Shown here: in pieces, positions 1 to 58,059 of the stretch
Layout of the letters: the number at the start of each line of letters is the position of its first letter
Position numbering within the stretch: the stretch's first letter is position 1
DNA from: Alicyclobacillus contaminans DSM 17975
Lineage (GTDB): Bacteria > Bacillota > Bacilli > Alicyclobacillales > Alicyclobacillaceae
Assembly (NCBI RefSeq): GCF_000429525.1
Contig: NZ_AUCA01000022.1
Span: 1 to 58,059 of the forward strand
Direction of reading: 5' to 3'
Length of the DNA: 58,059 bases
Notes under the pieces: generated by a model
Told to the model about the DNA's origin: nothing
Seen by the model: only the letters and a program-made list of their open reading frames with translations
Databases searched by the model: none
Made by a program: the position numbers and the translations under genes

Positions 1-226
1 TACACAACTGGCGGAACGACGTGATCTCGGGTCTGGTGAAGTACAGGTAGTGCATCCGGAAATAGGCCACTGGGGATGTGGGCTTGCGGCCGGTCTTCTC
101 ATACAGAGGACCAATCAGATGCTCCAGGAACGAATCATCAATGTGGACCACGTAATCAATCAGTGCAGGATCGAAGCCGAGCGTGTTATACTCGGCATAT
201 GGAAGCAGGTCCAACTGCAATTCCAT
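1..226 (-). CDS. Transposase, N-terminal part (cut by window edge)
   Basis: The minus strand encodes 75 residues starting at an ATG at 226 that follows a good ribosome site (GGAGGTG, about 6 bases upstream), and the frame runs open off the left edge. The visible protein begins MELQLDLLPYAEYN and contains a stretch around residues 52-75 (PVAYFRMHYLYF...SFRQLC) that resembles the N-terminal DUF772-like region of IS5/IS1182-type DDE transposases. The catalytic DDE residues would lie outside the window. Family assignment is by eye, so the exact IS family is open. Confidence 0.6.
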   Translation of the reverse strand, partial: MELQLDLLPYAEYNTLGFDPALIDYVVHIDDSFLEHLIGPLYEKTGRKPTSPVAYFRMHYLYFTRPEITSFRQLC

Positions 227-615
227 GGGAAACGCACCTCCGGAACTGGTAAATTGTTTGTTTTGGTCAGCTACAATTTTACCAATTCTACGGTTAGGTG
301 CGTTTTGCTATTCACCCAAAATCAACGGCTTTTCGGACACGCTCTATAAGGTGACTTGTCCTACAAGATACCTGTCCGTTCCAACCAGGAATGGTTCGTT
401 ACTATGATATGCATATCCGTGGTATCACACTGAGATGTCATGGATTAGCACCATGAGATCAGTCATCACGTATCAGTTACAAGGTCCCTTACATGTAAAT
501 GGTTCGGCGCGAACGTGTGATTTTTACCACTTTCTCTTGACACAAAACCTATCACACCGCACTATATTTAGAGTAGTTAAAAAAATCTATATTCTGCAGA
601 AAGGGGGGAGAGGCC
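227..615. other. Gene-poor stretch between the IS end and the symporter operon
   Basis: I see no convincing gene in these 389 bases; they are AT-richer than the rest. The part next to the transposase should hold the IS terminal repeat, which I could not define without the other end. The right part holds a possible promoter and a GTGTGAT/ATCACAC inverted pair (515-521 and 551-557). Confidence 0.5.
537..568 (+). promoter_or_regulatory. Possible promoter of the DUF3311-symporter operon
   Basis: A perfect -35 box TTGACA (537-542) is followed by an AT-rich -10 region. CACTAT lies at 17-base spacing and TATATT (563-568) at 20. The spacing ambiguity lowers confidence. The -35 sits between the inverted arms GTGTGAT (515-521) and ATCACAC (551-557), which could be an operator. 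Confidence 0.35.
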
Positions 616-831
616 ATGGAAGAACGGGGCAGCAAGTGGTGGTATGTCCTGCTCATCGTTCCATTTATCGCAACGCTGTATCCTCCGTTCTACGCCTCGG
701 TCCAGCCGACGCTGTGGGGGATTCCGTTCTTTTACTGGTATCAGTTCCTGTGGGTGTTGATCAGCGCGGCACTGACGGTCATTGTGTACAAGGCGACCAC
801 AAAACGGCGCGCCACGCCACCGGAAGACTGA
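616..831 (+). CDS. DUF3311 small membrane protein
   Basis: This is a 71-residue protein with two hydrophobic segments (about 9-27 and 36-60) and the family-typical PPFY and GIPFFYWYQFLW stretches. DUF3311 proteins are habitually encoded directly upstream of sodium:solute symporters, and that is the arrangement here (16-34 bases to the next start). The ATG at 616 follows AAAGGGGGGAGAGGCC. The likely role is a small partner of the symporter in the cytoplasmic membrane, and no function is demonstrated for the family member here. Confidence 0.85.
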   Translation: MEERGSKWWYVLLIVPFIATLYPPFYASVQPTLWGIPFFYWYQFLWVLISAALTVIVYKATTKRRATPPED

Positions 832-865
832 ATGTAGAATAATCTGAATGGAAAGGGTGCACTTC

Positions 866-2383
866 ATGCAGTGGCCGGCACTTATCGTATTTATCGTGCT
901 GTTTCTGTTTGTGACGGTGCTCGGTTTTGTCGCCGCCCGCTGGCGGCAGGGAGACCTCAGTCAGCTCCATGAATGGGGGCTCGCTGGAAGGCGGTTCGGC
1001 ACCGCCGTGACGTGGTTCTTGCTCGGTGGCGACCTGTACACAGCGTACACGTTCATCGCTGTGCCGGCGCTGATGTACGGATCGGGCGCTACGGGATTTT
1101 ACGCGGTGCCGTACACCATCATCATTTATCCGTTCGTGTTTGTGGTGATGCCGCGTCTGTGGGCGGTCGCGAAGAAACACGGGTATGTGACGATATCGGA
1201 TTTCGTCCGCGGCCGTTATGAGAGCCATGGTCTCGCCCTCGCTGTGGCCATCACGGGGATTCTGGCCACCATGCCGTACATCGCGCTTCAGTTGGTCGGC
1301 ATGAAAGCAGTTTTAGAGGCCATGGGCATTGCCGGCGAGTGGCCGTTGATCATCGCGTTCATCGTCTTGGCGCTCTACACGTATACCAGCGGCCTGCGCG
1401 CACCGGCGATGATTGCGGTGGTGAAGGACCTGCTGATTTACATCACGGTGATTGCAGCCGTCATCATCATCCCCATCAAATTGGGTGGATTCGGTCATAT
1501 TTTCCAATTGGCGCAACAGGGGCTCGCGGCCCGGCCGAAACCGGGTTCCCTCGTCATCGGCCCCAAAGCGTATGTGTCGTACGCCACGCTGGCGCTCGGT
1601 TCTGCGCTCGCACTGTTTCTGTATCCGCATTCATTGACGGGGATTTTCAGTTCCAGCAGCGGCAAGGTCATTCGCCGCAACGCGGCGCTGTTGCCCGCCT
1701 ATTCGTTCGCGCTCGGCATCATTGCGCTGCTCGGGTTCATGGCGATTGCGGCCGGCGTGCATCCACAGTCCAACAACGGCGCCGTGCCTGCCCTGTTCCT
1801 GAAGGAGTTTCCGTCGTGGTTCGCCGGCGTGGCGTTCGCGGCCATCGCCATCGGCGCGTTGGTGCCTGCGGCCATCATGTCCATTGCGGCGGCGAATCTG
1901 TTCACGCGTAACATCTATCGTGAGTACATCAAGAAGGATTGCTCGCCGGCGCATGAGGCGAATGTGGCTAAATTCGTGTCGCTGGTGGTCAAGTTCGGCG
2001 CTCTCCTGTTTGTGGTGGCGATGCCGAGCGAATTTGCCATCAACCTGCAGCTGTTGGGAGGCATCTGGATTCTGCAGACCTTCCCGACCATCATCATCGG
2101 GTTATACACACGCTGGCTACATCGGTGGGCGCTGCTCATCGGGTGGCTGGCCGGTATGGTCACCGGCACGTGGATGGAGGCGGCCCTCAACTTCCAAGGC
2201 TCCACCTTCACCATCGGCTGGCTTGGCAACATTTCTGGATACGCAGCCATCTGGGCCCTGATTGTCAACCTTGTGGTCACCGTGGTCCTGTCCGTGATCT
2301 TCCACGCGGTGGGCTTGGCCAACGGGAAGGACAGCACCGAGCCCGTGGACTACAACGATCACGTATTGACGCTCGAAGCGTAA
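866..2383 (+). CDS. Sodium:solute symporter (SSS family)
   Basis: This is a polytopic membrane protein of about 505 residues with around 13 hydrophobic segments. The early GRRFGTAVTWFLLGGDLYTAYT motif and the later GALVPAAIMSIAAANLFTRNIYREY stretch are typical of the SSS family (monocarboxylate/pantothenate-like transporters). I chose the ATG at 866 because GGAAAGGGTG lies 6 bases upstream. The in-frame ATG at 848 has no ribosome site. The substrate cannot be read from sequence; DUF3311-linked members often move monocarboxylates. It probably forms an operon with the upstream DUF3311 gene and is followed by a strong hairpin. Confidence 0.9.
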   Translation: MQWPALIVFIVLFLFVTVLGFVAARWRQGDLSQLHEWGLAGRRFGTAVTWFLLGGDLYTAYTFIAVPALMYGSGATGFYAVPYTIIIYPFVFVVMPRLWAVAKKHGYVTISDFVRGRYESHGLALAVAITGILATMPYIALQLVGMKAVLEAMGIAGEWPLIIAFIVLALYTYTSGLRAPAMIAVVKDLLIYITVIAAVIIIPIKLGGFGHIFQLAQQGLAARPKPGSLVIGPKAYVSYATLALGSALALFLYPHSLTGIFSSSSGKVIRRNAALLPAYSFALGIIALLGFMAIAAGVHPQSNNGAVPALFLKEFPSWFAGVAFAAIAIGALVPAAIMSIAAANLFTRNIYREYIKKDCSPAHEANVAKFVSLVVKFGALLFVVAMPSEFAINLQLLGGIWILQTFPTIIIGLYTRWLHRWALLIGWLAGMVTGTWMEAALNFQGSTFTIGWLGNISGYAAIWALIVNLVVTVVLSVIFHAVGLANGKDSTEPVDYNDHVLTLEA

Positions 2384-2411
2384 TCGGCACGGCACGCGTC
2401 CAAACGCGGGC

Positions 2412-2460
2412 GGGGCAGGTGGGTTTCATCCCTGGGATGAATCCGCCTGCCCCGTGTTTC
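2412..2460 (+). terminator. Terminator after the symporter
   Basis: A long stem pairs GGGGCAGGTGGGTTTCATCC with GGATGAATCCGCCTGCCCC (2412-2453), followed by GTGTTTC. It separates the symporter operon from the convergent thrB. Confidence 0.75.
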
Positions 2461-2510
2461 TTCGAACATAACAAAAGGAGAAGTCCGTGTCGTTGGCTGC
2501 GGCGCCTTCG

Positions 2511-3473
2511 CTATGCGAGCACCTCGGTCGCCACCGTCTGCTCCCGCGCGACCGTGAATACCTCACTTCGACAAGGGACGTTGTGTTCGCGCCAAGCGAG
2601 CGTCATCTGATCCGCCACTCGCCAGGCCACCCGCTCGTCGTCGCACCAGGCGAGAATCGACGGTCCGGCTCCGCTCAGCGTGGTGGTCATGGCGCCCGCC
2701 CGCAGCGCCGATTTGCGCACGTCCGCGTAGCCCGGGATGAGCGCCTCGCGGTACGGTTCGTGCAGCTTGTCCCCGAATCCACCTTTGAGAATTGACAGGT
2801 CTCCGGTGGACAGCGCCAGGGTCAGGCGTGCCGCCTGCGCCACGTTGTACACGGCGTCCGCGCGTTCCACCTGTTGCGGCAGAACGCGCCGTGATTCCTC
2901 CGTGAGCAGTGTGAAATACGGCACGGCCACCACAAAGTGCAGATGCTCCGGCACCGGCAGTGGAATCGTGCGGTAGCCCGTGTCGTCCGGGCAGCTCAGA
3001 CATCCGCCGCCCTGGAAGGCCGGCGTGACATTGTCCGGGTGCCCCTCCATCTCCGTTGCAAGTTGGATCAATTCGGTGCGCGCCAGCGCCTTGTCCGGAT
3101 CGTACTGTTCGAGCAGCGCATTGGCCAACAGGAGTCCGCCGACAATGGCGGACGCGCTCGATCCGAGTCCCGCCCCCACCGGGATGCGATTGTGGCAAAC
3201 CAACTTCCAATCGGTGGGGACGCGCTGGCTGCCCACCTTTGCCAACAGGGTGTCCATCGCCGCCACGACCGCGTTGCTGCGGTCGGAGGGAAGCAGACGG
3301 CTGGATTCGCCGGTGACCTCGACCGCGAAGGGCACCCCAACTTCCACGTTCATTTCATTGAACAGCGTCAGTGCAATCCCCATGCAGTCGAACCCTGGGC
3401 CAAGGTTGGCGGATGTGGCGGGAACCCGAACGCGAAAGCGTCGAGCCGCGGAGGCACGGTGTGTTGAACGCAT
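2511..3473 (-). CDS. thrB: Homoserine kinase
   Basis: This 320-residue GHMP kinase phosphorylates L-homoserine to O-phosphohomoserine, the step before threonine synthase. The N-terminal VPATSANLGPGFDCMG (about 17-32) and the glycine-rich ATP loop PVGAGLGSSASA (about 98-109) are diagnostic. The C-terminal TLSGAGPS is the third GHMP motif. I take the ATG at 3473 (MRSTHRASAARR) because GGAAGGAGG stands just upstream; a longer frame to 3524 would overlap thrC. The start lies 19 bases after the thrC stop, so the order thrC-thrB is an operon. Confidence 0.95.
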   Translation of the reverse strand: MRSTHRASAARRFRVRVPATSANLGPGFDCMGIALTLFNEMNVEVGVPFAVEVTGESSRLLPSDRSNAVVAAMDTLLAKVGSQRVPTDWKLVCHNRIPVGAGLGSSASAIVGGLLLANALLEQYDPDKALARTELIQLATEMEGHPDNVTPAFQGGGCLSCPDDTGYRTIPLPVPEHLHFVVAVPYFTLLTEESRRVLPQQVERADAVYNVAQAARLTLALSTGDLSILKGGFGDKLHEPYREALIPGYADVRKSALRAGAMTTTLSGAGPSILAWCDDERVAWRVADQMTLAWREHNVPCRSEVFTVAREQTVATEVLA

Positions 3474-3492
3474 GTTGCTTGGCCTCCTTCCC

Positions 3493-4581
3493 TCACGCGT
3501 GCACGAGCGTGCTGGAGATGGCATCCTCCACGGCGGACCTGCGGCAATCCACCACGGTCGGTTCCTGAATGGCGGTGGCGATGGCGCAGTCCGGATCTTT
3601 CAATCCGTTTCCCGTGAGCACGCAGACCACCGTTTCACCGGAAACAATCCCGCCGTTGCGGTGCAGTTTCAGCAGTCCCGCCACCGAAGCGGACGACGCG
3701 GGTTCCGCAAAGATCCCTTCCGACGCCAGCAGGGTGTAGGCGGCGCGAATTTCGTCGTCCGTCACGAAGTCGATGGCGCCGCCGGAATCCGCCGCCGCCT
3801 GCAGCGCGAGGTGGCCGGATGCGGGCTTGCCGATGCGAATCGCGGTGGCGAACGTCTCCGGATGTTCAATCGGATGCCCTTTGACCAACGCGGCGGCCCC
3901 CTCCGCTTCGAACCCGTGCATGCGCGGGCGCTGGTCAATCACGCCGGCTTGGTGATAGGCCGTAAACCCTTTCCAGTACGCGCTGATGTTCCCGGCATTG
4001 CCGACCGGGATGCACAGCTTGTCCGGCACTCTTCCCAACGCGTCGCAAATCTCGAATGCCGCCGTCTGCTGTCCCTCCAGGCGAAGGGGATTGATGGAAT
4101 TGACAATCGTGACCGGCAGTGATTCCGCCACCTCGCGGACCATCGCCAGCGCCTCATCGAAGTTCCCACGGACCGCCAAAATTTGGGCGCCGTAGATCAT
4201 GGCCTGCGACAACTTGCCGAGCGCCACGTATCCGTCCGGGATCAGGATGATAGCTCGCATGCCCGCGCGCGCAGCGTAGGCGGCCGCGGAAGCGGACGTG
4301 TTGCCGGTCGATGCGCAGATCACCGTTTGGCGGCCGGCTTCCTTGGCTTTGGCGACGGCCACCACCATGCCTCTATCCTTAAAAGATCCGGTCGGGTTTG
4401 CCCCTTCCAGTTTCAGATACACGTGGGCGCCGGTACTTTGGCTGAGCCGGTGCGAGTATACCAACGGCGTGTTCCCTTCCCCCAGCGTCAACAGTGGCGT
4501 TTGCTCCGTGACGGGGAGCCACTCGCGATATTCCGTCAACAGGCCGCGCCACAACGAATGGCGCCGTGCTTCCTCTGTCAT
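3493..4581 (-). CDS. thrC: Threonine synthase
   Basis: This 362-residue PLP enzyme converts O-phosphohomoserine to threonine. The PLP lysine is in NPTGSFKDRG (K68), followed by the phosphate-binding STGNTSASAAAYAARAG. GEGNTPLV near residue 34 is typical of the family. The start chosen is the ATG at 4581 (MTEEARRHSLW), preceded by AAGGAGGTCC; the open frame extends further but without a ribosome site. It is the first gene of thrC-thrB, divergent from hom. Its leader region does not contain the SAM riboswitch, which points the other way. Confidence 0.95.
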   Translation of the reverse strand: MTEEARRHSLWRGLLTEYREWLPVTEQTPLLTLGEGNTPLVYSHRLSQSTGAHVYLKLEGANPTGSFKDRGMVVAVAKAKEAGRQTVICASTGNTSASAAAYAARAGMRAIILIPDGYVALGKLSQAMIYGAQILAVRGNFDEALAMVREVAESLPVTIVNSINPLRLEGQQTAAFEICDALGRVPDKLCIPVGNAGNISAYWKGFTAYHQAGVIDQRPRMHGFEAEGAAALVKGHPIEHPETFATAIRIGKPASGHLALQAAADSGGAIDFVTDDEIRAAYTLLASEGIFAEPASSASVAGLLKLHRNGGIVSGETVVCVLTGNGLKDPDCAIATAIQEPTVVDCRRSAVEDAISSTLVHA

Positions 4582-4772
4582 CCCTTGGACCTCCTTCGGC
4601 ACGGACGTCGCGGCTTTTCCCGAATTTCCCTCGTCCGCCGCCCGTACGGCCAATTCTGCCGCATTCTCTACCTGAATTTCGCATATTATTTCATAAGTTT
4701 CGCGAACCAGCTCCGGGCTGTCAAGCCTCAGATTTTAACGGCTGACCTGTCGCTTCCGGGTCTGTCGCGAGA

Positions 4773-4802
4773 TTGACGCTGAGGAAGTTTGGGTGATATA
4801 GT
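4773..4802 (+). promoter_or_regulatory. Promoter of the hom leader
   Basis: TTGACG (4773-4778) and TATAGT (4797-4802) are 18 bases apart. They lie about 40 bases before the SAM-I aptamer, as expected for transcription of the riboswitch. Confidence 0.65.
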
Positions 4803-4840
4803 AACTTCCAAATTGAATGAGTGTTTCGCACACTGTGCAA

Positions 4841-4953
4841 CTCTTATCCAGAGTGGCGGAGGGACTGGCCCAATGAAGCCCGGCAACCACCAGCGCAACC
4901 CGTTGGAGAGGTGCCAATTCCTGCAAACCGGGATCCGGTTTGAGAGATGAGAG
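4841..4953 (+). promoter_or_regulatory. SAM-I (S-box) riboswitch upstream of hom
   Basis: The sequence carries the S-box hallmarks in order: CTTATCCAGAGTGGCGGAGGGA, the ACTGGCCC-ATGAAGCCCGGCAACC core, AGGTGCCAATTCCTGC, and the closing GAGAGATGAGAG. The outer stem P1 pairs CTCTTATC (4841-4848) with GATGAGAG (4946-4953). A rho-independent terminator follows. S-box RNAs bind S-adenosylmethionine and stop transcription when it is abundant. Here that would shut down homoserine dehydrogenase and so the entry to methionine. Confidence 0.95.
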
Positions 4954-4985
4954 GAGTGCTGATCTGGCAAGTTTGGCTTGTCGGG

Positions 4986-5013
4986 GACCGCTCCTTCGGA
5001 GCGGTCTTTCTTT
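4986..5013 (+). terminator. Riboswitch-controlled terminator before hom
   Basis: The perfect stem GACCGCTCC-TTC-GGAGCGGTC (4986-5006) is followed by TTTCTTT, 33 bases after the SAM aptamer. It is the expression platform of the S-box leader. Confidence 0.9.
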
Positions 5014-5051
5014 GTATATTGCGCATCACACGGATGGTTGGAGGTAGAGCG

Positions 5052-6368
5052 ATGACAAAGAGGTGTTTCGTCGGGTTGTTGGGCTGCGGCGTGGTTGGTA
5101 GCGGTGTGGTGCAGGCGCTGGCGTCCTGCCGAGATACCGTGCTGCAGCGATTTGGTGTGGACATTGAGGTGGTTCAGATTGCAGTGCGCCATTTGGAGCG
5201 ACCGCGCCCCGCCCAAGTCCGTCGGGAGTGGTTGTGCGACAACTGGCGGGATGTGGTTGGAAATCCGCGCATTGACGTGGTGATTGAGGTGATGGGCGGT
5301 TTGCATCCCGCTTACGAGGCGGTGAAAACGGCGCTGTCGAGCGGGAAGAGTGTCATCACCGCGAACAAGGAGCTCCTGGCCATGCACGGTGCGGAACTGG
5401 CGCGCATTGCCCAGGAAAACCGGGTGACGCTGTTGTCGGAAGCCAGTGTATTGGGCGGCGTGCCCGTGCTGCACGCGCTGCAACACTATTTCTCCGCCAA
5501 TCGAATTACCAAGCTAACCGCCATCGCCAATGGGACTTCCAACTACATCCTCACCCGCATGCGGCTGGCGGGCGTGTCGTTTCCCGAGGCGCTCGCGGAG
5601 GCGCAGGCAGCCGGCTACGCGGAGGCGGATCCCTCCTTCGACGTATTGGGATTGGACGCAAGGTCGAAGCTGCAGATTCTGTGCCAGGCGGCGTTTCATG
5701 CACACCTGGACGGACAGAGCATCGCCTGCGAAGGCATCGCCCACCTGGACGCGGGAGACCTGGCCATTGCGGAAACGCTGGGGTGCCGCATTCGCCACGT
5801 GGCGCTGGCGGAACCCACGCTCGACGGGATTCGCGCGAGTGTTCGGCCGATGTTGATTCCAGAACACCACCCCCTGTTCGGGATTGACGGCGTCAACAAC
5901 GCACTCTGCATCGACGCGGATTTGGTGGGGCAGTTGGTCTACGCGGGCCCCGGCGCCGGCGGGGCCGCCACAGCCAGCGCGGTGGTTGAGGACCTCGTAC
6001 AACTGTTGACCGGAGGCGCCGGTGAATCCCAGGGGGCACTCCGGCCCGCGGCGGCCGTACCCGCGGTGTTCCCCGCGTACCTCATCTGGCGGCGCTGGAC
6101 GGGTCGGCACCAGCTCGGCCCCAATGGGCTGCCGATGGACGGGGGCGTGGTGCCCACCGTGGACTACCTTCCGCTCCCAGCGTTGAACGTGGAGTGTTGG
6201 GTGGTGCGGGCGGATTTTCCGCTCGAACCGGGCATCGTGGACGGTCTCCTGGATACGGACGGCGAACCGATGCGATGTCTGCCGTTTTTGGAGATCCCGA
6301 GGAACGGCGCCGGCGTCTTTTCCGCCGTTGAGGTGGCGGACGCGGAAGCCCGCATGCGCGCGGACTGA
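5052..6368 (+). CDS. hom: Homoserine dehydrogenase
   Basis: This 438-residue enzyme reduces aspartate semialdehyde to homoserine, the branch point to methionine and threonine. The dinucleotide loop GLLGCGVVGSG is at residues 8-18, the catalytic lysine is in ANKELLA (about K106), and the EADPSFDVLGLDARSK substrate motif is near 192-207. The start is the ATG at 5052, with GGAGGTAGAGCG before it. The last 80 residues occupy the usual ACT position but are weakly recognisable, so threonine feedback may be altered (inference). Expression is placed under the SAM-I riboswitch. thrC-thrB is divergent rather than downstream. Confidence 0.95.
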   Translation: MTKRCFVGLLGCGVVGSGVVQALASCRDTVLQRFGVDIEVVQIAVRHLERPRPAQVRREWLCDNWRDVVGNPRIDVVIEVMGGLHPAYEAVKTALSSGKSVITANKELLAMHGAELARIAQENRVTLLSEASVLGGVPVLHALQHYFSANRITKLTAIANGTSNYILTRMRLAGVSFPEALAEAQAAGYAEADPSFDVLGLDARSKLQILCQAAFHAHLDGQSIACEGIAHLDAGDLAIAETLGCRIRHVALAEPTLDGIRASVRPMLIPEHHPLFGIDGVNNALCIDADLVGQLVYAGPGAGGAATASAVVEDLVQLLTGGAGESQGALRPAAAVPAVFPAYLIWRRWTGRHQLGPNGLPMDGGVVPTVDYLPLPALNVECWVVRADFPLEPGIVDGLLDTDGEPMRCLPFLEIPRNGAGVFSAVEVADAEARMRAD

Positions 6369-6451
6369 AATCAGTTGCATGCGGGAACTCGATTGCGGTA
6401 CGCTGTACCACGTGCACGCTGTAACCTGGTCCTGTGAAGGAGTCTTGCACG

Positions 6452-7411
6452 ATGACGAAGCCACCGCTGTCGAAGCGTTCGTTCTCTCCTTACGTATCAT
6501 TCCGTCGCGAAGATTGGGCTCGTCTGCGTGACGCGACACCGTTGCCGCTCACGGAGGAAGAACTGGAGCGGCTGCGGGGGTTGAATGAACAGATCTCGTT
6601 GGACGAAGTCTCCCAGATCTATTTGCCGCTGTCCCGTCTGCTCAACATGTACGTTGCTGCGACGCAAAAACTGTTCACAGCAACGCACACCTTTCTTGGG
6701 CATCCGTCGCAAAAGGTTCCATATATCATCGGAATTGCCGGCAGTGTGGCGGTGGGAAAAAGCACGACCGCCCGCATCATTCAGGCGCTGCTCGCCCGGT
6801 GGCCGAATCACCCCAAGGTGGACCTAGTTACCACCGACGGGTTTCTGTATCCCAACCGGATCCTTGAGCAGCGCGGCATCATGAACCGCAAGGGGTTTCC
6901 GGAAAGCTACGATGTTCGCCGGCTGGTGCAGTTTGTGGCGGCCGTCAAGTCGGGAGCGCCGGAGGTCAAGGCGCCTGTGTACTCTCATCTGGAATACGAC
7001 ATATTGCCGGATGAGTTTCACGTGGTTCGGCAACCCGACATCATGATTCTGGAGGGGTTGAACGTGCTCCAGATCAATCCGACCTCGGGTCGCAAGGGGC
7101 CGCAGTTGTTCGTGTCCGACTTCTTTGATTTCTCCATTTATGTGGACGCCGACGAGGAGCACATTGAGCGCTGGTATCTGGAACGGTTTCACACGCTGCG
7201 AGAAACTGCGTTCCGCAATCCGAACTCATACTTTCATCGGTACGCGCACATGTCGGCGGAGGAAGCGGACGCCTACGCTCGGCGGATTTGGAAGGAAATT
7301 AACAGCGTGAACCTGCGCGAGAACATTCTGCCCACCAAGCACCGCGCCGACCTCATCCTGGAAAAGGGGGAGTCTCACGCCGTGCAAGGGGTTCACCTGC
7401 GCAAACTGTGA
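6452..7411 (+). CDS. coaA: Type I pantothenate kinase
   Basis: This 319-residue cytosolic kinase makes 4'-phosphopantothenate, the first committed step to coenzyme A. The P-loop GSVAVGKS is at residues 97-104. [23 protein letters not shown] and the [17 protein letters not shown] stretches are characteristic of bacterial type I CoaA and rule out type II or III enzymes. The start is the ATG at 6452 with GAAGGAG 10 bases before it; a GTG at 6434 lies inside that region and is less likely. A strong bidirectional terminator follows. Confidence 0.95.
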
Positions 7412-7473
7412 GTGTGTGCTTCCGTATTCGGGCGTCCCGTGGGGCGTGCGGAATGGGAACCTCAGACGGATAA

Positions 7474-7523
7474 AAACATCGCCCGCCCGGGGTGACCGAG
7501 TTCGGGCGATGTTTGTCTTTCTT
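7474..7523. terminator. Bidirectional terminator between coaA and the EamA gene
   Basis: AAACATCGCCCG (7474-7485) pairs with CGGGCGATGTTT (7503-7514). A T-rich run follows on each strand, so it can serve both convergent genes. Confidence 0.85.
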
Positions 7524-8520
7524 ACGGGGAACCGCTTTCCATCCTGTATGTTTCCTCATGGTGCGTCCGAGATGATGCGCCCGACCGAGACCCGGTGGCG
7601 AGGATGCTGACCGTGCCGAGAATGCATAACCCCCCGAGCAGGGTCGACACCCCGAGCGGCGTGTGCAGCCAGAGCGCGCCGGCCGCCGCGGCAGACAGCG
7701 GTTCGATGTTCGCCAACAGGCTGGCCTCCGTCGGCGTGATGTGATGCATGCTTGACAAGTACAGGTAAAACGCCGCCAGAGTTCCGAACAGAACCACAAA
7801 CGCCACCAGGGATGCGGACGAGAGATGCCAACGCATTGCCTGGCTTTGCCACGGGCGTGCCACGGCCAGCAGCGGCAGGCTGCCGATGAACATGGCCCAA
7901 CCGGTGGTCAGGGCGGCCCCCCATTCGCTCATCAACCGTCCGGGATACAGCGTATAGAAAGCGAGCGCAACGGCGGACAACAGTCCCCAGATCACGGCAC
8001 CGGGCGGGACCACCATGGTTCGGAGGGATCCGTTCGTCACAAGCAGGAATGTGCCAACCAACGCGAGACCGAGCGCGGCGCGTTCTTTCCCGCTCGGCCA
8101 GGTGCGGCGCCGAACGGCCTCCGACATGAGGATGACGGCGGGAGCCAAGTACTGCAGAAACGTCGCGGTGGCGGCGTTGCCGAGCTGGATGGAGGCAAAG
8201 TACGTGTACTGCACGCCGACCAACCCGAACAGGCCGAAAATGCACACGCGCACACCATCCCGCGGGTGCTGCCAGATTTCGAACACGCGGCGCCAGCCGG
8301 ATTGAATGCCCACCATGACCAGCAACAGTAGGCCAGAGACGCCCATGCGTACGGTGACGAGCCAGCCGGGCTCAAACCCGTCGGCCTGAAACAACTGCTG
8401 CGCTGCGGTGCCGGACAGTCCCCAGAGCGTGCTGCCCACAAGGACCATCCAGATGCCGCGTGTTCGATGCTTGGCGCGGGAGAGGGGGGCCGTGTTCTGT
8501 TGGGACAAGGTGTTTGTCAT
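7522..8520 (-). CDS. EamA-family (DMT) transporter
   Basis: This 332-residue protein has about ten hydrophobic segments arranged as two repeated EamA halves. The first starts at GIWMVLVGSTLWGLSGTAAQ and the second at GAVIWGLLSAVALAFYTLYPGRL. The PTEASLLANIEPLSAAAAGALWL stretch near the end is the classic EamA signature. Members export metabolites or amino acids, and the substrate is not evident. The ATG at 8520 has GGAAAGG upstream. Confidence 0.9.
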   Translation of the reverse strand: MTNTLSQQNTAPLSRAKHRTRGIWMVLVGSTLWGLSGTAAQQLFQADGFEPGWLVTVRMGVSGLLLLVMVGIQSGWRRVFEIWQHPRDGVRVCIFGLFGLVGVQYTYFASIQLGNAATATFLQYLAPAVILMSEAVRRRTWPSGKERAALGLALVGTFLLVTNGSLRTMVVPPGAVIWGLLSAVALAFYTLYPGRLMSEWGAALTTGWAMFIGSLPLLAVARPWQSQAMRWHLSSASLVAFVVLFGTLAAFYLYLSSMHHITPTEASLLANIEPLSAAAAGALWLHTPLGVSTLLGGLCILGTVSILATGSRSGASSRTHHEETYRMESGSP

Positions 8521-8600
8521 GAGCGTGTCAACCTTTCCCGCGAGGGTTGTGTTGATAGATACTATGACGCCGAGTACGGGCTGGCGTCAATCCCGCCGCG

Positions 8601-9860
8601 TCACCGCACCAGCGTTTGTTTCCGATCCGGGCCCACCGACACGTAGGCAATCGGCACGCCAACGCGCTGTTCGACGAACTCCACGAACGCTCTGGCGTTG
8701 GCGGGCAAATCATCGTACGAGGAGACGTCATCTATATCCTCCTGCCATCCCGGCAGCGTTTGATACACAGGTTGGACCTGCTCCATGTCCGCGGTCAACA
8801 GCGGTGTGTCGTGCACCTCGCCGTTCAGTTCGTAGCCCGTACAGACACGAATCTCAGGCAATCCGGACAGCACGTCCAACTTCATCAGCGCGAGTTCCGT
8901 ATACCCGTTCAGCCAAGCGCCGTACCGCAGCGTGGGCAAGTCCAGCCAGCCGCAGGCGCGGGGGCGGCCGGTGGTCGCTCCGTACTCGTGCCCCTTGTCG
9001 CGCAGGTACTGGCCAAATGCATCGTCCAGGCGCGTCGGGAACGGTCCTTCGCCAACCGCCGTCGTGTACGCTTTGGTGATACCTGTAACGCGGCGAATGG
9101 CGGTGGGGGGAATGCCTGCCCCGACGGACGTTGCGCCCGCAATCGGATTGGAGGATGTGACAAACGGATAGGTCCCCCAGTCCAGGTCGCGCATGACGCC
9201 CAACTGCCCTTCCAGCAGCACATGCTGTTCCGCCCGAATCGCCTTTTGAATCAGCGGCAGAGAATCCTGGATGTGCGGCAGCAGCACTTCGCGCGCAGCC
9301 ATCAGTTCGTCCCACATCTCCTCGAACGATCCGCTGAATTCGGCCATCCCCGGCATCCGCTGCAGCTTCGCTGCAAACGCTTGCTCGAGCCGCTCTCTGA
9401 AGCGGCGGAGGTCCCGCATCTCGCCAATTTGAATGCCGAACCGTCCTGTCTTGTCCTGATACGCGGGGCCAATGCCCTGCAGCGTGGTACCCACTTTTTT
9501 CTTCCGCGAAGCTTCTTCGTACGCGTCCTGCCAAATGTGGTACGGAAGCACGAGATGAGCGCGCTCCGAGATCACCAAATTGTCCGTGGAAATCCCGGCT
9601 TCCTGCAGTGTGCGCAGTTCCTTGACCAGGTTGGCCGGGTGAATCACCACACCGGTGCCGAGCACGCACACGGTGGATGGATTGAAAATACCGGACGGCA
9701 CCAGGTGCAATGCAAATTTTCCGTGTTCATTGACAATGGTGTGACCCGCGTTGCCGCCGCCCTGGTAGCGGATGACCATGTCCGCTTGCACGGCGAAGTA
9801 GTCCACCATCTTCCCTTTTCCTTCATCCCCGAACTGAGCACCCACCACTGCGTGCACCAT
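8601..9860 (-). CDS. purA: Adenylosuccinate synthase, variant active-site loop
   Basis: This 419-residue GTP-dependent enzyme joins IMP and aspartate in AMP synthesis. GDEGKGK (11-17, with D12 and K15) and GGNAGHT (His40, the E. coli His41 equivalent) are intact, as are the VTSSNP and VGEGPFPTR stretches. The loop usually read EGAQG is here EGQLG (217-221), which puts leucine where E. coli has Gln224. The following MRDLDWGTYP also differs from the usual LLDIDHGTYP. I recall a PurA subgroup with this loop, so it is probably a functional variant. The ATG has GAGGAGGGG upstream. It is divergent from a LysR gene. Confidence 0.92.
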   Translation of the reverse strand: MVHAVVGAQFGDEGKGKMVDYFAVQADMVIRYQGGGNAGHTIVNEHGKFALHLVPSGIFNPSTVCVLGTGVVIHPANLVKELRTLQEAGISTDNLVISERAHLVLPYHIWQDAYEEASRKKKVGTTLQGIGPAYQDKTGRFGIQIGEMRDLRRFRERLEQAFAAKLQRMPGMAEFSGSFEEMWDELMAAREVLLPHIQDSLPLIQKAIRAEQHVLLEGQLGVMRDLDWGTYPFVTSSNPIAGATSVGAGIPPTAIRRVTGITKAYTTAVGEGPFPTRLDDAFGQYLRDKGHEYGATTGRPRACGWLDLPTLRYGAWLNGYTELALMKLDVLSGLPEIRVCTGYELNGEVHDTPLLTADMEQVQPVYQTLPGWQEDIDDVSSYDDLPANARAFVEFVEQRVGVPIAYVSVGPDRKQTLVR

Positions 9861-9975
9861 CCGAGCAACCCCTCCTCTATCAAGCCCCGCTGTAACGGGG
9901 ATACCAGCTTGCGCGTCATGATGTACGCGACATCCAATTTGTAGTGTATGATGTCCGTATCTATGTGTAAAATTG

Positions 9976-10012
9976 ATTTATTGCATACCATTGATACGGA
10001 TTTTGCATAAAT
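9976..10012. promoter_or_regulatory. Inverted repeat between purA and the LysR gene
   Basis: The arms ATTTATTGCAT (9976-9986) and ATTTTGCATAAAT (10000-10012) form an imperfect dyad in the divergent intergenic region. LysR regulators commonly bind such AT-rich dyads beside their own gene, so this is a candidate operator (inference). Confidence 0.35.
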
Positions 10013-10080
10013 GCCCGCCGAACCCGTCGCGGTTGGGTGGTGGCAGCGTGGCGACAATCCGGGGGAATGGAGGGACAGGC

Positions 10081-10995
10081 GTGTTTTCGCTGCTCGAGAC
10101 GTTTGTGCACATCGTCGAACAGGAGACGCTGGTCAAGGCTGCGGAGGTGATGCACCTGTCGCAGCCCACCGTCACCCGCCACCTGCAGCAGCTCGAAGAG
10201 GCATACGGCATGCCGCTCTTCAACCGGTCTGGTCGCAAACTGCTGCTCAATCCTGCCGGTGAATTGGTCTATCGATACGCGAAGCAGCATCTCGCGCTCG
10301 ACGAGAAACTGCGCGACGAACTGAATAGTTTTTCCGATCCCGAGCAGGGCACGGTGCGCCTGGGCGCGGGATTGACTCTGTCCATCTACCTGCTGCCGCC
10401 CGTGCTCGCCCAGTTCCGGGCCCATCATCCACACGTGGCATTTCAGGTGCGGACCGGAAGTTCCGCAGAAACATTGCGCGCGTTGCGGGAGCGCGAGGTG
10501 GATGTGGGGCTGGTCACCACCTTTCCGGAGCCGAATGACGACCTGGAAGGCGTTCCGCTCCTGCGGGATCCGTTGCGCGCCGTGGCCGCTCCGAATCATC
10601 CTCTGGCCCAGCGGACGGATGGCGCCACGCTGGAAACCATCCTGGCGCAGCCGCTGGTCCTGATGAAGCGGGGATCGGGCCTTCGCGACATGGTGGAGGA
10701 ACTCGCGGCCAACCGGGGCGTGGCCCTGACCATCTCGATGGAGACGGACAGTTTGGAAAGCATCAGTCGACTGGTGCAGCATGACGCTGGGATCTCGTTT
10801 TTGCCCCGCACCCTGGCGGCGGACGACGTGGCAGCGGGGCGTTTGCGCGTCATCCGCATCACCAACGCCTCCCTCGGTGCCCGCACCATGACGCTGGTGA
10901 CGCGCAGGGACGGCATGCTGCCCGCGTGTACGGCACTGTTCTGCCAAGATATTCGCCAATGGCTGCGAGGAGAAATGGAGGAGAAGGAACCATGA
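10081..10995 (+). CDS. LysR-family transcriptional regulator
   Basis: This 304-residue regulator has the standard layout: an N-terminal winged helix-turn-helix (residues about 3-60, with TLVKAAEVMHLSQPTVTRHLQQLE) and a periplasmic-binding-like effector domain (about 90-295). The GTG at 10081 is preceded by GGAGGGACAGG. An upstream ATG at 9973 would add 36 unlikely residues. The stop overlaps the start of the glycosyltransferase gene (ATGA), so the two are translated together. It is divergent from purA. The effector is unknown. Confidence 0.9.
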   Translation: MFSLLETFVHIVEQETLVKAAEVMHLSQPTVTRHLQQLEEAYGMPLFNRSGRKLLLNPAGELVYRYAKQHLALDEKLRDELNSFSDPEQGTVRLGAGLTLSIYLLPPVLAQFRAHHPHVAFQVRTGSSAETLRALREREVDVGLVTTFPEPNDDLEGVPLLRDPLRAVAAPNHPLAQRTDGATLETILAQPLVLMKRGSGLRDMVEELAANRGVALTISMETDSLESISRLVQHDAGISFLPRTLAADDVAAGRLRVIRITNASLGARTMTLVTRRDGMLPACTALFCQDIRQWLRGEMEEKEP

Positions 10996-12293
10996 TTGAC
11001 GTACTGCGGCGGCACGCCCGCCCGCTGCTATGGCTGGTGGCCATCAACGCGGTGCTTCGGGGCGCTTGGCTGTGGTGGGTGCACCCGCCGCAACTGTACG
11101 ATTTCTCGTGGTATTACACGCACGCCGTGGGCATTCTGCACGGAGAAGGATACAGCTGGTACGGCCATCCCACAGCGTACTGGCCCATGGGATATCCATT
11201 CTTTCTGGCCGGGTTGTTTGCTTTGTTCCGGCCATCGGTGCTCCTTGGCCTCGCGGTCAACGCCATGCTGAGCACCGCCACCGTGCTGGTGGTCTACTCG
11301 CTGTCTCTGTTGGCGACGGCGAGGCGCCGCGTCGCGTTCGCTGCCGCGCTCGGGTATACGCTGCTGCCCAGTCAGATTGAGTGGAATGCGGTGCTCGGAT
11401 CGGAAGCGTTGTACACATGCCTGTTGATGGCCGGCCTGGTTTTATACGCGTGGCTCCGGCAACGCGAGAAATCCCCGGCCCTGCTGGTTTGCGCCGGGCT
11501 TTGCGTCGGCGTTTCGTGCGTCGTGCGTCCCATTGCGCTCCTGTTTCCATTGGCGGTTCTGTGTGTGGAACGGTGGAGCTATCGACAGTCGTGGCGGCGG
11601 TCCCTGGTTCACGGCTGCGCGTTTGCCCTCGGCCTGGCGATTGGCGTGATGCCAGCCACGCTGCGCAATCTGTTGGTGATGCACCACTTCATTGTGGTAT
11701 CTACCAACGGAGGCGTGGATTTGTGGCAGGGAACGCACGTGGACGGCGTGTACTTCTGGTCATGGGATCCCAAAGTCAATCCGCTTCTCCCCTACAGCCA
11801 GAACGACGTTCTGCAGAACCAGGTGGCGACGCACGTGGCGGTGCAGTACATCCTGCATCATCCGCTGCGAACGTTTCTGCACGGCTTGGCCAAATGGTTT
11901 TTCCTCTATTGGCAGGACAACAACGTGGTCGGTGTCACTTTCGGCCAGCTGACACCCGCTTGGTCCCCGCGCGCCCTGTGGTGGACAGGTGTCGGCAATA
12001 CCGCCGTCTACTACCTGTGGATGGCGGTGGCGATGGTCGGGCTGTGTTACGGATTGCGGCACCGCATACCGCTGTCGCCGGCTTGGTGGTTGGCGTTCGC
12101 CTACGTCATTTACAACACGGCCATCTTTTTCTTCTTTCCGGCGTGGGACAGGTTTCGCTACCCCATCATGCCCTGTCTCGCCGTCAGTTTTGGCGTCGGT
12201 TGGATGGTCGTCTCGGAGCGCTGGCTGCAACGTCGCCGCTTGCCGCGTCTGCTACTATGGAGACGTCAGGATGAGGAGGAGGAACGGGTGTGA
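10992..12293 (+). CDS. GT-C type glycosyltransferase (GT39/PMT-like)
   Basis: This 433-residue integral membrane protein has about ten hydrophobic segments. The first extracytoplasmic loop has YDFSWYYTHAVGILHGEGYSW and then PMGYPFFLAGLFALF, the ArnT/PMT-like layout. An acidic residue follows the first membrane span, as in lipid-phosphate-sugar-dependent transferases. The ATG at 10992 overlaps the LysR stop and its own stop overlaps the next gene's GTG. The acceptor (protein, lipid or polymer) cannot be told. Confidence 0.8.
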   Translation: MIDVLRRHARPLLWLVAINAVLRGAWLWWVHPPQLYDFSWYYTHAVGILHGEGYSWYGHPTAYWPMGYPFFLAGLFALFRPSVLLGLAVNAMLSTATVLVVYSLSLLATARRRVAFAAALGYTLLPSQIEWNAVLGSEALYTCLLMAGLVLYAWLRQREKSPALLVCAGLCVGVSCVVRPIALLFPLAVLCVERWSYRQSWRRSLVHGCAFALGLAIGVMPATLRNLLVMHHFIVVSTNGGVDLWQGTHVDGVYFWSWDPKVNPLLPYSQNDVLQNQVATHVAVQYILHHPLRTFLHGLAKWFFLYWQDNNVVGVTFGQLTPAWSPRALWWTGVGNTAVYYLWMAVAMVGLCYGLRHRIPLSPAWWLAFAYVIYNTAIFFFFPAWDRFRYPIMPCLAVSFGVGWMVVSERWLQRRRLPRLLLWRRQDEEEERV

Positions 12294-13066
12294 GTACCGC
12301 ATGGAAATGGCCGGAAGATATCGCGGTGGAATGGATCGACGACATTCACCGGCCGCAATACAACAATGATCTCGATCCGGCGCTGGGCCGGGCCGTCGCG
12401 GCGGGCGAGCGGCCACCGCTGATCCGCGTCTGGCGGGCGGCGCGCCAGGAGGGCATTGCCGTGAGCCGGAAGGATGTGGCCACCGAAGGTGGACAGGCGG
12501 CGCAACGCCAGTTGGAAGCGGAAGGTTTGCAGGTGGTGGTGCGTCAGACCGGCGGCACCGCGGTGCCCCAAGGGGAAGGCGTGGTCCATGTGTCGTACCT
12601 GTTTCCCCGTACGTCGGCCAAGGTGACCACCGACGATTATTACCGGGCGCTCTGCACGCCGCTGATGGCGTGGCTGCAGGGACATGGCTGCAATGCAAGC
12701 ACCGGCGAACTGCGGGGCAGCTATTGCGACGGGAAGTACAACATCCTCGTGGACGGCCGCAAGTTGGTGGGGACGGCTCAGGCGTGGCGCGGCGGCCTGG
12801 CTGGAGTTCGCTCGGCGCGGCCGGGGTATGTGCTCGCGCACGCGAGTATCGTGGTGGACGTGGACATGGCCGTGGCCACCGAACGGATCAATCATTTTTA
12901 CGAATTGGCCGGGAATCCGTATCGGGTCGAGTTGCAGACATCGACGACGCTCCGCGCGTGCGCGCCAGCGTGGCTGGTCGGACAATCCGCCGCCGAAGCG
13001 GCGGACACTGTGGTGCGCGACCTGATGGGTTTTTACGAACAGTGGCTTCAAACCGCGAAGCGGTGA
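12290..13066 (+). CDS. Lipoyl/octanoyl transferase family protein (LipL-like)
   Basis: This 258-residue protein belongs to the BPL/LplA/LipB fold family. RQTGGTA (85-91) is the substrate loop, GSYCDGKYN (C146) carries a cysteine at the place of the LipL catalytic cysteine, and GRKLVGTAQAWRGG holds the family lysine (about K158). LipL moves octanoyl groups from GcvH to the E2 subunits of 2-oxoacid dehydrogenases. LipM is the main alternative. The GTG start overlaps the preceding stop (GTGTGA) with GAGGAGG upstream. Finding it coupled to a glycosyltransferase gene is unusual. Confidence 0.8.
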   Translation: MSTAWKWPEDIAVEWIDDIHRPQYNNDLDPALGRAVAAGERPPLIRVWRAARQEGIAVSRKDVATEGGQAAQRQLEAEGLQVVVRQTGGTAVPQGEGVVHVSYLFPRTSAKVTTDDYYRALCTPLMAWLQGHGCNASTGELRGSYCDGKYNILVDGRKLVGTAQAWRGGLAGVRSARPGYVLAHASIVVDVDMAVATERINHFYELAGNPYRVELQTSTTLRACAPAWLVGQSAAEAADTVVRDLMGFYEQWLQTAKR

Positions 13067-13133
13067 TTCGGCAGGGAGTTTCCCCTATCGGCTGCACTTG
13101 TCTGAATGGTATACTTCAGAGCGGTGATGAAGG

Positions 13134-14390
13134 GTGCAGCTGAGACGGACATCGAATACAACCCGACATTCCGTGCGGGATTATCCGCTGACGGTTTGGT
13201 TGCTCGGCATCGGATGTTTTCTCAATGTGGGCGGCCTTTCGTTGCTTTGGCCGGTGAACGCCATTTACATTCATTCGGTGCTGCACCAGCCGCTGACGGT
13301 GGCGAGCCTGGTGCTGATGGTGTACTCCGGCGCGGGATTTATCGGCAGTTATGTGGGCGGACGCCTGTACGACGCGCTGGGCGCCACGCCCGTGCTCGTC
13401 GCGGGCTTGGTGTTGTCGGCGATACTGATTTTGATTCCCGTGGCCACCGCCGACTGGTACACGTACATTGCGGTGATGGCGCTGTTCGGCGCTACCTGCG
13501 CCATCCCCTTTCCGGTGTTGAACGCGATGGCTGGCCACGCCTGGCCGGAAGGCGGCCGACGGGCGTTCAATTTTCTGTACGTCGCCAACAACCTGGGGGT
13601 GGCTGCCGGCACCGCTGTCGGGGGCGTGCTCGCGCAGTGGTCGTTCGACACTGTGTTCATTGGCATCTGCGCGGCTTATCTGCTGTTTGTCCTGCTGGTG
13701 GTGGGCGTGCTCCGCAAACCGTTCGCAAGAATCTCCGAGGTGCGGCGCCAACACGCTGCAGCCGCAGATGACCAGGTGTCTATGGCCGTTCAGCCGCGGG
13801 TGCCCTGGGTCCCCGTGGTGGTGATGTTCATCGGCTACGTATCCGCGTGGATGGTGTACGTCCAGTGGCAGAGCACCATTTCCGTGTATATGAAGGCCAT
13901 TGGGTATCCGCTCACCATGTACAGCGTGCTCTGGACGTTGAACGGCCTGCTCATCTTTGCCCTGCAGCCGCTCATTTCTCGAATTGTGGCGCGGTGGTCG
14001 TCGCTGTCCGCGCACATGATTGCGGGGACTCTGCTGTACGCCGTCGCGTTTGGCCTGCTCATTCGGGGAAACCAGTACCCGATGTTTGTGGCCGCCATGG
14101 TGGTGACCACCGTGGGCGAATTGTTCGTTTGGCCGGCGGTGCCTGCGGCCATCGCGGTGTTGGCTCCGGACAACCGCTTGGGCACGCTGCAGGGATTGGT
14201 CGCCAGCTGCGCCACACTGGGGCGGATGATTGGCCCGGTGATTGGCGGGGTGCTGTACGATCATACGGCCATGGCCAACGTTCTCGTCGTGATGTGCTGC
14301 GCCACGGTGCTGCCGGCGGCCTGTTTCATCGGGTTCGGATGGCTGAACCGGAGAGGCTTGTCGGCGTCCGGTGTCCCCCATTCCAGCTGA
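13134..14390 (+). CDS. MFS transporter
   Basis: This 418-residue protein has twelve predicted membrane segments in two halves. The GGRLYDALGATPVLVAG stretch after the second span matches the major-facilitator motif A region (GxLaDrxGrr). It resembles drug/efflux members. The GTG start at 13134 has only a weak ribosome site, so the N-terminus is uncertain by a few residues. The substrate is unknown. Confidence 0.85.
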   Translation: MQLRRTSNTTRHSVRDYPLTVWLLGIGCFLNVGGLSLLWPVNAIYIHSVLHQPLTVASLVLMVYSGAGFIGSYVGGRLYDALGATPVLVAGLVLSAILILIPVATADWYTYIAVMALFGATCAIPFPVLNAMAGHAWPEGGRRAFNFLYVANNLGVAAGTAVGGVLAQWSFDTVFIGICAAYLLFVLLVVGVLRKPFARISEVRRQHAAAADDQVSMAVQPRVPWVPVVVMFIGYVSAWMVYVQWQSTISVYMKAIGYPLTMYSVLWTLNGLLIFALQPLISRIVARWSSLSAHMIAGTLLYAVAFGLLIRGNQYPMFVAAMVVTTVGELFVWPAVPAAIAVLAPDNRLGTLQGLVASCATLGRMIGPVIGGVLYDHTAMANVLVVMCCATVLPAACFIGFGWLNRRGLSASGVPHSS

Positions 14391-14477
14391 GCGCGCATGA
14401 TGGAAACCGTTGATTTGTCGGTGATCCTGGGCTACTGTGAAGAGGAATCCACAGGCATTCGGAAGCGAGGGGTACGG

Positions 14478-14963
14478 ATGCGAGAAAGCGGTTTCTCCGC
14501 GGCGCCCACGGACACATCACGTCTTCGGCGCCATCGTTGGCTGTTCCTGGCTGGATTGGGCGTTGTCCTCGCCATTGGCGCCGCGTTCGCGGCCCTGACG
14601 CTGCAGGCGCTGCGCTACCGCGCAGACAACCGCGGCGAGTTTGCAACGTACATCGCCAACCACCAACTGGGGCAGGTGGATCTCAGCGATGACGACGCCG
14701 GTCTATCCCAGCCGTTCTGTGTTGTGCATCTGGCGAGAGACGTGGCGGACAGCCGGATGGAACAAACGCTGTACGACCTAATGTATCAGTACCACACGCT
14801 GGACGACGGGACGCAGCTGACGGTGGAGTATCGCAATCCGTCCACCGGCATGACGCACATTCTCGGCGACGCGGTGTACGACAAACCGAACCACGTGCTG
14901 CGGCTGACCATCAACAGCGCCGCCGGAGAGCGCGTGGTCACGGAATCCGTGGACTGGAGCTGA
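14478..14963 (+). CDS. Membrane-anchored protein of unknown function
   Basis: This 161-residue protein has a basic N-terminus, one strong hydrophobic segment (about 22-46) and a soluble, presumably extracytoplasmic domain of about 110 residues that contains one cysteine (PFCVVHLARD). I do not recognise a family. The ATG at 14478 follows GAGGGGTACGG; the open frame extends upstream to 14397 without a ribosome site. It lies between an MFS gene and a convergent permease gene. Confidence 0.7.
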   Translation: MRESGFSAAPTDTSRLRRHRWLFLAGLGVVLAIGAAFAALTLQALRYRADNRGEFATYIANHQLGQVDLSDDDAGLSQPFCVVHLARDVADSRMEQTLYDLMYQYHTLDDGTQLTVEYRNPSTGMTHILGDAVYDKPNHVLRLTINSAAGERVVTESVDWS

Positions 14964-14973
14964 TGGTTTCACC

Positions 14974-16278
14974 TCACGAGCCGTCTTTGGACGCTTGCTG
15001 TGTCCACCGACGCCACGGCAGGCGCTCCAGCAGCACGGACACGATGATGCCGACCAACATACCGTTGCTGAGCAGCGGCTGCAGCAGGGACGGAAGTGTT
15101 GCAAATGCCTCGCTCGGCGTGTTCTGAATGGCCAAACCCAGCAGTGTGGGCAGGGCGATGCGAAAGATGGTGCGAAAGTCGAACGCAATGCCTTGAAGGT
15201 TGTTCAGGGCCGCGCCGAATAACTGCAGATACGCCACGAACAGCACCGCGCTGCCGACACTCTCCGGGAGTGTGGCGAAGAAGCCGGAGAGCGTTGGAAT
15301 GGCGCCGAGCATGGTGAACAGGGCGGCGCCGATGGCAAATGGCGTGCCGTCCAGCAAGCGGGTGGTTCGCAGAAACCCGATGGACGAGGTGTACGGCGCG
15401 TACGGAACCAGCGCCAGCGGCCCCGACACGGCGGTGAACAGGCCGGACAGTAGCAGGGAGCGGCGGTATTGCACATCCCGGATGCGGGTTTGAAACACGG
15501 GTTCCGCCGCCCGCAGGGTGGCGATGGTGTTGGTGGTGTTGAGCAGGGCGGTCGTCGCGCAGGTCAAGACCATGCTGAGCTGCCAATGCGCGGGCCCCCA
15601 CGCGAATCCCTGTGCGATGTCTGTCCACCGGGGCACCACCAGCCGCTGACTCGCGCCGAACAAGAGTTGATAGGCCAACCAACCGCCGGCCAATCCAATG
15701 AGGATGGCAAAATGGTTGATGAGACCTCTTCCGGCGATGGTCAGGGCGCTGACCAATACCACCACCGTCAGCGACAACAGTGCCACCGGAATGATGAGGC
15801 GGCCGGACGCCGTCATCCCGAGCATACCCCGAAAAAAGATGCTGATGAGCTGCGATGAGAGCAGAAATAGAAGGGTTGCCATCACCACTGGGGAGAACCA
15901 GCGGTTCAACCACCGGTGTAGCCCGAGCACACCAAAAATAACGACCAAAAGACCGCCCAACACAATCCCCACACTGAGACTGCCTCCGACCACCGGCAAT
16001 GGTACGCCGGACGCCACGCCCAACTGCGCCAGCCCGAGAATCACGCTCCACCACATTCCGGATTGCCCTTCCATCAATGGCAGCCGGTGGCCAATCAGCC
16101 ATTGAACAAGGCAGGCGATGCCGGTTACCACAAACGATCTCGACATGGCCCCGGCGACCATTTCGGGCGGCTGGTGGAATGCACTGCCCACGGACAGCGG
16201 AATCACGACGGTGTTCGCAAACATGAAGCCGAGCCATTGGACGCCGGCGATGGTTTGCACCCATAGGGCGCGCTGCAT
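14974..16278 (-). CDS. NCS2-family nucleobase permease
   Basis: This 434-residue protein has about 12-14 membrane segments. QTIAGVQWLGFMFANTVVIPLSVG at the N-terminus and the PLMEGQSGMWWSVI segment are characteristic of xanthine/uracil permeases. The LSGFFATLPESVGSAVLF stretch is the family's later helix motif. The ATG at 16278 has AAAGGAG upstream; the longer open frame to 16698 overlaps the HAD gene and is not used. It is more divergent than the PbuX at 32436, so the substrate may differ. Confidence 0.85.
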   Translation of the reverse strand: MQRALWVQTIAGVQWLGFMFANTVVIPLSVGSAFHQPPEMVAGAMSRSFVVTGIACLVQWLIGHRLPLMEGQSGMWWSVILGLAQLGVASGVPLPVVGGSLSVGIVLGGLLVVIFGVLGLHRWLNRWFSPVVMATLLFLLSSQLISIFFRGMLGMTASGRLIIPVALLSLTVVVLVSALTIAGRGLINHFAILIGLAGGWLAYQLLFGASQRLVVPRWTDIAQGFAWGPAHWQLSMVLTCATTALLNTTNTIATLRAAEPVFQTRIRDVQYRRSLLLSGLFTAVSGPLALVPYAPYTSSIGFLRTTRLLDGTPFAIGAALFTMLGAIPTLSGFFATLPESVGSAVLFVAYLQLFGAALNNLQGIAFDFRTIFRIALPTLLGLAIQNTPSEAFATLPSLLQPLLSNGMLVGIIVSVLLERLPWRRWTQQASKDGS

Positions 16279-16338
16279 GGCGGTGCACTCCTTTCTGTGT
16301 CTTGTTGTACCATAAGAAGGGTCTAGGAGGGACAGCCC

Positions 16339-17058
16339 ATGCGACCATACCGCGTAATTTTTTTCGATTTGGATCACACGCTGGTGGACACCAATCGGCA
16401 GCACCAGCTCAGCTTGCAGCGCACCGTGCAAACCCTGTACGGCGGTCAGGTGCCACAGGACTTCATTCCTCGGCTGCTCCGGCACCATGACGCACTCTGG
16501 AAACAGTACGACGAGCGTATCATCAGCATGCAGGAGCTTCGCCGCCAACGGTTTCTCCGAACCTGGCGGGACTACGGCGTGGAACGCACCGATGACGAAG
16601 CGGACGTGTTCAATCAACTCTACATGGATGCCGTGGAAGAGGCGTTGTTTGCGTTTCCGGGCACCCTCGCGATGCTGGCCAACTTGGCGGCGGATCATCA
16701 GCTCGGTATCATCACCAACGGCTCCCCTGATTTACAGTGGCGAAAGATGCAGGCAACCGGTATCAGCAAATATATTCCGGAAAGCGCGCTGATCATTTCC
16801 GAACATGTCGGCGCCGCGAAACCGCATCCGAGCGTGTACGCGGCTGCGTGTGCCGCGTTGTCCGTCGCGCACGGGGAAGCGCTGATGGTGGGAGATAACT
16901 ATGCGGCGGATGTGGCTGGGGCGGAAGCTTGTGGATTGGACGCCCTGTGGTACGTTCCAGATGCAGGCATGCCCCACCGCCTTGGCGAGCGCACGGCCTA
17001 CAGGACGGCGGAAGAAGTCGTTCTGGCCATTCGGGAACGGGAACTCGCGCGGCCCTGA
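16339..17058 (+). CDS. HAD-superfamily hydrolase (YjjG/YfnB-like nucleotidase)
   Basis: This 239-residue protein has the four HAD motifs: FFDLDHTLVD (I, nucleophile D10), ITNGS (II), the lysine in AAKPHPSVY (III) and VGDNYAADVAGAEACG (IV). The helical cap and overall size match pyrimidine 5'-nucleotidases of the YjjG type. It is divergent from the NCS2 permease, which fits nucleobase or nucleotide handling (inference). The ATG follows CTAGGAGGGACAGCCC. Confidence 0.88.
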   Translation: MRPYRVIFFDLDHTLVDTNRQHQLSLQRTVQTLYGGQVPQDFIPRLLRHHDALWKQYDERIISMQELRRQRFLRTWRDYGVERTDDEADVFNQLYMDAVEEALFAFPGTLAMLANLAADHQLGIITNGSPDLQWRKMQATGISKYIPESALIISEHVGAAKPHPSVYAAACAALSVAHGEALMVGDNYAADVAGAEACGLDALWYVPDAGMPHRLGERTAYRTAEEVVLAIRERELARP

Positions 17059-17191
17059 CCTCGGGATCGGGAAAGCCGGCGAAGATACGGTGGAAAGCTG
17101 CGGGCAGGTGGGTAGATGCTTCGTATGAATCGGCGGATCCAGATGCAGGTTATGAACGAAATCTGTTGACTTTCAGGAAAGAGGTGCTTTC

Positions 17192-18724
17192 GTGTACGCC
17201 AGTATCTGGTCGCTGGTTCCATACCTCGTCGTCGTACCCATCTCCCTGCTGACGCGGCAGGTGCTGCCCGGTTTGTTCGTCGGACTCGTGGTCGGCGCAT
17301 ACATGCTGCATCCGACCTGGTTCGGCGGTGTCGATGCCACATTGTCGTACATACTGAAGGAGTTGGCCATCCCGGACAACCTGCGTCTGATTGTCTTTCT
17401 GTACGGCTTCGGGGCGTTTGTCGGACTGGTGCGTGTCACCGGCGGAGTCAGCGGATTCGCGCGCTGGATGTCAACCCGCATTCAATCCGTCCGCGGAGCG
17501 TTTGCGGTGACCTGGTTGTCCGCTGCGGCCACATTCATGGCGCCGGATTTCCGCATCATCACCGTGGCGCCGGTGATGAAACAAGTGTTTTCCCGACTCC
17601 ACATTCCGCCGGAAAAGGTGGCGTTTGTGATTGATGTGACGTCCACGCCCCTCTGTGCCGTGATTCCCATCGGCACAGCGTTCGTCGGATACATGGTCGG
17701 GCTCATCAGCACATCCGCCCGCCACTACGGGATTGCGGGCAGTCCGTTTCGCCTCTTTGTGTCGAGTATTCCCCTGAACCTATTCGCCTTCCTGATCATG
17801 GCCTACGGGCTGTTCACCACGTTTCGGCCGCAGCGGACGGTGAACCCGCAGGAGGAACGACAACCGGTGACGCAGGAGCGGCGGCTGTCGCTGCCGGTGG
17901 ACAGCCGTCTGCGGTTGGCATCGCAGCGGCTGCGCATGGAAACCGCCGGTGAACTCACGGCGCAACCGACGGAGCACCGGAACGCAGAGCACCGGGACGA
18001 TGATGTTGTCGATCCGGTCGAGGTCCTGTCCGAACACGTACCGCCAAAGCTGGTGAACCTGGCGCTTCCGCTCCTGCTGCTGCTCGCGCTCACGCTGTTC
18101 CTCACCTGGTGGGACGGCCACCAAAGGGCCCCCGGTTTGTTTCCGGCGTTGGCCCAGGCCAACGCGGCCAAGGCGATGCTGGAGGCGCTGCTGATGACAC
18201 TGGCGTGCAGCTTCGTGTGGTACACCGTGCAACGCCACCCCATCCAACGCACGTTGTTTGGTTTTCTGGCGGGCGGCAATGAGATGATGAGCGTGATTGT
18301 GCTGCTCGTCTTGGTGTGGGCGGTGTCGGCCGTTTCCAATGACCTTGGTTTCACGCAGTACGTGGAGCGAACCATCGGCCACCTTGTGCCTTCTGCGTTT
18401 GTGGCACCGGCATTGTTCTTATTCGGATGCGCGCTGTCGTACGTCATCGGCAGTTCGTTTGGAGCCTGGGGGATGCTGTTGCCCCTCGGGTTTTCGCTCG
18501 CCGCCGGTACGCACGCATCCGTCGCGTTGATTGCCGGCGCCGTGTTCGCCAGCGGGACGTTCGGCGGGTTTGTTTCACCGCTCAGCGACGGCACCGTGGC
18601 GATGGCCACCGTGATGAAAATGCCGCTGATGAGGTACGCCCGGTACAAGCTGAAGCCGGCGCTGTACGTCGCAGGGGTGAGCGCGGTTGGGTATGCCGTC
18701 GCCGGCTGGATTCTCCCCGGGTGA
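17192..18724 (+). CDS. Na+/H+ antiporter, NhaC family
   Basis: This 510-residue polytopic protein has a long hydrophilic loop (about 205-285). NhaC-family features include the APDFRIITVAPVMKQVF segment, DVTSTPLCAVIPIGTAF, and near the end SSFGAWGMLLPLGFSLA and FGGFVSPLSDGTVAMATVM. Members exchange Na+ for H+ or transport organic anions with Na+. The GTG at 17192 has GGAAAGAGG upstream. Confidence 0.85.
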   Translation: MYASIWSLVPYLVVVPISLLTRQVLPGLFVGLVVGAYMLHPTWFGGVDATLSYILKELAIPDNLRLIVFLYGFGAFVGLVRVTGGVSGFARWMSTRIQSVRGAFAVTWLSAAATFMAPDFRIITVAPVMKQVFSRLHIPPEKVAFVIDVTSTPLCAVIPIGTAFVGYMVGLISTSARHYGIAGSPFRLFVSSIPLNLFAFLIMAYGLFTTFRPQRTVNPQEERQPVTQERRLSLPVDSRLRLASQRLRMETAGELTAQPTEHRNAEHRDDDVVDPVEVLSEHVPPKLVNLALPLLLLLALTLFLTWWDGHQRAPGLFPALAQANAAKAMLEALLMTLACSFVWYTVQRHPIQRTLFGFLAGGNEMMSVIVLLVLVWAVSAVSNDLGFTQYVERTIGHLVPSAFVAPALFLFGCALSYVIGSSFGAWGMLLPLGFSLAAGTHASVALIAGAVFASGTFGGFVSPLSDGTVAMATVMKMPLMRYARYKLKPALYVAGVSAVGYAVAGWILPG

Positions 18725-18861
18725 ACCGCTGCCGATTTGGTATTTCCGATGAGTTGTGATAACACTGAATCAGACGGTGCTGGCTTGAAGACGTCGCGGC
18801 TGTGTATCGTCATCCGCGTGCCGCGGTGTTCAACGCATCGAAGGAAAGGAGCCAATGCAGC

Positions 18862-20214
18862 GTGATAGACCTCAACTTGCAATTTGCCAAAGATCACATC
18901 GCCGATGAGGAGTGGCAGCAATTGCAGCCGTTTGTGGAAGATGCGCATCGACGGCTGCACCAGGGGCAGGTGCCGGGAGCGGATTTCTTGGGCTGGATTC
19001 ACCTGCCGAGCCAAACGTTGCAATCCGGCGTCGCAGATATTCTCAGTGCTGCAGAAGAAATTCGCGCGCAGGCGGACGCGCTGGTCGTCATTGGGATTGG
19101 CGGCAGCTACCTGGGGGCCCGTGCTGCGTTTGAGTGGGTCAAACCGGAGTACTATAACCAATTGCCTGCGGAAGTGCGCGGCGGCCCGGAGCTGTACTTT
19201 GCTGGCAACCATCTGAGCCCCGTCGCGCTGCAGCAGCTGCTGAACGTGCTGCAGGGAAAACGCGTCTGCTTGAACGTGATCTCCAAATCCGGCACCACCA
19301 CCGAACCTGCGGTCGCCTTCCGAATTCTGCGCAAATGGCTGCAGGACCAGGTCGGAGTGGAGGAGGCGCGCAAGCGCATCTATGTGACCACCGACCGGGC
19401 GCGGGGCGCGCTCAAGAAGTTGGCCGACGAAGAGGGCTACCGCACGTTTGTCATTCCGGACGACGTGGGGGGCCGCTATTCCGTACTGACCCCGGTCGGC
19501 TTGTTGCCACTGGCCGCCGTCGGGGTGGACATCCGCGCGCTGTTGGAGGGCGCCATGCAGGCGGAACAGCGGTTGTCCACGCCAAAATTCGAAGACAACC
19601 CGGCCTATCGCTACGCTGCGGTGCGCAACGCGCTGTACCGCAAAGGCAAGACCACGGAAGTCCTCGCGCATTATGAGCCTTCCCTCCGATTGTTCGCGGA
19701 GTGGTGGAAGCAGTTGTACGGGGAGAGCGAAGGAAAGGACTTCAAAGGCATTTATCCATCTTCCGTCGCCTATACGACCGATCTTCATTCGCTGGGGCAA
19801 TACATTCAGGAAGGGTATCGCAACCTGTTTGAAACCGTGGTGAACATTGAGAAGCCCGCTGTCGACTTGACCCTGCCGTCCAATCCGGAGGTGGACGACG
19901 GTCTCGAGTATCTCGCTGGCAGACCGCTGTCCTGGGTCAACGATACGGCGCGCGTCGCCACACAGCTGGCGCACTCGGATGGACAGGTGCCCAATCTGTT
20001 GGTGACCGTGCCGGATCAATCCGAGGCGTCGCTCGGACAGACGTTTTACTTCTTCGAATTGGCCTGCGCCATCAGCGGGTTGTTGCTCGGCGTGAATCCG
20101 TTCAACCAACCCGGCGTGGAGGCGTACAAGGTCAACATGTTTGCGCTCCTTGGCAAACCGGGGTATGAAACACAGCGCAACGCGATTGAAGGGCGCCTGA
20201 AGGCAGGCAACTGA
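18862..20214 (+). CDS. pgi: Glucose-6-phosphate isomerase
   Basis: This 450-residue enzyme has the length of the Bacillus protein and interconverts glucose-6-P and fructose-6-P. GIGGSYLGARA (about 78-88) and VISKSGTTTEPAVAFR (about 139-154) form the sugar-phosphate site, and the catalytic Glu and His/Lys regions are in GQYIQEG and NPFNQPGVEAYK. I use the GTG at 18862, with GGAG 10 bases upstream. The open frame continues back to 18802 without a start signal. Confidence 0.96.
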   Translation: MIDLNLQFAKDHIADEEWQQLQPFVEDAHRRLHQGQVPGADFLGWIHLPSQTLQSGVADILSAAEEIRAQADALVVIGIGGSYLGARAAFEWVKPEYYNQLPAEVRGGPELYFAGNHLSPVALQQLLNVLQGKRVCLNVISKSGTTTEPAVAFRILRKWLQDQVGVEEARKRIYVTTDRARGALKKLADEEGYRTFVIPDDVGGRYSVLTPVGLLPLAAVGVDIRALLEGAMQAEQRLSTPKFEDNPAYRYAAVRNALYRKGKTTEVLAHYEPSLRLFAEWWKQLYGESEGKDFKGIYPSSVAYTTDLHSLGQYIQEGYRNLFETVVNIEKPAVDLTLPSNPEVDDGLEYLAGRPLSWVNDTARVATQLAHSDGQVPNLLVTVPDQSEASLGQTFYFFELACAISGLLLGVNPFNQPGVEAYKVNMFALLGKPGYETQRNAIEGRLKAGN

Positions 20215-20360
20215 CAGGCGCTGCGCCCCTTTGTTTCGTAACGCGCAGAAATTCGTTACAATAGTGACCAGCACATCCATGAGCGGCGGTGCGCCATCGG
20301 GCGCCCGCCGCTCGGCTGTCGGAATGGACGGTAAAGCGTTCGGGGTTGGGGGGATGCAGG

Positions 20361-22142
20361 TTGCCGCATCAGTCGGGAAATTCACAGCGGACAGAGAGTC
20401 CGACGCGCCTCTTGAGACAGTTCATGTGGTCCAACAAGGGATGGTACGCCTTGTCCATGCTGTCCATCATCGCGTCGGAAATCGTGATGGTGCAATTCCC
20501 CAACTTGCTGGGGCGCTTCACCGATGCATTGTCCGCTCACCGCCTGTCGGGGCGGATGATCTTGCAGTACGCGGGGTGGCTGTTGCTGGTGGGCGTGGCG
20601 TACGTCATCCTGTACGGCATTGGTCAACTCCGCAACGGACAGCTCGGCCGGGCGTTTGAATATCAACTTCGGAAGCGGTTGTTTGAGCATTGGGAGCGCT
20701 TGTCCACCAGCTATTTTCGTCGGCGAAGCATCGGGGATTTGCTCAATCACGCCATGAACGACGTGCGCGCGGTACGAGAAGCGTTGACGGGGGGCATGAA
20801 CCTGTTCACCAATGCCATTTTTCTCCTCGTCACCACACTGGTGATGACCTTTCGCACCATCAGCGTCCGTCTCACACTGGTCAGCATCATTCCGCTGCTG
20901 GCGCTGCCGGTCTTCATCATTTGGTGGGGGCCGCGCATTCGTGAAGCGTCCAAATCCGCCCAGGAGGCGTTGTCCGACATGGCGGCGGTGACGGAGGAGA
21001 GTCTGTCCGCCATTCGCCTGGTCAAGGCCACGGCGAGCGAACCGGTGGAGAGCGCCCGCTTCACGGAGAAGGTCGACGCCATCGTCCAGCGCCAAATGGT
21101 GGTCTTTCGGCGCAGCGGGCTGTTCCAGACGCTCATTCCGTTCACCGGCAGTGTGAGCTTCGGCATCGCGTTGGCGTACGGCGGGTACCTGACGGTGAGC
21201 GGACAGATTGCGCTCGGATCGTTCGTCGCGTTCACGCTGTATCTGGCAATGTTGATCACCCCGCTGCAACAGATGGGTTTTGTATTCAACTACTTCCAGC
21301 GGGCGTCAGCGTCCCTGAAACGGTTGGAAGTGCTGTTGAGCGAGGTGCCCGAAATCCAAGATCCAGCCGTCCCCGCGCCCGTGACGCATCTGGAAGGAGA
21401 GATTGACGTCAACCTTCCTGCGTTTCAGTATCCTGACGGATCGGAGCCGGTGCTGCGGGACATTCGCTTTCACGTGGCGGCCGGGCAGACCGTGGGCATT
21501 GTCGGGCGCACGGGCAGCGGCAAAACGACACTGGTGAACCTGCTTCCGCGCGTGTTCAATCCACCACCCGGCACGGTTCGAATGGATGGCTATGACGTGC
21601 ATGACTTGGCGCTGCGGACGCTTCGCGAAGCGATTGCGTACGTTCCGCAGGACGGGTTCTTGTTCTCCGCCACCATCGGCGAGAACATCGGGTTTTCCCG
21701 CGATGACGCGACGCCGCAGATGCTGCTGCAAGCGGCTGAATACGCCGGGTTTCGCCGCGAGATTGAACAATTTCCGGACGGATTGGACACGGTCGTTGGC
21801 GAGCGCGGCGTGACGCTGTCGGGCGGTCAGAAACAGCGCGCCGCGATTGCGCGGGCGCTGCTGAAGGATGCGCCCATTCTCATTTTGGACGACAGCCTGT
21901 CGGCGGTGGACATGAACACCGAACAGCATATTCTCGCGCACCTGCGCCGGATTCGCGCTGGCCATACCACCATCATCGTGGCGCATCGATTGTCCGCTGT
22001 TCGCCACGCCGATTTCATTCTGGTCCTCGATGGAGGACGCATCGTCGAGCGCGGGCGGCACGAAGCGCTGCTGGAGATGGGTGGATTGTACGCGTCCATG
22101 TACCATCTGCAGGAAGCGGCGGTGGAGGAGGTGACGTCATGA
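20361..22142 (+). CDS. ABC exporter half with degenerate Walker B (YheI/BmrC-like)
   Basis: This fused membrane/ATPase protein of about 593 residues has six spans and then a nucleotide-binding domain with GRTGSGKTT, LSGGQKQR and LILDDSLSAVD. The residue after the Walker B aspartate is aspartate rather than glutamate, as in the degenerate site of heterodimeric BmrC/BmrD-type multidrug exporters. The start is uncertain. TTG at 20361 has a strong GGGGGG site, while the first ATG in frame (20424) has none. A strong hairpin (20280-20311) lies upstream. The stop overlaps the partner's start. Confidence 0.9.
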   Translation: MPHQSGNSQRTESPTRLLRQFMWSNKGWYALSMLSIIASEIVMVQFPNLLGRFTDALSAHRLSGRMILQYAGWLLLVGVAYVILYGIGQLRNGQLGRAFEYQLRKRLFEHWERLSTSYFRRRSIGDLLNHAMNDVRAVREALTGGMNLFTNAIFLLVTTLVMTFRTISVRLTLVSIIPLLALPVFIIWWGPRIREASKSAQEALSDMAAVTEESLSAIRLVKATASEPVESARFTEKVDAIVQRQMVVFRRSGLFQTLIPFTGSVSFGIALAYGGYLTVSGQIALGSFVAFTLYLAMLITPLQQMGFVFNYFQRASASLKRLEVLLSEVPEIQDPAVPAPVTHLEGEIDVNLPAFQYPDGSEPVLRDIRFHVAAGQTVGIVGRTGSGKTTLVNLLPRVFNPPPGTVRMDGYDVHDLALRTLREAIAYVPQDGFLFSATIGENIGFSRDDATPQMLLQAAEYAGFRREIEQFPDGLDTVVGERGVTLSGGQKQRAAIARALLKDAPILILDDSLSAVDMNTEQHILAHLRRIRAGHTTIIVAHRLSAVRHADFILVLDGGRIVERGRHEALLEMGGLYASMYHLQEAAVEEVTS

Positions 22143-23953
22143 GCGCGTTGACACCGTCGGAGCAAGCGCGGCGCGGCGGGAACCGCAGCATGGGCAGTCT
22201 GCTGAAACTCCTGCCGTTCGCCAAGCGGTATCGCTGGCACTTCGCAGCCGTGGTGCTGTTGGTGATTGTGTACAACGCAACCACCGTCCTCCCGCCGTAC
22301 CTTGTGAAGATTGCCATTGACAGCGACATTTCGGGACCGCGTCCCAATCTGCACGGGCTGTGGACCATCAGCCTGCTGTACGTGGGCGTGGTGCTGCTCA
22401 GCGTGGCGGCCAACTACCTGCAGATTTTGCTCGTGCAATACGCCGGACAGAGCGTCGTTCGCGAAATCCGCGTGGCGTTGTTCCAACACATCGAACGGCA
22501 ATCCATGGCGTTTTTCGATACCAACGCCATCGGGCGGTTGGTCACCAACGTGTCCAGCGACACGGAGACCGTCAGCCAGTTTTTCACGAACTTTTTCCTC
22601 AGCATGCTTCGGGACGGGCTCTCGCTGGTCATGGTGGTGGTGGCGATGTTTGAGCTTAACGTGCGCATCGCCGCCTGGAGCATGCTGTTGATCCCGGTCC
22701 TGTTCGGGATCTCCGCGCTGTATCGCAAACGTCTGCGCCGGGCGTACCAGACCACGCGGACCCGCTTGTCCAACATCATGGCGTTTCTCGCCGAGAATTT
22801 GGCCGGGATTCGCATCATCCAGATATTTCACCAGGAGCAGCGGCAAGCCGCCCGCTTCGACGCGTTGAATCGCAGTCATCGCCAGGCCAGCGTTGTCGAA
22901 TATCGAACGTCCGTTCTGTTCAATCGCACGTTTGAAATGCTCGGCAACGCGGCGGTGGCCGCAGTCGTCTGGATTGGCGGCGGGGCCGTGCTGCACAAGA
23001 CCATTCTGTTCGGCACGCTGTACGCGTTCATCAATTACATCCGGCAGTTTTTCCAACCCATCAACGCCATCACCCAGCAGTGGAATACACTGCAGTCGGC
23101 CGCCGTCGCGGCGGATCGAATCGGTCAGGTGTTGTCGGTGGAGCCCGCCATTGTGGATGCGCCGAACGCCTTTCCGCTCGCCCTCGAGGCGGTTCGCGGA
23201 GAGGTCGAGTTTGAACACGTCACGTTCGCGTACAAATCGGAGGTGCCGGTGCTTCGCGATGTGTCGTTTCGCGTGCCGGCGGGGAGTTTCGTGGGAATTG
23301 TCGGGCCCACCGGCGCCGGCAAGAGTTCGCTGATGAGCCTGCTCATCCGCTTCTATGATCCCACCTCCGGCCGCATCCTGTTGGACGGCCGGGACATTCG
23401 GGACATTCGTCAGACAGATTTGCATCGGGCTGTGGGCTTTGTCCAGCAGGAAGCCAATCTGTTCACCGGTACCGTGCTCGACAATATACGCCTGTTCCGC
23501 GACGACATCTCGCGCGACGCTGTGATCGCCGCCGCCGAGGCGGTGGGGGCGCACGAGGTGGTGAATCGGCTGCCGGACGGATACGACACGTTCCTGTACA
23601 GCAAGGGGGCCAATCTGTCGATGGGCGAGCGGCAGCTCATCTCGTTTGCGCGCATTGTTTGCTTGAACCCGCGCGTGCTGATTCTCGATGAGGCCACCGC
23701 CAATCTGGACAGCCACACCGAAGCGCTCGTGAGCCGCGGCCTGCAGGCGGTCTCGGCCAACCGCACCACGTTGGTGATTGCGCATCGCCTCGCCACCGTG
23801 CGGCGCGCGGATTGCATCTACGTGGTGAACCAGGGGCGCATTGTGGAATCCGGACCGCATGAAGCGTTGCTTTGCCGGGGCGGATTGTACGCCGAGATGT
23901 ACGCGAAGTCCGGGGCGGCGTATGAGGATGGGAAAATGGTGCAACCTATTTAA
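22139..23953 (+). CDS. ABC exporter half with canonical ATPase (YheH/BmrD-like)
   Basis: This 604-residue partner has six spans and then GPTGAGKSS, LSMGERQL and LILDEATANLD with the catalytic glutamate present. With the previous gene it makes a heterodimeric exporter with one working and one degenerate site. The first motif of this chain and the signature of the other chain form the composite sites. The ATG at 22139 overlaps the preceding TGA. The substrate is unknown; relatives export drugs. Confidence 0.93.
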   Translation: MSALTPSEQARRGGNRSMGSLLKLLPFAKRYRWHFAAVVLLVIVYNATTVLPPYLVKIAIDSDISGPRPNLHGLWTISLLYVGVVLLSVAANYLQILLVQYAGQSVVREIRVALFQHIERQSMAFFDTNAIGRLVTNVSSDTETVSQFFTNFFLSMLRDGLSLVMVVVAMFELNVRIAAWSMLLIPVLFGISALYRKRLRRAYQTTRTRLSNIMAFLAENLAGIRIIQIFHQEQRQAARFDALNRSHRQASVVEYRTSVLFNRTFEMLGNAAVAAVVWIGGGAVLHKTILFGTLYAFINYIRQFFQPINAITQQWNTLQSAAVAADRIGQVLSVEPAIVDAPNAFPLALEAVRGEVEFEHVTFAYKSEVPVLRDVSFRVPAGSFVGIVGPTGAGKSSLMSLLIRFYDPTSGRILLDGRDIRDIRQTDLHRAVGFVQQEANLFTGTVLDNIRLFRDDISRDAVIAAAEAVGAHEVVNRLPDGYDTFLYSKGANLSMGERQLISFARIVCLNPRVLILDEATANLDSHTEALVSRGLQAVSANRTTLVIAHRLATVRRADCIYVVNQGRIVESGPHEALLCRGGLYAEMYAKSGAAYEDGKMVQPI

Positions 23954-24003
23954 AGACATCCTTCCCGGCCCCTCGGTGTGGGGCTGAAAGAGAGGGTTGC
24001 ACC

Positions 24004-24426
24004 ATGCGATGGATGCAAATGCGCCGGGCGGTAGGCGGCGCACTCGCGGTGATGGCTGTGACCGCGGCGCCGAGGGTCGCCCCGACCGCACACGCGGCCG
24101 TCGACACGTACCAAGTGGTGACCAATGAAATTTCCGCCAAGCAGCCTGGCGGTGGAACGGTGGACGTGTACCGGTTCGATCCGGCCGTATACGTGGCAGA
24201 ACAGGGCGACGAGGTGGTGCTCCAGTTTCGCGGTTTGAAGGGGCATGACCATCCGATTGTACTCGATGGGTACAATCTGCATGCCACGGTGCGCCGCAAC
24301 GAGCGGACGACGCTCCGATTCATTGCGGACAAGCCTGGTTTCTTTCACCTGATTTGCACGGCCCACGCCGACGCGGCGCACGAAGGGCCGATGGAAGCGT
24401 ATCTGGTGGTCACGCCCAAGTCCTGA
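24004..24426 (+). CDS. Secreted cupredoxin-like copper protein
   Basis: This 140-residue protein has an N-terminal export signal (residues about 1-32, ending AHA) and a cupredoxin fold. Candidate copper ligands are His81 or His83 in GHDHP, and Cys118, His121 or His126, and Met130 in CTAHADAAHEGPM. The single cysteine argues for a type I or related mononuclear site rather than CuA. It could be an electron carrier or copper-storage protein on the outside. The ATG follows GAGAGGGTTGCACC. Confidence 0.75.
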   Translation: MRWMQMRRAVGGALAVMAVTAAPRVAPTAHAAVDTYQVVTNEISAKQPGGGTVDVYRFDPAVYVAEQGDEVVLQFRGLKGHDHPIVLDGYNLHATVRRNERTTLRFIADKPGFFHLICTAHADAAHEGPMEAYLVVTPKS

Positions 24427-24450
24427 CCCATCGATACCAGCAAATCTGCG

Positions 24451-24485
24451 AACGGCCGTCCCGTAGAAAGGGCGGCCGTTTGTCG
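24451..24485 (+). terminator. Terminator after the cupredoxin gene
   Basis: AACGGCCGTCC pairs with GGGCGGCCGTT, followed by TGT. It separates this gene from the membrane-protein pair downstream. Confidence 0.7.
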
Positions 24486-24607
24486 TGATGATTCGACGGC
24501 TGTGAACCTCCGTGCTCCGAGGCAGCGGCGGCCAGGACGGGGGTCATCGGTGTGGTATGATAGGAGAAACGTTTTCCGGCGCGTGCCGTGGAGGAGGAAC
24601 TATACAT

Positions 24608-25486
24608 ATGCCGTTTGGCACTCAGGAGATACAACCGCAGTCCATCGGGCAGATTCTGGATGACACCTTCCGATCCCTGCGACAATTTGCGCGCCCGCTG
24701 GCCGTGGCGACCCTGTCCATTTATCTGCCTTATCTGGTGGTGGAGGATATTTTCACCGTCCAGTCCAGCAACGCGCTCGGGGGCTTGGAGAATGTACAGT
24801 CGTTCAACGAGGTGATGGCGTACCTGCAGTCGGCCATGCCGCACATCGTCGCCGTGGTCCTCTGGTCGATGGTCGGTGTGTTGTTGGTTGTCCCTCTGCT
24901 CTACGCAACGGTGGTCCATTTGTTGATCCGCGCCGCGGATCATGGTGAACCCCCGACCTTTTCCGACGTCTTCCCGCTGGCGTGGCGGCGTACGTTGGCG
25001 TTGATTGGCACCACACTGTTCAAGTGGCTGGCGCTGTTTTTGGTGTTTCTCATCTCCGGCGGGATCATCGCCTTGATGATTGGACTGCTGGCGGCGTTTG
25101 GCGCCTCCGCCTTGGTGGCGGGCATCGTCGCCGCGGTGCTCAGCGTGATAGCCGTCGTGCTGTACGTGTGGTTGATGCTCAAGTGGGTGATGTCGATTCC
25201 GGCGGTGGCGGCGGAGGGCCGGGTCGGCTTCGGGGCCCTGCGCGCCTCGTCCGATTTGGTCAGGCACTCCGTGTGGCGAGTGCTCGGCTTCTTCATCATC
25301 GTTGAACTCATTGCTGCGGCTGTCAATGTGGGATTGACCGCCTTGTTCCGTCTGCTTCCAAACGCGGTCGCCGCCTCCGTCCTGGACAGCCTGGTGCAGT
25401 TGCTGACCGTTCCGTTCACACTGGTGGCCGCGACGAAACTGTATATGGATTTGCGCGTCCGCCGAGACGCTCGGGAAAACGGGTGA
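24608..25486 (+). CDS. Polytopic membrane protein (GPDPase-membrane-domain-like)
   Basis: This 292-residue protein starts with QSIGQILDDTFRSLRQ, the amphipathic lead typical of the membrane domain found in glycerophosphodiester phosphodiesterases and related unknown proteins, followed by about six membrane segments. No catalytic domain is attached. The ATG at 24608 has GGAGGAGG upstream. The next gene begins 7 bases after its stop, so they form an operon. Its function is unknown. Confidence 0.65.
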   Translation: MPFGTQEIQPQSIGQILDDTFRSLRQFARPLAVATLSIYLPYLVVEDIFTVQSSNALGGLENVQSFNEVMAYLQSAMPHIVAVVLWSMVGVLLVVPLLYATVVHLLIRAADHGEPPTFSDVFPLAWRRTLALIGTTLFKWLALFLVFLISGGIIALMIGLLAAFGASALVAGIVAAVLSVIAVVLYVWLMLKWVMSIPAVAAEGRVGFGALRASSDLVRHSVWRVLGFFIIVELIAAAVNVGLTALFRLLPNAVAASVLDSLVQLLTVPFTLVAATKLYMDLRVRRDARENG

Positions 25487-25493
25487 TTTCCGC

Positions 25494-27035
25494 ATGAAGA
25501 AGGGGCTGCTGGCGTGGATGGGCGATGCGTGGCGCGAACCACCCGATGTGGTCATGGAGGATGCCGCGCTCCCGTGGCTGCGCGTGGAGCATATGGTGTT
25601 GGTGGTGTGGTTGGTATCCTTCGCCGTCTACCAACTGGCGCCTCTGTCCGATCCGGATACGCCCTGGCACCTGGCGACCGGCCGCTACATTCTGACACAC
25701 CATACCGTCCCGACCACCGATCCGTTTTCGTGGACCATGCGCGGCCAACCCTGGGTGACGCAGGAATGGTTGTTTGAAACGGTGCTGGCCTGGCTCGGGA
25801 TGCACTTTGGCTTTGCCGGTCTCTGGCTGTTGATCACCGTCGTGCACACGGCCACGGTACTCGTTCTGTACCGCGTCTGCCGCAATCAGTCCGCCGGCCA
25901 TCCTGTGTCCGCCGCTGTCTGTGCGTGCCTCGGGACGCTGGTTCCGCTCGTCTTCTGGACCATGCGTCCGCAGATGGTGTCGTACCTGATGTTCACCGTG
26001 TTCCTGTGGATTCTCTCCAATGTCCGCCGCGGGCGTTTTCGTGTGCTGTGGCTCGTACCGCCGCTGATGCTCATCTGGGCGAACGCGCATGGCAGTTCCA
26101 CCATTGGCATCTTCATGCTGCTGTTGGAGGTGGCGCTGTCCTTTGTGCCGCGGCTCGGCCGTCTGCAGCCGTTGGCGCTGCCGAAGGGCGCGCGTTGGCG
26201 TCTGCTGTTGGCCGCGCTGGTGGGCGCAGGGGTGGGGCTCATCAATCCGAACTCGTACCGCGCCTACACATACGCGCTGCTCTCCACCAACCCCACGATG
26301 GTGGACAACATCAATGAGTGGCATTCGCCCAACTTTCACATGGACATTTTCAAGTACGGACTGCTGCCGTTTCTGATGCTGTCCTGCCTGATTCTGATGG
26401 GGCGAAGAACGCGCCTGCCGCTGCGAGAAACCCTGTACTTTATGGGCAGTTTTGGCGTCATGCTCATCTACCAACGGTTTGCGCCGTACATGGCCATCTC
26501 GGCGGCGGTGCTGCTGGCTCCGGTATTGGCCGCATGGGTTCCCCGGCGCCTGTGCGCGACGCGCTTCGTACGGATGATCAGCGGTCTTGTCATGTTCGGC
26601 AGCCTCGTGTACTTTGGCACCCAGCTGCCGGAGGCGAAGGGGCCGGTTGACGCCCATTGGTCCACCGGATCGTACCCCGTGTACGCGGTGAACTGGCTCG
26701 AACAACACCATCTCACCAGCCGGATCCTGAACGCGTATCAGTGGGGTGGATACCTGATTTACCGCGGCATACCCACATTTGTCGATGGACGAACCGATAT
26801 TTTTCTGCAGGGACAGAACGTGTTTTCGGATTATCTGGCTATCAAGGATGTCTGGTGGAATGGCCCGGATTTAATCGACATCTACAAATGCGACGTGGTG
26901 CTGTTCCCGAGCGGAGATCCCGTCGTGACCTACCTGGTTCACAATCCGGAGTGGCACGTTGCGTACCAGGATGCCACCGCCGAAGTGCTCGTGCGCAATA
27001 CGGTATCCGCGCCCGACCCCCAGACAGGGACCTGA
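25494..27035 (+). CDS. GT-C-like polytopic membrane protein of unknown function
   Basis: This 513-residue protein has about 11 membrane segments. The first outside loop reads SDPDTPWHLATGRYIL, then TDPFSWTMRGQPWVTQEWL, an acidic layout resembling GT-C glycosyltransferases. The C-terminal soluble part (about 400-513) contains NAYQWGGYLIYRG and FVDGRTDIF. I recognise this type only as uncharacterised membrane protein. It starts 7 bases after the previous gene, with a weak ribosome site. Confidence 0.65.
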   Translation: MKKGLLAWMGDAWREPPDVVMEDAALPWLRVEHMVLVVWLVSFAVYQLAPLSDPDTPWHLATGRYILTHHTVPTTDPFSWTMRGQPWVTQEWLFETVLAWLGMHFGFAGLWLLITVVHTATVLVLYRVCRNQSAGHPVSAAVCACLGTLVPLVFWTMRPQMVSYLMFTVFLWILSNVRRGRFRVLWLVPPLMLIWANAHGSSTIGIFMLLLEVALSFVPRLGRLQPLALPKGARWRLLLAALVGAGVGLINPNSYRAYTYALLSTNPTMVDNINEWHSPNFHMDIFKYGLLPFLMLSCLILMGRRTRLPLRETLYFMGSFGVMLIYQRFAPYMAISAAVLLAPVLAAWVPRRLCATRFVRMISGLVMFGSLVYFGTQLPEAKGPVDAHWSTGSYPVYAVNWLEQHHLTSRILNAYQWGGYLIYRGIPTFVDGRTDIFLQGQNVFSDYLAIKDVWWNGPDLIDIYKCDVVLFPSGDPVVTYLVHNPEWHVAYQDATAEVLVRNTVSAPDPQTGT

Positions 27036-27036
27036 A

Positions 27037-27066
27037 ACACCGGGGAGTGGCCGGTGTCACCATTCT
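27037..27066 (+). terminator. Possible terminator
   Basis: ACACCGG (27037-27043) pairs with CCGGTGT (27051-27057), followed by CACCATTCTTCC. The T-run is weak. Confidence 0.4.
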
Positions 27067-27140
27067 TCCTCCGCCTTCGTATCATGGCGTAGGCGTACGT
27101 CCATGGCGTATGTGGATAAAGAGTGAAGGGTGGTGCAAGC

Positions 27141-28430
27141 ATGCGAATCCACACGGTGGTTGCAGGGAACACGCTGCGCGCCGTCGCGGCGCAGTACGGA
27201 ACCACGACTCGAGAGCTGCAGCATCTCAACGAACTGCAAAGCGAGGACGTGATTGTTCCCGGTCTCCATCTGTTGGTGCCAGGGCCCGCCTATTTGGCGA
27301 GACCATACACGGTGCAGACGGGGGAATCGGTGGATGTGCTGGCTCGCAGGGTGGGGTTTCCGACCGAGGACCTGCGGGGGTGGCTCGGGCTTCGGCCCGG
27401 TCAGACGCTGCGTGCCGGGGATCGCCTCTACATGCCGGCGCGCGTTCAGAGCCGTCGGACCATTGAAGTGAACGGCTACCTGTTGCCGCAGGGAAATGTC
27501 AACGATGCCCGCGTTGTCCAGGATGTGGGGCAACGCTTGACGTATCTGTGCGTGTTCAGCTATCAGGCGCGCGCCGACGGGAGTCTGGTGGGACAGCGGG
27601 ACAACGAGGCGCTGTCCGCCACGCGCCAACTGCGGGTGGCCCCTCTGATGACCGTGACCAATTTTGACGGCAACAACTTCAACACGGAATTGGCGCACAC
27701 GCTGCTCTCCAACAATACGCTCACGCAGCGATTGATTGACAACGTGCTTCGGACCGCGCGTAACCGCGGCTTTCGGGGCGTCAATGTGGACTTTGAGCAC
27801 ATGCGTCCCACGGATCGGCCGCTGTACAACGAGTTCATTCGAAAGTTGGGCGCCGCGCTGCGGCCCCAGGGATTATCGCTGTCCATTGCCATGGGGCCAA
27901 AGACGTCGGATGATCCCACCGCCAGTTGGATGGGCGCCTTCGACTACCGGACGCTCGGCGAAGAAGTGGATTTCCTGATGCTGATGACGTACGAATGGGG
28001 CTGGGTCGGCGGCCCCCCGATGGCCATCGCGCCCATCAACCAGGTGCGTGCGGTGTTGAACTATGCGACCTCGGTGATTCCATCCACGAAAATCCTGATG
28101 GGCATGGCGCTGTATGGCTATGACTGGCCGCTGCCGCATCCGCAAGCGGGGCGCGCGTCGGGATTGAGCAACAAGAGCGCGCAAAACCTTGCGCTGGATC
28201 AACAGGTGCCCATTGAATGGCATGTCGCCGAGGCATCGCCGAGCTTTCGCTACCGGGGATCGGAAGGGAACGAGCGGGTGGTGTGGTTCGAGGACGCGCT
28301 CAGTGCCGCGGCAAAGCTGCAACTGGTCTACGATTACAATCTTCGAGGCATTTCCGCGTGGGTGCTCGGCAACGAATTTCCGCAACTGTGGCACTTGGTG
28401 CGCGACAGCTTCACGGCCCGCAAAGTGTAG
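27141..28430 (+). CDS. LysM/GH18 spore peptidoglycan hydrolase (YaaH/SleL-like)
   Basis: This 429-residue protein has two LysM repeats (about 2-45, ending LHLLVPG, and 50-97, ending LYMPARV) that bind peptidoglycan. A GH18-type catalytic domain follows. Its active-site strand is GFRGVNVDFEHM, where the final Asp-x-Glu matches the GH18 DxxDxDxE pattern only in part. Relatives such as SleL/YaaH are N-acetylglucosaminidases that act on cortex fragments during spore germination. The ATG at 27141 has GAAGGGTGG upstream. Confidence 0.85.
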   Translation: MRIHTVVAGNTLRAVAAQYGTTTRELQHLNELQSEDVIVPGLHLLVPGPAYLARPYTVQTGESVDVLARRVGFPTEDLRGWLGLRPGQTLRAGDRLYMPARVQSRRTIEVNGYLLPQGNVNDARVVQDVGQRLTYLCVFSYQARADGSLVGQRDNEALSATRQLRVAPLMTVTNFDGNNFNTELAHTLLSNNTLTQRLIDNVLRTARNRGFRGVNVDFEHMRPTDRPLYNEFIRKLGAALRPQGLSLSIAMGPKTSDDPTASWMGAFDYRTLGEEVDFLMLMTYEWGWVGGPPMAIAPINQVRAVLNYATSVIPSTKILMGMALYGYDWPLPHPQAGRASGLSNKSAQNLALDQQVPIEWHVAEASPSFRYRGSEGNERVVWFEDALSAAAKLQLVYDYNLRGISAWVLGNEFPQLWHLVRDSFTARKV

Positions 28431-28452
28431 CTTCCATGGACCGGGAGCGCGT

Positions 28453-28498
28453 GGAAGCCTGTCTCTGTGCAGTGGCGGCTGAACAGAGACGGGCTTTC
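28453..28498. terminator. Hairpin between convergent genes
   Basis: AAGCCTGTCTCTG (28455-28467) pairs with CAGAGACGGGCTT (28484-28496). It probably ends both the spore hydrolase and chemoreceptor transcripts, though the T-runs are short. Confidence 0.55.
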
Positions 28499-28516
28499 CG
28501 ACGCGCCTTTCGCGCG

Positions 28517-30145
28517 TCAGATTTGAAAACTGCGCACCGCTTCCACCAGTTCGTTGGCCAAGGATGTGAGGGCGGTGGCCGAAGCTGCAATCTCCTCCAT
28601 GGTGGCCAATTGCTGTTCCGTCGCGGCTCCTGCGTCCTGCGTGCCCGTTGCGTTCGTGTTGGCCACGTTGTGAATGTCCCGAATGGCATCCGACAAGCGC
28701 GTGCTCTGGGTCAACCGTTGCGCAGCGTCGTTGACGCCGCGGATCTGCTCTGCAACTTCCTCGACGGCGCGGTGAATATCGGTGAAGGCCGTCCCGCTGG
28801 TCTCAGCCGTCGCGATGCCCGTGGACACCTCCGCTGCGCCGGCTCGCGTGGCCTCCACTGCGGAAGCGATATGATTTTGGATGTCCTGAACGTACGCCTG
28901 GATACTCTGGGCGGACTTCGCGGATTGTTCCGCCAGGGCGCGAACTTCCGCCGCGACGACGGAGAATCCCTTCCCTTCAGCCCCTGCCCGCGCCGCCTCG
29001 ATGGCCGCGTTGAGCGCGAGCAGATTGGTCTGTTCCGCGATGGTGGTGATGGTTTCCACAATGCTGCCCACGTGGACAGATTTCTGGTTCAACTCTTCCA
29101 TGGTCTGGGTCAGGTCCGTGATCTTTCCGTGAATCGCGTGCATCTGCTGAATGGACTGGGCCACGCTGTTGCGGCCGCTCGTCGCCAGGTCGGACGCCTG
29201 CTGGGCGTTCGCGGTCACCTGGGCTGCGCCGGCGGCAATTTTCTCGAGCGCATCGGACAGTTCATCAATCACCTGTTGACCGATTTCAATGCGGGACAGC
29301 TGTGTTTCCGATCCGGCCGCGATTTGTTGGATGACGCCCGCGATGTGTTCGGAAGCTTTGCACGTTTCATTGGCGCTCGCTGACAATTCTTCGGCGGATG
29401 CGGCCACCTGATCCGCGGTGGACATCACTTGACCGATGACCGACCGGAGGTTCTGCTGCATTTTGGAGAATGCCCTGCCCAATCGGCTCACTTCGTCCTT
29501 GCCGTCGCTGTGAATGGGAACACTTTCGTCCAAGATACCGTCTGCAATGCGCTCGGAAATGCCGATGACGACGCGCAGCGGGCGCAGAATGGTCCGCGTG
29601 GTCACCCACCACACGGCGGCCACGGTGAGGAGCAGCAGCACCACGCCCGTACCCAGCACCGCCCACAGGAGCTGCGCCAGTTGTTGAAGCGCCGAGGCCA
29701 TGCTGAACTGCACGCCAACCACATAATTCGGAACCCCATCACTGCCGTGAATGGGCGCGGTGACGTCGATGATGTTGCCCGACACACGAACGACGCTGCT
29801 GTCGGACTTTGCCGCCTGCACATCTTCGGAATCCGCTTTCTTCCCAACATCCGCAGCGACCGTGGACACCACCGCGGTGGCTGTGGCACCGCTCAGTTTA
29901 TACAGATCCAGCCGCACCAACTGGTTGTCGCGCTGCTGCAGTTCGTTGATATCGGCCTGCAGGTCGACCGTGGTGGTGGTGTTTGTGACCATGGCATCCA
30001 AGGTTCGGATGATGGCCAACGACCGTTGTTTTTCTTCTGAGATGATGAGACGACGACTCTGCGCGTAAACAATGGTCAAGCAAATGGCTGCGAATGCAGT
30101 GATGGCTGTACCGCAAAGCAGGACGAACTTACGACTGATACTCAC
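28517..30145 (-). CDS. Methyl-accepting chemotaxis protein
   Basis: This 542-residue receptor has one N-terminal membrane span (about 7-27), a short outside sensor region (about 30-165), a second span (about 160-185) and a HAMP segment starting [13 protein letters not shown]. The cytoplasmic coiled signalling domain carries the hairpin tip [25 protein letters not shown]. The GTG at 30145 follows GGAGGGGTAAG. No che gene is in the window. The ligand is unknown. Confidence 0.93.
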
Positions 30146-30286
30146 CCTTACCCCTCCAACATTCTCTGTGTTGCCGTACGCTGGCGGCGTGGTTCGTCAA
30201 TTCGCCGAAAGAATGCGCTTTCCTGTTTGGTCGCGATCGTTTTTTGGCGAAAAGATCACTTTCTGGCCCGGCCTGGGAGAAACGAC

Positions 30287-30315
30287 TTGCGCATGGTCCG
30301 CAGGGGAAGTATAAT
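30287..30315 (+). promoter_or_regulatory. Promoter of the proC T-box leader
   Basis: TTGCGC (30287-30292) and a perfect TATAAT (30310-30315) are 17 bases apart and lie just upstream of the T-box leader. Confidence 0.7.
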
Positions 30316-30344
30316 CACCATAATATCAGAATATTGTTTGGTTC

Positions 30345-30556
30345 GATGAAGAGGAAAAGTACTTCGCGTTGCTTTTGCGCAGAGAGGGATGGTCAGCGGC
30401 TGAAAGCCATCCTGCGAAAGTGTGAAGGAACCGGCCTCCGAGATGGCACCCGAACGCACAGTGAGTAAGGTGCCCGTTGACCACGTTATGGTCACAAGAG
30501 ATCTGGGCGTGGATGGTGTTGCATACGCCTGGAATCAGGGTGGTACCGTGGGATGC
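30345..30556 (+). promoter_or_regulatory. T-box riboswitch (proline) upstream of proC
   Basis: The leader has the GCAGAGAGGG element near the base of stem I, a candidate specifier CCG (30431-30433, in GGAACCGG) coding for proline, and the T-box core GGAATCAGGGTGGTACCGTGGG (30531-30552). The TGGT at 30541-30544 can pair with an ACCA tRNA end, which fits tRNA-Pro. T-boxes read uncharged tRNA and let transcription through when the amino acid is scarce. The specifier is my reading; the T-box core itself is unambiguous. Confidence 0.92.
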
Positions 30557-30597
30557 AAACTCCCGCCCCTGCCAACGGCAGGGGCGGGAGTTTTTGA
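30557..30597 (+). terminator. T-box-controlled terminator before proC
   Basis: AAACTCCCGCCCCTGCC pairs with GGCAGGGGCGGGAGTTT around AAC, followed by more T. It directly follows the T-box core. Confidence 0.93.
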
Positions 30598-30649
30598 TTT
30601 CCGCGCGGTTCTCACTGTCATTGCAAAAATCAAGGGGAGGCGAGTCAGG

Positions 30650-31483
30650 ATGACGTACGACAAAGTGTTTGTGATTGGTGCGGGTTCCATGGCGGAAGCG
30701 TTCATTCGCGGCGTGACCGGGGCGGGGGTTGTCCGACCGACGGATATCCGCGTCATCAACCGAAGCCGAGCGGATCGGTTGAAGCACGTTGTCGACACCT
30801 ATGGGGTGGTGGCGGCCGACGGCTACGCGGATGCGGCCGGCGCGGCACTGGTGGTGTTGGCCGTCAAGCCGGCGGATGTGGCGGAAGCGCTGCTGCGCGT
30901 GGCCCCCCACCTGAACCAAGCGCTCCTGTTGTCGTTTGCGGCAGGTGTGAACCAGGGATATATTCGTGAACGGTGTCCGTCGGTTCGGACGGTGCGGGCC
31001 ATGCCCAACCTGCCGGTGGCCGTCCGGAACGGCGTGACGGCCGTCGCCTTTGGCGACGAAACCACGCCATCGGACAAAGAATACATTCACACGCTGTTGA
31101 ACGCGCTCGGGGCTGTTGTTGAACTGCCAGAGCACCTGATGGATGCGGCGACCGCCGTGTCCGGCAGCGGACCGGGCTTCCTCTGCTACATCCTTGAGGG
31201 CATGGAGACGGCCGCTGCCAAGCTCGGGTTGGCACCCGAATTGGCCCGCATCATGCTGATTCAGACGATGGTGGGGACAGCGCGGACACTGGCTGAGTGG
31301 GATGTGTCCCCGGAGACCCTGAGACAACGCGTGACGTCGCCTCACGGCACCACCGAAGCCGGGGTGAAGCAGTTGGACTCAGGATATGTTCGCGGTTATG
31401 TGTACGAAGCGGTGCTGGCCGCAGCGGCGCGGGCGGCGGAGATGGGCAAGTCGTATCTGCCCGCGCAGACGGCCGCAGAGTAA
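30650..31483 (+). CDS. proC: Pyrroline-5-carboxylate reductase
   Basis: This 277-residue NAD(P)H-dependent enzyme performs the last step of proline synthesis. It has the Rossmann loop VIGAGSMAEAFIRG near the N-terminus, VLAVKPADV, and the C-terminal signature region TAVSGSGPGFLCYILEGM to RQRVTSPHGTTEAGVKQL. The ATG at 30650 has GGGGAGG upstream. The proline T-box leader supports the assignment independently. No proA or proB is in the window. Confidence 0.95.
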   Translation: MTYDKVFVIGAGSMAEAFIRGVTGAGVVRPTDIRVINRSRADRLKHVVDTYGVVAADGYADAAGAALVVLAVKPADVAEALLRVAPHLNQALLLSFAAGVNQGYIRERCPSVRTVRAMPNLPVAVRNGVTAVAFGDETTPSDKEYIHTLLNALGAVVELPEHLMDAATAVSGSGPGFLCYILEGMETAAAKLGLAPELARIMLIQTMVGTARTLAEWDVSPETLRQRVTSPHGTTEAGVKQLDSGYVRGYVYEAVLAAAARAAEMGKSYLPAQTAAE

Positions 31484-31493
31484 CATATTCCCC

Positions 31494-31522
31494 TTGCCGC
31501 GCGGTACGCAATTTGATATGTT
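31494..31522 (+). promoter_or_regulatory. Probable promoter of xpt-pbuX
   Basis: TTGCCG (31494-31499) and TATGTT (31517-31522) are 17 bases apart. They lie upstream of a palindrome and of the purine riboswitch. Confidence 0.5.
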
Positions 31523-31529
31523 GGGATAA

Positions 31530-31545
31530 GCAACCGGCCGGTTGC
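31530..31545. repeat. Perfect 16-base palindrome
   Basis: GCAACCGGCCGGTTGC is a perfect palindrome placed just downstream of the likely promoter and before the guanine aptamer. It could be a repressor operator or a small stem in the leader. I do not recognise it as the box of a specific regulator. Confidence 0.5.
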
Positions 31546-31565
31546 GTGTGATGAACTTCATATCG

Positions 31566-31634
31566 GCTCGTATAATCGCGGGAATACGGCCCGCAAGTCT
31601 CTACCAGGCAACCGTAAATTGCCTGACTACGAGT
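31566..31634 (+). promoter_or_regulatory. Guanine (purine) riboswitch upstream of xpt-pbuX
   Basis: The aptamer shows P1 GCTCGTA with TACGAGT, the conserved TATAATCGCGGG, the CTACCAGGCAACCGTAAATTGCC loop region, and the GACTACGAG 3' side. The base that pairs with the ligand is C (31627), which specifies guanine or hypoxanthine rather than adenine. A downstream hairpin can act as the terminator. Control of xpt-pbuX by this RNA is the classic arrangement. Confidence 0.96.
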
Positions 31635-31725
31635 GGAAGCACATCTAGGGTTCCGTCGCGGTTCATTCGTGACCGGCGAGTCTGGACCGAGCGATGTGAG
31701 CACATGGTGCTACACCTTTGGGAGA

Positions 31726-31800
31726 AAAGCCCGGGAGGATAGGTTTCACTTGGCGGCGCAGTCGCGCAGGCCGTACCTGTCCGACCGGGCTTTGCTGTGT
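31726..31800 (+). terminator. Riboswitch terminator before xpt
   Basis: AAAGCCCGG (from 31726) pairs with CCGGGCTTT (to 31793), and inside it AGGATAGGT pairs with ACCTGTCC. GCTGTGTTT follows. The T-run is interrupted but the position fits the expression platform. Confidence 0.65.
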
Positions 31801-31827
31801 TTCCACGAGAGGACACGGAGGGATATT

Positions 31828-32439
31828 GTGAATCGATTGCAGGAGCGGATTGTGCAGGACGGTGTGGTCCTTTCGCCAACCGTGCTGAAAGTGGACGCCT
31901 TCTTAAATCACCAGGTCGATCCGGAGCTGGTGATGGACATCGGCGCCGCCATGGCGGCACCCCATCGCGACGCCGGCGTGACCAAAGTGCTGACGGTGGA
32001 GGCGAGCGGCATTCCCTTGGCCATGGCGACCGCCCTGGCGTTGGGAGGGATTCCGTTTGTCTACGCGAAGAAAAAGCGGGCCATCACCCAGGGTGACGCG
32101 GTCTGGACGGCGCCGGCGTATTCGTTCACGCGCCAGGAATCCTACCATGTGAGTTTGTCCAAAGCGTACCTCGGCTCGGAGGATGTGGTGCTGATGGTCG
32201 ACGACATTCTGGCAGAAGGTTCCGCGTTGACCGCTCTGACGGAGATTGTGCACCAGGCGGGGGCCCGTGTGGTCGGCGCCGTGGTGGCCGTGGAAAAGCG
32301 ATTCCAGTCTGGACGCGAGAAACTGGCGCAGATGGGCGTCCAGGTCCGGGCGTTGGCGGGGATTGAAAGCATGTCAGCCAATGGTATCACGTTTGCCCAA
32401 GATGACGAATCCCGGACTCCGGAGGTGATGCTGCCATGA
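31828..32439 (+). CDS. xpt: Xanthine phosphoribosyltransferase
   Basis: This 203-residue enzyme makes XMP from xanthine and PRPP. The PRPP motif VLMVDDILAEGSAL is at 121-134, and the substrate-side stretch VEASGIPLAMATALALGGIPFVYAKKK (split here by description only) is typical of Xpt. The GTG at 31828 follows GGAGGGATATT; upstream reading frame lies in the riboswitch region. It overlaps pbuX by four bases (ATGA). Confidence 0.96.
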   Translation: MNRLQERIVQDGVVLSPTVLKVDAFLNHQVDPELVMDIGAAMAAPHRDAGVTKVLTVEASGIPLAMATALALGGIPFVYAKKKRAITQGDAVWTAPAYSFTRQESYHVSLSKAYLGSEDVVLMVDDILAEGSALTALTEIVHQAGARVVGAVVAVEKRFQSGREKLAQMGVQVRALAGIESMSANGITFAQDDESRTPEVMLP

Positions 32440-33731
32440 CCAGCGGAAAGACATGGATTCTCGGGATTCAGCACGTGCTCGCCATGTACGCGGGGGCTGT
32501 GGTGGTGCCCATTTTGGTCGGGGGCGCTTTGAAACTGTCGGCTGTGCAAATGGCGTATCTGATCTCGGCAGACCTGTTTACGTGCGGCATTGCCACGCTG
32601 CTTCAGGTGCTCGGCACCCGCTGGCTGGGCGTGGGGCTGCCGGTGGTGCTCGGATGCACGTTCACCGCGGTCGGTCCGCTCATTTCCATCGGTTTGACGG
32701 ACAATCTGCCCACCGCGTTTGGCGCGATTTTGGTGGCCGGTCTGGTGGTCGTCGTGTTGGCGCCGGTGTTCGGACGTTTGTTGGCCCTGTTCCCAACCGT
32801 CGTGACGGGATCCGTGGTGACCGTGATTGGTTTGTCTCTGATTCCCGTGGCCATGAACGACGCGGCCGGCGGGCAGGGAAGTCCGGACTTCGGCCAGCCG
32901 GTCAATCTCTTGTTGGCGTTGTTTACACTGTTGGTCATTTTGCTTTTGAACCGGTGGGCCCGCGGATTTCTGCGCGCGATTTCCGTGCTCATTGGCTTGG
33001 TGCTCGGCACCCTGGCCGCAGCGGTGTTTGGAAAAGTGTCCCTGCAATCGGTGGCGCAGGCAAACTGGATGGGTCTCATCCATCCACTCTATTTCGGCCG
33101 CCCTCAATTCCATTTGGCCGCCATCGTCACAATGTGTGTGGTGTGCGTGGTCAGCATGGTGGAATCCACCGGCGTCTACTTTGCTCTCAGCCGGATTACC
33201 GGCCGGGAACTCAAGGACGCGGATGTGGTGCGCGGTCTGCGCGCGGAGGGCGTCGCCATTGTTCTGGGGGGATTGTTCAACACTTTCCCATACACGACCT
33301 TTTCTCAAAATGTCGGCCTGGTCTCCATGACTGGCGTGAAGAAGCGCAGCGTGGTGGCGGCTGCGGGGGTGCTGCTCATTATCCTCGGGTTTCTGCCCAA
33401 AATCGCGGCACTGACGACGGAGATTCCCAGTTCAGTGCTCGGTGGCGCCATGATTGCCATGTTTGGGATGGTGGTGGCATCCGGACTGAATATCCTAAAA
33501 ATGGTTGATTTACACCGTCAGGAAAATATGCTGGTTGTCGCCTGCAGCGTTGCTGTCGGCCTCGGTGTCGCGGTGGTACCACAAATGTTTGATCATTTGC
33601 CGGGGGCGTTAAAGATGCTTTTGCAGAGCGGAATCGTCATGGGTTCCGCCACCGCCGTCGGCCTCAACCTGCTGTTGAACCGTTCATCGGTGAGATCGGT
33701 GACAGCACCGGACATGGCGATGGAGTCCTAG
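32436..33731 (+). CDS. pbuX: Xanthine permease
   Basis: This 431-residue NCS2 permease imports xanthine. The N-terminal ILGIQHVLAMYAGAVVVPIL, the VVLGCTFTAVGPLISIG segment and the later FNTFPYTTFSQNVGLVSMTGV motif are diagnostic. Its start overlaps the xpt stop, so both are under the guanine riboswitch, giving uptake and salvage as one unit. Confidence 0.95.
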   Translation: MTSGKTWILGIQHVLAMYAGAVVVPILVGGALKLSAVQMAYLISADLFTCGIATLLQVLGTRWLGVGLPVVLGCTFTAVGPLISIGLTDNLPTAFGAILVAGLVVVVLAPVFGRLLALFPTVVTGSVVTVIGLSLIPVAMNDAAGGQGSPDFGQPVNLLLALFTLLVILLLNRWARGFLRAISVLIGLVLGTLAAAVFGKVSLQSVAQANWMGLIHPLYFGRPQFHLAAIVTMCVVCVVSMVESTGVYFALSRITGRELKDADVVRGLRAEGVAIVLGGLFNTFPYTTFSQNVGLVSMTGVKKRSVVAAAGVLLIILGFLPKIAALTTEIPSSVLGGAMIAMFGMVVASGLNILKMVDLHRQENMLVVACSVAVGLGVAVVPQMFDHLPGALKMLLQSGIVMGSATAVGLNLLLNRSSVRSVTAPDMAMES

Positions 33732-33948
33732 CGGACTTCGTCCTTGGGCGCGCTCCGTTCACAAAACTTTTCTCGCTGTATAGATGTTGAATTCAGACAG
33801 ATCACATATAATAAGGATACATGGTTTACATGCGTTCGAAGTCAGCAACCGTGTATTCGATGCAGACGCTGCGGCTGACCGTCCAAACGGGAAAGTTGTG
33901 GCGTTTTGTTTGATGTCTGATAACCCAGGGGGAAGTGAGGCCTCTGCC

Positions 33949-35053
33949 ATGAACATGCAAGACTTGCACCGAATGCTGCAGCCGATTGAGCACTGGAATC
34001 GCAAAATCCTGGCCGTATTGTGGGTTGTGTTCGGCTTTGCCGTCTGCATCGGCATCGTTCATTTGGTGGTTGTGGGAGAGGCTTGGAAGCATATTCTGGT
34101 TGGCTCTGTGCTGCTGCCCATCGGACTGCTGTTGGTGGTAATCGGTGTGTCGGAGTGGCTGGTGCGTTCTTCGCCCGTGCCAAAGGACTGGATTTTTCTG
34201 GTGGCCGCTGATTTCATTGCCGTTTGTCTTCTCATCTGTAATCCGGAACTGCCGATAACGGCTTCAGTCTTTTTCCTTCCCATACTCATTTCCGTGTTCT
34301 ATTTCGTACCGAAGAAAGTCATGTACATGACCGTGGCGGCCTGTCTCACGCTGCTTGCCGTATACGGTGTGGATCCACCTCTGCGCGCGCATCTGGATGT
34401 GGCCGACTTGATCACGTTCATCGCGGTGCTCTTAGTGGGCGGTTTCATCTGTGTCCAATTCATGCAGCGGAGCGTGGAAATGGTCGCCCAGTTGCAGCTT
34501 TCCATTGAAGCGAATCAAGATTTGATGGTTCAAAAAATTATGATGGAAAGTGTATCCAAACGGGATGGACTCACGGATGCGTATAATCACAAATCATTTC
34601 ATCAACATTTGGAAAATGTATTGCGGCAGAGTGACGCTCAGGGCACGCCCGTACACCTGCTGATCTTTGACATTGATAATTTCAAGCGAATCTAATGATA
34701 CGTTTGGACATCATGTCGGCGATCAGATTTTGCGCCGAGTGGTTCAGGTCATGAAGGAACAGGTGGGGCCCAATGACTTCGTGGCGCGTTACGGCGGGGA
34801 GGAATTTGCGCTGATTCTCCTCGACCGCAGCGACGCAGAGGCGGATCAGATTGGGGAATGCATCCGCCTCAACGTTCGCGCCATGCACCATGAGGAAATT
34901 GACGGTTCGGTGTCCATCAGCGGTGGACTCGCCCGGTATGAACCCGGACGCGGCAAGGAGTGGTTGTTCGTCACGGCGGACGAAATGCTTTATCGCGCGA
35001 AACACGAAGGGAAAGACAAGATTGTCGCACACCACGCGATAAGTGCGCGATGA
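33949..35053 (+). pseudogene. Diguanylate cyclase (GGDEF) broken by a one-base insertion
   Basis: The first frame (33949-34695) encodes about six membrane segments followed by the start of a GGDEF domain (KRDGLTDAYNHKSFHQ, FDIDNFKRI), then stops. The domain resumes one base later in another frame as NDTFGHHVGDQILRRV, with the active site RYGGEEF and the SISGG and YRAKHEGKDKIV ends intact. Removing the T at 34693 restores a full protein. The c-di-GMP inhibitory RxxD site is absent. It is either a real frameshift or a sequencing error. The ATG at 33949 is weakly supported. Confidence 0.85.
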
Positions 35054-35117
35054 TCCGCCGCAGATAGTCACCCGCAGGGTTTCATCCGCAGCGGCCAACG
35101 CCCATCGGAAATGAGCT

Positions 35118-35906
35118 TCAAGCGTGCTCAGCAGGAGGTGGGTCCGATGACGACGCGGTGGCGGATGTCTGCGGCTCAGACGACGCGGCATCCACAGCCT
35201 CTGAGAGTTCGGTCAACGCTCGCTCCATCTGCCACACCTGCTGCCAGTCGAGGTCAGGCAACAGGTCATGAAAGTCGTACAACCATTCCGCGGCCAGAGA
35301 GTACTTCCATGCGGCGTCGGCAAAAAAACCGGCAGCCTGAGTAAATTCTTCCCATCGGGCCTGAAGAATTTGTTTTGTGGTATTCTCCGCTGCGGGTTCT
35401 TCGGCTTCGTCCAGGTGTTGGGCGACGTGCCTTCCGACGTTGTCCCAGAGCTGCGCGAACAGCGCATCGTCATCCAGGTGGTCAATGTGCAGGACACCGC
35501 GGAGGTGGTCCAGTTCATGGCATATCACGCGAGCCAGCACCCCTTGCGCGGTCCGTTGGCGGATGTTCCCATGTCTATCCGCGCCCTCCACAGTCACCTC
35601 CCATGGACGCGTCAACCGCACCGTGAGGTCCGGGAAGCTCGCGCACGATTCCGGTCCGAGCTGCTCTCCGCGCTGAGAGACCAACCTCGGGTTTACCCAT
35701 TCTTCCACCTGTTCGCCGGTGTCAACGACCATGACTTGAACCGGTATTCCGAACTGTGGCGCGGACAACCCCAGCACACCGTGAGCCGACAGGGCCTCCG
35801 CCAGGTTATCCAGCAGTTGATGGAGTTCCTGGTTGAACTGTACTACGGGCTGGGAGATCTCTCGCAAGCGGGCGGTGTCTCCCTGTTCAATGCTGTGGAC
35901 GGACAT
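35118..35906 (-). CDS. Peptide deformylase-like protein with C-terminal extension
   Basis: This 262-residue protein has residues 1-150 matching peptide deformylase: GLSAPQFG (motif 1, about 46-53), ESCAS (motif 2, C88; the usual form is EGCLS) and ICHELDH (motif 3, His130, Glu131, His134). The cysteine and both histidines that bind metal are kept. The last 110 residues are an extra, mostly helical, acidic region I do not recognise. The ATG at 35906 has AGGAAGGG at good distance; ATG at 35915 is too close to it. It is divergent from a MetAP-GNAT fusion. Confidence 0.85.
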   Translation of the reverse strand: MSVHSIEQGDTARLREISQPVVQFNQELHQLLDNLAEALSAHGVLGLSAPQFGIPVQVMVVDTGEQVEEWVNPRLVSQRGEQLGPESCASFPDLTVRLTRPWEVTVEGADRHGNIRQRTAQGVLARVICHELDHLRGVLHIDHLDDDALFAQLWDNVGRHVAQHLDEAEEPAAENTTKQILQARWEEFTQAAGFFADAAWKYSLAAEWLYDFHDLLPDLDWQQVWQMERALTELSEAVDAASSEPQTSATASSSDPPPAEHA

Positions 35907-36034
35907 GTCCACCATCCCTTCCTACGATGGAATTCCCTATTACATACGCTCGGCCGCTGTACCGTGGCGCGGGCGCTGGCCTAGTTCAATTCCGAAGACC
36001 TGAAGTATAGATAAATCATGGTGCTGTCATAACT

Positions 36035-36060
36035 TGAGTTTGCCGAACGTGACAAACTCA
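36035..36060. repeat. Inverted repeat before the MetAP-GNAT gene
   Basis: TGAGTTTG (36035-36042) and CAAACTCA (36053-36060) are perfect 8-base arms with a 10-base loop. They end 18 bases before the ATG, next to the ribosome site. It could be an operator or an RNA stem that limits translation. Confidence 0.6.
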
Positions 36061-36078
36061 CGCGGGAGGCGGAGGGGG

Positions 36079-37332
36079 ATGGAGATCCTAACAGCGGCGC
36101 AAATGGACGCACTTCGCGCGTCCGGCCGCATCAATGCGGAGGTGCATGCGGCGCTTGCCACACAAGTGGTCGCGGGGGGCACCGGTAAGGCGTTGGAACA
36201 GGTGGCCAAGCAAATGATTCATGACGCTGGTGGACATTCCTCGTTCGAGAGAGAAGGGCGTTTCCCAGCCTGTCTGTGCGTGTCCATCAACGATGAAATC
36301 GGTCACGGTCTGCCAAGCGAACGACCGTTTCAACCGGGCGATGTGGTCAAAGTGGATCTGGGTGTGGAATTTGATGGAATACACACCGATTGCGCGCATA
36401 CGTATTTGATTGGCCCTTATGACGACCGGGCGGAACGGTTGGTGCGTGCCGCGTACCGGGCGCTGTACGACGGGATTGCGGCGGCTCAGCCCGGCCATCG
36501 AATTTCCGATATTTCCTATGCCGTGGCGCGATCCGTGCACAACGACGGATGGGAGATTGTGCGTCACGCATTCGGGCACGGCATCGGCGCGCGTTTGCAC
36601 CAACCTCCGCAGATCCCGAGCTTTGGACCACCGGGGCGCGGCGCGCGATTGCGGGTGGGGACGGCCATCACCATTGAACCCGTGGTGGTGGCGGGACTGC
36701 GCTACACCCGCACCTTGGCGGACGGTTGGACTACGGTCACCGTCGATGGGAGCCTCGCCGCGCATGTCGAGCACACGGTGCTGATTTCAAACGATGGTCC
36801 TGAAGTGGTGACAGCGATGCCCGCCTCTTCGCACGAAGACGCGCGACCACGTCTGGGTGATCCGCTGACGCGGCCATCGGCCATAGATGTCGGGGGCCAC
36901 TCCATTGATTTGCACAGCCTGGGTCCGGCCGATATGGAGGAGGCTCTCGCGTTGGCGCATCGGACGATGGACTCGGTTTTGGTGGAAGCCTGGGGCCGTC
37001 GCGTTCATCCGAATGATCTGTTCGGCCGGAAGGGCAGTCAGGGGTGGGTGTGTCGCGATGCCCAGGGCGACCTGGCGGCGTTCGTCATCTTCGAGAAGGT
37101 GCATCTTCTGCACGTGCACATCCTCGCGGTGGCGGAGGCTTGGCAGGGCACAGGGCTTGCCCACGGGTTGTTCGATGTTCTGGAGCAGGCTGCGGCGGAG
37201 AGCGGATTGCCGGGGCTGGAGCTGTGGGTACAGGAAAACAATCTACGTGCCATTCGCTTTTACCAGCATCGCGGTTTCCAAGATGCGGGCGTGCCGTACG
37301 TCAACACACGACGGATGATCAAGCGGTTATGA
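36079..37332 (+). CDS. Methionine aminopeptidase fused to a GNAT acetyltransferase
   Basis: This is one 417-residue frame. Residues 1-240 are a type I methionine aminopeptidase with all five metal ligands (D93, D104, H167, E200, E231) and the substrate histidine H76 (NDEIGHG). Residues about 280-417 are a GNAT acetyltransferase with acetyl-CoA motif A (VAEAWQGTGLAHGLFDVLEQ) and motif B (WVQENNLRAIRFYQHRGF). The joint (about 240-280) is hydrophilic, with no stop or frame change. The ATG at 36079 follows GGAGGCGGAGGGGG. It may remove Met and acetylate the new N-terminus (inference). Confidence 0.92.
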   Translation: MEILTAAQMDALRASGRINAEVHAALATQVVAGGTGKALEQVAKQMIHDAGGHSSFEREGRFPACLCVSINDEIGHGLPSERPFQPGDVVKVDLGVEFDGIHTDCAHTYLIGPYDDRAERLVRAAYRALYDGIAAAQPGHRISDISYAVARSVHNDGWEIVRHAFGHGIGARLHQPPQIPSFGPPGRGARLRVGTAITIEPVVVAGLRYTRTLADGWTTVTVDGSLAAHVEHTVLISNDGPEVVTAMPASSHEDARPRLGDPLTRPSAIDVGGHSIDLHSLGPADMEEALALAHRTMDSVLVEAWGRRVHPNDLFGRKGSQGWVCRDAQGDLAAFVIFEKVHLLHVHILAVAEAWQGTGLAHGLFDVLEQAAAESGLPGLELWVQENNLRAIRFYQHRGFQDAGVPYVNTRRMIKRL

Positions 37333-37353
37333 CGCCGATTACGGAAATCACCC

Positions 37354-37420
37354 ACCCAAAACCCGAACGATAACTTGCCAAAAAGGTAAAATGTACGTAT
37401 ATTGTTCTTTTGGGTTTTGT
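37354..37420 (+). promoter_or_regulatory. Promoter inside a long hairpin before the flavoprotein gene
   Basis: TTGCCA (37375-37380) and TATATT (37398-37403) at 17-base spacing form a good promoter. It lies between the arms CCCAAAACCCGAAC and GTTCTTTTGGGTTTTG. The hairpin with its T-rich end could also terminate the upstream transcript. Confidence 0.55.
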
Positions 37421-37469
37421 CTCCGCGCCACTGTACTGCAGCGCGGCGAATCAAGGATGGGGAAAGCAG

Positions 37470-38906
37470 GTGGTTGACGTGTCGCAAACCTACGACGCGC
37501 TCATCGTCGGCGCAGGTCCCGCTGGATTGTATGCTGCCTATGAATTTACGCGGAAGCGGCCGCAGAGCCGCGTTCTGTTGCTTGACAAAGGGGTGGAGGC
37601 ACACCGTCGGCGCTGTCCAATCTTGGAAGAGCGGATCGCAAAGTGTCCGCCCGCCAACAAGAAGAAGGATTACGCGGGCTGCCTGCCGGCCTGCGGCATT
37701 TTGAACGGCGCTGGGGGAGCCGGGAGCTTCAGTGATGGGAAGTTCAACATCACCGCGGAGTTCGGTGGATTTCTGACTGACTATTTATCCCCGTCCGAAG
37801 TGCTCAACTTGATTGAATATGTGGACGCCATCAACCTGGCGCACGGAGCGCCGGGCGCCATCACCGATCCGACGACGGATGCCGTCCGGGCGATTGAACG
37901 CAAGGCGGCCGGGGCTGGTCTGAAGCTGCTCCGCGCGCGCGTGCGCCACATCGGTACCGACAAAAACCTGGAATTGATGAACAGCATCTTTGAGTATCTA
38001 TCGGCGCGGATTGAACTTCGATTCCGGACGTTTGTGGAGGACTTTTTGATTGCGGACGGGCGGGTGCATGGCGTGGTCACCCGCGACGGCGAGGAAATCT
38101 ACGCGAAAAACGTTCTGGTTGCGCCGGGCCGCGATGGCTCAACCTGGTTGAGCGATCTATTTCGAAAACACGGGCTGAAGATGACCAACAACCAGGTGGA
38201 CATCGGAGTTCGGGTGGAAACATCGAATGTGGTCATGCAGGAGATCAACGAACACCTGTACGAAGGAAAGTTTATTTTTGAGTCTCCGTCCACGGGTCTG
38301 CGCTGTCGAACGTTCTGCAGCAACCCATCGGGTCATGTGGTGATTGAGAACCATTCCGGCGTGATGGCGGCCAACGGACACGCCTACAAAGATCCGGCGC
38401 TCGGCACCGAAAATACCAACTTTGCACTGCTCGTCAGCCATCGGTTCACCGGGCCGTTTGACCGGCCCAATGAGTTTGCGAAGCAGATCTGCCGACATGC
38501 CAATGAATTGTCGAACGGATCCATCATCATTCAGCGCTACGGGGATTTGCTGAAAGGCCGTCGCAGTACGCCACAGCGCATTCGCGAAGGATTTATCGAG
38601 CCTTCGTTGAAGGAGGCGGTGCCGGGCGATCTCGGTTTGGTGCTGCCCTACAAGACGATGGTGGCGCTCCGCGAGATGATAGAGGCCCTGAATTACGTCA
38701 CGCCGGGCATTGCCAGTGAACACACGTTGTTCTACGGCGTGGAGGCCAAGTTTTACGCCGCTCGGGCGGACGTGGATTCACGCCTGGAGACCCAGGTGAA
38801 AGGGCTGTACTGTGCCGGCGACGGCCCGGGCATTTCCCGGGGCATTTCTCAAGCCGCCAGCAGCGGCGTGTATGCAGCACGCAATATCATGGAGACACTG
38901 GTGTAG
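37470..38906 (+). CDS. FAD-dependent dehydrogenase (COG2509 type)
   Basis: This flavoprotein of about 478 residues begins with the FAD-binding LIVGAGPAGLYAAYEF. Cysteine-containing stretches (RRRCPI, AKCPP, GCLPACGILNGAGGAGSFSDGK) and the C-terminal GLYCAGDGPGISRGISQAASSG are typical of the uncharacterised NAD(P)/FAD dehydrogenase group COG2509. The start is uncertain between GTG at 37470 (GGGGAAAG upstream) and GTG at 37479. The substrate is not known. It has its own promoter and terminator. Confidence 0.85.
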   Translation: MVDVSQTYDALIVGAGPAGLYAAYEFTRKRPQSRVLLLDKGVEAHRRRCPILEERIAKCPPANKKKDYAGCLPACGILNGAGGAGSFSDGKFNITAEFGGFLTDYLSPSEVLNLIEYVDAINLAHGAPGAITDPTTDAVRAIERKAAGAGLKLLRARVRHIGTDKNLELMNSIFEYLSARIELRFRTFVEDFLIADGRVHGVVTRDGEEIYAKNVLVAPGRDGSTWLSDLFRKHGLKMTNNQVDIGVRVETSNVVMQEINEHLYEGKFIFESPSTGLRCRTFCSNPSGHVVIENHSGVMAANGHAYKDPALGTENTNFALLVSHRFTGPFDRPNEFAKQICRHANELSNGSIIIQRYGDLLKGRRSTPQRIREGFIEPSLKEAVPGDLGLVLPYKTMVALREMIEALNYVTPGIASEHTLFYGVEAKFYAARADVDSRLETQVKGLYCAGDGPGISRGISQAASSGVYAARNIMETLV

Positions 38907-38974
38907 ACGCGAGATGCACCTGGGTTCGTTTGAACGGGTTTCTGGCTCTCGCATCACCACTCGGGTGTATTGAG

Positions 38975-39005
38975 GAAAAGGGAGGTTATTCCTCCCGTTT
39001 CTCTT
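38975..39005 (+). terminator. Terminator after the flavoprotein gene
   Basis: GGGAGG-TTATT-CCTCCC (38980-38996) is followed by GTTTCTCTT. Confidence 0.8.
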
Positions 39006-39108
39006 ACCCGTGCGTATCGTTGGAGTGTGGTACACTCGGGGTGGCGAGCGGGCACCCCGGCGCATCATTCGGGACCTGCCAGGGGAAAAATTGGACTAAG
39101 GCGGATGA

Positions 39109-40500
39109 ATGGTGCTTCAGGACGATGCATACATAGTAGAGACAACCTACGATGCGATTCATTGGATTTATACGTCGTTTTTGGCCGTGAAGGCGTCCAT
39201 CGCGGGCAAACCGGATTGCGAAGTTCGACATCCGGAGTGGACAAGCCACCTGTTGGAACGGTTCGGGCGGCCAGACAAGTACGGATACAACGTGGCCGTG
39301 ACCGGAAGCAAAGGCAAGGGATCCCACGCCATTTTGCTCGCAGGGATGCTGCAGAAACTGGGTTTTCGCGTCGGGTTGTTCACGGGCCCGCATCTGGTGG
39401 ACTTTATGGAGCGATTCCGCGTGAACGGTCGAATCATGCCTGAGTCATCCTTCCGGGCGTACATTCAACAGGTGCGCTCCGAAGTGAACCGCGTGGCGCT
39501 GCCAGACGGACAATATTTTGGTCCGGTGGGTCTGCTGGCGGTGGTTGCAGCGCTGTGGTTTCGAGACGAGCGCACCGATGTCAACATCTTTGAATTGGGC
39601 CGCGGCGCGCTCCACGACGACGTGAATCGCATTCACCACGAGGGCGCTGTGGTTGCGCCCGTATTTCTCGAGCACGCGCGAGAATTGGGACCGACATTGG
39701 CCGATGTTGCGCGAGAAAAGGCTGGGATTATCACGTCGGATACGCGGTGGGTGTGCAGTCATCCTCAGTCCGATGTGGTGCAGCGGGCGCTGTTGGCGCG
39801 GGCTGGCGCGGAGCGGGCGGCCGTTCGTTCCCTCGGTGCGCAGATTCCGAAAGGGACGGTGGCGGGCGATGTTTTAACGCTCTCCTACCCCGAGGCGCAA
39901 TATCGCATCACACTTCCTTTTGCGGACGGATTTATGGCGCAAAACGCCAGTGTGGCGTTTGACGCCGCGCGTCAGGTGTGGCGGAGGCTCCGCGAAGGGG
40001 AGCGTCTGGCGACAGCCATCGACCTGTCACAGCTTCGCTTGCCGGGGCGGCTCCAGGTATTGGCGGATAAACCGCTGACGGTGCTGGACGGGACCATTCA
40101 CGCAGAGTCGGCCGTGTACCTGAGACAGTGGGTGGCCGCGCGACGGCGTGGCCGGGCGGGGAAAGTGGTCGCCGTGGTCAGCGTCCCTGCGGACAAGGAC
40201 GGCGAAGGTGTCATTCGGGAACTGTCGCAGGTGGTGGATAAAATTCTCTTGACAACCTCCGGTAATCCGCATCTCCGTTATCATCGGCAGTTGTACGACG
40301 TGGCCCGCCGGTATCACGCGGCCTGCGACTGGTTCGAGCAGGTTCAGGATGCATTGACCAGATCTCGGCTGGAGACCACCGCCGAGGATCTGCTGGTCTT
40401 CGCCGGAACGCAGTCGTTTGTGGGAGACGTGTTGAAGAGGTATCCAGTCGATACCAGGACCTTATGGGCGGATACGGAAACGGAGCGTGAGCGCTGTTGA
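39109..40500 (+). CDS. FolC-like Mur-ligase family protein
   Basis: This 463-residue protein belongs to the folylpolyglutamate synthase branch of ATP-dependent Mur ligases. The P-loop is GSKGKGS where FolC has GTNGKGS, and GLFTGPHLVDFMERFRVNGR replaces the usual TSPHL stretch. The LGPTLADVAREKAGII region is well kept, but the DH dyad before it is EH (FLEHARELG). The differences suggest a specialised gamma-glutamyl-type ligase rather than the housekeeping FolC. Its stop overlaps the next gene's TTG start. No folate genes are nearby. Confidence 0.8.
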   Translation: MVLQDDAYIVETTYDAIHWIYTSFLAVKASIAGKPDCEVRHPEWTSHLLERFGRPDKYGYNVAVTGSKGKGSHAILLAGMLQKLGFRVGLFTGPHLVDFMERFRVNGRIMPESSFRAYIQQVRSEVNRVALPDGQYFGPVGLLAVVAALWFRDERTDVNIFELGRGALHDDVNRIHHEGAVVAPVFLEHARELGPTLADVAREKAGIITSDTRWVCSHPQSDVVQRALLARAGAERAAVRSLGAQIPKGTVAGDVLTLSYPEAQYRITLPFADGFMAQNASVAFDAARQVWRRLREGERLATAIDLSQLRLPGRLQVLADKPLTVLDGTIHAESAVYLRQWVAARRRGRAGKVVAVVSVPADKDGEGVIRELSQVVDKILLTTSGNPHLRYHRQLYDVARRYHAACDWFEQVQDALTRSRLETTAEDLLVFAGTQSFVGDVLKRYPVDTRTLWADTETERERC

Positions 40501-41033
40501 TCTGGCAATTGATACTGCTCGGCATCGCCATGGGCATGAACAATGCGTTGGCCTCTGTTGCACTGGGAACCATGAATCTCTCGAGGGTCCAACAGTTCAA
40601 AACGGCGGTGGTGTTTGGCGCGTTTGAGGCGCTGATGCCGGTGATTGGGCTCTTCCTCGGCAGCGAATTGGCACAGGTGGCTGGGCGGTTCGCCAAATTC
40701 ATCGGGATTGGCGTATTGGTTGTGCTTGGCGTCTATCTGCTGCTGAAGCAGGCCGACGCCAACGACGACGAGTCGCCGCGCAAAATGGGAGCGCAGGGGC
40801 TGCTGTTGGCCGCGGCTTTAAGTCTGGACAACCTGACGGTTGGATTCGGTCTCGGGATGCTTGCCGTGCCCATCGGATTGGCCGCCGTTGTATTTGGCTG
40901 CATCAGTTTGGTGATGACACTGGTCGGGCTGGAGGCTGGGCGATTTCTTGGATCGAGAGTGTCCATCTCTGCGGACAGGTTGTCCGGCGGTGTCTTGCTG
41001 TTGATTGCCACGGTCATGCTCGTGGTGCAGTGA
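40497..41033 (+). CDS. MntP/YtaF-like membrane protein
   Basis: This 178-residue protein has six membrane segments in two inverted-looking halves, with GMNNALASVALG in the first and LSLDNLTVGFGLGM in the second. These are the paired acidic/asparagine motifs of the MntP manganese exporter and sporulation protein YtaF family. The first-half aspartate is Asn here. The TTG start overlaps the preceding stop (TTGA), so it is translated with the FolC-like gene. Confidence 0.8.
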   Translation: MIWQLILLGIAMGMNNALASVALGTMNLSRVQQFKTAVVFGAFEALMPVIGLFLGSELAQVAGRFAKFIGIGVLVVLGVYLLLKQADANDDESPRKMGAQGLLLAAALSLDNLTVGFGLGMLAVPIGLAAVVFGCISLVMTLVGLEAGRFLGSRVSISADRLSGGVLLLIATVMLVVQ

Positions 41034-41117
41034 GCCTGGGGGTGGCACAGATTGAGCAGAGCGCCCATAGGCTGTGGGTAGCGATGAGCAACGCACAGAG
41101 GAGAAGGGGCGTGCAGT

Positions 41118-42068
41118 GTGAATAACCCAGTTTGGTCTGAATTACTCAACGACGTGCTGCCAGGCAGAGTGGAAAAGCCGCGATTGTCGGGATTGACGAT
41201 GGTGATTGACACAGGGCTGCCGTTGGGGCTGACGCGCGATATTCTGGAAATGGCCGCGCCGCACATTGACTTTTGGAAGTTTGGATTCGGCAGCGCCTCC
41301 GTGTGTCCGCCGCATGCGATGGTGAATAAGGTTGCCCTTTGTCAGGAGTATGGTATCCTTGCGTATCCCGGCGGAACCTCTTTGGAGATTGCCGTGCTGC
41401 AGAATGTGTGGACAGAGTATCTGGACATGTTGTGGGATGGCGGCGTACGCGTGGTGGAGGTGTCGGATGGCACCATCACGCTGCCTTTGGCACAGCGTCG
41501 GGAGATCATCCGCACGGCTCGGCACAAAGGTTTCACCGTGCTCGCCGAGGTTGGGAAGAAGGAGCGCGGGCGCTACCTCGACGGCGATACGATGGCATCC
41601 CTCATCCACCAGGATTTGACACACGGGGCGCACTATGTCATCGTGGAGGGCCGCGAAGGGGGAAAAGGCGTTGGCGTTTTTCAGGCGGACGGCGGCGTCA
41701 AAGAGGATGCGGTGGACCAATTGTTGCGCGGACTCGGCCCCATGGCCACCCGCGTCATCTGGGAAGCGCCGCTGGTCGAGCAGCAAATCTACTATCTGCG
41801 CACGTTCGGACACAAAGTGAACCTTGGCAACATCAAGCCGCTTGAGGTGATCGCATTGGAGAGCCTGCGCCGAGGATTGCGCAGCGACACGTTGCGCGAA
41901 GCGCTGCCGGCGTCGGAGGCCGCTGAGCCGTCCGAGGCGAGCGACGAGATGGTCACGTTGCCGCCTGCCGCCAGTGACGAAGTGCTGCCACGACCCACGT
42001 TGTGGACGCAGGCGCGCACAGGCATGCATGATGAGCGCCGTCATCGCAGGCAACGGCTGAATGGATAG
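41118..42068 (+). CDS. Phosphosulfolactate synthase (ComA/YitD family)
   Basis: This 316-residue protein has a TIM-barrel core (about 1-255) that matches (2R)-phospho-3-sulfolactate synthase, which adds sulfite to phosphoenolpyruvate. Family stretches include MVIDTGLPLG, FWKFGFGSA, EVSDGTITL, AEVGKKERG and VIWEAPLVEQQIYY. The last 60 residues are a polar tail. In Bacillus the enzyme leads to sulfolactate in spores; in archaea it leads to coenzyme M. No ComB or ComC is present here. The GTG at 41118 has GGAGAAGGGG upstream. Confidence 0.9.
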   Translation: MNNPVWSELLNDVLPGRVEKPRLSGLTMVIDTGLPLGLTRDILEMAAPHIDFWKFGFGSASVCPPHAMVNKVALCQEYGILAYPGGTSLEIAVLQNVWTEYLDMLWDGGVRVVEVSDGTITLPLAQRREIIRTARHKGFTVLAEVGKKERGRYLDGDTMASLIHQDLTHGAHYVIVEGREGGKGVGVFQADGGVKEDAVDQLLRGLGPMATRVIWEAPLVEQQIYYLRTFGHKVNLGNIKPLEVIALESLRRGLRSDTLREALPASEAAEPSEASDEMVTLPPAASDEVLPRPTLWTQARTGMHDERRHRRQRLNG

Positions 42069-42114
42069 TGGCGGTGGCCGCAGCGTATTGTGCAGCGGCA
42101 CACCGCACAACAGC

Positions 42115-42138
42115 GGTGCCCGGACCATGCCGGGCACC
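42115..42138. terminator. Hairpin between convergent genes
   Basis: GGTGCCCGG pairs with CCGGGCACC. No clear T-run follows on either strand, so termination is only possible. Confidence 0.4.
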
Positions 42139-42169
42139 GAGTCTGTATGATGATTTCCGTGGTGGACGG

Positions 42170-42679
42170 TTATTTGGCTGCTTTGGCGGCGTTCAGCGCA
42201 GCCTCGTAGTTCGGATGCTGTCCTGCTTCGGGAACATATTCCACGTGGACGAGCGTGTCGTTCGAGTCCACGACGAACACGGCGCGGGACTCCAATCGCA
42301 GTTCCTTAATGTAGGTGCCATACGCCTTGCCGAACGACATGGAGAGGTGATCTGACAGGGTAATCACACGGTCAACGCCTGCCGCGCCGCACCAACGCGC
42401 TTGAGCAAAGGGCAGGTCCGCGCTGATGGTCAACACCACCACGTTGTCGCCGAGACCTGCCGCAGCTTCGTTGAACTTCCGGGTCTGCGCGTCGCAAACG
42501 CCGGTATCCAGCGACGGCACGACGCTGAGAATCCGAACTTTCCCCTTATACGCTTCCAGAGTGACCTTCGACCGGTCATTTGCAACCAGTTCCGCATTCG
42601 GAGCTTTATCCCCGACCTTCAATTCCGGGCCTTCCAGGGTCACCGGCTTGCCCGCAAACAGAAACGTCCGCTCTGCCAT
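42170..42679 (-). CDS. tpx: Thiol peroxidase
   Basis: This 169-residue peroxiredoxin of the Tpx class reduces peroxides with thioredoxin. The peroxidatic cysteine is C62 in PSLDTGVCDAQTRKF and the resolving cysteine is C97 in FAQARWCGAAG. The length and both cysteine contexts are typical. The ATG at 42679 follows GGAGGG. A promoter lies 50-80 bases upstream. Confidence 0.96.
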   Translation of the reverse strand: MAERTFLFAGKPVTLEGPELKVGDKAPNAELVANDRSKVTLEAYKGKVRILSVVPSLDTGVCDAQTRKFNEAAAGLGDNVVVLTISADLPFAQARWCGAAGVDRVITLSDHLSMSFGKAYGTYIKELRLESRAVFVVDSNDTLVHVEYVPEAGQHPNYEAALNAAKAAK

Positions 42680-42730
42680 ACGTATCTTCCCTCCGCTTCA
42701 CGAAGCTGGGCGGTGCTTCCGCCTGTCCGT

Positions 42731-42760
42731 ATCATAGCACACCGGTACGGCGATTGGTAA
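42731..42760 (-). promoter_or_regulatory. Probable tpx promoter
   Basis: Read on the minus strand, TTACCA (42755-42760) and TATGAT (42731-42736) are 18 bases apart, about 52 bases before the ATG. Confidence 0.5.
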
Positions 42761-42877
42761 CGTTGGACACCGTTGGTCAATTCGGCACCGATTGACGAGC
42801 CCACCAGAACTTTAGCATTTCTTTCCCCGACATTCGTTGATAAGGTGGTAGACACACGGGGACGCCGTGGCGTCCAA

Positions 42878-43008
42878 ATCACGCCGAATCCTGGAACCCA
42901 GGTACGGGGGATTTTCGCGTCGTCGATGGCGGCGACAGGGGTGAAGGCTGTCCACACAGCCCGGGTCCTTTCCTCGATCCGAACCCGTCAACTAACCTCG
43001 GAGGCATA
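42878..43008 (+). promoter_or_regulatory. c-di-AMP riboswitch (ydaO-yuaA type)
   Basis: The leader of the NlpC/P60 gene contains ydaO hallmarks in order: CGCCGAATCCTGGAACCCAGGTACGGGGGA, then CAGGGGTGAAGGCTGTCC, and the strongly conserved 3' end CCGAACCCGTCAACTAACCTCGGAGGC (42968-43006; the first and last elements are described rather than fully aligned). This RNA class binds cyclic di-AMP and commonly precedes cell-wall hydrolase genes in Gram-positive bacteria. The exact 5' edge is approximate. Confidence 0.88.
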
Positions 43009-43020
43009 AGGAGGAAACCA

Positions 43021-43599
43021 ATGCAACGAAACTGGATACAGGCGCTGAAAAAAGGCATTTCCACGCTGGTGTTGGCCGCTTCCGCGGCAACCGCGGTGGT
43101 CGGAACATCGGTGGCGGTGCAGCCGCTGCAGCAAACGGCAGAAGCAGCAACCCTGCTGCCGCCCGGGGTGACGCTCGACACCCATATTCAACCGGTGGCT
43201 CCGCTCAGCGCGAGTACCGCGGCCAAAGAGCAAGCGGTGATGCAGGTGGCCATAAGCAAGCTGGGGACGCCGTACGTGTGGGGCCACAACGAGGATCGCG
43301 GTCAGTACGGCTTCGACTGCTCGAACTTCACGGCCTACGTGTATCATCATGCGCTCGGCTACAAGATGAGCGGGGCTTCCCGCACGCAGGCCCAGAGCGT
43401 GGGGTGGACGGTTCCGCGGTCAAGCATGCGCGTGGGGGATCTCATTATTTTTGATAATGGCCACCACGTGGGAATTTATGCTGGAAACAGCCGGGTGATT
43501 CAGGAGGGCGGCGGCCTCGGGAAAGTGGGCTACTTGTCGATTGCTCCGGGATCGTACTGGGGGAAACACATCACCGCCGTGAAACGGATGTTCCAATGA
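43021..43599 (+). CDS. Secreted NlpC/P60 peptidoglycan endopeptidase
   Basis: This 192-residue protein has an export signal (about 1-43, cleaved after AEA) and a C-terminal NlpC/P60 domain (about 70-190). The catalytic cysteine is C100 in GFDCSNFTAYVY and the histidine is H149 in GHHVGIYAG. It cuts peptide stems of the cell wall. The c-di-AMP riboswitch upstream ties its expression to wall/osmotic signalling. The ATG follows AAGGAGGAAACC. Confidence 0.93.
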   Translation: MQRNWIQALKKGISTLVLAASAATAVVGTSVAVQPLQQTAEAATLLPPGVTLDTHIQPVAPLSASTAAKEQAVMQVAISKLGTPYVWGHNEDRGQYGFDCSNFTAYVYHHALGYKMSGASRTQAQSVGWTVPRSSMRVGDLIIFDNGHHVGIYAGNSRVIQEGGGLGKVGYLSIAPGSYWGKHITAVKRMFQ

Positions 43600-43629
43600 T
43601 TCGGAACCCGTCGGACGAACCATGAACAG

Positions 43630-43669
43630 GCTGTCGAGAGGGAGTGTTTTCCTTCTCGACAGCTTTTTT
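43630..43669 (+). terminator. Terminator after the NlpC/P60 gene
   Basis: GCTGTCGAGAGG pairs with CCTTCTCGACAGC, followed by TTTTTTG. It is a strong intrinsic terminator. Confidence 0.93.
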
Positions 43670-43869
43670 GCTTTCCATCGTGGAGCCGGCGAAGAACGGA
43701 GCCTTGGTGGCGGCCCGTGTAGAGTATTTTTTCCGTTGAAAGGTCTGTAGTATAATGTACGAGGTGTCATTTGCTCAGGGTCTGCAGCGCTTGCCGGGTG
43801 TGCGCTGTGTCGTAAAAACTGATGCGTTGTCACAAACTGTCCGCATACTGGGATGAAGGGAGAACTGAC

Positions 43870-45006
43870 ATGTCGAAAGAAACCGTGAATTTTGCAGCTG
43901 GTTTGGAAGATGTGGTTGCCAACACATCGGAAATTTGCTTCGTGGACGGCCGCGAAGGACGGCTGGTCTATCAAGGGTACGACATTCACGATCTGATTGG
44001 CGGCAACGCCACATTTGAAGAAGTGATCTACCTTCTGTGGCACGGAGACCTTCCGAACGTTTCTCAGTTGAAGGCGTTTACGCAGGAGATTGCCGAACAA
44101 CGCGAACTCCATCCGGATGTGTTGAAATTTTTGAAATCCATTCCGAAAGATGCAAATGCTATGGAAGTGTTGCGGACGGCCGTGAGTTTGGCCGGTCTGT
44201 ACGATCCGGACGCGGGCGACGATTCCATGGAAGCGAACGTTCGCAAAGCAACGCGCCTGGTTGCGCAAATCCCCACCATGGTGACTTCCTTTGAACGCAT
44301 CCGCAACGGTCAGGAGCCCATTACACCCGATGCTTCGCTCAGTGCGGCGGCCAGCTTCTTCTACCTGTTGAACGGCACCAAGCCGTCCGAATTCGTGGAG
44401 AAGGCATTCAACATCGCCTTGATTCTCCATGCCGACCATGAATTGAATGCATCGACGTTCTCGGCTCGCGTGACCGCGGGAACGCTCTCTGACATGTATT
44501 CCTGCATCACCTCCGCTGTCGGTACGCTGAAGGGCCCGTTGCACGGCGGCGCGAACGAACAAGTGATGCGGATGTTGCTGGAAATCGGCGAACTGTCGAA
44601 GGCAGAGTCGTACATTGAGAACGCACTCGCAAATAAGAAGAAAATCATGGGCTTCGGCCACCGCGTGTACCGTACCGAAGATCCCCGCGCGACCCATCTG
44701 CGCAAGTTGAGCAAGGAAGCAGGGGAATTGGCGGGTGACACCCGCTGGTTCGAGATGTCCCAGGTGATTGAGCGGATTGTGAAGGAAAAGAAGGGTCTGA
44801 ATCCGAACGTCGACTTCTATTCTGCCTCCATGTACTACTCCATGGGGCTGCCGACACACCTGTACACGCCCATCTTCGCCTGCAGCCGCATTTCCGGTTG
44901 GACGGCGCACGTTTTGGAACAGCTCCGAAACAACCGTCTCATCCGTCCGCGCGCAGAGTACACGGGGCCGACGCACCGCGAATTTGTTCCGCTGTCTCAG
45001 CGTTGA
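43870..45006 (+). CDS. Citrate synthase
   Basis: This 378-residue enzyme condenses acetyl-CoA and oxaloacetate. The catalytic histidines are in ILHADHELNASTF and MGFGHRVYR, the aspartate is in NVDFYSASMYYSMG, and the LKGPLHGGANEQV loop is present. The short length is typical of Gram-positive CitZ-type enzymes; a 2-methylcitrate role cannot be excluded. The ATG at 43870 has AAGGGAG upstream. A terminator follows. No icd or mdh is adjacent. Confidence 0.95.
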   Translation: MSKETVNFAAGLEDVVANTSEICFVDGREGRLVYQGYDIHDLIGGNATFEEVIYLLWHGDLPNVSQLKAFTQEIAEQRELHPDVLKFLKSIPKDANAMEVLRTAVSLAGLYDPDAGDDSMEANVRKATRLVAQIPTMVTSFERIRNGQEPITPDASLSAAASFFYLLNGTKPSEFVEKAFNIALILHADHELNASTFSARVTAGTLSDMYSCITSAVGTLKGPLHGGANEQVMRMLLEIGELSKAESYIENALANKKKIMGFGHRVYRTEDPRATHLRKLSKEAGELAGDTRWFEMSQVIERIVKEKKGLNPNVDFYSASMYYSMGLPTHLYTPIFACSRISGWTAHVLEQLRNNRLIRPRAEYTGPTHREFVPLSQR

Positions 45007-45035
45007 ACGTCCTCGTTTACAAATGCCTGACTATC

Positions 45036-45082
45036 TCACCCCGACGGGCACATGCCCGCGGGGTGATTTGTTTGTCATGGCG
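45036..45082 (+). terminator. Terminator after citrate synthase
   Basis: TCACCCCG-A-CGGGC pairs with GCCCG-C-GGGGTGA (45036-45066), then TTTGTTTGT. Confidence 0.9.
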
Positions 45083-45170
45083 TACTGGTTTCACTGGATA
45101 TTTATGCAGAATATAACAGTGTTTTTTGCCGTTGCGTGGAGAGGATAAAGGCCAAGGAGGTGTTGAAACC

Positions 45171-45371
45171 ATGGCGAGAGGAAACAGCAACAACGTATTG
45201 GTGTCCAACGCGCAGCAGGCGCTGGAGCAGATGAAGTACGAAATTGCTTCGGAGTTCGGTGTCCAACTCGGTGCCGAAACCACTTCGCGCCAAAACGGCT
45301 CGGTTGGAGGGGAGATCACAAAGCGCCTTGTGGCCTTTGCTGAACAAGCTCTGTCTGGCCGCGCTCAGTAA
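45171..45371 (+). CDS. Alpha/beta-type small acid-soluble spore protein (copy 1)
   Basis: This 66-residue protein coats and protects spore DNA. It carries the family stretches [17 protein letters not shown], with the germination-protease site after the glutamate, and [18 protein letters not shown]. The ATG at 45171 has AAGGAGGTG upstream; an upstream frame from 45126 lacks support. It is nearly identical in the core to the second copy, 186 bases downstream. It would be made in the forespore. Confidence 0.95.
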
Positions 45372-45408
45372 CATCCTCCGCAACCACAATTGTACAACGT
45401 GTTCACCG

Positions 45409-45440
45409 ACAGCGGACACGAGGGTGTCCGCTGTTGTGCT
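45409..45440 (+). terminator. Terminator between the SASP genes
   Basis: ACAGCGGACAC-GAGG-GTGTCCGCTGT (45409-45434) is a perfect stem followed by TGTGCT. It implies separate transcripts for the two copies. Confidence 0.7.
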
Positions 45441-45556
45441 GGGACAAGACGGTGACGGATTGTCGGCGGCTGGGAATTGCGTTTACTTCAAGCAGAATGT
45501 GTCAGCGTATCGATGGCACGGGTGGACACAATAAGCCCACAAGGAGGTGTTGACAA

Positions 45557-45754
45557 ATGGCTGGAAACAACAACAATAGCGTGCTCATCTCCAATGCGCA
45601 GCAAGCGTTGGATCAGATGAAGTACGAAATCGCTTCCGAGTTCGGCGTCCAGCTGGGTGCGGAGACCACGTCCCGTCAAAACGGATCCGTGGGTGGTGAG
45701 ATTACCAAGCGCCTGGTGGCCTTCGCCGAGCAGAACCTGGCGGGCGGTCGGTAA
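45557..45754 (+). CDS. Alpha/beta-type small acid-soluble spore protein (copy 2)
   Basis: This 65-residue protein is a tandem paralogue of the preceding SASP, with the same [20 protein letters not shown] core and a different N-terminal tail ([11 protein letters not shown]). The ATG follows AAGGAGGTGTTGACAA. The two genes presumably give a high spore dose. Confidence 0.95.
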
Positions 45755-45790
45755 CCCGAACAACAACTGAACATCGTTTGTTGATCCGAG

Positions 45791-45821
45791 GACTCCGCGC
45801 ACAGCGCGGAGTCTTTCGTTT
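45791..45821 (+). terminator. Terminator after SASP copy 2
   Basis: GACTCCGCGC-ACA-GCGCGGAGTC is a perfect 10-base stem followed by TTTCGTTT. Confidence 0.93.
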
Positions 45822-45923
45822 GGCCTGAGGAGCATCCACCATATCTACGCGTTCGCACATATCGTCGGTGTCCCCCGCTTCCCCGTGTTCCGGCAAGTAA
45901 GGGGGCAGAGGAGGAGATGCAAT

Positions 45924-46331
45924 GTGCACAGTCTCTGGTTGACGGTGCTGCACCAGATGGTCATGCTGTTGCTGCAGAGTGTGTTCTGTTTGCTGCTGGT
46001 TCTGGTCCATTGTCTATGGCCAACGGTGCGCCGTTGGTTGAATCAACACGTGTCGCAACAGGAGCGTCAACTGCTCTCAACCATCGGACACGAGGCGTAC
46101 ATTTTTGCAGAATCCGTCTATGCGGGTCACGGTGGAGATGAAAAACTACAGCAGGCGCTCACCTACGCGCTCGCGGTATTGGGCAAGAGCGGACAATCTT
46201 TCACGGTCGGAGAAATCCGAGCGGCCATTGAGAATGCGGTGCGGATGGCCAAACGGGTGGAGGTGGCTGGTCACCGTTCACAAGCCACAATCATGCGAGA
46301 CTCGCCCGTTCCAATCGTCCCTGAAGCATAA
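45924..46331 (+). CDS. Holin-like small membrane protein (LL-H type)
   Basis: This 135-residue protein has one N-terminal membrane segment (about 8-33) and a soluble helical part. The part reading QERQLLSTIGHEAYIFAE to IRAAIENAVRMAKR resembles the phage LL-H holin family found also as single chromosomal genes. No other phage gene is around, so a lysis role is doubtful. The GTG at 45924 has GAGGAGGAG upstream. It lies between the SASP genes and a CBS gene. Confidence 0.6.
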   Translation: MHSLWLTVLHQMVMLLLQSVFCLLLVLVHCLWPTVRRWLNQHVSQQERQLLSTIGHEAYIFAESVYAGHGGDEKLQQALTYALAVLGKSGQSFTVGEIRAAIENAVRMAKRVEVAGHRSQATIMRDSPVPIVPEA

Positions 46332-46334
46332 AGA

Positions 46335-46360
46335 AACAGCCCTCGGGGAGGGCTGTTGGT
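46335..46360. terminator. Hairpin between convergent genes
   Basis: AACAGCCCTC-GGG-GAGGGCTGTT (46335-46357) is a clean stem with GGTTG after it. It likely serves the holin-like and CBS genes. Confidence 0.6.
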
Positions 46361-46378
46361 TGTGGCGCGGTGCAACGG

Positions 46379-46816
46379 TCATTGCAACGCGTTCTGGCTC
46401 GTCGTGGGCTGCGAAATTTTGCTCAAGGCGTCGCCGGCTTCATTGATGTGGATATCAATCGTCGCCAAATCGCCGATGGCACAAATGCCGACAATATTGC
46501 CGGATGCGTCGCAGACGGGCAGGCGGCGAATTTGGTGGCGGGCCATCAAATCGGCCGCTTCGTGCGCATCCGTGTCCGGTGTGCAGGTGATCACCTGGTT
46601 GGTCATGCACTGCGAGACCGGCGTGGTATGGGAGGCGCCCTTCGCGACGGCCTTCAATGCAATATCCCGATCCGTACACATGCCGACCACCTTGTTGTTT
46701 TGACACACCGGCACGGAACCGACATTCAACTGCTCCATAATCTGAGCGGCTTTCTGGATGTTGTCCGTGGTCTGAACACAGGAGACGTTGGACGTCATGA
46801 TATCTTTAACCTTCAC
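46379..46816 (-). CDS. CBS-domain protein
   Basis: This 145-residue protein has two CBS domains: KDIMTSNVSCVQTTD to VGMCTDRDIALKAVA (about 3-60) and VSQCMTNQVITCTPD to VGICAIGDLATID (about 67-122). It probably binds adenine nucleotides and regulates an unknown partner. It belongs to the stand-alone general CBS group. The GTG at 46816 has GGGGGAAG upstream. The open frame runs much further (to 48352) but only as shadow of other genes. Confidence 0.9.
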   Translation of the reverse strand: MKVKDIMTSNVSCVQTTDNIQKAAQIMEQLNVGSVPVCQNNKVVGMCTDRDIALKAVAKGASHTTPVSQCMTNQVITCTPDTDAHEAADLMARHQIRRLPVCDASGNIVGICAIGDLATIDIHINEAGDALSKISQPTTSQNALQ

Positions 46817-46893
46817 ACAGCTTCCCCCTTTGCGCATGCTTCCTCGGGTCCTCGGATGGAACCAAGCCATAGTATGCGCCTGTCCGCAAGGGG

Positions 46894-47271
46894 TTATGTT
46901 TGCGGCGGATTCGCCAGTTTGGTACGGCGCCAGCTGAGCACGTCGGTGACCGTGCAGTACATGCCCCACAGCCCGGAGAGAACGCGCAGCATGGCTTCGA
47001 GCGGATCGGCCTGCGCGTACGGCCAATTTGGCCACGCAAACCCGGCGAATCCCCAGAGCAACAGCAGGATGCCGTACAGCACGCTCGCCATCGTCGCGTC
47101 TCGCCAGCGAAGCCGCGCAGCGATCATGCCGAATACGCCCAGCGCCGTATAGGCGATGGCTTCGGCCAGGGACACATGGATGTAATTCCCGAGTCGTCCG
47201 CTCGTAAAACCCACCATGCCCAGTGCAAAATACAGCCAGCCGCAAATCCGGTTGAAAATTGGGCAGTACAT
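46894..47271 (-). CDS. Small multi-span membrane protein (unknown)
   Basis: This 125-residue protein has four hydrophobic segments (GWLYFALGMVGF, AEAIAYTALGVFGMIA, MASVLYGILLLLWGFAGF, LRVLSGLWGMYCTVTDVL). The layout resembles DUF4383-type proteins, but I do not assign a family. The ATG at 47271 has AAAGGAG upstream. It is divergent from the efflux operon. Confidence 0.7.
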   Translation of the reverse strand: MYCPIFNRICGWLYFALGMVGFTSGRLGNYIHVSLAEAIAYTALGVFGMIAARLRWRDATMASVLYGILLLLWGFAGFAWPNWPYAQADPLEAMLRVLSGLWGMYCTVTDVLSWRRTKLANPPQT

Positions 47272-47422
47272 GCGCGAGCTCCTTTGCATGGATGTTGTCC
47301 CTACACTGTATGTCCGCAAAGCAGCGGATAGACCGAGGGAGACGAAGGACTTTCAGCCGAACCGGGCCGCATGGTAAGGTGAATGAGACAGGTTCTAGTA
47401 GGATGGAATGGGTGAGCGGAAC

Positions 47423-48484
47423 ATGAAGAGAGAACCGGAACGCGTGCGTCGTCGGCGTTGGCCGTGGGTGCTTGGCGGCGTTGGTGTCCTGTGCAGTGCG
47501 GCTGTGGCGTTCACGGTCTGGGAGCGGCTGCGTCCGCCCGTCGTAGCAACCGCCGTGGTGCAGCGGCAGTCTCTGAGCAATCAGCTGTTTGAAACCGGAG
47601 CCGTCAAACCGACCCAGAGTCAGATGGTCACAGCGCAGCAGCTGACCGGGCCCGTGGTGGCGGTCGATGTGCAGCCCGGCCAAACAGTGCATGTTGGACA
47701 AGTGCTGGTGGAATTGAACCACGAGTCCGCGAGGGCCAGCGTGCAAGCTGCGCAAACAGCGGTTCAGCAGGCTCAGGCGGCGTTGAAGGAAACGGAAACC
47801 GAACAGTCGTCGGCACCGGCCGGTTTCCAGAGTCAATTTGCGGGTACCCTGGCCAGTGAACGAACCACGCTCGCGCAGGCCCAGGCGCAGTTGGCCCAGG
47901 CCCAGGCCGCGCTGGATGCCACGTATATTCGCGCGACCATCTCCGGCACCGTGTTGACCGTCAATCCAAGTGGAGTGGACAGCACAGGCAATCCGGTGCC
48001 GATTGTGCAAGTTGCTGGAACCACCAAACAAATTGCGACACAGGTTTCCGAAGTGGACGCTGCACAGATTCATCCGGGCATGCAGGCCCGCGTCACGACC
48101 GATGCCTATCCGGGGCGGCAGTGGACCGCGCGCGTGGTGCGCGTCGCCAACTACGCAGAGGCTAACAGCGCCGGCAGTGGTCAAGTCGAGGTGGATCTCG
48201 AGGCTGCGAATTTCGAGGTCCCCATTGGCTATCAGGTGAATGTGCAAATTACCACAGCCACCAAGCCCGGCGTGACGGTCGTGCCGTACGCGGCGATTGT
48301 GCAGAACGGCAGCGTGGATGAGGTGTACGTCGTCCAAGATGGAACGGTGCATGCGGTCACGGTCAGTCTCGGCATCACCGCCAACACGGTGGTGGAGGTC
48401 ACGCGCGGATTGTCGCCGGGTCAGAGGGTGGTCTTGAATCCGCCGGCCTCGCTGCGGGATGGGCAGGCGGTGAGAACCTCGTGA
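47423..48484 (+). CDS. Efflux periplasmic-adaptor (HlyD/MacA-like) subunit
   Basis: This 353-residue protein has an N-terminal signal-anchor (about 12-35) and a lipoyl/barrel-sandwich region (TGPVVAVDVQPGQTVHVGQVLVEL). A coiled-coil follows (EQSSAPAG flanks, ALKETETE and QAQLAQAQAALDATYIRA), then beta-barrel repeats. It links the MacB-like permease to the cell exterior. ATG at 47408 or 47423 is possible; GGTGAG suits the second. Its stop overlaps the next gene's GTG. Confidence 0.88.
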   Translation: MKREPERVRRRRWPWVLGGVGVLCSAAVAFTVWERLRPPVVATAVVQRQSLSNQLFETGAVKPTQSQMVTAQQLTGPVVAVDVQPGQTVHVGQVLVELNHESARASVQAAQTAVQQAQAALKETETEQSSAPAGFQSQFAGTLASERTTLAQAQAQLAQAQAALDATYIRATISGTVLTVNPSGVDSTGNPVPIVQVAGTTKQIATQVSEVDAAQIHPGMQARVTTDAYPGRQWTARVVRVANYAEANSAGSGQVEVDLEAANFEVPIGYQVNVQITTATKPGVTVVPYAAIVQNGSVDEVYVVQDGTVHAVTVSLGITANTVVEVTRGLSPGQRVVLNPPASLRDGQAVRTS

Positions 48485-49158
48485 TTGTCCTGCGTCATGT
48501 ATGGAAGACGTACACCGTCGGCGGTGAGCCGCTGCACGTATTGCGAGACGTCACGCTCGATGTGGCGGCGGGCGAATTCGTTGCCATCATGGGGCCGTCC
48601 GGCAGTGGAAAATCAACCCTGATGCACATCCTCGGGTGCTTGGATGTTCCCACGCGCGGAACGTACCATCTGGACAATCAACCCGTGCACGAGTGGCATG
48701 GACGGGCGTTAGCCCACGTTCGAAACCGGGATATTGGCTTTGTGTTTCAACATTTTCACCTGCTTCCCCGCATGACCGCGCTGCGCAACGTGGAATTGCC
48801 GATGATTTACGCGGGAAGACCGCGGGCGGAGCGGCGCAGACAAGCGAGGCAGCTGCTGGCGCAAGTCGGAATGGAGGAGCGGGCGCACCATTATCCGAAT
48901 CAACTGTCCGGGGGGCAGCGCCAGCGCGTTGCCATCGCCCGGGCTCTGGCCAACGGCCCGCGGCTCCTGCTCGCCGACGAACCCACTGGTGCGCTCGACA
49001 GCGCCACGGGCCGGGGGATTCTGGAGCTGTTCCGTCAATTGAACCAACAGGGTATGACCATCGTTATGATCACGCACGATCCGTCGGTGGCCGCGGCGGC
49101 CCACCGGATTGTCCATCTGGTGGATGGCCGCGTGGCGGACCCGGAAAGGGTGGACTGA
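48481..49158 (+). CDS. MacB-like ABC transporter ATPase
   Basis: This 225-residue ATPase of the LolD/MacB group has GPSGSGKST (Walker A), LSGGQRQRVAIARAL (signature) and LLLADEPTGALDSATG (Walker B). The GTG at 48481 overlaps the adaptor's stop and its stop abuts the permease GTG, so the three genes are one operon. The composition (adaptor, ATPase, FtsX-type permease) is that of peptide/macrolide efflux systems. Confidence 0.93.
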   Translation: MIVLRHVWKTYTVGGEPLHVLRDVTLDVAAGEFVAIMGPSGSGKSTLMHILGCLDVPTRGTYHLDNQPVHEWHGRALAHVRNRDIGFVFQHFHLLPRMTALRNVELPMIYAGRPRAERRRQARQLLAQVGMEERAHHYPNQLSGGQRQRVAIARALANGPRLLLADEPTGALDSATGRGILELFRQLNQQGMTIVMITHDPSVAAAAHRIVHLVDGRVADPERVD

Positions 49159-50367
49159 GTGGAGATTCGGGAATTGCTGGCAGCCGCCTGGCTGTCACTC
49201 ACGGCGAATGTCTTGCGCAGTTTGCTGACAATGCTCGGGATTTTCATCGGGGTTGCGTCCATCATCGCGATTGTGGCCATTGGCCAAGGAGGGACGACGG
49301 CGGTGGTCAACGTCATCGAAAGCCACGCCGCGCAGCAGACCATCGAAATCCTTCCGAAAGAGTTGGTCGAACCGGGGCTTCCCCAGCCGGGCCAGGTGCT
49401 GTCGTTCACAGAGGACGACTTGCAACTGGTGCGCCAATTCGACGGTGTCGCCGACGTGTCCTACTCCGTCAACGGCCAGGGCGACGTGGGGTACCGCGGG
49501 AAGACCATCAACGCCAATATCGAAGGCGGCCCGAGCGACCTGAATGAACTGGCCAACTTCACCGTGGTGCAGGGACATATGTACACGTCCGCGGACTGGC
49601 TTGCGCATCGACGGTTGGCTGTGTTGAGCACGTCGCTGGCGCATAAATTGTTTGGCAACCAGTCACCGGTGGGGCAAGTGATTCAAGTGGGCGGACAACC
49701 GTTGCAGGTGGTGGGCGTGGCCGTGTCCAACCAATTCAATTTCATGTCCATGTTTCTCGGGGCCGACACCATATATCTGCCAGCAACAACGTGTACGGAT
49801 CTCTTCCCGTGGTGGAACATTTCCGAGATGGACGTGACCATTCAGCCGGGAACCGATAAGGCCGCACTGTCCAAACGACTGGTGACGGCGTTGAACCTCC
49901 ACGCGCATCAGGCGGACGCATTTATTGACAGTTCCGGGTTTCTTCTTGGATTGGAAAAGACCATTGGAACCATCACCACCATTCTCACCGCAGTGATTGG
50001 GGCGGTGGCGGGGATTGCGCTGGTGGTGGGCGGCGTTGGGGTCATGAACATGATGCTGGTATCCGTGTCGGAGCGCACGGAGGAAATTGGACTGCGCATG
50101 TCTCTCGGTGCCACGCAGAGCGACATTCTGCTGCAGTTTTTGTGCGAGTCCGTGATGATCACGGGGTGCGGCGGGCTGCTCGGCATTGCGTTTGGCGTGG
50201 TTGCCTCAATCCTGGTGCACGCCCTCACCCCGCTGCCCTCCGTGGTATCCTGGCAGGCTGCGGTCATTGGATTTCTGTTTTCCATGGCGATGGGCGTGGT
50301 GTGTGGCCTGTATCCCGCCTACAAGGCTTCAAAGTTGCACCCGATTGATGCGCTGCGGTACGAGTGA
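49159..50367 (+). CDS. MacB-like FtsX-domain permease
   Basis: This 402-residue protein has one N-terminal span (about 15-37), a large outside domain (about 40-275, MacB-PCD type) and three C-terminal spans. GGVGVMNMMLVSVSERTEEIGLRMSLGAT is the FtsX/MacB signature. The GTG start directly follows the ATPase stop with GGAAAGGG upstream. It completes the efflux system; its substrate is unknown. Confidence 0.93.
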   Translation: MEIRELLAAAWLSLTANVLRSLLTMLGIFIGVASIIAIVAIGQGGTTAVVNVIESHAAQQTIEILPKELVEPGLPQPGQVLSFTEDDLQLVRQFDGVADVSYSVNGQGDVGYRGKTINANIEGGPSDLNELANFTVVQGHMYTSADWLAHRRLAVLSTSLAHKLFGNQSPVGQVIQVGGQPLQVVGVAVSNQFNFMSMFLGADTIYLPATTCTDLFPWWNISEMDVTIQPGTDKAALSKRLVTALNLHAHQADAFIDSSGFLLGLEKTIGTITTILTAVIGAVAGIALVVGGVGVMNMMLVSVSERTEEIGLRMSLGATQSDILLQFLCESVMITGCGGLLGIAFGVVASILVHALTPLPSVVSWQAAVIGFLFSMAMGVVCGLYPAYKASKLHPIDALRYE

Positions 50368-50402
50368 ATCCTTCGCCCGGATTGTGCATCAAAATGAAGG
50401 GG

Positions 50403-50432
50403 GGGCATCCTCGCGGATGCCCATGGTTCTTG
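50403..50432. terminator. Terminator between the efflux operon and htpX
   Basis: GGGCATCC-TCGC-GGATGCCC (50403-50422) is followed by ATGGTTCTT on the plus strand, and TTCATTTTG on the minus strand. It may serve both. Confidence 0.65.
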
Positions 50433-50434
50433 TA

Positions 50435-51283
50435 TCAACCGAGGATTCTCATGTTTCGCAAGCGCCGAACCCGTTCCTCCGTGGGCGGGTGGGTGCTGAA
50501 CAAACGCAACAGGGATTCGCCCCGGAACGGATTCACAATGAACAGGTGCGAAGTGGCTGGATTGAACTCTCCCGGGATGCGGTGCGCGTACGCATCCAGG
50601 CGCTCCAGCGCGTCGGCGAGCGGATTGGCGTCACCCACCAGGCGCGCCCCCACTGCATCCGCTTTGAACTCCCGGGTCCGGGAGATGGCCAATTGGACAA
50701 GGGTTGCCGCAATCGGGGCCAGGATCACCATGGCGATTTCCGCTGCTACGTTTCCTCTATCGTCATCCCGTCCGCCGTTGAACCCAAACATCATCGCCCA
50801 CTGGAGCATGTTCGCGATGGACGTGATGACGCCCGCCAACATGGCGGCCAGTGAACTGATGAGAATGTCGCGGTTTTTCACGTGAGCCATTTCGTGGGCA
50901 AGGACGCCCTCCAACTCCCGTGTCGACAACGCCCTCAGAATGCCTTCCGTCACGGCGACCTTGGCGTGTTGCGGATTGCGTCCGGTGGCGAATGCGTTCG
51001 GCTGCATGGAGGGTGTGAGGTAGATCTCGGGCATCGGCAAATTGGCTCGGTGGGCCAACCGACGCACAATCGCGTAGACCTCCGGCAATTCGGCTTCTGA
51101 CACCGGTCTCGATCCGGTCATCGCAATCGCGACACTACCACTGGTCCAATATCCGATGAAGTTCATCACAATCGACAGAATGAGGAAAAAGATCATCCCG
51201 CGGTATCCGCCGATGAGGCGCCCGAACAACACCAGAATGACGGTCAGTACGCCCATCAACAGCCAGGTCTTCAGTGAATTCAT
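50435..51283 (-). CDS. htpX: Membrane zinc metalloprotease HtpX
   Basis: This 282-residue M48 protease for membrane-protein quality control has two N-terminal spans, then the zinc motif HEMAH (130-134) and the third ligand in SRTREFKADAVGARL. Two later spans follow HVKNRDILISSLAAM. The C-terminal FSTHPPTEERVRRL is characteristic. The ATG at 51283 has GGAGGATTGG upstream; the open frame extends further to 51376 without support. Confidence 0.96.
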   Translation of the reverse strand: MNSLKTWLLMGVLTVILVLFGRLIGGYRGMIFFLILSIVMNFIGYWTSGSVAIAMTGSRPVSEAELPEVYAIVRRLAHRANLPMPEIYLTPSMQPNAFATGRNPQHAKVAVTEGILRALSTRELEGVLAHEMAHVKNRDILISSLAAMLAGVITSIANMLQWAMMFGFNGGRDDDRGNVAAEIAMVILAPIAATLVQLAISRTREFKADAVGARLVGDANPLADALERLDAYAHRIPGEFNPATSHLFIVNPFRGESLLRLFSTHPPTEERVRRLRNMRILG

Positions 51284-51445
51284 TCCACCAATCCTCCGTC
51301 GTTGTGGCAGTAGAAAGCTGGATTCAGCATTATTGTATGCCGCGGGCTCAAAATACAAAAGGGGGGCGTCGGACAACGGGCTGCCAATCCTTGAGATGTA
51401 AAGAAAATGTCAACGCTGCCCAGATGGGCAACGGGCGTCGATGGT

Positions 51446-51474
51446 TTGTTTGATGGAGAGGCTTTCGCTATACT
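51446..51474 (+). promoter_or_regulatory. Promoter of the GT4-epimerase-rhomboid operon
   Basis: TTGTTT (51446-51451) and TATACT (51469-51474) are 17 bases apart, about 40 bases before the first gene. Confidence 0.6.
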
Positions 51475-51516
51475 GGGAGCGGACAGGCAGTACTGTTTTG
51501 GAGAGGAAGTGACCTC

Positions 51517-51822
51517 ATGCGGCTCGGATTGAACATCGAATACGACGGGAAAAGCTACGACATTCTGGAACTTCCCCTGGAGGCCTTTGTGCAGATGGTG
51601 CCAGGGTTGACTGAAGATCAGTTTCTACTATTAGATAAGTATTTTGCGGACTTTTGGCCGGAATCCACACAACGACGTCATCACATCTTAAATTTCGCTG
51701 CCGAGCAGGTCGGTGCGTCGTTGGACTACCTGCTGCTCAACCGGGAGAGCATTCATTTTGACGAAGCCGACATGGCAGAATACGTACAGCGGTGTACGAA
51801 ACAGGGGAATCGGCCATCTTGA
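51517..51822 (+). CDS. Small acidic protein of unknown function
   Basis: This 101-residue soluble protein starts MRLGLNIEYDGKSYDI and has no membrane segment or motif that I recognise. It is the first gene of a tightly packed operon. Its TGA shares its last base with the ATG of the glycosyltransferase gene. The ATG follows GGAGAGGAAGTGACC. The coupling suggests a role with the glycosyltransferase. Confidence 0.75.
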   Translation: MRLGLNIEYDGKSYDILELPLEAFVQMVPGLTEDQFLLLDKYFADFWPESTQRRHHILNFAAEQVGASLDYLLLNRESIHFDEADMAEYVQRCTKQGNRPS

Positions 51823-52961
51823 TGAATTACCGTGTGGTGATTTACGCAGCCGGCAATGAGCGCGGAGGAGCCGCCTCACATCTGTTGACACTGGCATCGG
51901 TCATTCGGCAGCAGGCGCTGGGGCAAGCGTTTCGCTTTGCCCTGCTTGGTTCGGGGCCGCTTGCGGACGGGTTGTCGGCCAAGGGAATCGAGGTCTCCAT
52001 TTTGCCGACGGCTCCCCGGCTGGCCATGCGTGCGCTGCGCAATCACGTCGAGGGTCTGCCAAGTCCGGTGATCTTGCATTCCCATGGCCCGCGCCTCAAT
52101 GTGCTGGCTCACTTTGCGTCTCGCAAACGGCGACACAAATGGGTGAGCACCATACACAGCAACATCTATAAGGATTTCCTCGATAGCCGCTGGAAGTCCA
52201 TCCTGTGGCCGCGCCTTCATCGCTGGAGCTTGAAGCACGCGGACGGGCTGTTTGTCGTGCATCCGATGTTCGCGGAGTGGTTTCCGAGAATACCTTCCTT
52301 TGTCGTGCCAAATGGGGTTTCCATCCCTCCATCCACGCGGCTGCGGTCAGAAAGTCGGGCCGCTCTGCGGGCGCGGTGCAATGTGCCGCCCGAAACGCCG
52401 TTGTTCGGCATTGCCGCCCGACTCGATCCGGTAAAGGACATTCCCACGCTGATCCGCGCGCTGCCGCACCTGAGAACGAAGGATGCGCACCTGGTCGTGG
52501 CGGGGGACGGATCGCAGAGAGCGGCACTGGAACAGCTGTGCCACACCCTTCAGGTGGCGGACAGGGTGCATTTCCTTGGTTTCATCGAAGATGTGATGGC
52601 CTTCTATGAAGGCCTTGACGTGCACGTGCTTGCGTCGCGGAGCGAAGGCGCGCCCACGTCCGTCCTCGAGGCGGGGGCGGTTGGAGTTCCCAACGTGGGT
52701 ACGGAGATCCCAGCGTTGACGCGTCTCCTTGCGCACGAGGAGACCGGACTGTTGTTTCCGGTCGGTGATGAACAGGCGTTGGCTCATCAGCTGGATGTGC
52801 TCTTTGAACACGCGTCCCTGCGCGAACGCTTGGTGCATGCGTTTCAACAGCGCGTTCTGCCAGAATTCACGCCGGACAAGATGCTGCAAGCCTATCTGGA
52901 TGGCTACGAGCAAATATTGGGCCATGCGCGCATGGTGGTCAAGGACGGTGGACGAATGTGA
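51822..52961 (+). CDS. GT4-family glycosyltransferase
   Basis: This 379-residue GT-B enzyme has the N-terminal YAAGNERGGAASHLLTLAS (GGxxxH-type loop) and a C-terminal donor domain. The donor domain has FGIAARLDPVKDIPTLIRA, AGDGSQRAALE, FLGFIEDVMAFYEGLDVHVLAS and SEGAPTSVLEAGAVGVPNVGT (the E-x7-E region). It transfers an activated sugar to lipid, protein or polysaccharide. The stop overlaps the epimerase start (GTGA). Confidence 0.92.
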   Translation: MNYRVVIYAAGNERGGAASHLLTLASVIRQQALGQAFRFALLGSGPLADGLSAKGIEVSILPTAPRLAMRALRNHVEGLPSPVILHSHGPRLNVLAHFASRKRRHKWVSTIHSNIYKDFLDSRWKSILWPRLHRWSLKHADGLFVVHPMFAEWFPRIPSFVVPNGVSIPPSTRLRSESRAALRARCNVPPETPLFGIAARLDPVKDIPTLIRALPHLRTKDAHLVVAGDGSQRAALEQLCHTLQVADRVHFLGFIEDVMAFYEGLDVHVLASRSEGAPTSVLEAGAVGVPNVGTEIPALTRLLAHEETGLLFPVGDEQALAHQLDVLFEHASLRERLVHAFQQRVLPEFTPDKMLQAYLDGYEQILGHARMVVKDGGRM

Positions 52962-53854
52962 AAATTCTCGTGACGGGCGGCAGCGGCTTTATCGGTGGGG
53001 CAACGGTTGCGGCCCTGCTGAACCGTGGACACGACGTCATCAACGTGGATCTGCAGCCGGCCGTACACGGTGAAAGGCACTATTCTGTGGATGTAACGGA
53101 CGCGGCAGCGGTGGACGAGGTGTTCGCAGCGGAGCGGCCACAGCGTGTCATTCACTTGGCAGCGCACATCAGCGTGCCGGTGTCGGTTGAGCAACCGCGC
53201 ATGGACATGGTGCAAAATATCGGCGGATCGCTCAACGTATTGGAATCCAGCCGCAAATTCGGCGTGGAACGGGTGTTGTTCGCGTCTTCTGCGGCGGTCT
53301 ATGGCAACGGCGCGGTGCCGCCCATCGATGAACAGACGGAAACGGTTCCGGTGTCACCGTACGGTATTTCCAAACGAGCGGTGGAGATGTATCTGACAGG
53401 TTTTTATTGTCAATGGTTCAGCTATGCAATTCTGCGGTACGCCAACGTCTACGGTCCTCGGCAGACGCCGGAAGGCGGTGCGGTGATTGCCCGGTTTGTC
53501 GAGGGGGCGGCCCGGCATCACGCCGTGCAGGTGTTTGGTGACGGTTTGCAGACGAGAGATTTCGTCCATGTGGAGGATGTCGCTCGCGTCAACGCGCTGG
53601 CCATCGAACACAGCAACTCCGTACTGCTGAACGTGGGTTCCGGAGTCCCCGTGACGGTGAACGATCTCGTGTCAACCTTGCAGTCGTTCATGTCTCGTCC
53701 GCTCGAGGTGAAGCACCTCCCCCCGCGTCCGGGAGACATTCGCGACAGTTATTATCGGGCAACGCAAGTGCGCGATGTGCTTGGGTGGACACCAACCATC
53801 ACGCTGACGGATGGACTGCGTCAGCTCTACGAGATGGCGGTGGCGGAACGCTGA
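52958..53854 (+). CDS. NAD-dependent sugar epimerase/dehydratase
   Basis: This 298-residue short-chain (extended) reductase acts on a nucleotide sugar. It has the NAD loop VTGGSGFIGG (about 5-14), ASSAAVYGN, and the catalytic YGISK (Tyr and Lys), and RYANVYGPRQ. It resembles UDP-glucose 4-epimerase. It would supply the sugar for the adjoining transferase (inference). GTG start overlaps the previous stop, and its own stop overlaps the rhomboid ATG (TGATG). Confidence 0.92.
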   Translation: MKILVTGGSGFIGGATVAALLNRGHDVINVDLQPAVHGERHYSVDVTDAAAVDEVFAAERPQRVIHLAAHISVPVSVEQPRMDMVQNIGGSLNVLESSRKFGVERVLFASSAAVYGNGAVPPIDEQTETVPVSPYGISKRAVEMYLTGFYCQWFSYAILRYANVYGPRQTPEGGAVIARFVEGAARHHAVQVFGDGLQTRDFVHVEDVARVNALAIEHSNSVLLNVGSGVPVTVNDLVSTLQSFMSRPLEVKHLPPRPGDIRDSYYRATQVRDVLGWTPTITLTDGLRQLYEMAVAER

Positions 53855-54495
53855 TGCGGTACAGATGGCGCACGCCGGTCACCGGAGCCCTGATTGGTGT
53901 GAATATCGCTTGGTTTTTACTTGTGGAAGCTCCACACGGATGGGATGCAAACGGCCTGCTCGCCGCCGGTGCTCTTGCACCGGCGCTGGCGGTGACCGGT
54001 CAGTGGTATCGGTGCGTCTCCGCGATGTTCGTGCACATGAATTTCATGCATCTCACCATGAACATGGTGTCCCTTTGGTTTCTGCGCAGCATCGAACCGT
54101 GGTTGGGCAAATCGGCGTTCTTCTTCATATATTGGATTGCCGGCGTCGCGGGATTCGTCCTGTCCGCCAACTGGGCGGATCCGTTCACGGTATTTGCCGG
54201 CGCCTCCGGGGCCGTGTTTGGAATTTTTGGCGTCGCGCTTTATCTTGCCTTTCGAGGATATTTTCATAAATCAGTGCGAAATCAGATGCTTTGGATACTC
54301 GGAATCAATGGGATTTACGATATCTTCGCGCCAGGTGTCGACGTTCTTGGCCACGCGGTGGGGCTGGCGGTGGGAGCGTTCTGTACGGCCGTCCTCTACC
54401 GGAAACCCCAGTGGAAGACGGGCAGGGTTGCCAACGTCGCCGCAATCTTTGCCTTGGCCGGTACACTTTGGGCATTTGTACGCGTCATTGGGTAA
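53854..54495 (+). CDS. Rhomboid-family intramembrane serine protease
   Basis: This 213-residue protein has six membrane segments. The catalytic serine is S119 in FAGASGAVFG and the histidine is H167 in VLGHAVGLAVG; HMNFMHLTMNMVSLWFL is the conserved second-helix motif. Rhomboids cleave membrane proteins within the bilayer. It is the last gene of a one-base-overlap chain after the epimerase. Confidence 0.92.
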   Translation: MRYRWRTPVTGALIGVNIAWFLLVEAPHGWDANGLLAAGALAPALAVTGQWYRCVSAMFVHMNFMHLTMNMVSLWFLRSIEPWLGKSAFFFIYWIAGVAGFVLSANWADPFTVFAGASGAVFGIFGVALYLAFRGYFHKSVRNQMLWILGINGIYDIFAPGVDVLGHAVGLAVGAFCTAVLYRKPQWKTGRVANVAAIFALAGTLWAFVRVIG

Positions 54496-54530
54496 CCATA
54501 CCCAATCTTTTAGTGGGCGCAAAAATCTTG

Positions 54531-54559
54531 TTGCAAATTGTCGGTGATGGACTTATACT
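54531..54559 (+). promoter_or_regulatory. Promoter of speH
   Basis: TTGCAA (54531-54536) and TATACT (54554-54559) are 17 bases apart, giving a leader of about 160 bases. Confidence 0.65.
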
Positions 54560-54574
54560 ATCAGTCGTAATGTT

Positions 54575-54700
54575 TGGCGGGGCACGTAGTGCCACACGTC
54601 AAGGAATCTCCTTCACTTAAAGGGTTAGGACCTCGAAGGACTAACTTTCCCCCGTGGTGAAAGGGTAAGATTCCACATGCCTGCAAAGGGTATGGCTATT
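54575..54700 (+). promoter_or_regulatory. Structured leader of speH
   Basis: Four stems follow one another: GGCAC-GTA-GTGCC (54581-54593), TTAG..CCT-CGA-AGG..CTAA (54625-54644), CTTTC..GAAAG (54645-54663) and CATGCC..GGTATG (54676-54694). A ribosome site AAAGGGGGA comes after. I do not recognise it as a named RNA class. It may regulate speH. Confidence 0.45.
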
Positions 54701-54725
54701 TTTCTGTAAAGGGGGATTTTTTGGT

Positions 54726-55109
54726 ATGGACACAATGGGTCGTCACGTGATTGCCGAGTTGTGGGGATGTCCCGCCGAAAATCTGAACGATTTGCAATCC
54801 ATCGAACGAATTATGGTCAATGCAGCATTGGAAGCCGGAGCGGAAGTTCGTGAAGTTGCGTTTCACAAATTCGCGCCACAAGGTGTCAGCGGTGTGGTGA
54901 TCATCTCGGAATCGCACCTGACCATCCACAGCTTTCCAGAACACGGTTATGCGAGCATCGATGTGTACACCTGTGGTGATCGTATAGATCCGAATGTTGC
55001 CTGCGATTATATTACAAAGAGACTCGGCGCAACTCGTCTGGAATCCATTGAAGTTCCTCGGGGTGTCGGACCCATCCAAATGCAGGACGTAAAGGTCCGC
55101 GCGCTTTGA
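54726..55109 (+). CDS. speH: S-adenosylmethionine decarboxylase proenzyme
   Basis: This 127-residue proenzyme cleaves itself at the serine S63 in [17 protein letters not shown] to form the pyruvoyl cofactor, and provides decarboxylated SAM for spermidine. His68 and Cys83 (DVYTCGD) are the other catalytic residues. Its length and sequence are of the short Gram-positive SpeH type. No speE is adjacent. A terminator follows. Confidence 0.96.
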
Positions 55110-55132
55110 ATCCATTCATGCATACCATCAAT

Positions 55133-55160
55133 GCGAGAGCATCGCGCTCTCGCTTTTTCA
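55133..55160 (+). terminator. Terminator after speH
   Basis: GCGAGAG-CATCGCG-CTCTCGC (55133-55153) is followed by TTTTTCA. Confidence 0.9.
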
Positions 55161-55213
55161 TTTGGTGAACGGGAGGGGCGGCGATGCGGAATCACCGCCG
55201 CCAGCTCCGCGAG

Positions 55214-55699
55214 CTACTCGTCTCCACCTGCGAAAGCTCGTTCGTGGTGGGTGGGAAGCGGTTTGTCCAACAGCACCTTGCCGTTGCCGGCGTCAACAAT
55301 CACCAGGTATTTGTATTCTCCATCTTCCGCCATGCCGAAATACACCAGATTGGTCCGAATGTTGCGCAGCTGCACGTCGTTCAACTTTGCCCCTGGATGG
55401 GCTGCGGCAATCGCCTTCTTGGCTTCATTCGGTGAGCATTTCGCATATCTCTGTAACTTTTCCGTATACGCGTTGCGGCTGGCGAGATACGCCTGACGGA
55501 GATCATCGCGCGAGACCTGCACACTGGATTTAATGTCCCAGTGATGGGTGGGCGTGCTTGCGTTGAATTCACCAACGGCGGTTGCGGCTGTACCGGTTTG
55601 AGGGTGAGCGCGTTGAAGACCCTCACCTGCCCATGCATGAGGGACCGCCGTGGCCAGCATGGCCACCAAGGTTCCTCCCATGATCCATCGCTTCATCAT
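55214..55699 (-). CDS. Secreted PepSY-like small protein
   Basis: This 161-residue protein has an N-terminal signal peptide (about 1-24, WIMGGTLVAMLATAVPHAWA). The rest contains SPNEAKKAIAAAHPGAKLNDVQLR and YKYLVIVDAGNGKVL, the shape of a PepSY domain. PepSY proteins are thought to inhibit proteases or modulate wall enzymes outside the cell. The ATG at 55699 has GAGGAGG upstream. Confidence 0.7.
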   Translation of the reverse strand: MMKRWIMGGTLVAMLATAVPHAWAGEGLQRAHPQTGTAATAVGEFNASTPTHHWDIKSSVQVSRDDLRQAYLASRNAYTEKLQRYAKCSPNEAKKAIAAAHPGAKLNDVQLRNIRTNLVYFGMAEDGEYKYLVIVDAGNGKVLLDKPLPTHHERAFAGGDE

Positions 55700-55790
55700 G
55701 ACTGTCGTCCTCCTCGGCCGTAGCAATTGACGTTGGTAGCGTGTCCAAAACCATCCAGCTGTATTCACGGATCGTCCGTGGATTTTCCTC

Positions 55791-55819
55791 TTGATTTTTG
55801 TGTGGATACCCGGTACAAT
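55791..55819 (+). promoter_or_regulatory. Promoter of tRNA-Ala
   Basis: TTGATT (55791-55796) and TACAAT (55814-55819) are 17 bases apart, 30 bases before the tRNA. Confidence 0.6.
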
Positions 55820-55848
55820 AAATCGTGTTCGCCGCGATGACAGCTCGC

Positions 55849-55923
55849 GGGACCGTAGCTCAATGGGAGAGCACTGCGCTGGCAGCGCAGGGGTTGTGGG
55901 TTCGAATCCCATCGGTTCCACCA
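55849..55923 (+). tRNA. tRNA-Ala (GGC)
   Basis: A full cloverleaf is visible: acceptor GGGACCG with CGGTTCC, anticodon stem CTGCG/CGCAG with loop CTGGCAG (anticodon GGC), T-loop GGTTCGAAT type, and encoded CCA. Confidence 0.96.
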
Positions 55924-55931
55924 GAGAGATG

Positions 55932-55960
55932 ACGGGTGCTTCCATAGCACCCGTTTTGAT
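55932..55960 (+). terminator. Terminator after tRNA-Ala
   Basis: ACGGGTGC pairs with GCACCCGT, followed by TTTGATT, so this tRNA is transcribed alone. Confidence 0.85.
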
Positions 55961-55990
55961 TGCCTGGATGGACGTTCTGCTGACGGCACA

Positions 55991-56020
55991 TTGACAAATG
56001 CCTCGGGTCTGTTGTATAGT
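55991..56020 (+). promoter_or_regulatory. Promoter of the tRNA-Phe-Gly-Cys group
   Basis: TTGACA (55991-55996) and TATAGT (56015-56020) are 18 bases apart, 23 bases before tRNA-Phe. Confidence 0.7.
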
Positions 56021-56043
56021 TTAGGACGTTCGCTCCAGCACAA

Positions 56044-56119
<76 letters not shown>

Positions 56120-56153
56120 TTTTCGAACAGGTGCTGTTGAACTGACGATGTAT

Positions 56154-56228
56154 GCGGAAGTGGCTCAGGGGTAGAGCATCGCCTTGCCAAGGCGAGGGTC
56201 GCGGGTTCGAATCCCGTCTTCCGCTCCA
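56154..56228 (+). tRNA. tRNA-Gly (GCC)
   Basis: The acceptor GCGGAAG pairs with CTTCCGC; the anticodon stem TCGCC/GGCGA holds the loop TTGCCAA with anticodon GCC. CCA is encoded. Confidence 0.96.
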
Positions 56229-56255
56229 AGATTGCCGCGGTGATGCGGCGGAAAT

Positions 56256-56329
<74 letters not shown>

Positions 56330-56922
56330 AGTGAAAAGCCTTATATGACGAGGCTTCTCGGGGCAACGAGAGCCGTGTTTTTCTTTTTCATGGCTTGTTT
56401 TGATCATCGAATTGATCATCAATCCTTATTCACAATGAATTTTTCATCGAAGATGGACGCGGCAAACGTGTTCGCTGCTTCATGTTGTTGTTCGTCATTA
56501 CCGTGGACATAAATGTCCATCGTGATGCTTGTTCGTGCATGCCCTAGCCGGTCACTTTCGCCGCTGCTTGTATTCCACAGTTTCAATGTGCGGAGATCGT
56601 GGCAATTGTGCATGGAATAAATTATCTGTGTGTTATGACGGCTGCGTTAGGGCGGAAGGGAAATGATTCCCTGTGGAGAATATAGACGAAACCCAAGGAC
56701 GGTTGGGGGTTATTTTGATGAATGCTGACATCTGAGCCGAAGTTGAAAAATAATCGGCGAAGATCCGTTTCACAAGTACAACATCGTTGAATACAAAGTG
56801 ATCGAATTGTCGCCGACGTAATATGATCCACGCTCTCTTGTTTTGTTGACTGACGTCAACTTAGGAGCTAAATGGCGGGATTAGTTGTTTGAAGTATTCA
56901 ATTATAAAGGGGACCCCGAAGA
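56330..56922. other. AT-richer spacer after the tRNA genes
   Basis: Apart from the integrase remnant I see no gene here. Composition drops in GC compared with the chromosome to the left. No copy of the tRNA-Cys 3' end was spotted in the window to mark the other edge of an integrated element. Confidence 0.5.
56419..56613 (-). pseudogene. Tyrosine-recombinase (integrase) C-terminal remnant
   Basis: The minus strand encodes HDLRTL, then SDRLGHARTSITMDIYVHG and EQQHEAANTFAAS. This is the end of a phage-type tyrosine recombinase (HDLR...H-x-x-R..LGH...Y). Around HDLR, about 20 residues that normally hold the helix before GH are missing, and no N-terminal catalytic part exists. It is a decayed fragment. 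Its place next to a tRNA gene is typical of integration. Confidence 0.75.
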
Positions 56923-57186
56923 ATGAATCGCCGAAAATTGCTTACGACAATCAGTGTACTTTTCTCTCTCATAACCATTATCTTAATTTCGTGTGAGTAT
57001 ATATTCGTGGAGTCTCCAAACGGCGCTGTTCAAGTCACCAGATGGGCATTACTGTCATTGAGTCTCATGTTTCTTTCGAGTGGTCTGAACATGTATATAG
57101 ACAAGAGACTAGGTGGTTTGGCGTATATGGGAGCTGGGTTATTCCTCGCCATAGTGGTCGTTACCAAATTTGCTTTGCATATGTAG
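56923..57186 (+). CDS. Small two- to three-span membrane protein (unknown)
   Basis: This 87-residue protein has hydrophobic segments at about 8-25, 40-57 and 65-85. AT-rich codons differ from the chromosome to the left, which points to accessory DNA. The ATG follows GGGGACC. I recognise no family. Confidence 0.6.
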   Translation: MNRRKLLTTISVLFSLITIILISCEYIFVESPNGAVQVTRWALLSLSLMFLSSGLNMYIDKRLGGLAYMGAGLFLAIVVVTKFALHM

Positions 57187-57241
57187 GAAGTCCTTGATAA
57201 AGTCTTTACAGACAAAAGGGAAATATGGTCCATGCGCACGA

Positions 57242-57493
57242 CTAATCGGACAGAATTTCGACGTCGGTGGCCGTCAATCTTTGACTGTCCGTTGCATGTG
57301 GACGTTCAATCAAATGAAAAGAAACCTTCTGACCTTCCTTTAGAAAACGGAATCCATTAGGAAATCTTACAGGGTCAGGTCTGATCCCGCTGAAGTGAAC
57401 GAAGACATGGTTCCCATCCTGTCCCTCTAACATGATTCGCCCGTATCCTTTTTCTTCTTTAAACCACTTGACGATCCCTTCTCGCCTCTGCAC
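57242..57493 (-). CDS. Cold-shock-domain protein
   Basis: This 83-residue protein has the RNP1-like [15 protein letters not shown] and the second RNA-binding strand HVFVHFSGI. It is longer than CspA (about 66) because of an inserted loop ([14 protein letters not shown]). It probably binds single-stranded RNA or DNA. The GTG at 57493 has AGGAGG upstream; a longer frame to 57562 has no start signal. Confidence 0.85.
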
Positions 57494-57870
57494 CGTTTCA
57501 ACCTCCTGCTTTATGGACGGAGTGAGCAATGAATCGGTATTCGCAGCTCGGTGGCTTCTCATACTCTTCTGCCCGATAGTTCAACAACCAACATATCCCC
57601 ATGCTATATCAAATTAAGAATGTGGAACATGTATATCACGCTCACTGGAAAATGTGCAATGCGTTCCTGCAATAATTCTGAAACGGTCTGTGGTGGGAGA
57701 TGCAGCATCAGGGTTAATCCTGCTACTCAAGTTTCGCACCCGAATTGAGCCTGTAATTTCTTGAGTTCGTTGGAGCTGTGGGTCATGTAAAAGCAAAAAC
57801 ATCCTCATATTTCTGGTAGACTGAGGTTGCCGACCCAAACAGTCTACAAAAAAGTGAGGATGTTTCTTAC
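57494..57870. other. Spacer up to the right-hand IS element
   Basis: No gene recognised. The right part belongs to the leader of the next transposase and holds a long inverted repeat (57797-57865). Confidence 0.45.
57797..57865. repeat. Two-step inverted repeat before a transposase gene
   Basis: AAACATCCTCA (57797-57807) pairs with TGAGGATGTTT (57855-57865), and inside it GTAGACTG (57816-57823) pairs with CAGTCTAC (57840-57847). Both matches are perfect. It lies just before the transposase start and could be part of the IS left end or block readthrough. Confidence 0.7.
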
Positions 57871-58059
57871 ATGGTACGTGATTCTCTGCACTCAGATCAA
57901 CTCCAATCCATGATAACCGCATTCTTCAAGGAATTCCGCATCGGGAAGCTGCTCCGGCAATCCAACATCACCAAGCAAACCGGCGTTCCTGTATTGAATG
58001 TATTTCGGTTGCTCTTTACTCTGGTCTTTCACCAACGCAGTCTAAAACATGTGTTGGAA
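57871..58059 (+). CDS. Transposase, N-terminal part (cut by window edge)
   Basis: Sixty-three residues are visible, beginning MVRDSLHSDQLQSMITAFF, with IGKLLRQSNITKQTGVPVLNVFRLLFTLVF. This is like the start of IS4-family transposases (short helical lead, then a conserved FRLLF stretch). The frame runs open off the right edge. The family is by eye. Confidence 0.6.
   Translation, partial: MVRDSLHSDQLQSMITAFFKEFRIGKLLRQSNITKQTGVPVLNVFRLLFTLVFHQRSLKHVLE

Follow-up and report, generated by a model that had tools for sequence, protein, structure and literature searches.

We found a divergent gene pair in Alicyclobacillus contaminans DSM 17975. One gene encodes a fusion protein in which a GNAT acetyltransferase domain follows a type I methionine aminopeptidase (MetAP), and the other encodes a peptide deformylase (PDF) with a long C-terminal tail. 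The fusion was present in 23 genomes in total, 22 of which carry a whole divergent PDF beside it and one a broken PDF. The best explanation, to which we assign a probability of about one half, is that the pair serves as an accessory, dedicated N-terminal maturation module that would deformylate its substrates, excise Met, and acetylate residue 2; this functional reading is plausible as a whole. All of the parts belong to known enzyme families, and it is the arrangement itself that is new with respect to the searched literature. An earlier note on this DNA had reported no precedent known to its author, and our search agreed with it, as no MetAP-GNAT fusion appeared in the titles and displayed abstract starts, which included a minority of the subscription papers. 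Positions refer to the window, i.e., the whole 58,059-nucleotide stretch of DNA that was analyzed (Table 1).

Table 1. Features of the divergent gene pair and their coordinates in the window
Feature	Position	Strand	Basis
Tailed PDF, 265 aa	35118..35915	-	PF01327; structure model pLDDT 88.7
PDF C-terminal tail, acidic, aa ~150-265, net charge -17 in the window protein	35121..35468	-	Model, alignment
PDF catalytic domain, aa ~4-149; motifs GLSAPQ, ESCAS, HELDH	35469..35906	-	PF01327, VIA-align
Divergent intergenic region, 163 bp	35916..36078		Start-codon positions; little sequence conservation with relatives
MetAP-GNAT fusion, 417 aa	36079..37332	+	Profile matches, family alignment, structure model pLDDT 89.5
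Type I methionine aminopeptidase domain, aa 1-247	36079..36819	+	TIGR00500, VIA-align to 1o0x
Interdomain linker, aa ~248-271	36820..36891	+	pLDDT <50 at 249-262 in the model
GNAT domain, aa 272-417	36892..37329	+	PF00583; CoA loop QGTGLA 356-361; family-specific MDxxLxxAWGR 297-307

Architecture of the fusion and the tailed deformylase

The frame of the fusion gene is open without a break up to its stop at 37332. Translation most likely begins with the ATG at 36079, which has a purine-rich ribosome-binding stretch ahead of it and is preferred over a TTG at 36034. The MetAP part passed the curated threshold of TIGR00500 in a profile search (236.9 bits over residues 1 to 246, cut-off 171.35), and its structure model superposed on the T. 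maritima MetAP 1o0x over 247 residues (VIA-align Z 39.0, rmsd 1.1). The metal ligands D93, D104, H167, E200, and E231 and the histidines H76 and H174, which we take to be the equivalents of the E. coli ligands and histidines, were kept in all 23 fusion proteins, a set that includes one pair with the same sequence. A complete type I MetAP with five metal ligands, as claimed in the earlier note, is thus present in the frame, and MetAP activity is predicted from the family and these active-site residues. The linker that follows differs in length between relatives in the alignment.

The GNAT part matched PF00583 over residues 315 to 400 (Pfam profile, 50.2 bits, cut-off 20.7). The CoA loop of the window protein, Q356-G-T-G-L-A, fits [QR]xxGx[GA], presumably the pattern of the GNAT superfamily, in line with the acetyl-CoA motif that had been noticed in the frame. 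By our own reading, the fusion model contains a strand and helix succession of the GNAT type at high confidence; the VIA-align matches listed for this model were MetAPs only, leaving the GNAT fold outside that comparison. The first loop residue is Q in 20 and H in 3 of the 23 fusion proteins, and the glycine G359 is kept in 20 and lost in three sister genomes, in which purifying selection on the GNAT part persists (omega 0.25 and 0.13). A GNAT part devoid of an acetyl-CoA site, named beforehand as a reason to give up the idea, is therefore mostly argued against by the GNAT-like model and by the 20 proteins with G359, the three sisters without the glycine being the exception.

The divergent protein scored well above the cut-off of PF01327 over residues 8 to 149 (Pfam profile, 119.5 bits versus 22.8) but below the NCBIfam equivalog cut-off of TIGR00079 (98.7 bits versus 103.95), which places it within the PDF superfamily but off the housekeeping type. 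Its catalytic domain superposed on the B. cereus PDF 1ws0 over 149 residues (VIA-align Z 26.3, rmsd 1.4). Q54, E89, C91, S93, H133, and H137 were found in all 22 tailed PDFs, and the catalytic E134 in 21 of them, with Ala in the remaining one (G034, from a 62%-complete assembly). Deformylase activity is accordingly a prediction from the family and the active-site residues.

The extra tail that had been reported for this protein was confirmed, although it measures about 116 residues rather than the 110 given earlier. Three helices are predicted for it in the structure model, and W203-K204 is conserved in 22 of 22 PDFs, the remainder being variable. Mean tail identity was as low as 0.275 across 19 genomes, but omega was 0.15 to 0.24 in five pairs. 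The window PDF has 128 residues after its HExxH motif. Among the 20 genomes of the family that have no fusion, 19 have 22 to 32 residues at this place, and G033 has one PDF with 72 residues and a second with about 27, both lacking the W-K tail. The net charge of the tail ranges from -10 to -39 in 20 of the 22 PDFs and is -2 and +1 in those of a second family. Ribosome exit-site factors, including bacterial Map, use positive patches, according to one study (PMC10118133). The acidic tail of these 20 PDFs speaks against direct rRNA binding, and we consider it more likely that the tail binds a protein partner or a substrate.

The two start codons are 163 bp apart, not the 170 bases of the earlier estimate, and by position both promoters should lie in this intergenic region. 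An element, TGCCCGTTTC, lies upstream of the fusion gene and was matched to no factor.

Distribution and evolution of the pair

Full-length fusions were found in 21 of the 41 Alicyclobacillaceae genomes, representing 9 of 16 genera. A tailed PDF lies divergent and adjacent in 20 of these 21 genomes, at a spacing of 131 to 472 bp, and the 21st (G028) has a broken copy; the 20 genomes without a fusion have no tailed PDF. The co-occurrence proposed for a check therefore extends to every fusion genome of the family, one with a broken copy. In G028, the contig that carries the fusion ends within the PDF gene, after the part for the N-terminus, and the remainder starts another contig; the broken ends share inverted sequence, like the trace of an insertion element, and the fusion frame is open despite the broken PDF. 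The same pair was found in 2 of the 4 genomes of a second Bacilli family, and with 23 genomes carrying it, the fusion is clearly not unique to one assembly, which also rules out an assembly chimera or a chance read-through. The only named relative found was Alicyclobacillus pomorum DSM 14955, now Paenalicyclobacillus pomorum (Alicyclobacillaceae, Bacilli).

When 59 genomes of the order were searched with the GNAT profile, the 18 that belong to the sister family yielded no fused-type GNAT. Beyond the family, the class and the phylum were searched as samples, so scattered members may be missed: among the best nine or fewer candidates per genome, fusions outside the family appeared only in G107 and G070 in the class sample (398 genomes), and only the host matched in the phylum sample (398 genomes, E 1e-25). 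A search with the tailed PDF at E 1e-44 matched 108 of the 398 class genomes (best six or fewer candidates per genome); the 13 tail-covering matches listed were all in module genomes, though weaker tailed PDFs could be missed. An extended PDF in G147 has, by eye, an unrelated tail without W-K, and no MetAP was seen in the 19.9 kb read around it. Mobile origins found no support, as the GNAT part matched none of 50,697 phage records at E 1e-6 and no match was confirmed in viral contigs, and none of the 368 plasmid records matching the fusion covered 80% of it, the best 10 of the 368 matching the MetAP part only. Neither protein matched a family of the PADLOC models at E 0.01, which speaks against a known anti-phage defense system.

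The flanking genes differ between loci. The commonest one, folC, was found in 8 of the 23 neighborhoods, some of which are on short contigs, and a general operon with folC was rejected on this count. No third gene was common to all 23 loci, some of them on short contigs, when the relatives' flanks were matched against one another rather than annotated gene by gene, and no linked substrate gene was found among the ORFs of at least 90 aa at the compared loci.

Housekeeping def and map genes had been expected elsewhere, and the host genome (3.27 Mb, 111 contigs) has both, together with a short def-like fragment. Separate def genes were found in 21 of the 21 module genomes of Alicyclobacillaceae and separate map genes in 20, the exception being the 91%-complete assembly G037, and a rimI gene over its cut-off was present in all 41 genomes of the family. 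These separate genes indicate that the pair is accessory, and the last of them rules out a replacement of RimI. A quick tree separated the fused MetAPs from 21 housekeeping maps with a support of 100. Over the same 19 genomes, mean pairwise identity was 0.494 for the fusion MetAP, 0.404 for the GNAT, and 0.480 for the catalytic part of the PDF, compared with 0.800 for the housekeeping map and 0.687 for def; the pair evolves faster than its housekeeping counterparts. This set excludes G028 (PDF not whole), G037 (map not found), and G107 and G070 (housekeeping genes not included). Alignment A1 holds 20 distinct fusion members and omits G004, which is identical to G014, and alignment A2 omits G004 and the broken G028.

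Purifying selection acts on all four parts of the pair: omega was 0.06 to 0.25 in 19 of 20 comparisons (five pairs by four parts), and saturation at synonymous sites prevented calculation of the remaining value. The distances of the fusion and the PDF were correlated after the removal of housekeeping distances (partial r 0.62), with none of 2,000 permutations as high. The fusion and the tailed PDF evolve as a unit. On a tree of map and def, this unit, with both genes coded together as one module, needs at least 8 gains or losses.

In one genome, G040, which lacks both the fusion and the tailed PDF, a MetAP and a GNAT of these types are encoded by separate genes about 1.7 Mb apart, with the key residues of both present by eye. 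Its MetAP falls inside the fused clade (support 95, on a long branch in a quick tree), and this looks like a later split of the fusion with both halves kept; the GNAT tree leaves the free GNAT unplaced within the fused group, so that the word "later" comes from the MetAP tree alone. That both halves were kept after such a split argues that the MetAP and GNAT activities work together, and the missing PDF indicates that the deformylase can be dispensed with.

The GNAT acceptor and comparison with known systems

In a profile comparison with solved structures, the fused GNAT matched a streptothricin acetyltransferase and Ard1 equally well (49.3 bits each), followed by PA2271, RimI, and Naa50; the five alignments displayed span the common core only. 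The nearest solved relatives are thus undecided between peptide and small-molecule acceptors. The RimI profile TIGR01575 stayed below its threshold (36.0 bits, cut-off 86.4), and the hairpin of RimI, which carries paired tyrosines, is presumably longer than the segment after the conserved GF. The first-helix region of GNATs usually lines the acceptor site. The segment MDxxLxxAWGR, by position in this region, is nearly invariant (M297, L301, A304, G306, and R307 in 23 of 23 proteins, W305 in 21, and D298 in 19) and differs from the usual NAT motifs. This near invariance suggests a single acceptor kept throughout the fused-GNAT family, whose identity it leaves unspecified.

The fused GNATs form their own clade, which carries MDxxLxxAWGR. 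Apart from the free copy of G040, the closest nonfused relatives found were stand-alone GNATs of the order (the host copy is G000:C5:72886-73326), which score 67 to 95 bits against the fused-GNAT profile; near as they are, they fall into a separate clade (support 99) without the AWGR motif. To our knowledge, few bacterial N-alpha-acetyltransferases are known. The stand-alone GNATs RimI, NatB/YiaC, and, in B. subtilis, YfmK are reported to carry out bacterial N-alpha-acetylation, and the function of a GNAT is difficult to tell from its sequence, according to a recent paper (PMC12299546). The fused GNAT is predicted to have the fold in common with these enzymes, with the RimI profile match below threshold. 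However, they are stand-alone proteins, whereas the fused GNAT belongs to a clade of its own and exists beside a true rimI.

The module has the same two catalytic families as housekeeping Def and Map, with the listed active-site residues. Unlike those, its MetAP is joined to a GNAT and its PDF has a conserved helical tail, and it is present in addition to the housekeeping genes, not instead of them. In eukaryotes, MetAP1 and Nat enzymes meet on the ribosome, where NAC recruits them, and ribosome complexes of MetAP1 with NatA/E or NatD have been solved (PDB 9f1c and 9syr; PMC12716425; see also PMC10118133). The proposed module would resemble this system in removing Met and then acetylating the alpha-amino group with enzymes brought together. 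However, MetAP1 and the Nats are separate proteins recruited by NAC, whereas the module has MetAP and GNAT in one chain and a paired PDF.

Functional readings of the pair

A Met that still bears its formyl group is no substrate for MetAP, and once Met is gone, acetylation caps the newly exposed end. It is this established chemistry that sets the order of deformylation, Met removal, and acetylation in the reading we prefer. The tailed PDF would act on a restricted group of proteins, nascent or finished, and strip the formyl group from their fMet, its helical tail perhaps selecting them; the MetAP domain of the fusion would then remove Met, and the tethered GNAT would acetylate the alpha-amino group exposed on residue 2 before the chain leaves. 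This would amount to a bacterial counterpart, on a single chain, of the eukaryotic ribosomal arrangement of MetAP1 plus Nat. We infer the GNAT acceptor, the order of the steps, the hand-over of the substrate, and its restriction to a set of proteins.

The kept catalytic residues, the pairing, the co-variation, and the purifying selection count for a maturation module, as do the varied flanking genes, with folC in 8 of 23 at most, and the GNAT profile matches, which include Ard1, RimI, and Naa50. The retention of both halves in G040, the presence of a separate rimI in all 41 genomes, and the solved eukaryotic complexes of MetAP1 with Nats are further points in its favor. Counting against it are the tie of streptothricin acetyltransferase with Ard1 in core-only alignments, the loss of G359 in three sister genomes, and the short segment after GF. 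Also against it are G040 without a tailed PDF, G034 without the catalytic Glu, and G028 with its PDF broken, as well as the PDF score below TIGR00079, the acidic tail, and the lack of a linked substrate gene among the ORFs compared. The GNAT step is the weak link, which holds our confidence at one half.

That same tie with streptothricin acetyltransferase gives some weight to another reading, unlikely in our estimate, in which the pair provides spare or inhibitor-tolerant Met excision, with a second PDF and MetAP (for example, against actinonin- or fumagillin-like inhibitors) and a GNAT that inactivates the inhibitor or another small molecule. Its accessory, patchy, and fast-evolving nature, with the fusion MetAP at 49% mean identity against 80% for map in the 19 genomes, would suit such a role. 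However, the covalent fusion of GNAT to MetAP would then have no evident reason, and no third gene recurs in all contexts, at least in flanks compared with each other and not annotated singly, which may still hold resistance or biosynthetic genes. The fusion and the strict pairing with a PDF point to the N-terminus, and this also makes it rather improbable that the GNAT acetylates lysines, other protein sites, or the MetAP itself, regulating N-terminal processing rather than completing it. The retention of both split genes in G040 likewise disfavors such regulation. In favor of it are the dissimilarity of MDxxLxxAWGR to the usual NAT motifs and the precedent of the bacterial GNAT YfmK, which is reported to have both alpha- and epsilon-amino activity (PMC12299546).

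An accessory distribution and two genes that evolve fast under constraint could also reflect the maturation of one specific product, e.g., a leaderless secreted peptide starting with fMet, and not of a protein set. We think this quite improbable, as the 23 loci, some on short contigs, share no third gene, within a scope of nearby ORFs of at least 90 aa. Finally, AtaT-type GNAT toxins acetylate initiator Met-tRNA, and a patchy, fast-evolving module with one partner broken in G028 brings to mind a toxin-like or conflict system, with Met-tRNA or new chains as the target of the GNAT and with the PDF or MetAP counteracting it. The open fusion frame of G028 beside its broken PDF makes this very improbable, together with the lack of a PADLOC match, of a phage match of the GNAT, of a confirmed match in viral contigs, and of a plasmid record covering 80% of the fusion among the 368 that matched.

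If the maturation module is the right reading, a bolder version of it would be a three-step line with a dedicated PDF and a single chain that channels the trimmed end to acetylation, arisen independently of eukaryotic MetAP1/Nat and yielding Met-less, N-acetylated proteins as a class absent from other bacteria; we put this forward tentatively and regard it as rather doubtful. The natural fusion and the strict gene pairing name the likely partners of each enzyme and their order of action. If correct, the pair would offer a small model for the coupling of Met removal and acetylation, which is now studied on eukaryotic ribosomes, and would open to experiment the question of whether bacteria use the N-terminus to mark a subset of their proteins.

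Sequences between the deformylase and fusion genes

In 8 of the 20 intergenic regions compared, we found exact copies of an element, TGCCCGTTTC, upstream of the gene for the MetAP-GNAT fusion; no exact match was seen in the window's own region. The fusion start lies 45-49 nt downstream of the element in 7 of the 8 carrier regions, and a CATA box is mostly found 17-18 nt downstream of it. Several of the copies are preceded by a small inverted repeat that is variable. The TGCCCGTTTC element may serve the deformylase/fusion module as a promoter or operator.

In genome G017 (stretch L012), 20 nine-base units of the type CCTAGGAAG/CCAAGGGAG follow one another in the region between the two genes; G018 and G019 showed no such run at the corresponding place.

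RNA elements of the window

Four matches to RNA families were found in the window, and genes matching xpt and pbuX lie downstream of the purine riboswitch match. This set of elements is ordinary for Bacilli.

Locations of the elements and genes described in this part (L, stretches of the genomes compared; G000, host; C, contigs)
Feature	Location	Basis
TGCCCGTTTC carriers	intergenic regions of L013, L014, L015, L016, L018, L021, L022, L023	exact copies
SAM riboswitch	window 4841-4953	Rfam match
T-box leader	window 30337-30573	Rfam match
Purine riboswitch	window 31548-31649	Rfam match
c-di-AMP riboswitch	window 42872-43020	Rfam match
Host def-like frame	G000:C13:67363-67605 (L137 5349-5669)	
Host stand-alone GNAT	G000:C5:72886-73326 (L132 6794-7405)	

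Relatives of the deformylase and the GNAT domain

The host def-like frame, of 106 aa, has a cysteine motif and HExxH, without the first motif, and is probably a gene fragment, from a third deformylase. In G028, the tailed deformylase is split between the end of contig C17 and the start of C8 (L127, L134), apparently interrupted by an insertion element; the fusion frame beside it is open.

Of the unfused GNATs found, the one closest to the fusion's GNAT domain is a stand-alone GNAT of the host, with relatives in most genomes of the order; it lies near a gene that resembles, by eye, a PcrA-type helicase. In three sister genomes, G010, G005, and G012 (L025, L026, and L027), the CoA-loop glycine G359 is replaced by Q or H; purifying selection on their GNAT domain persists despite this replacement.
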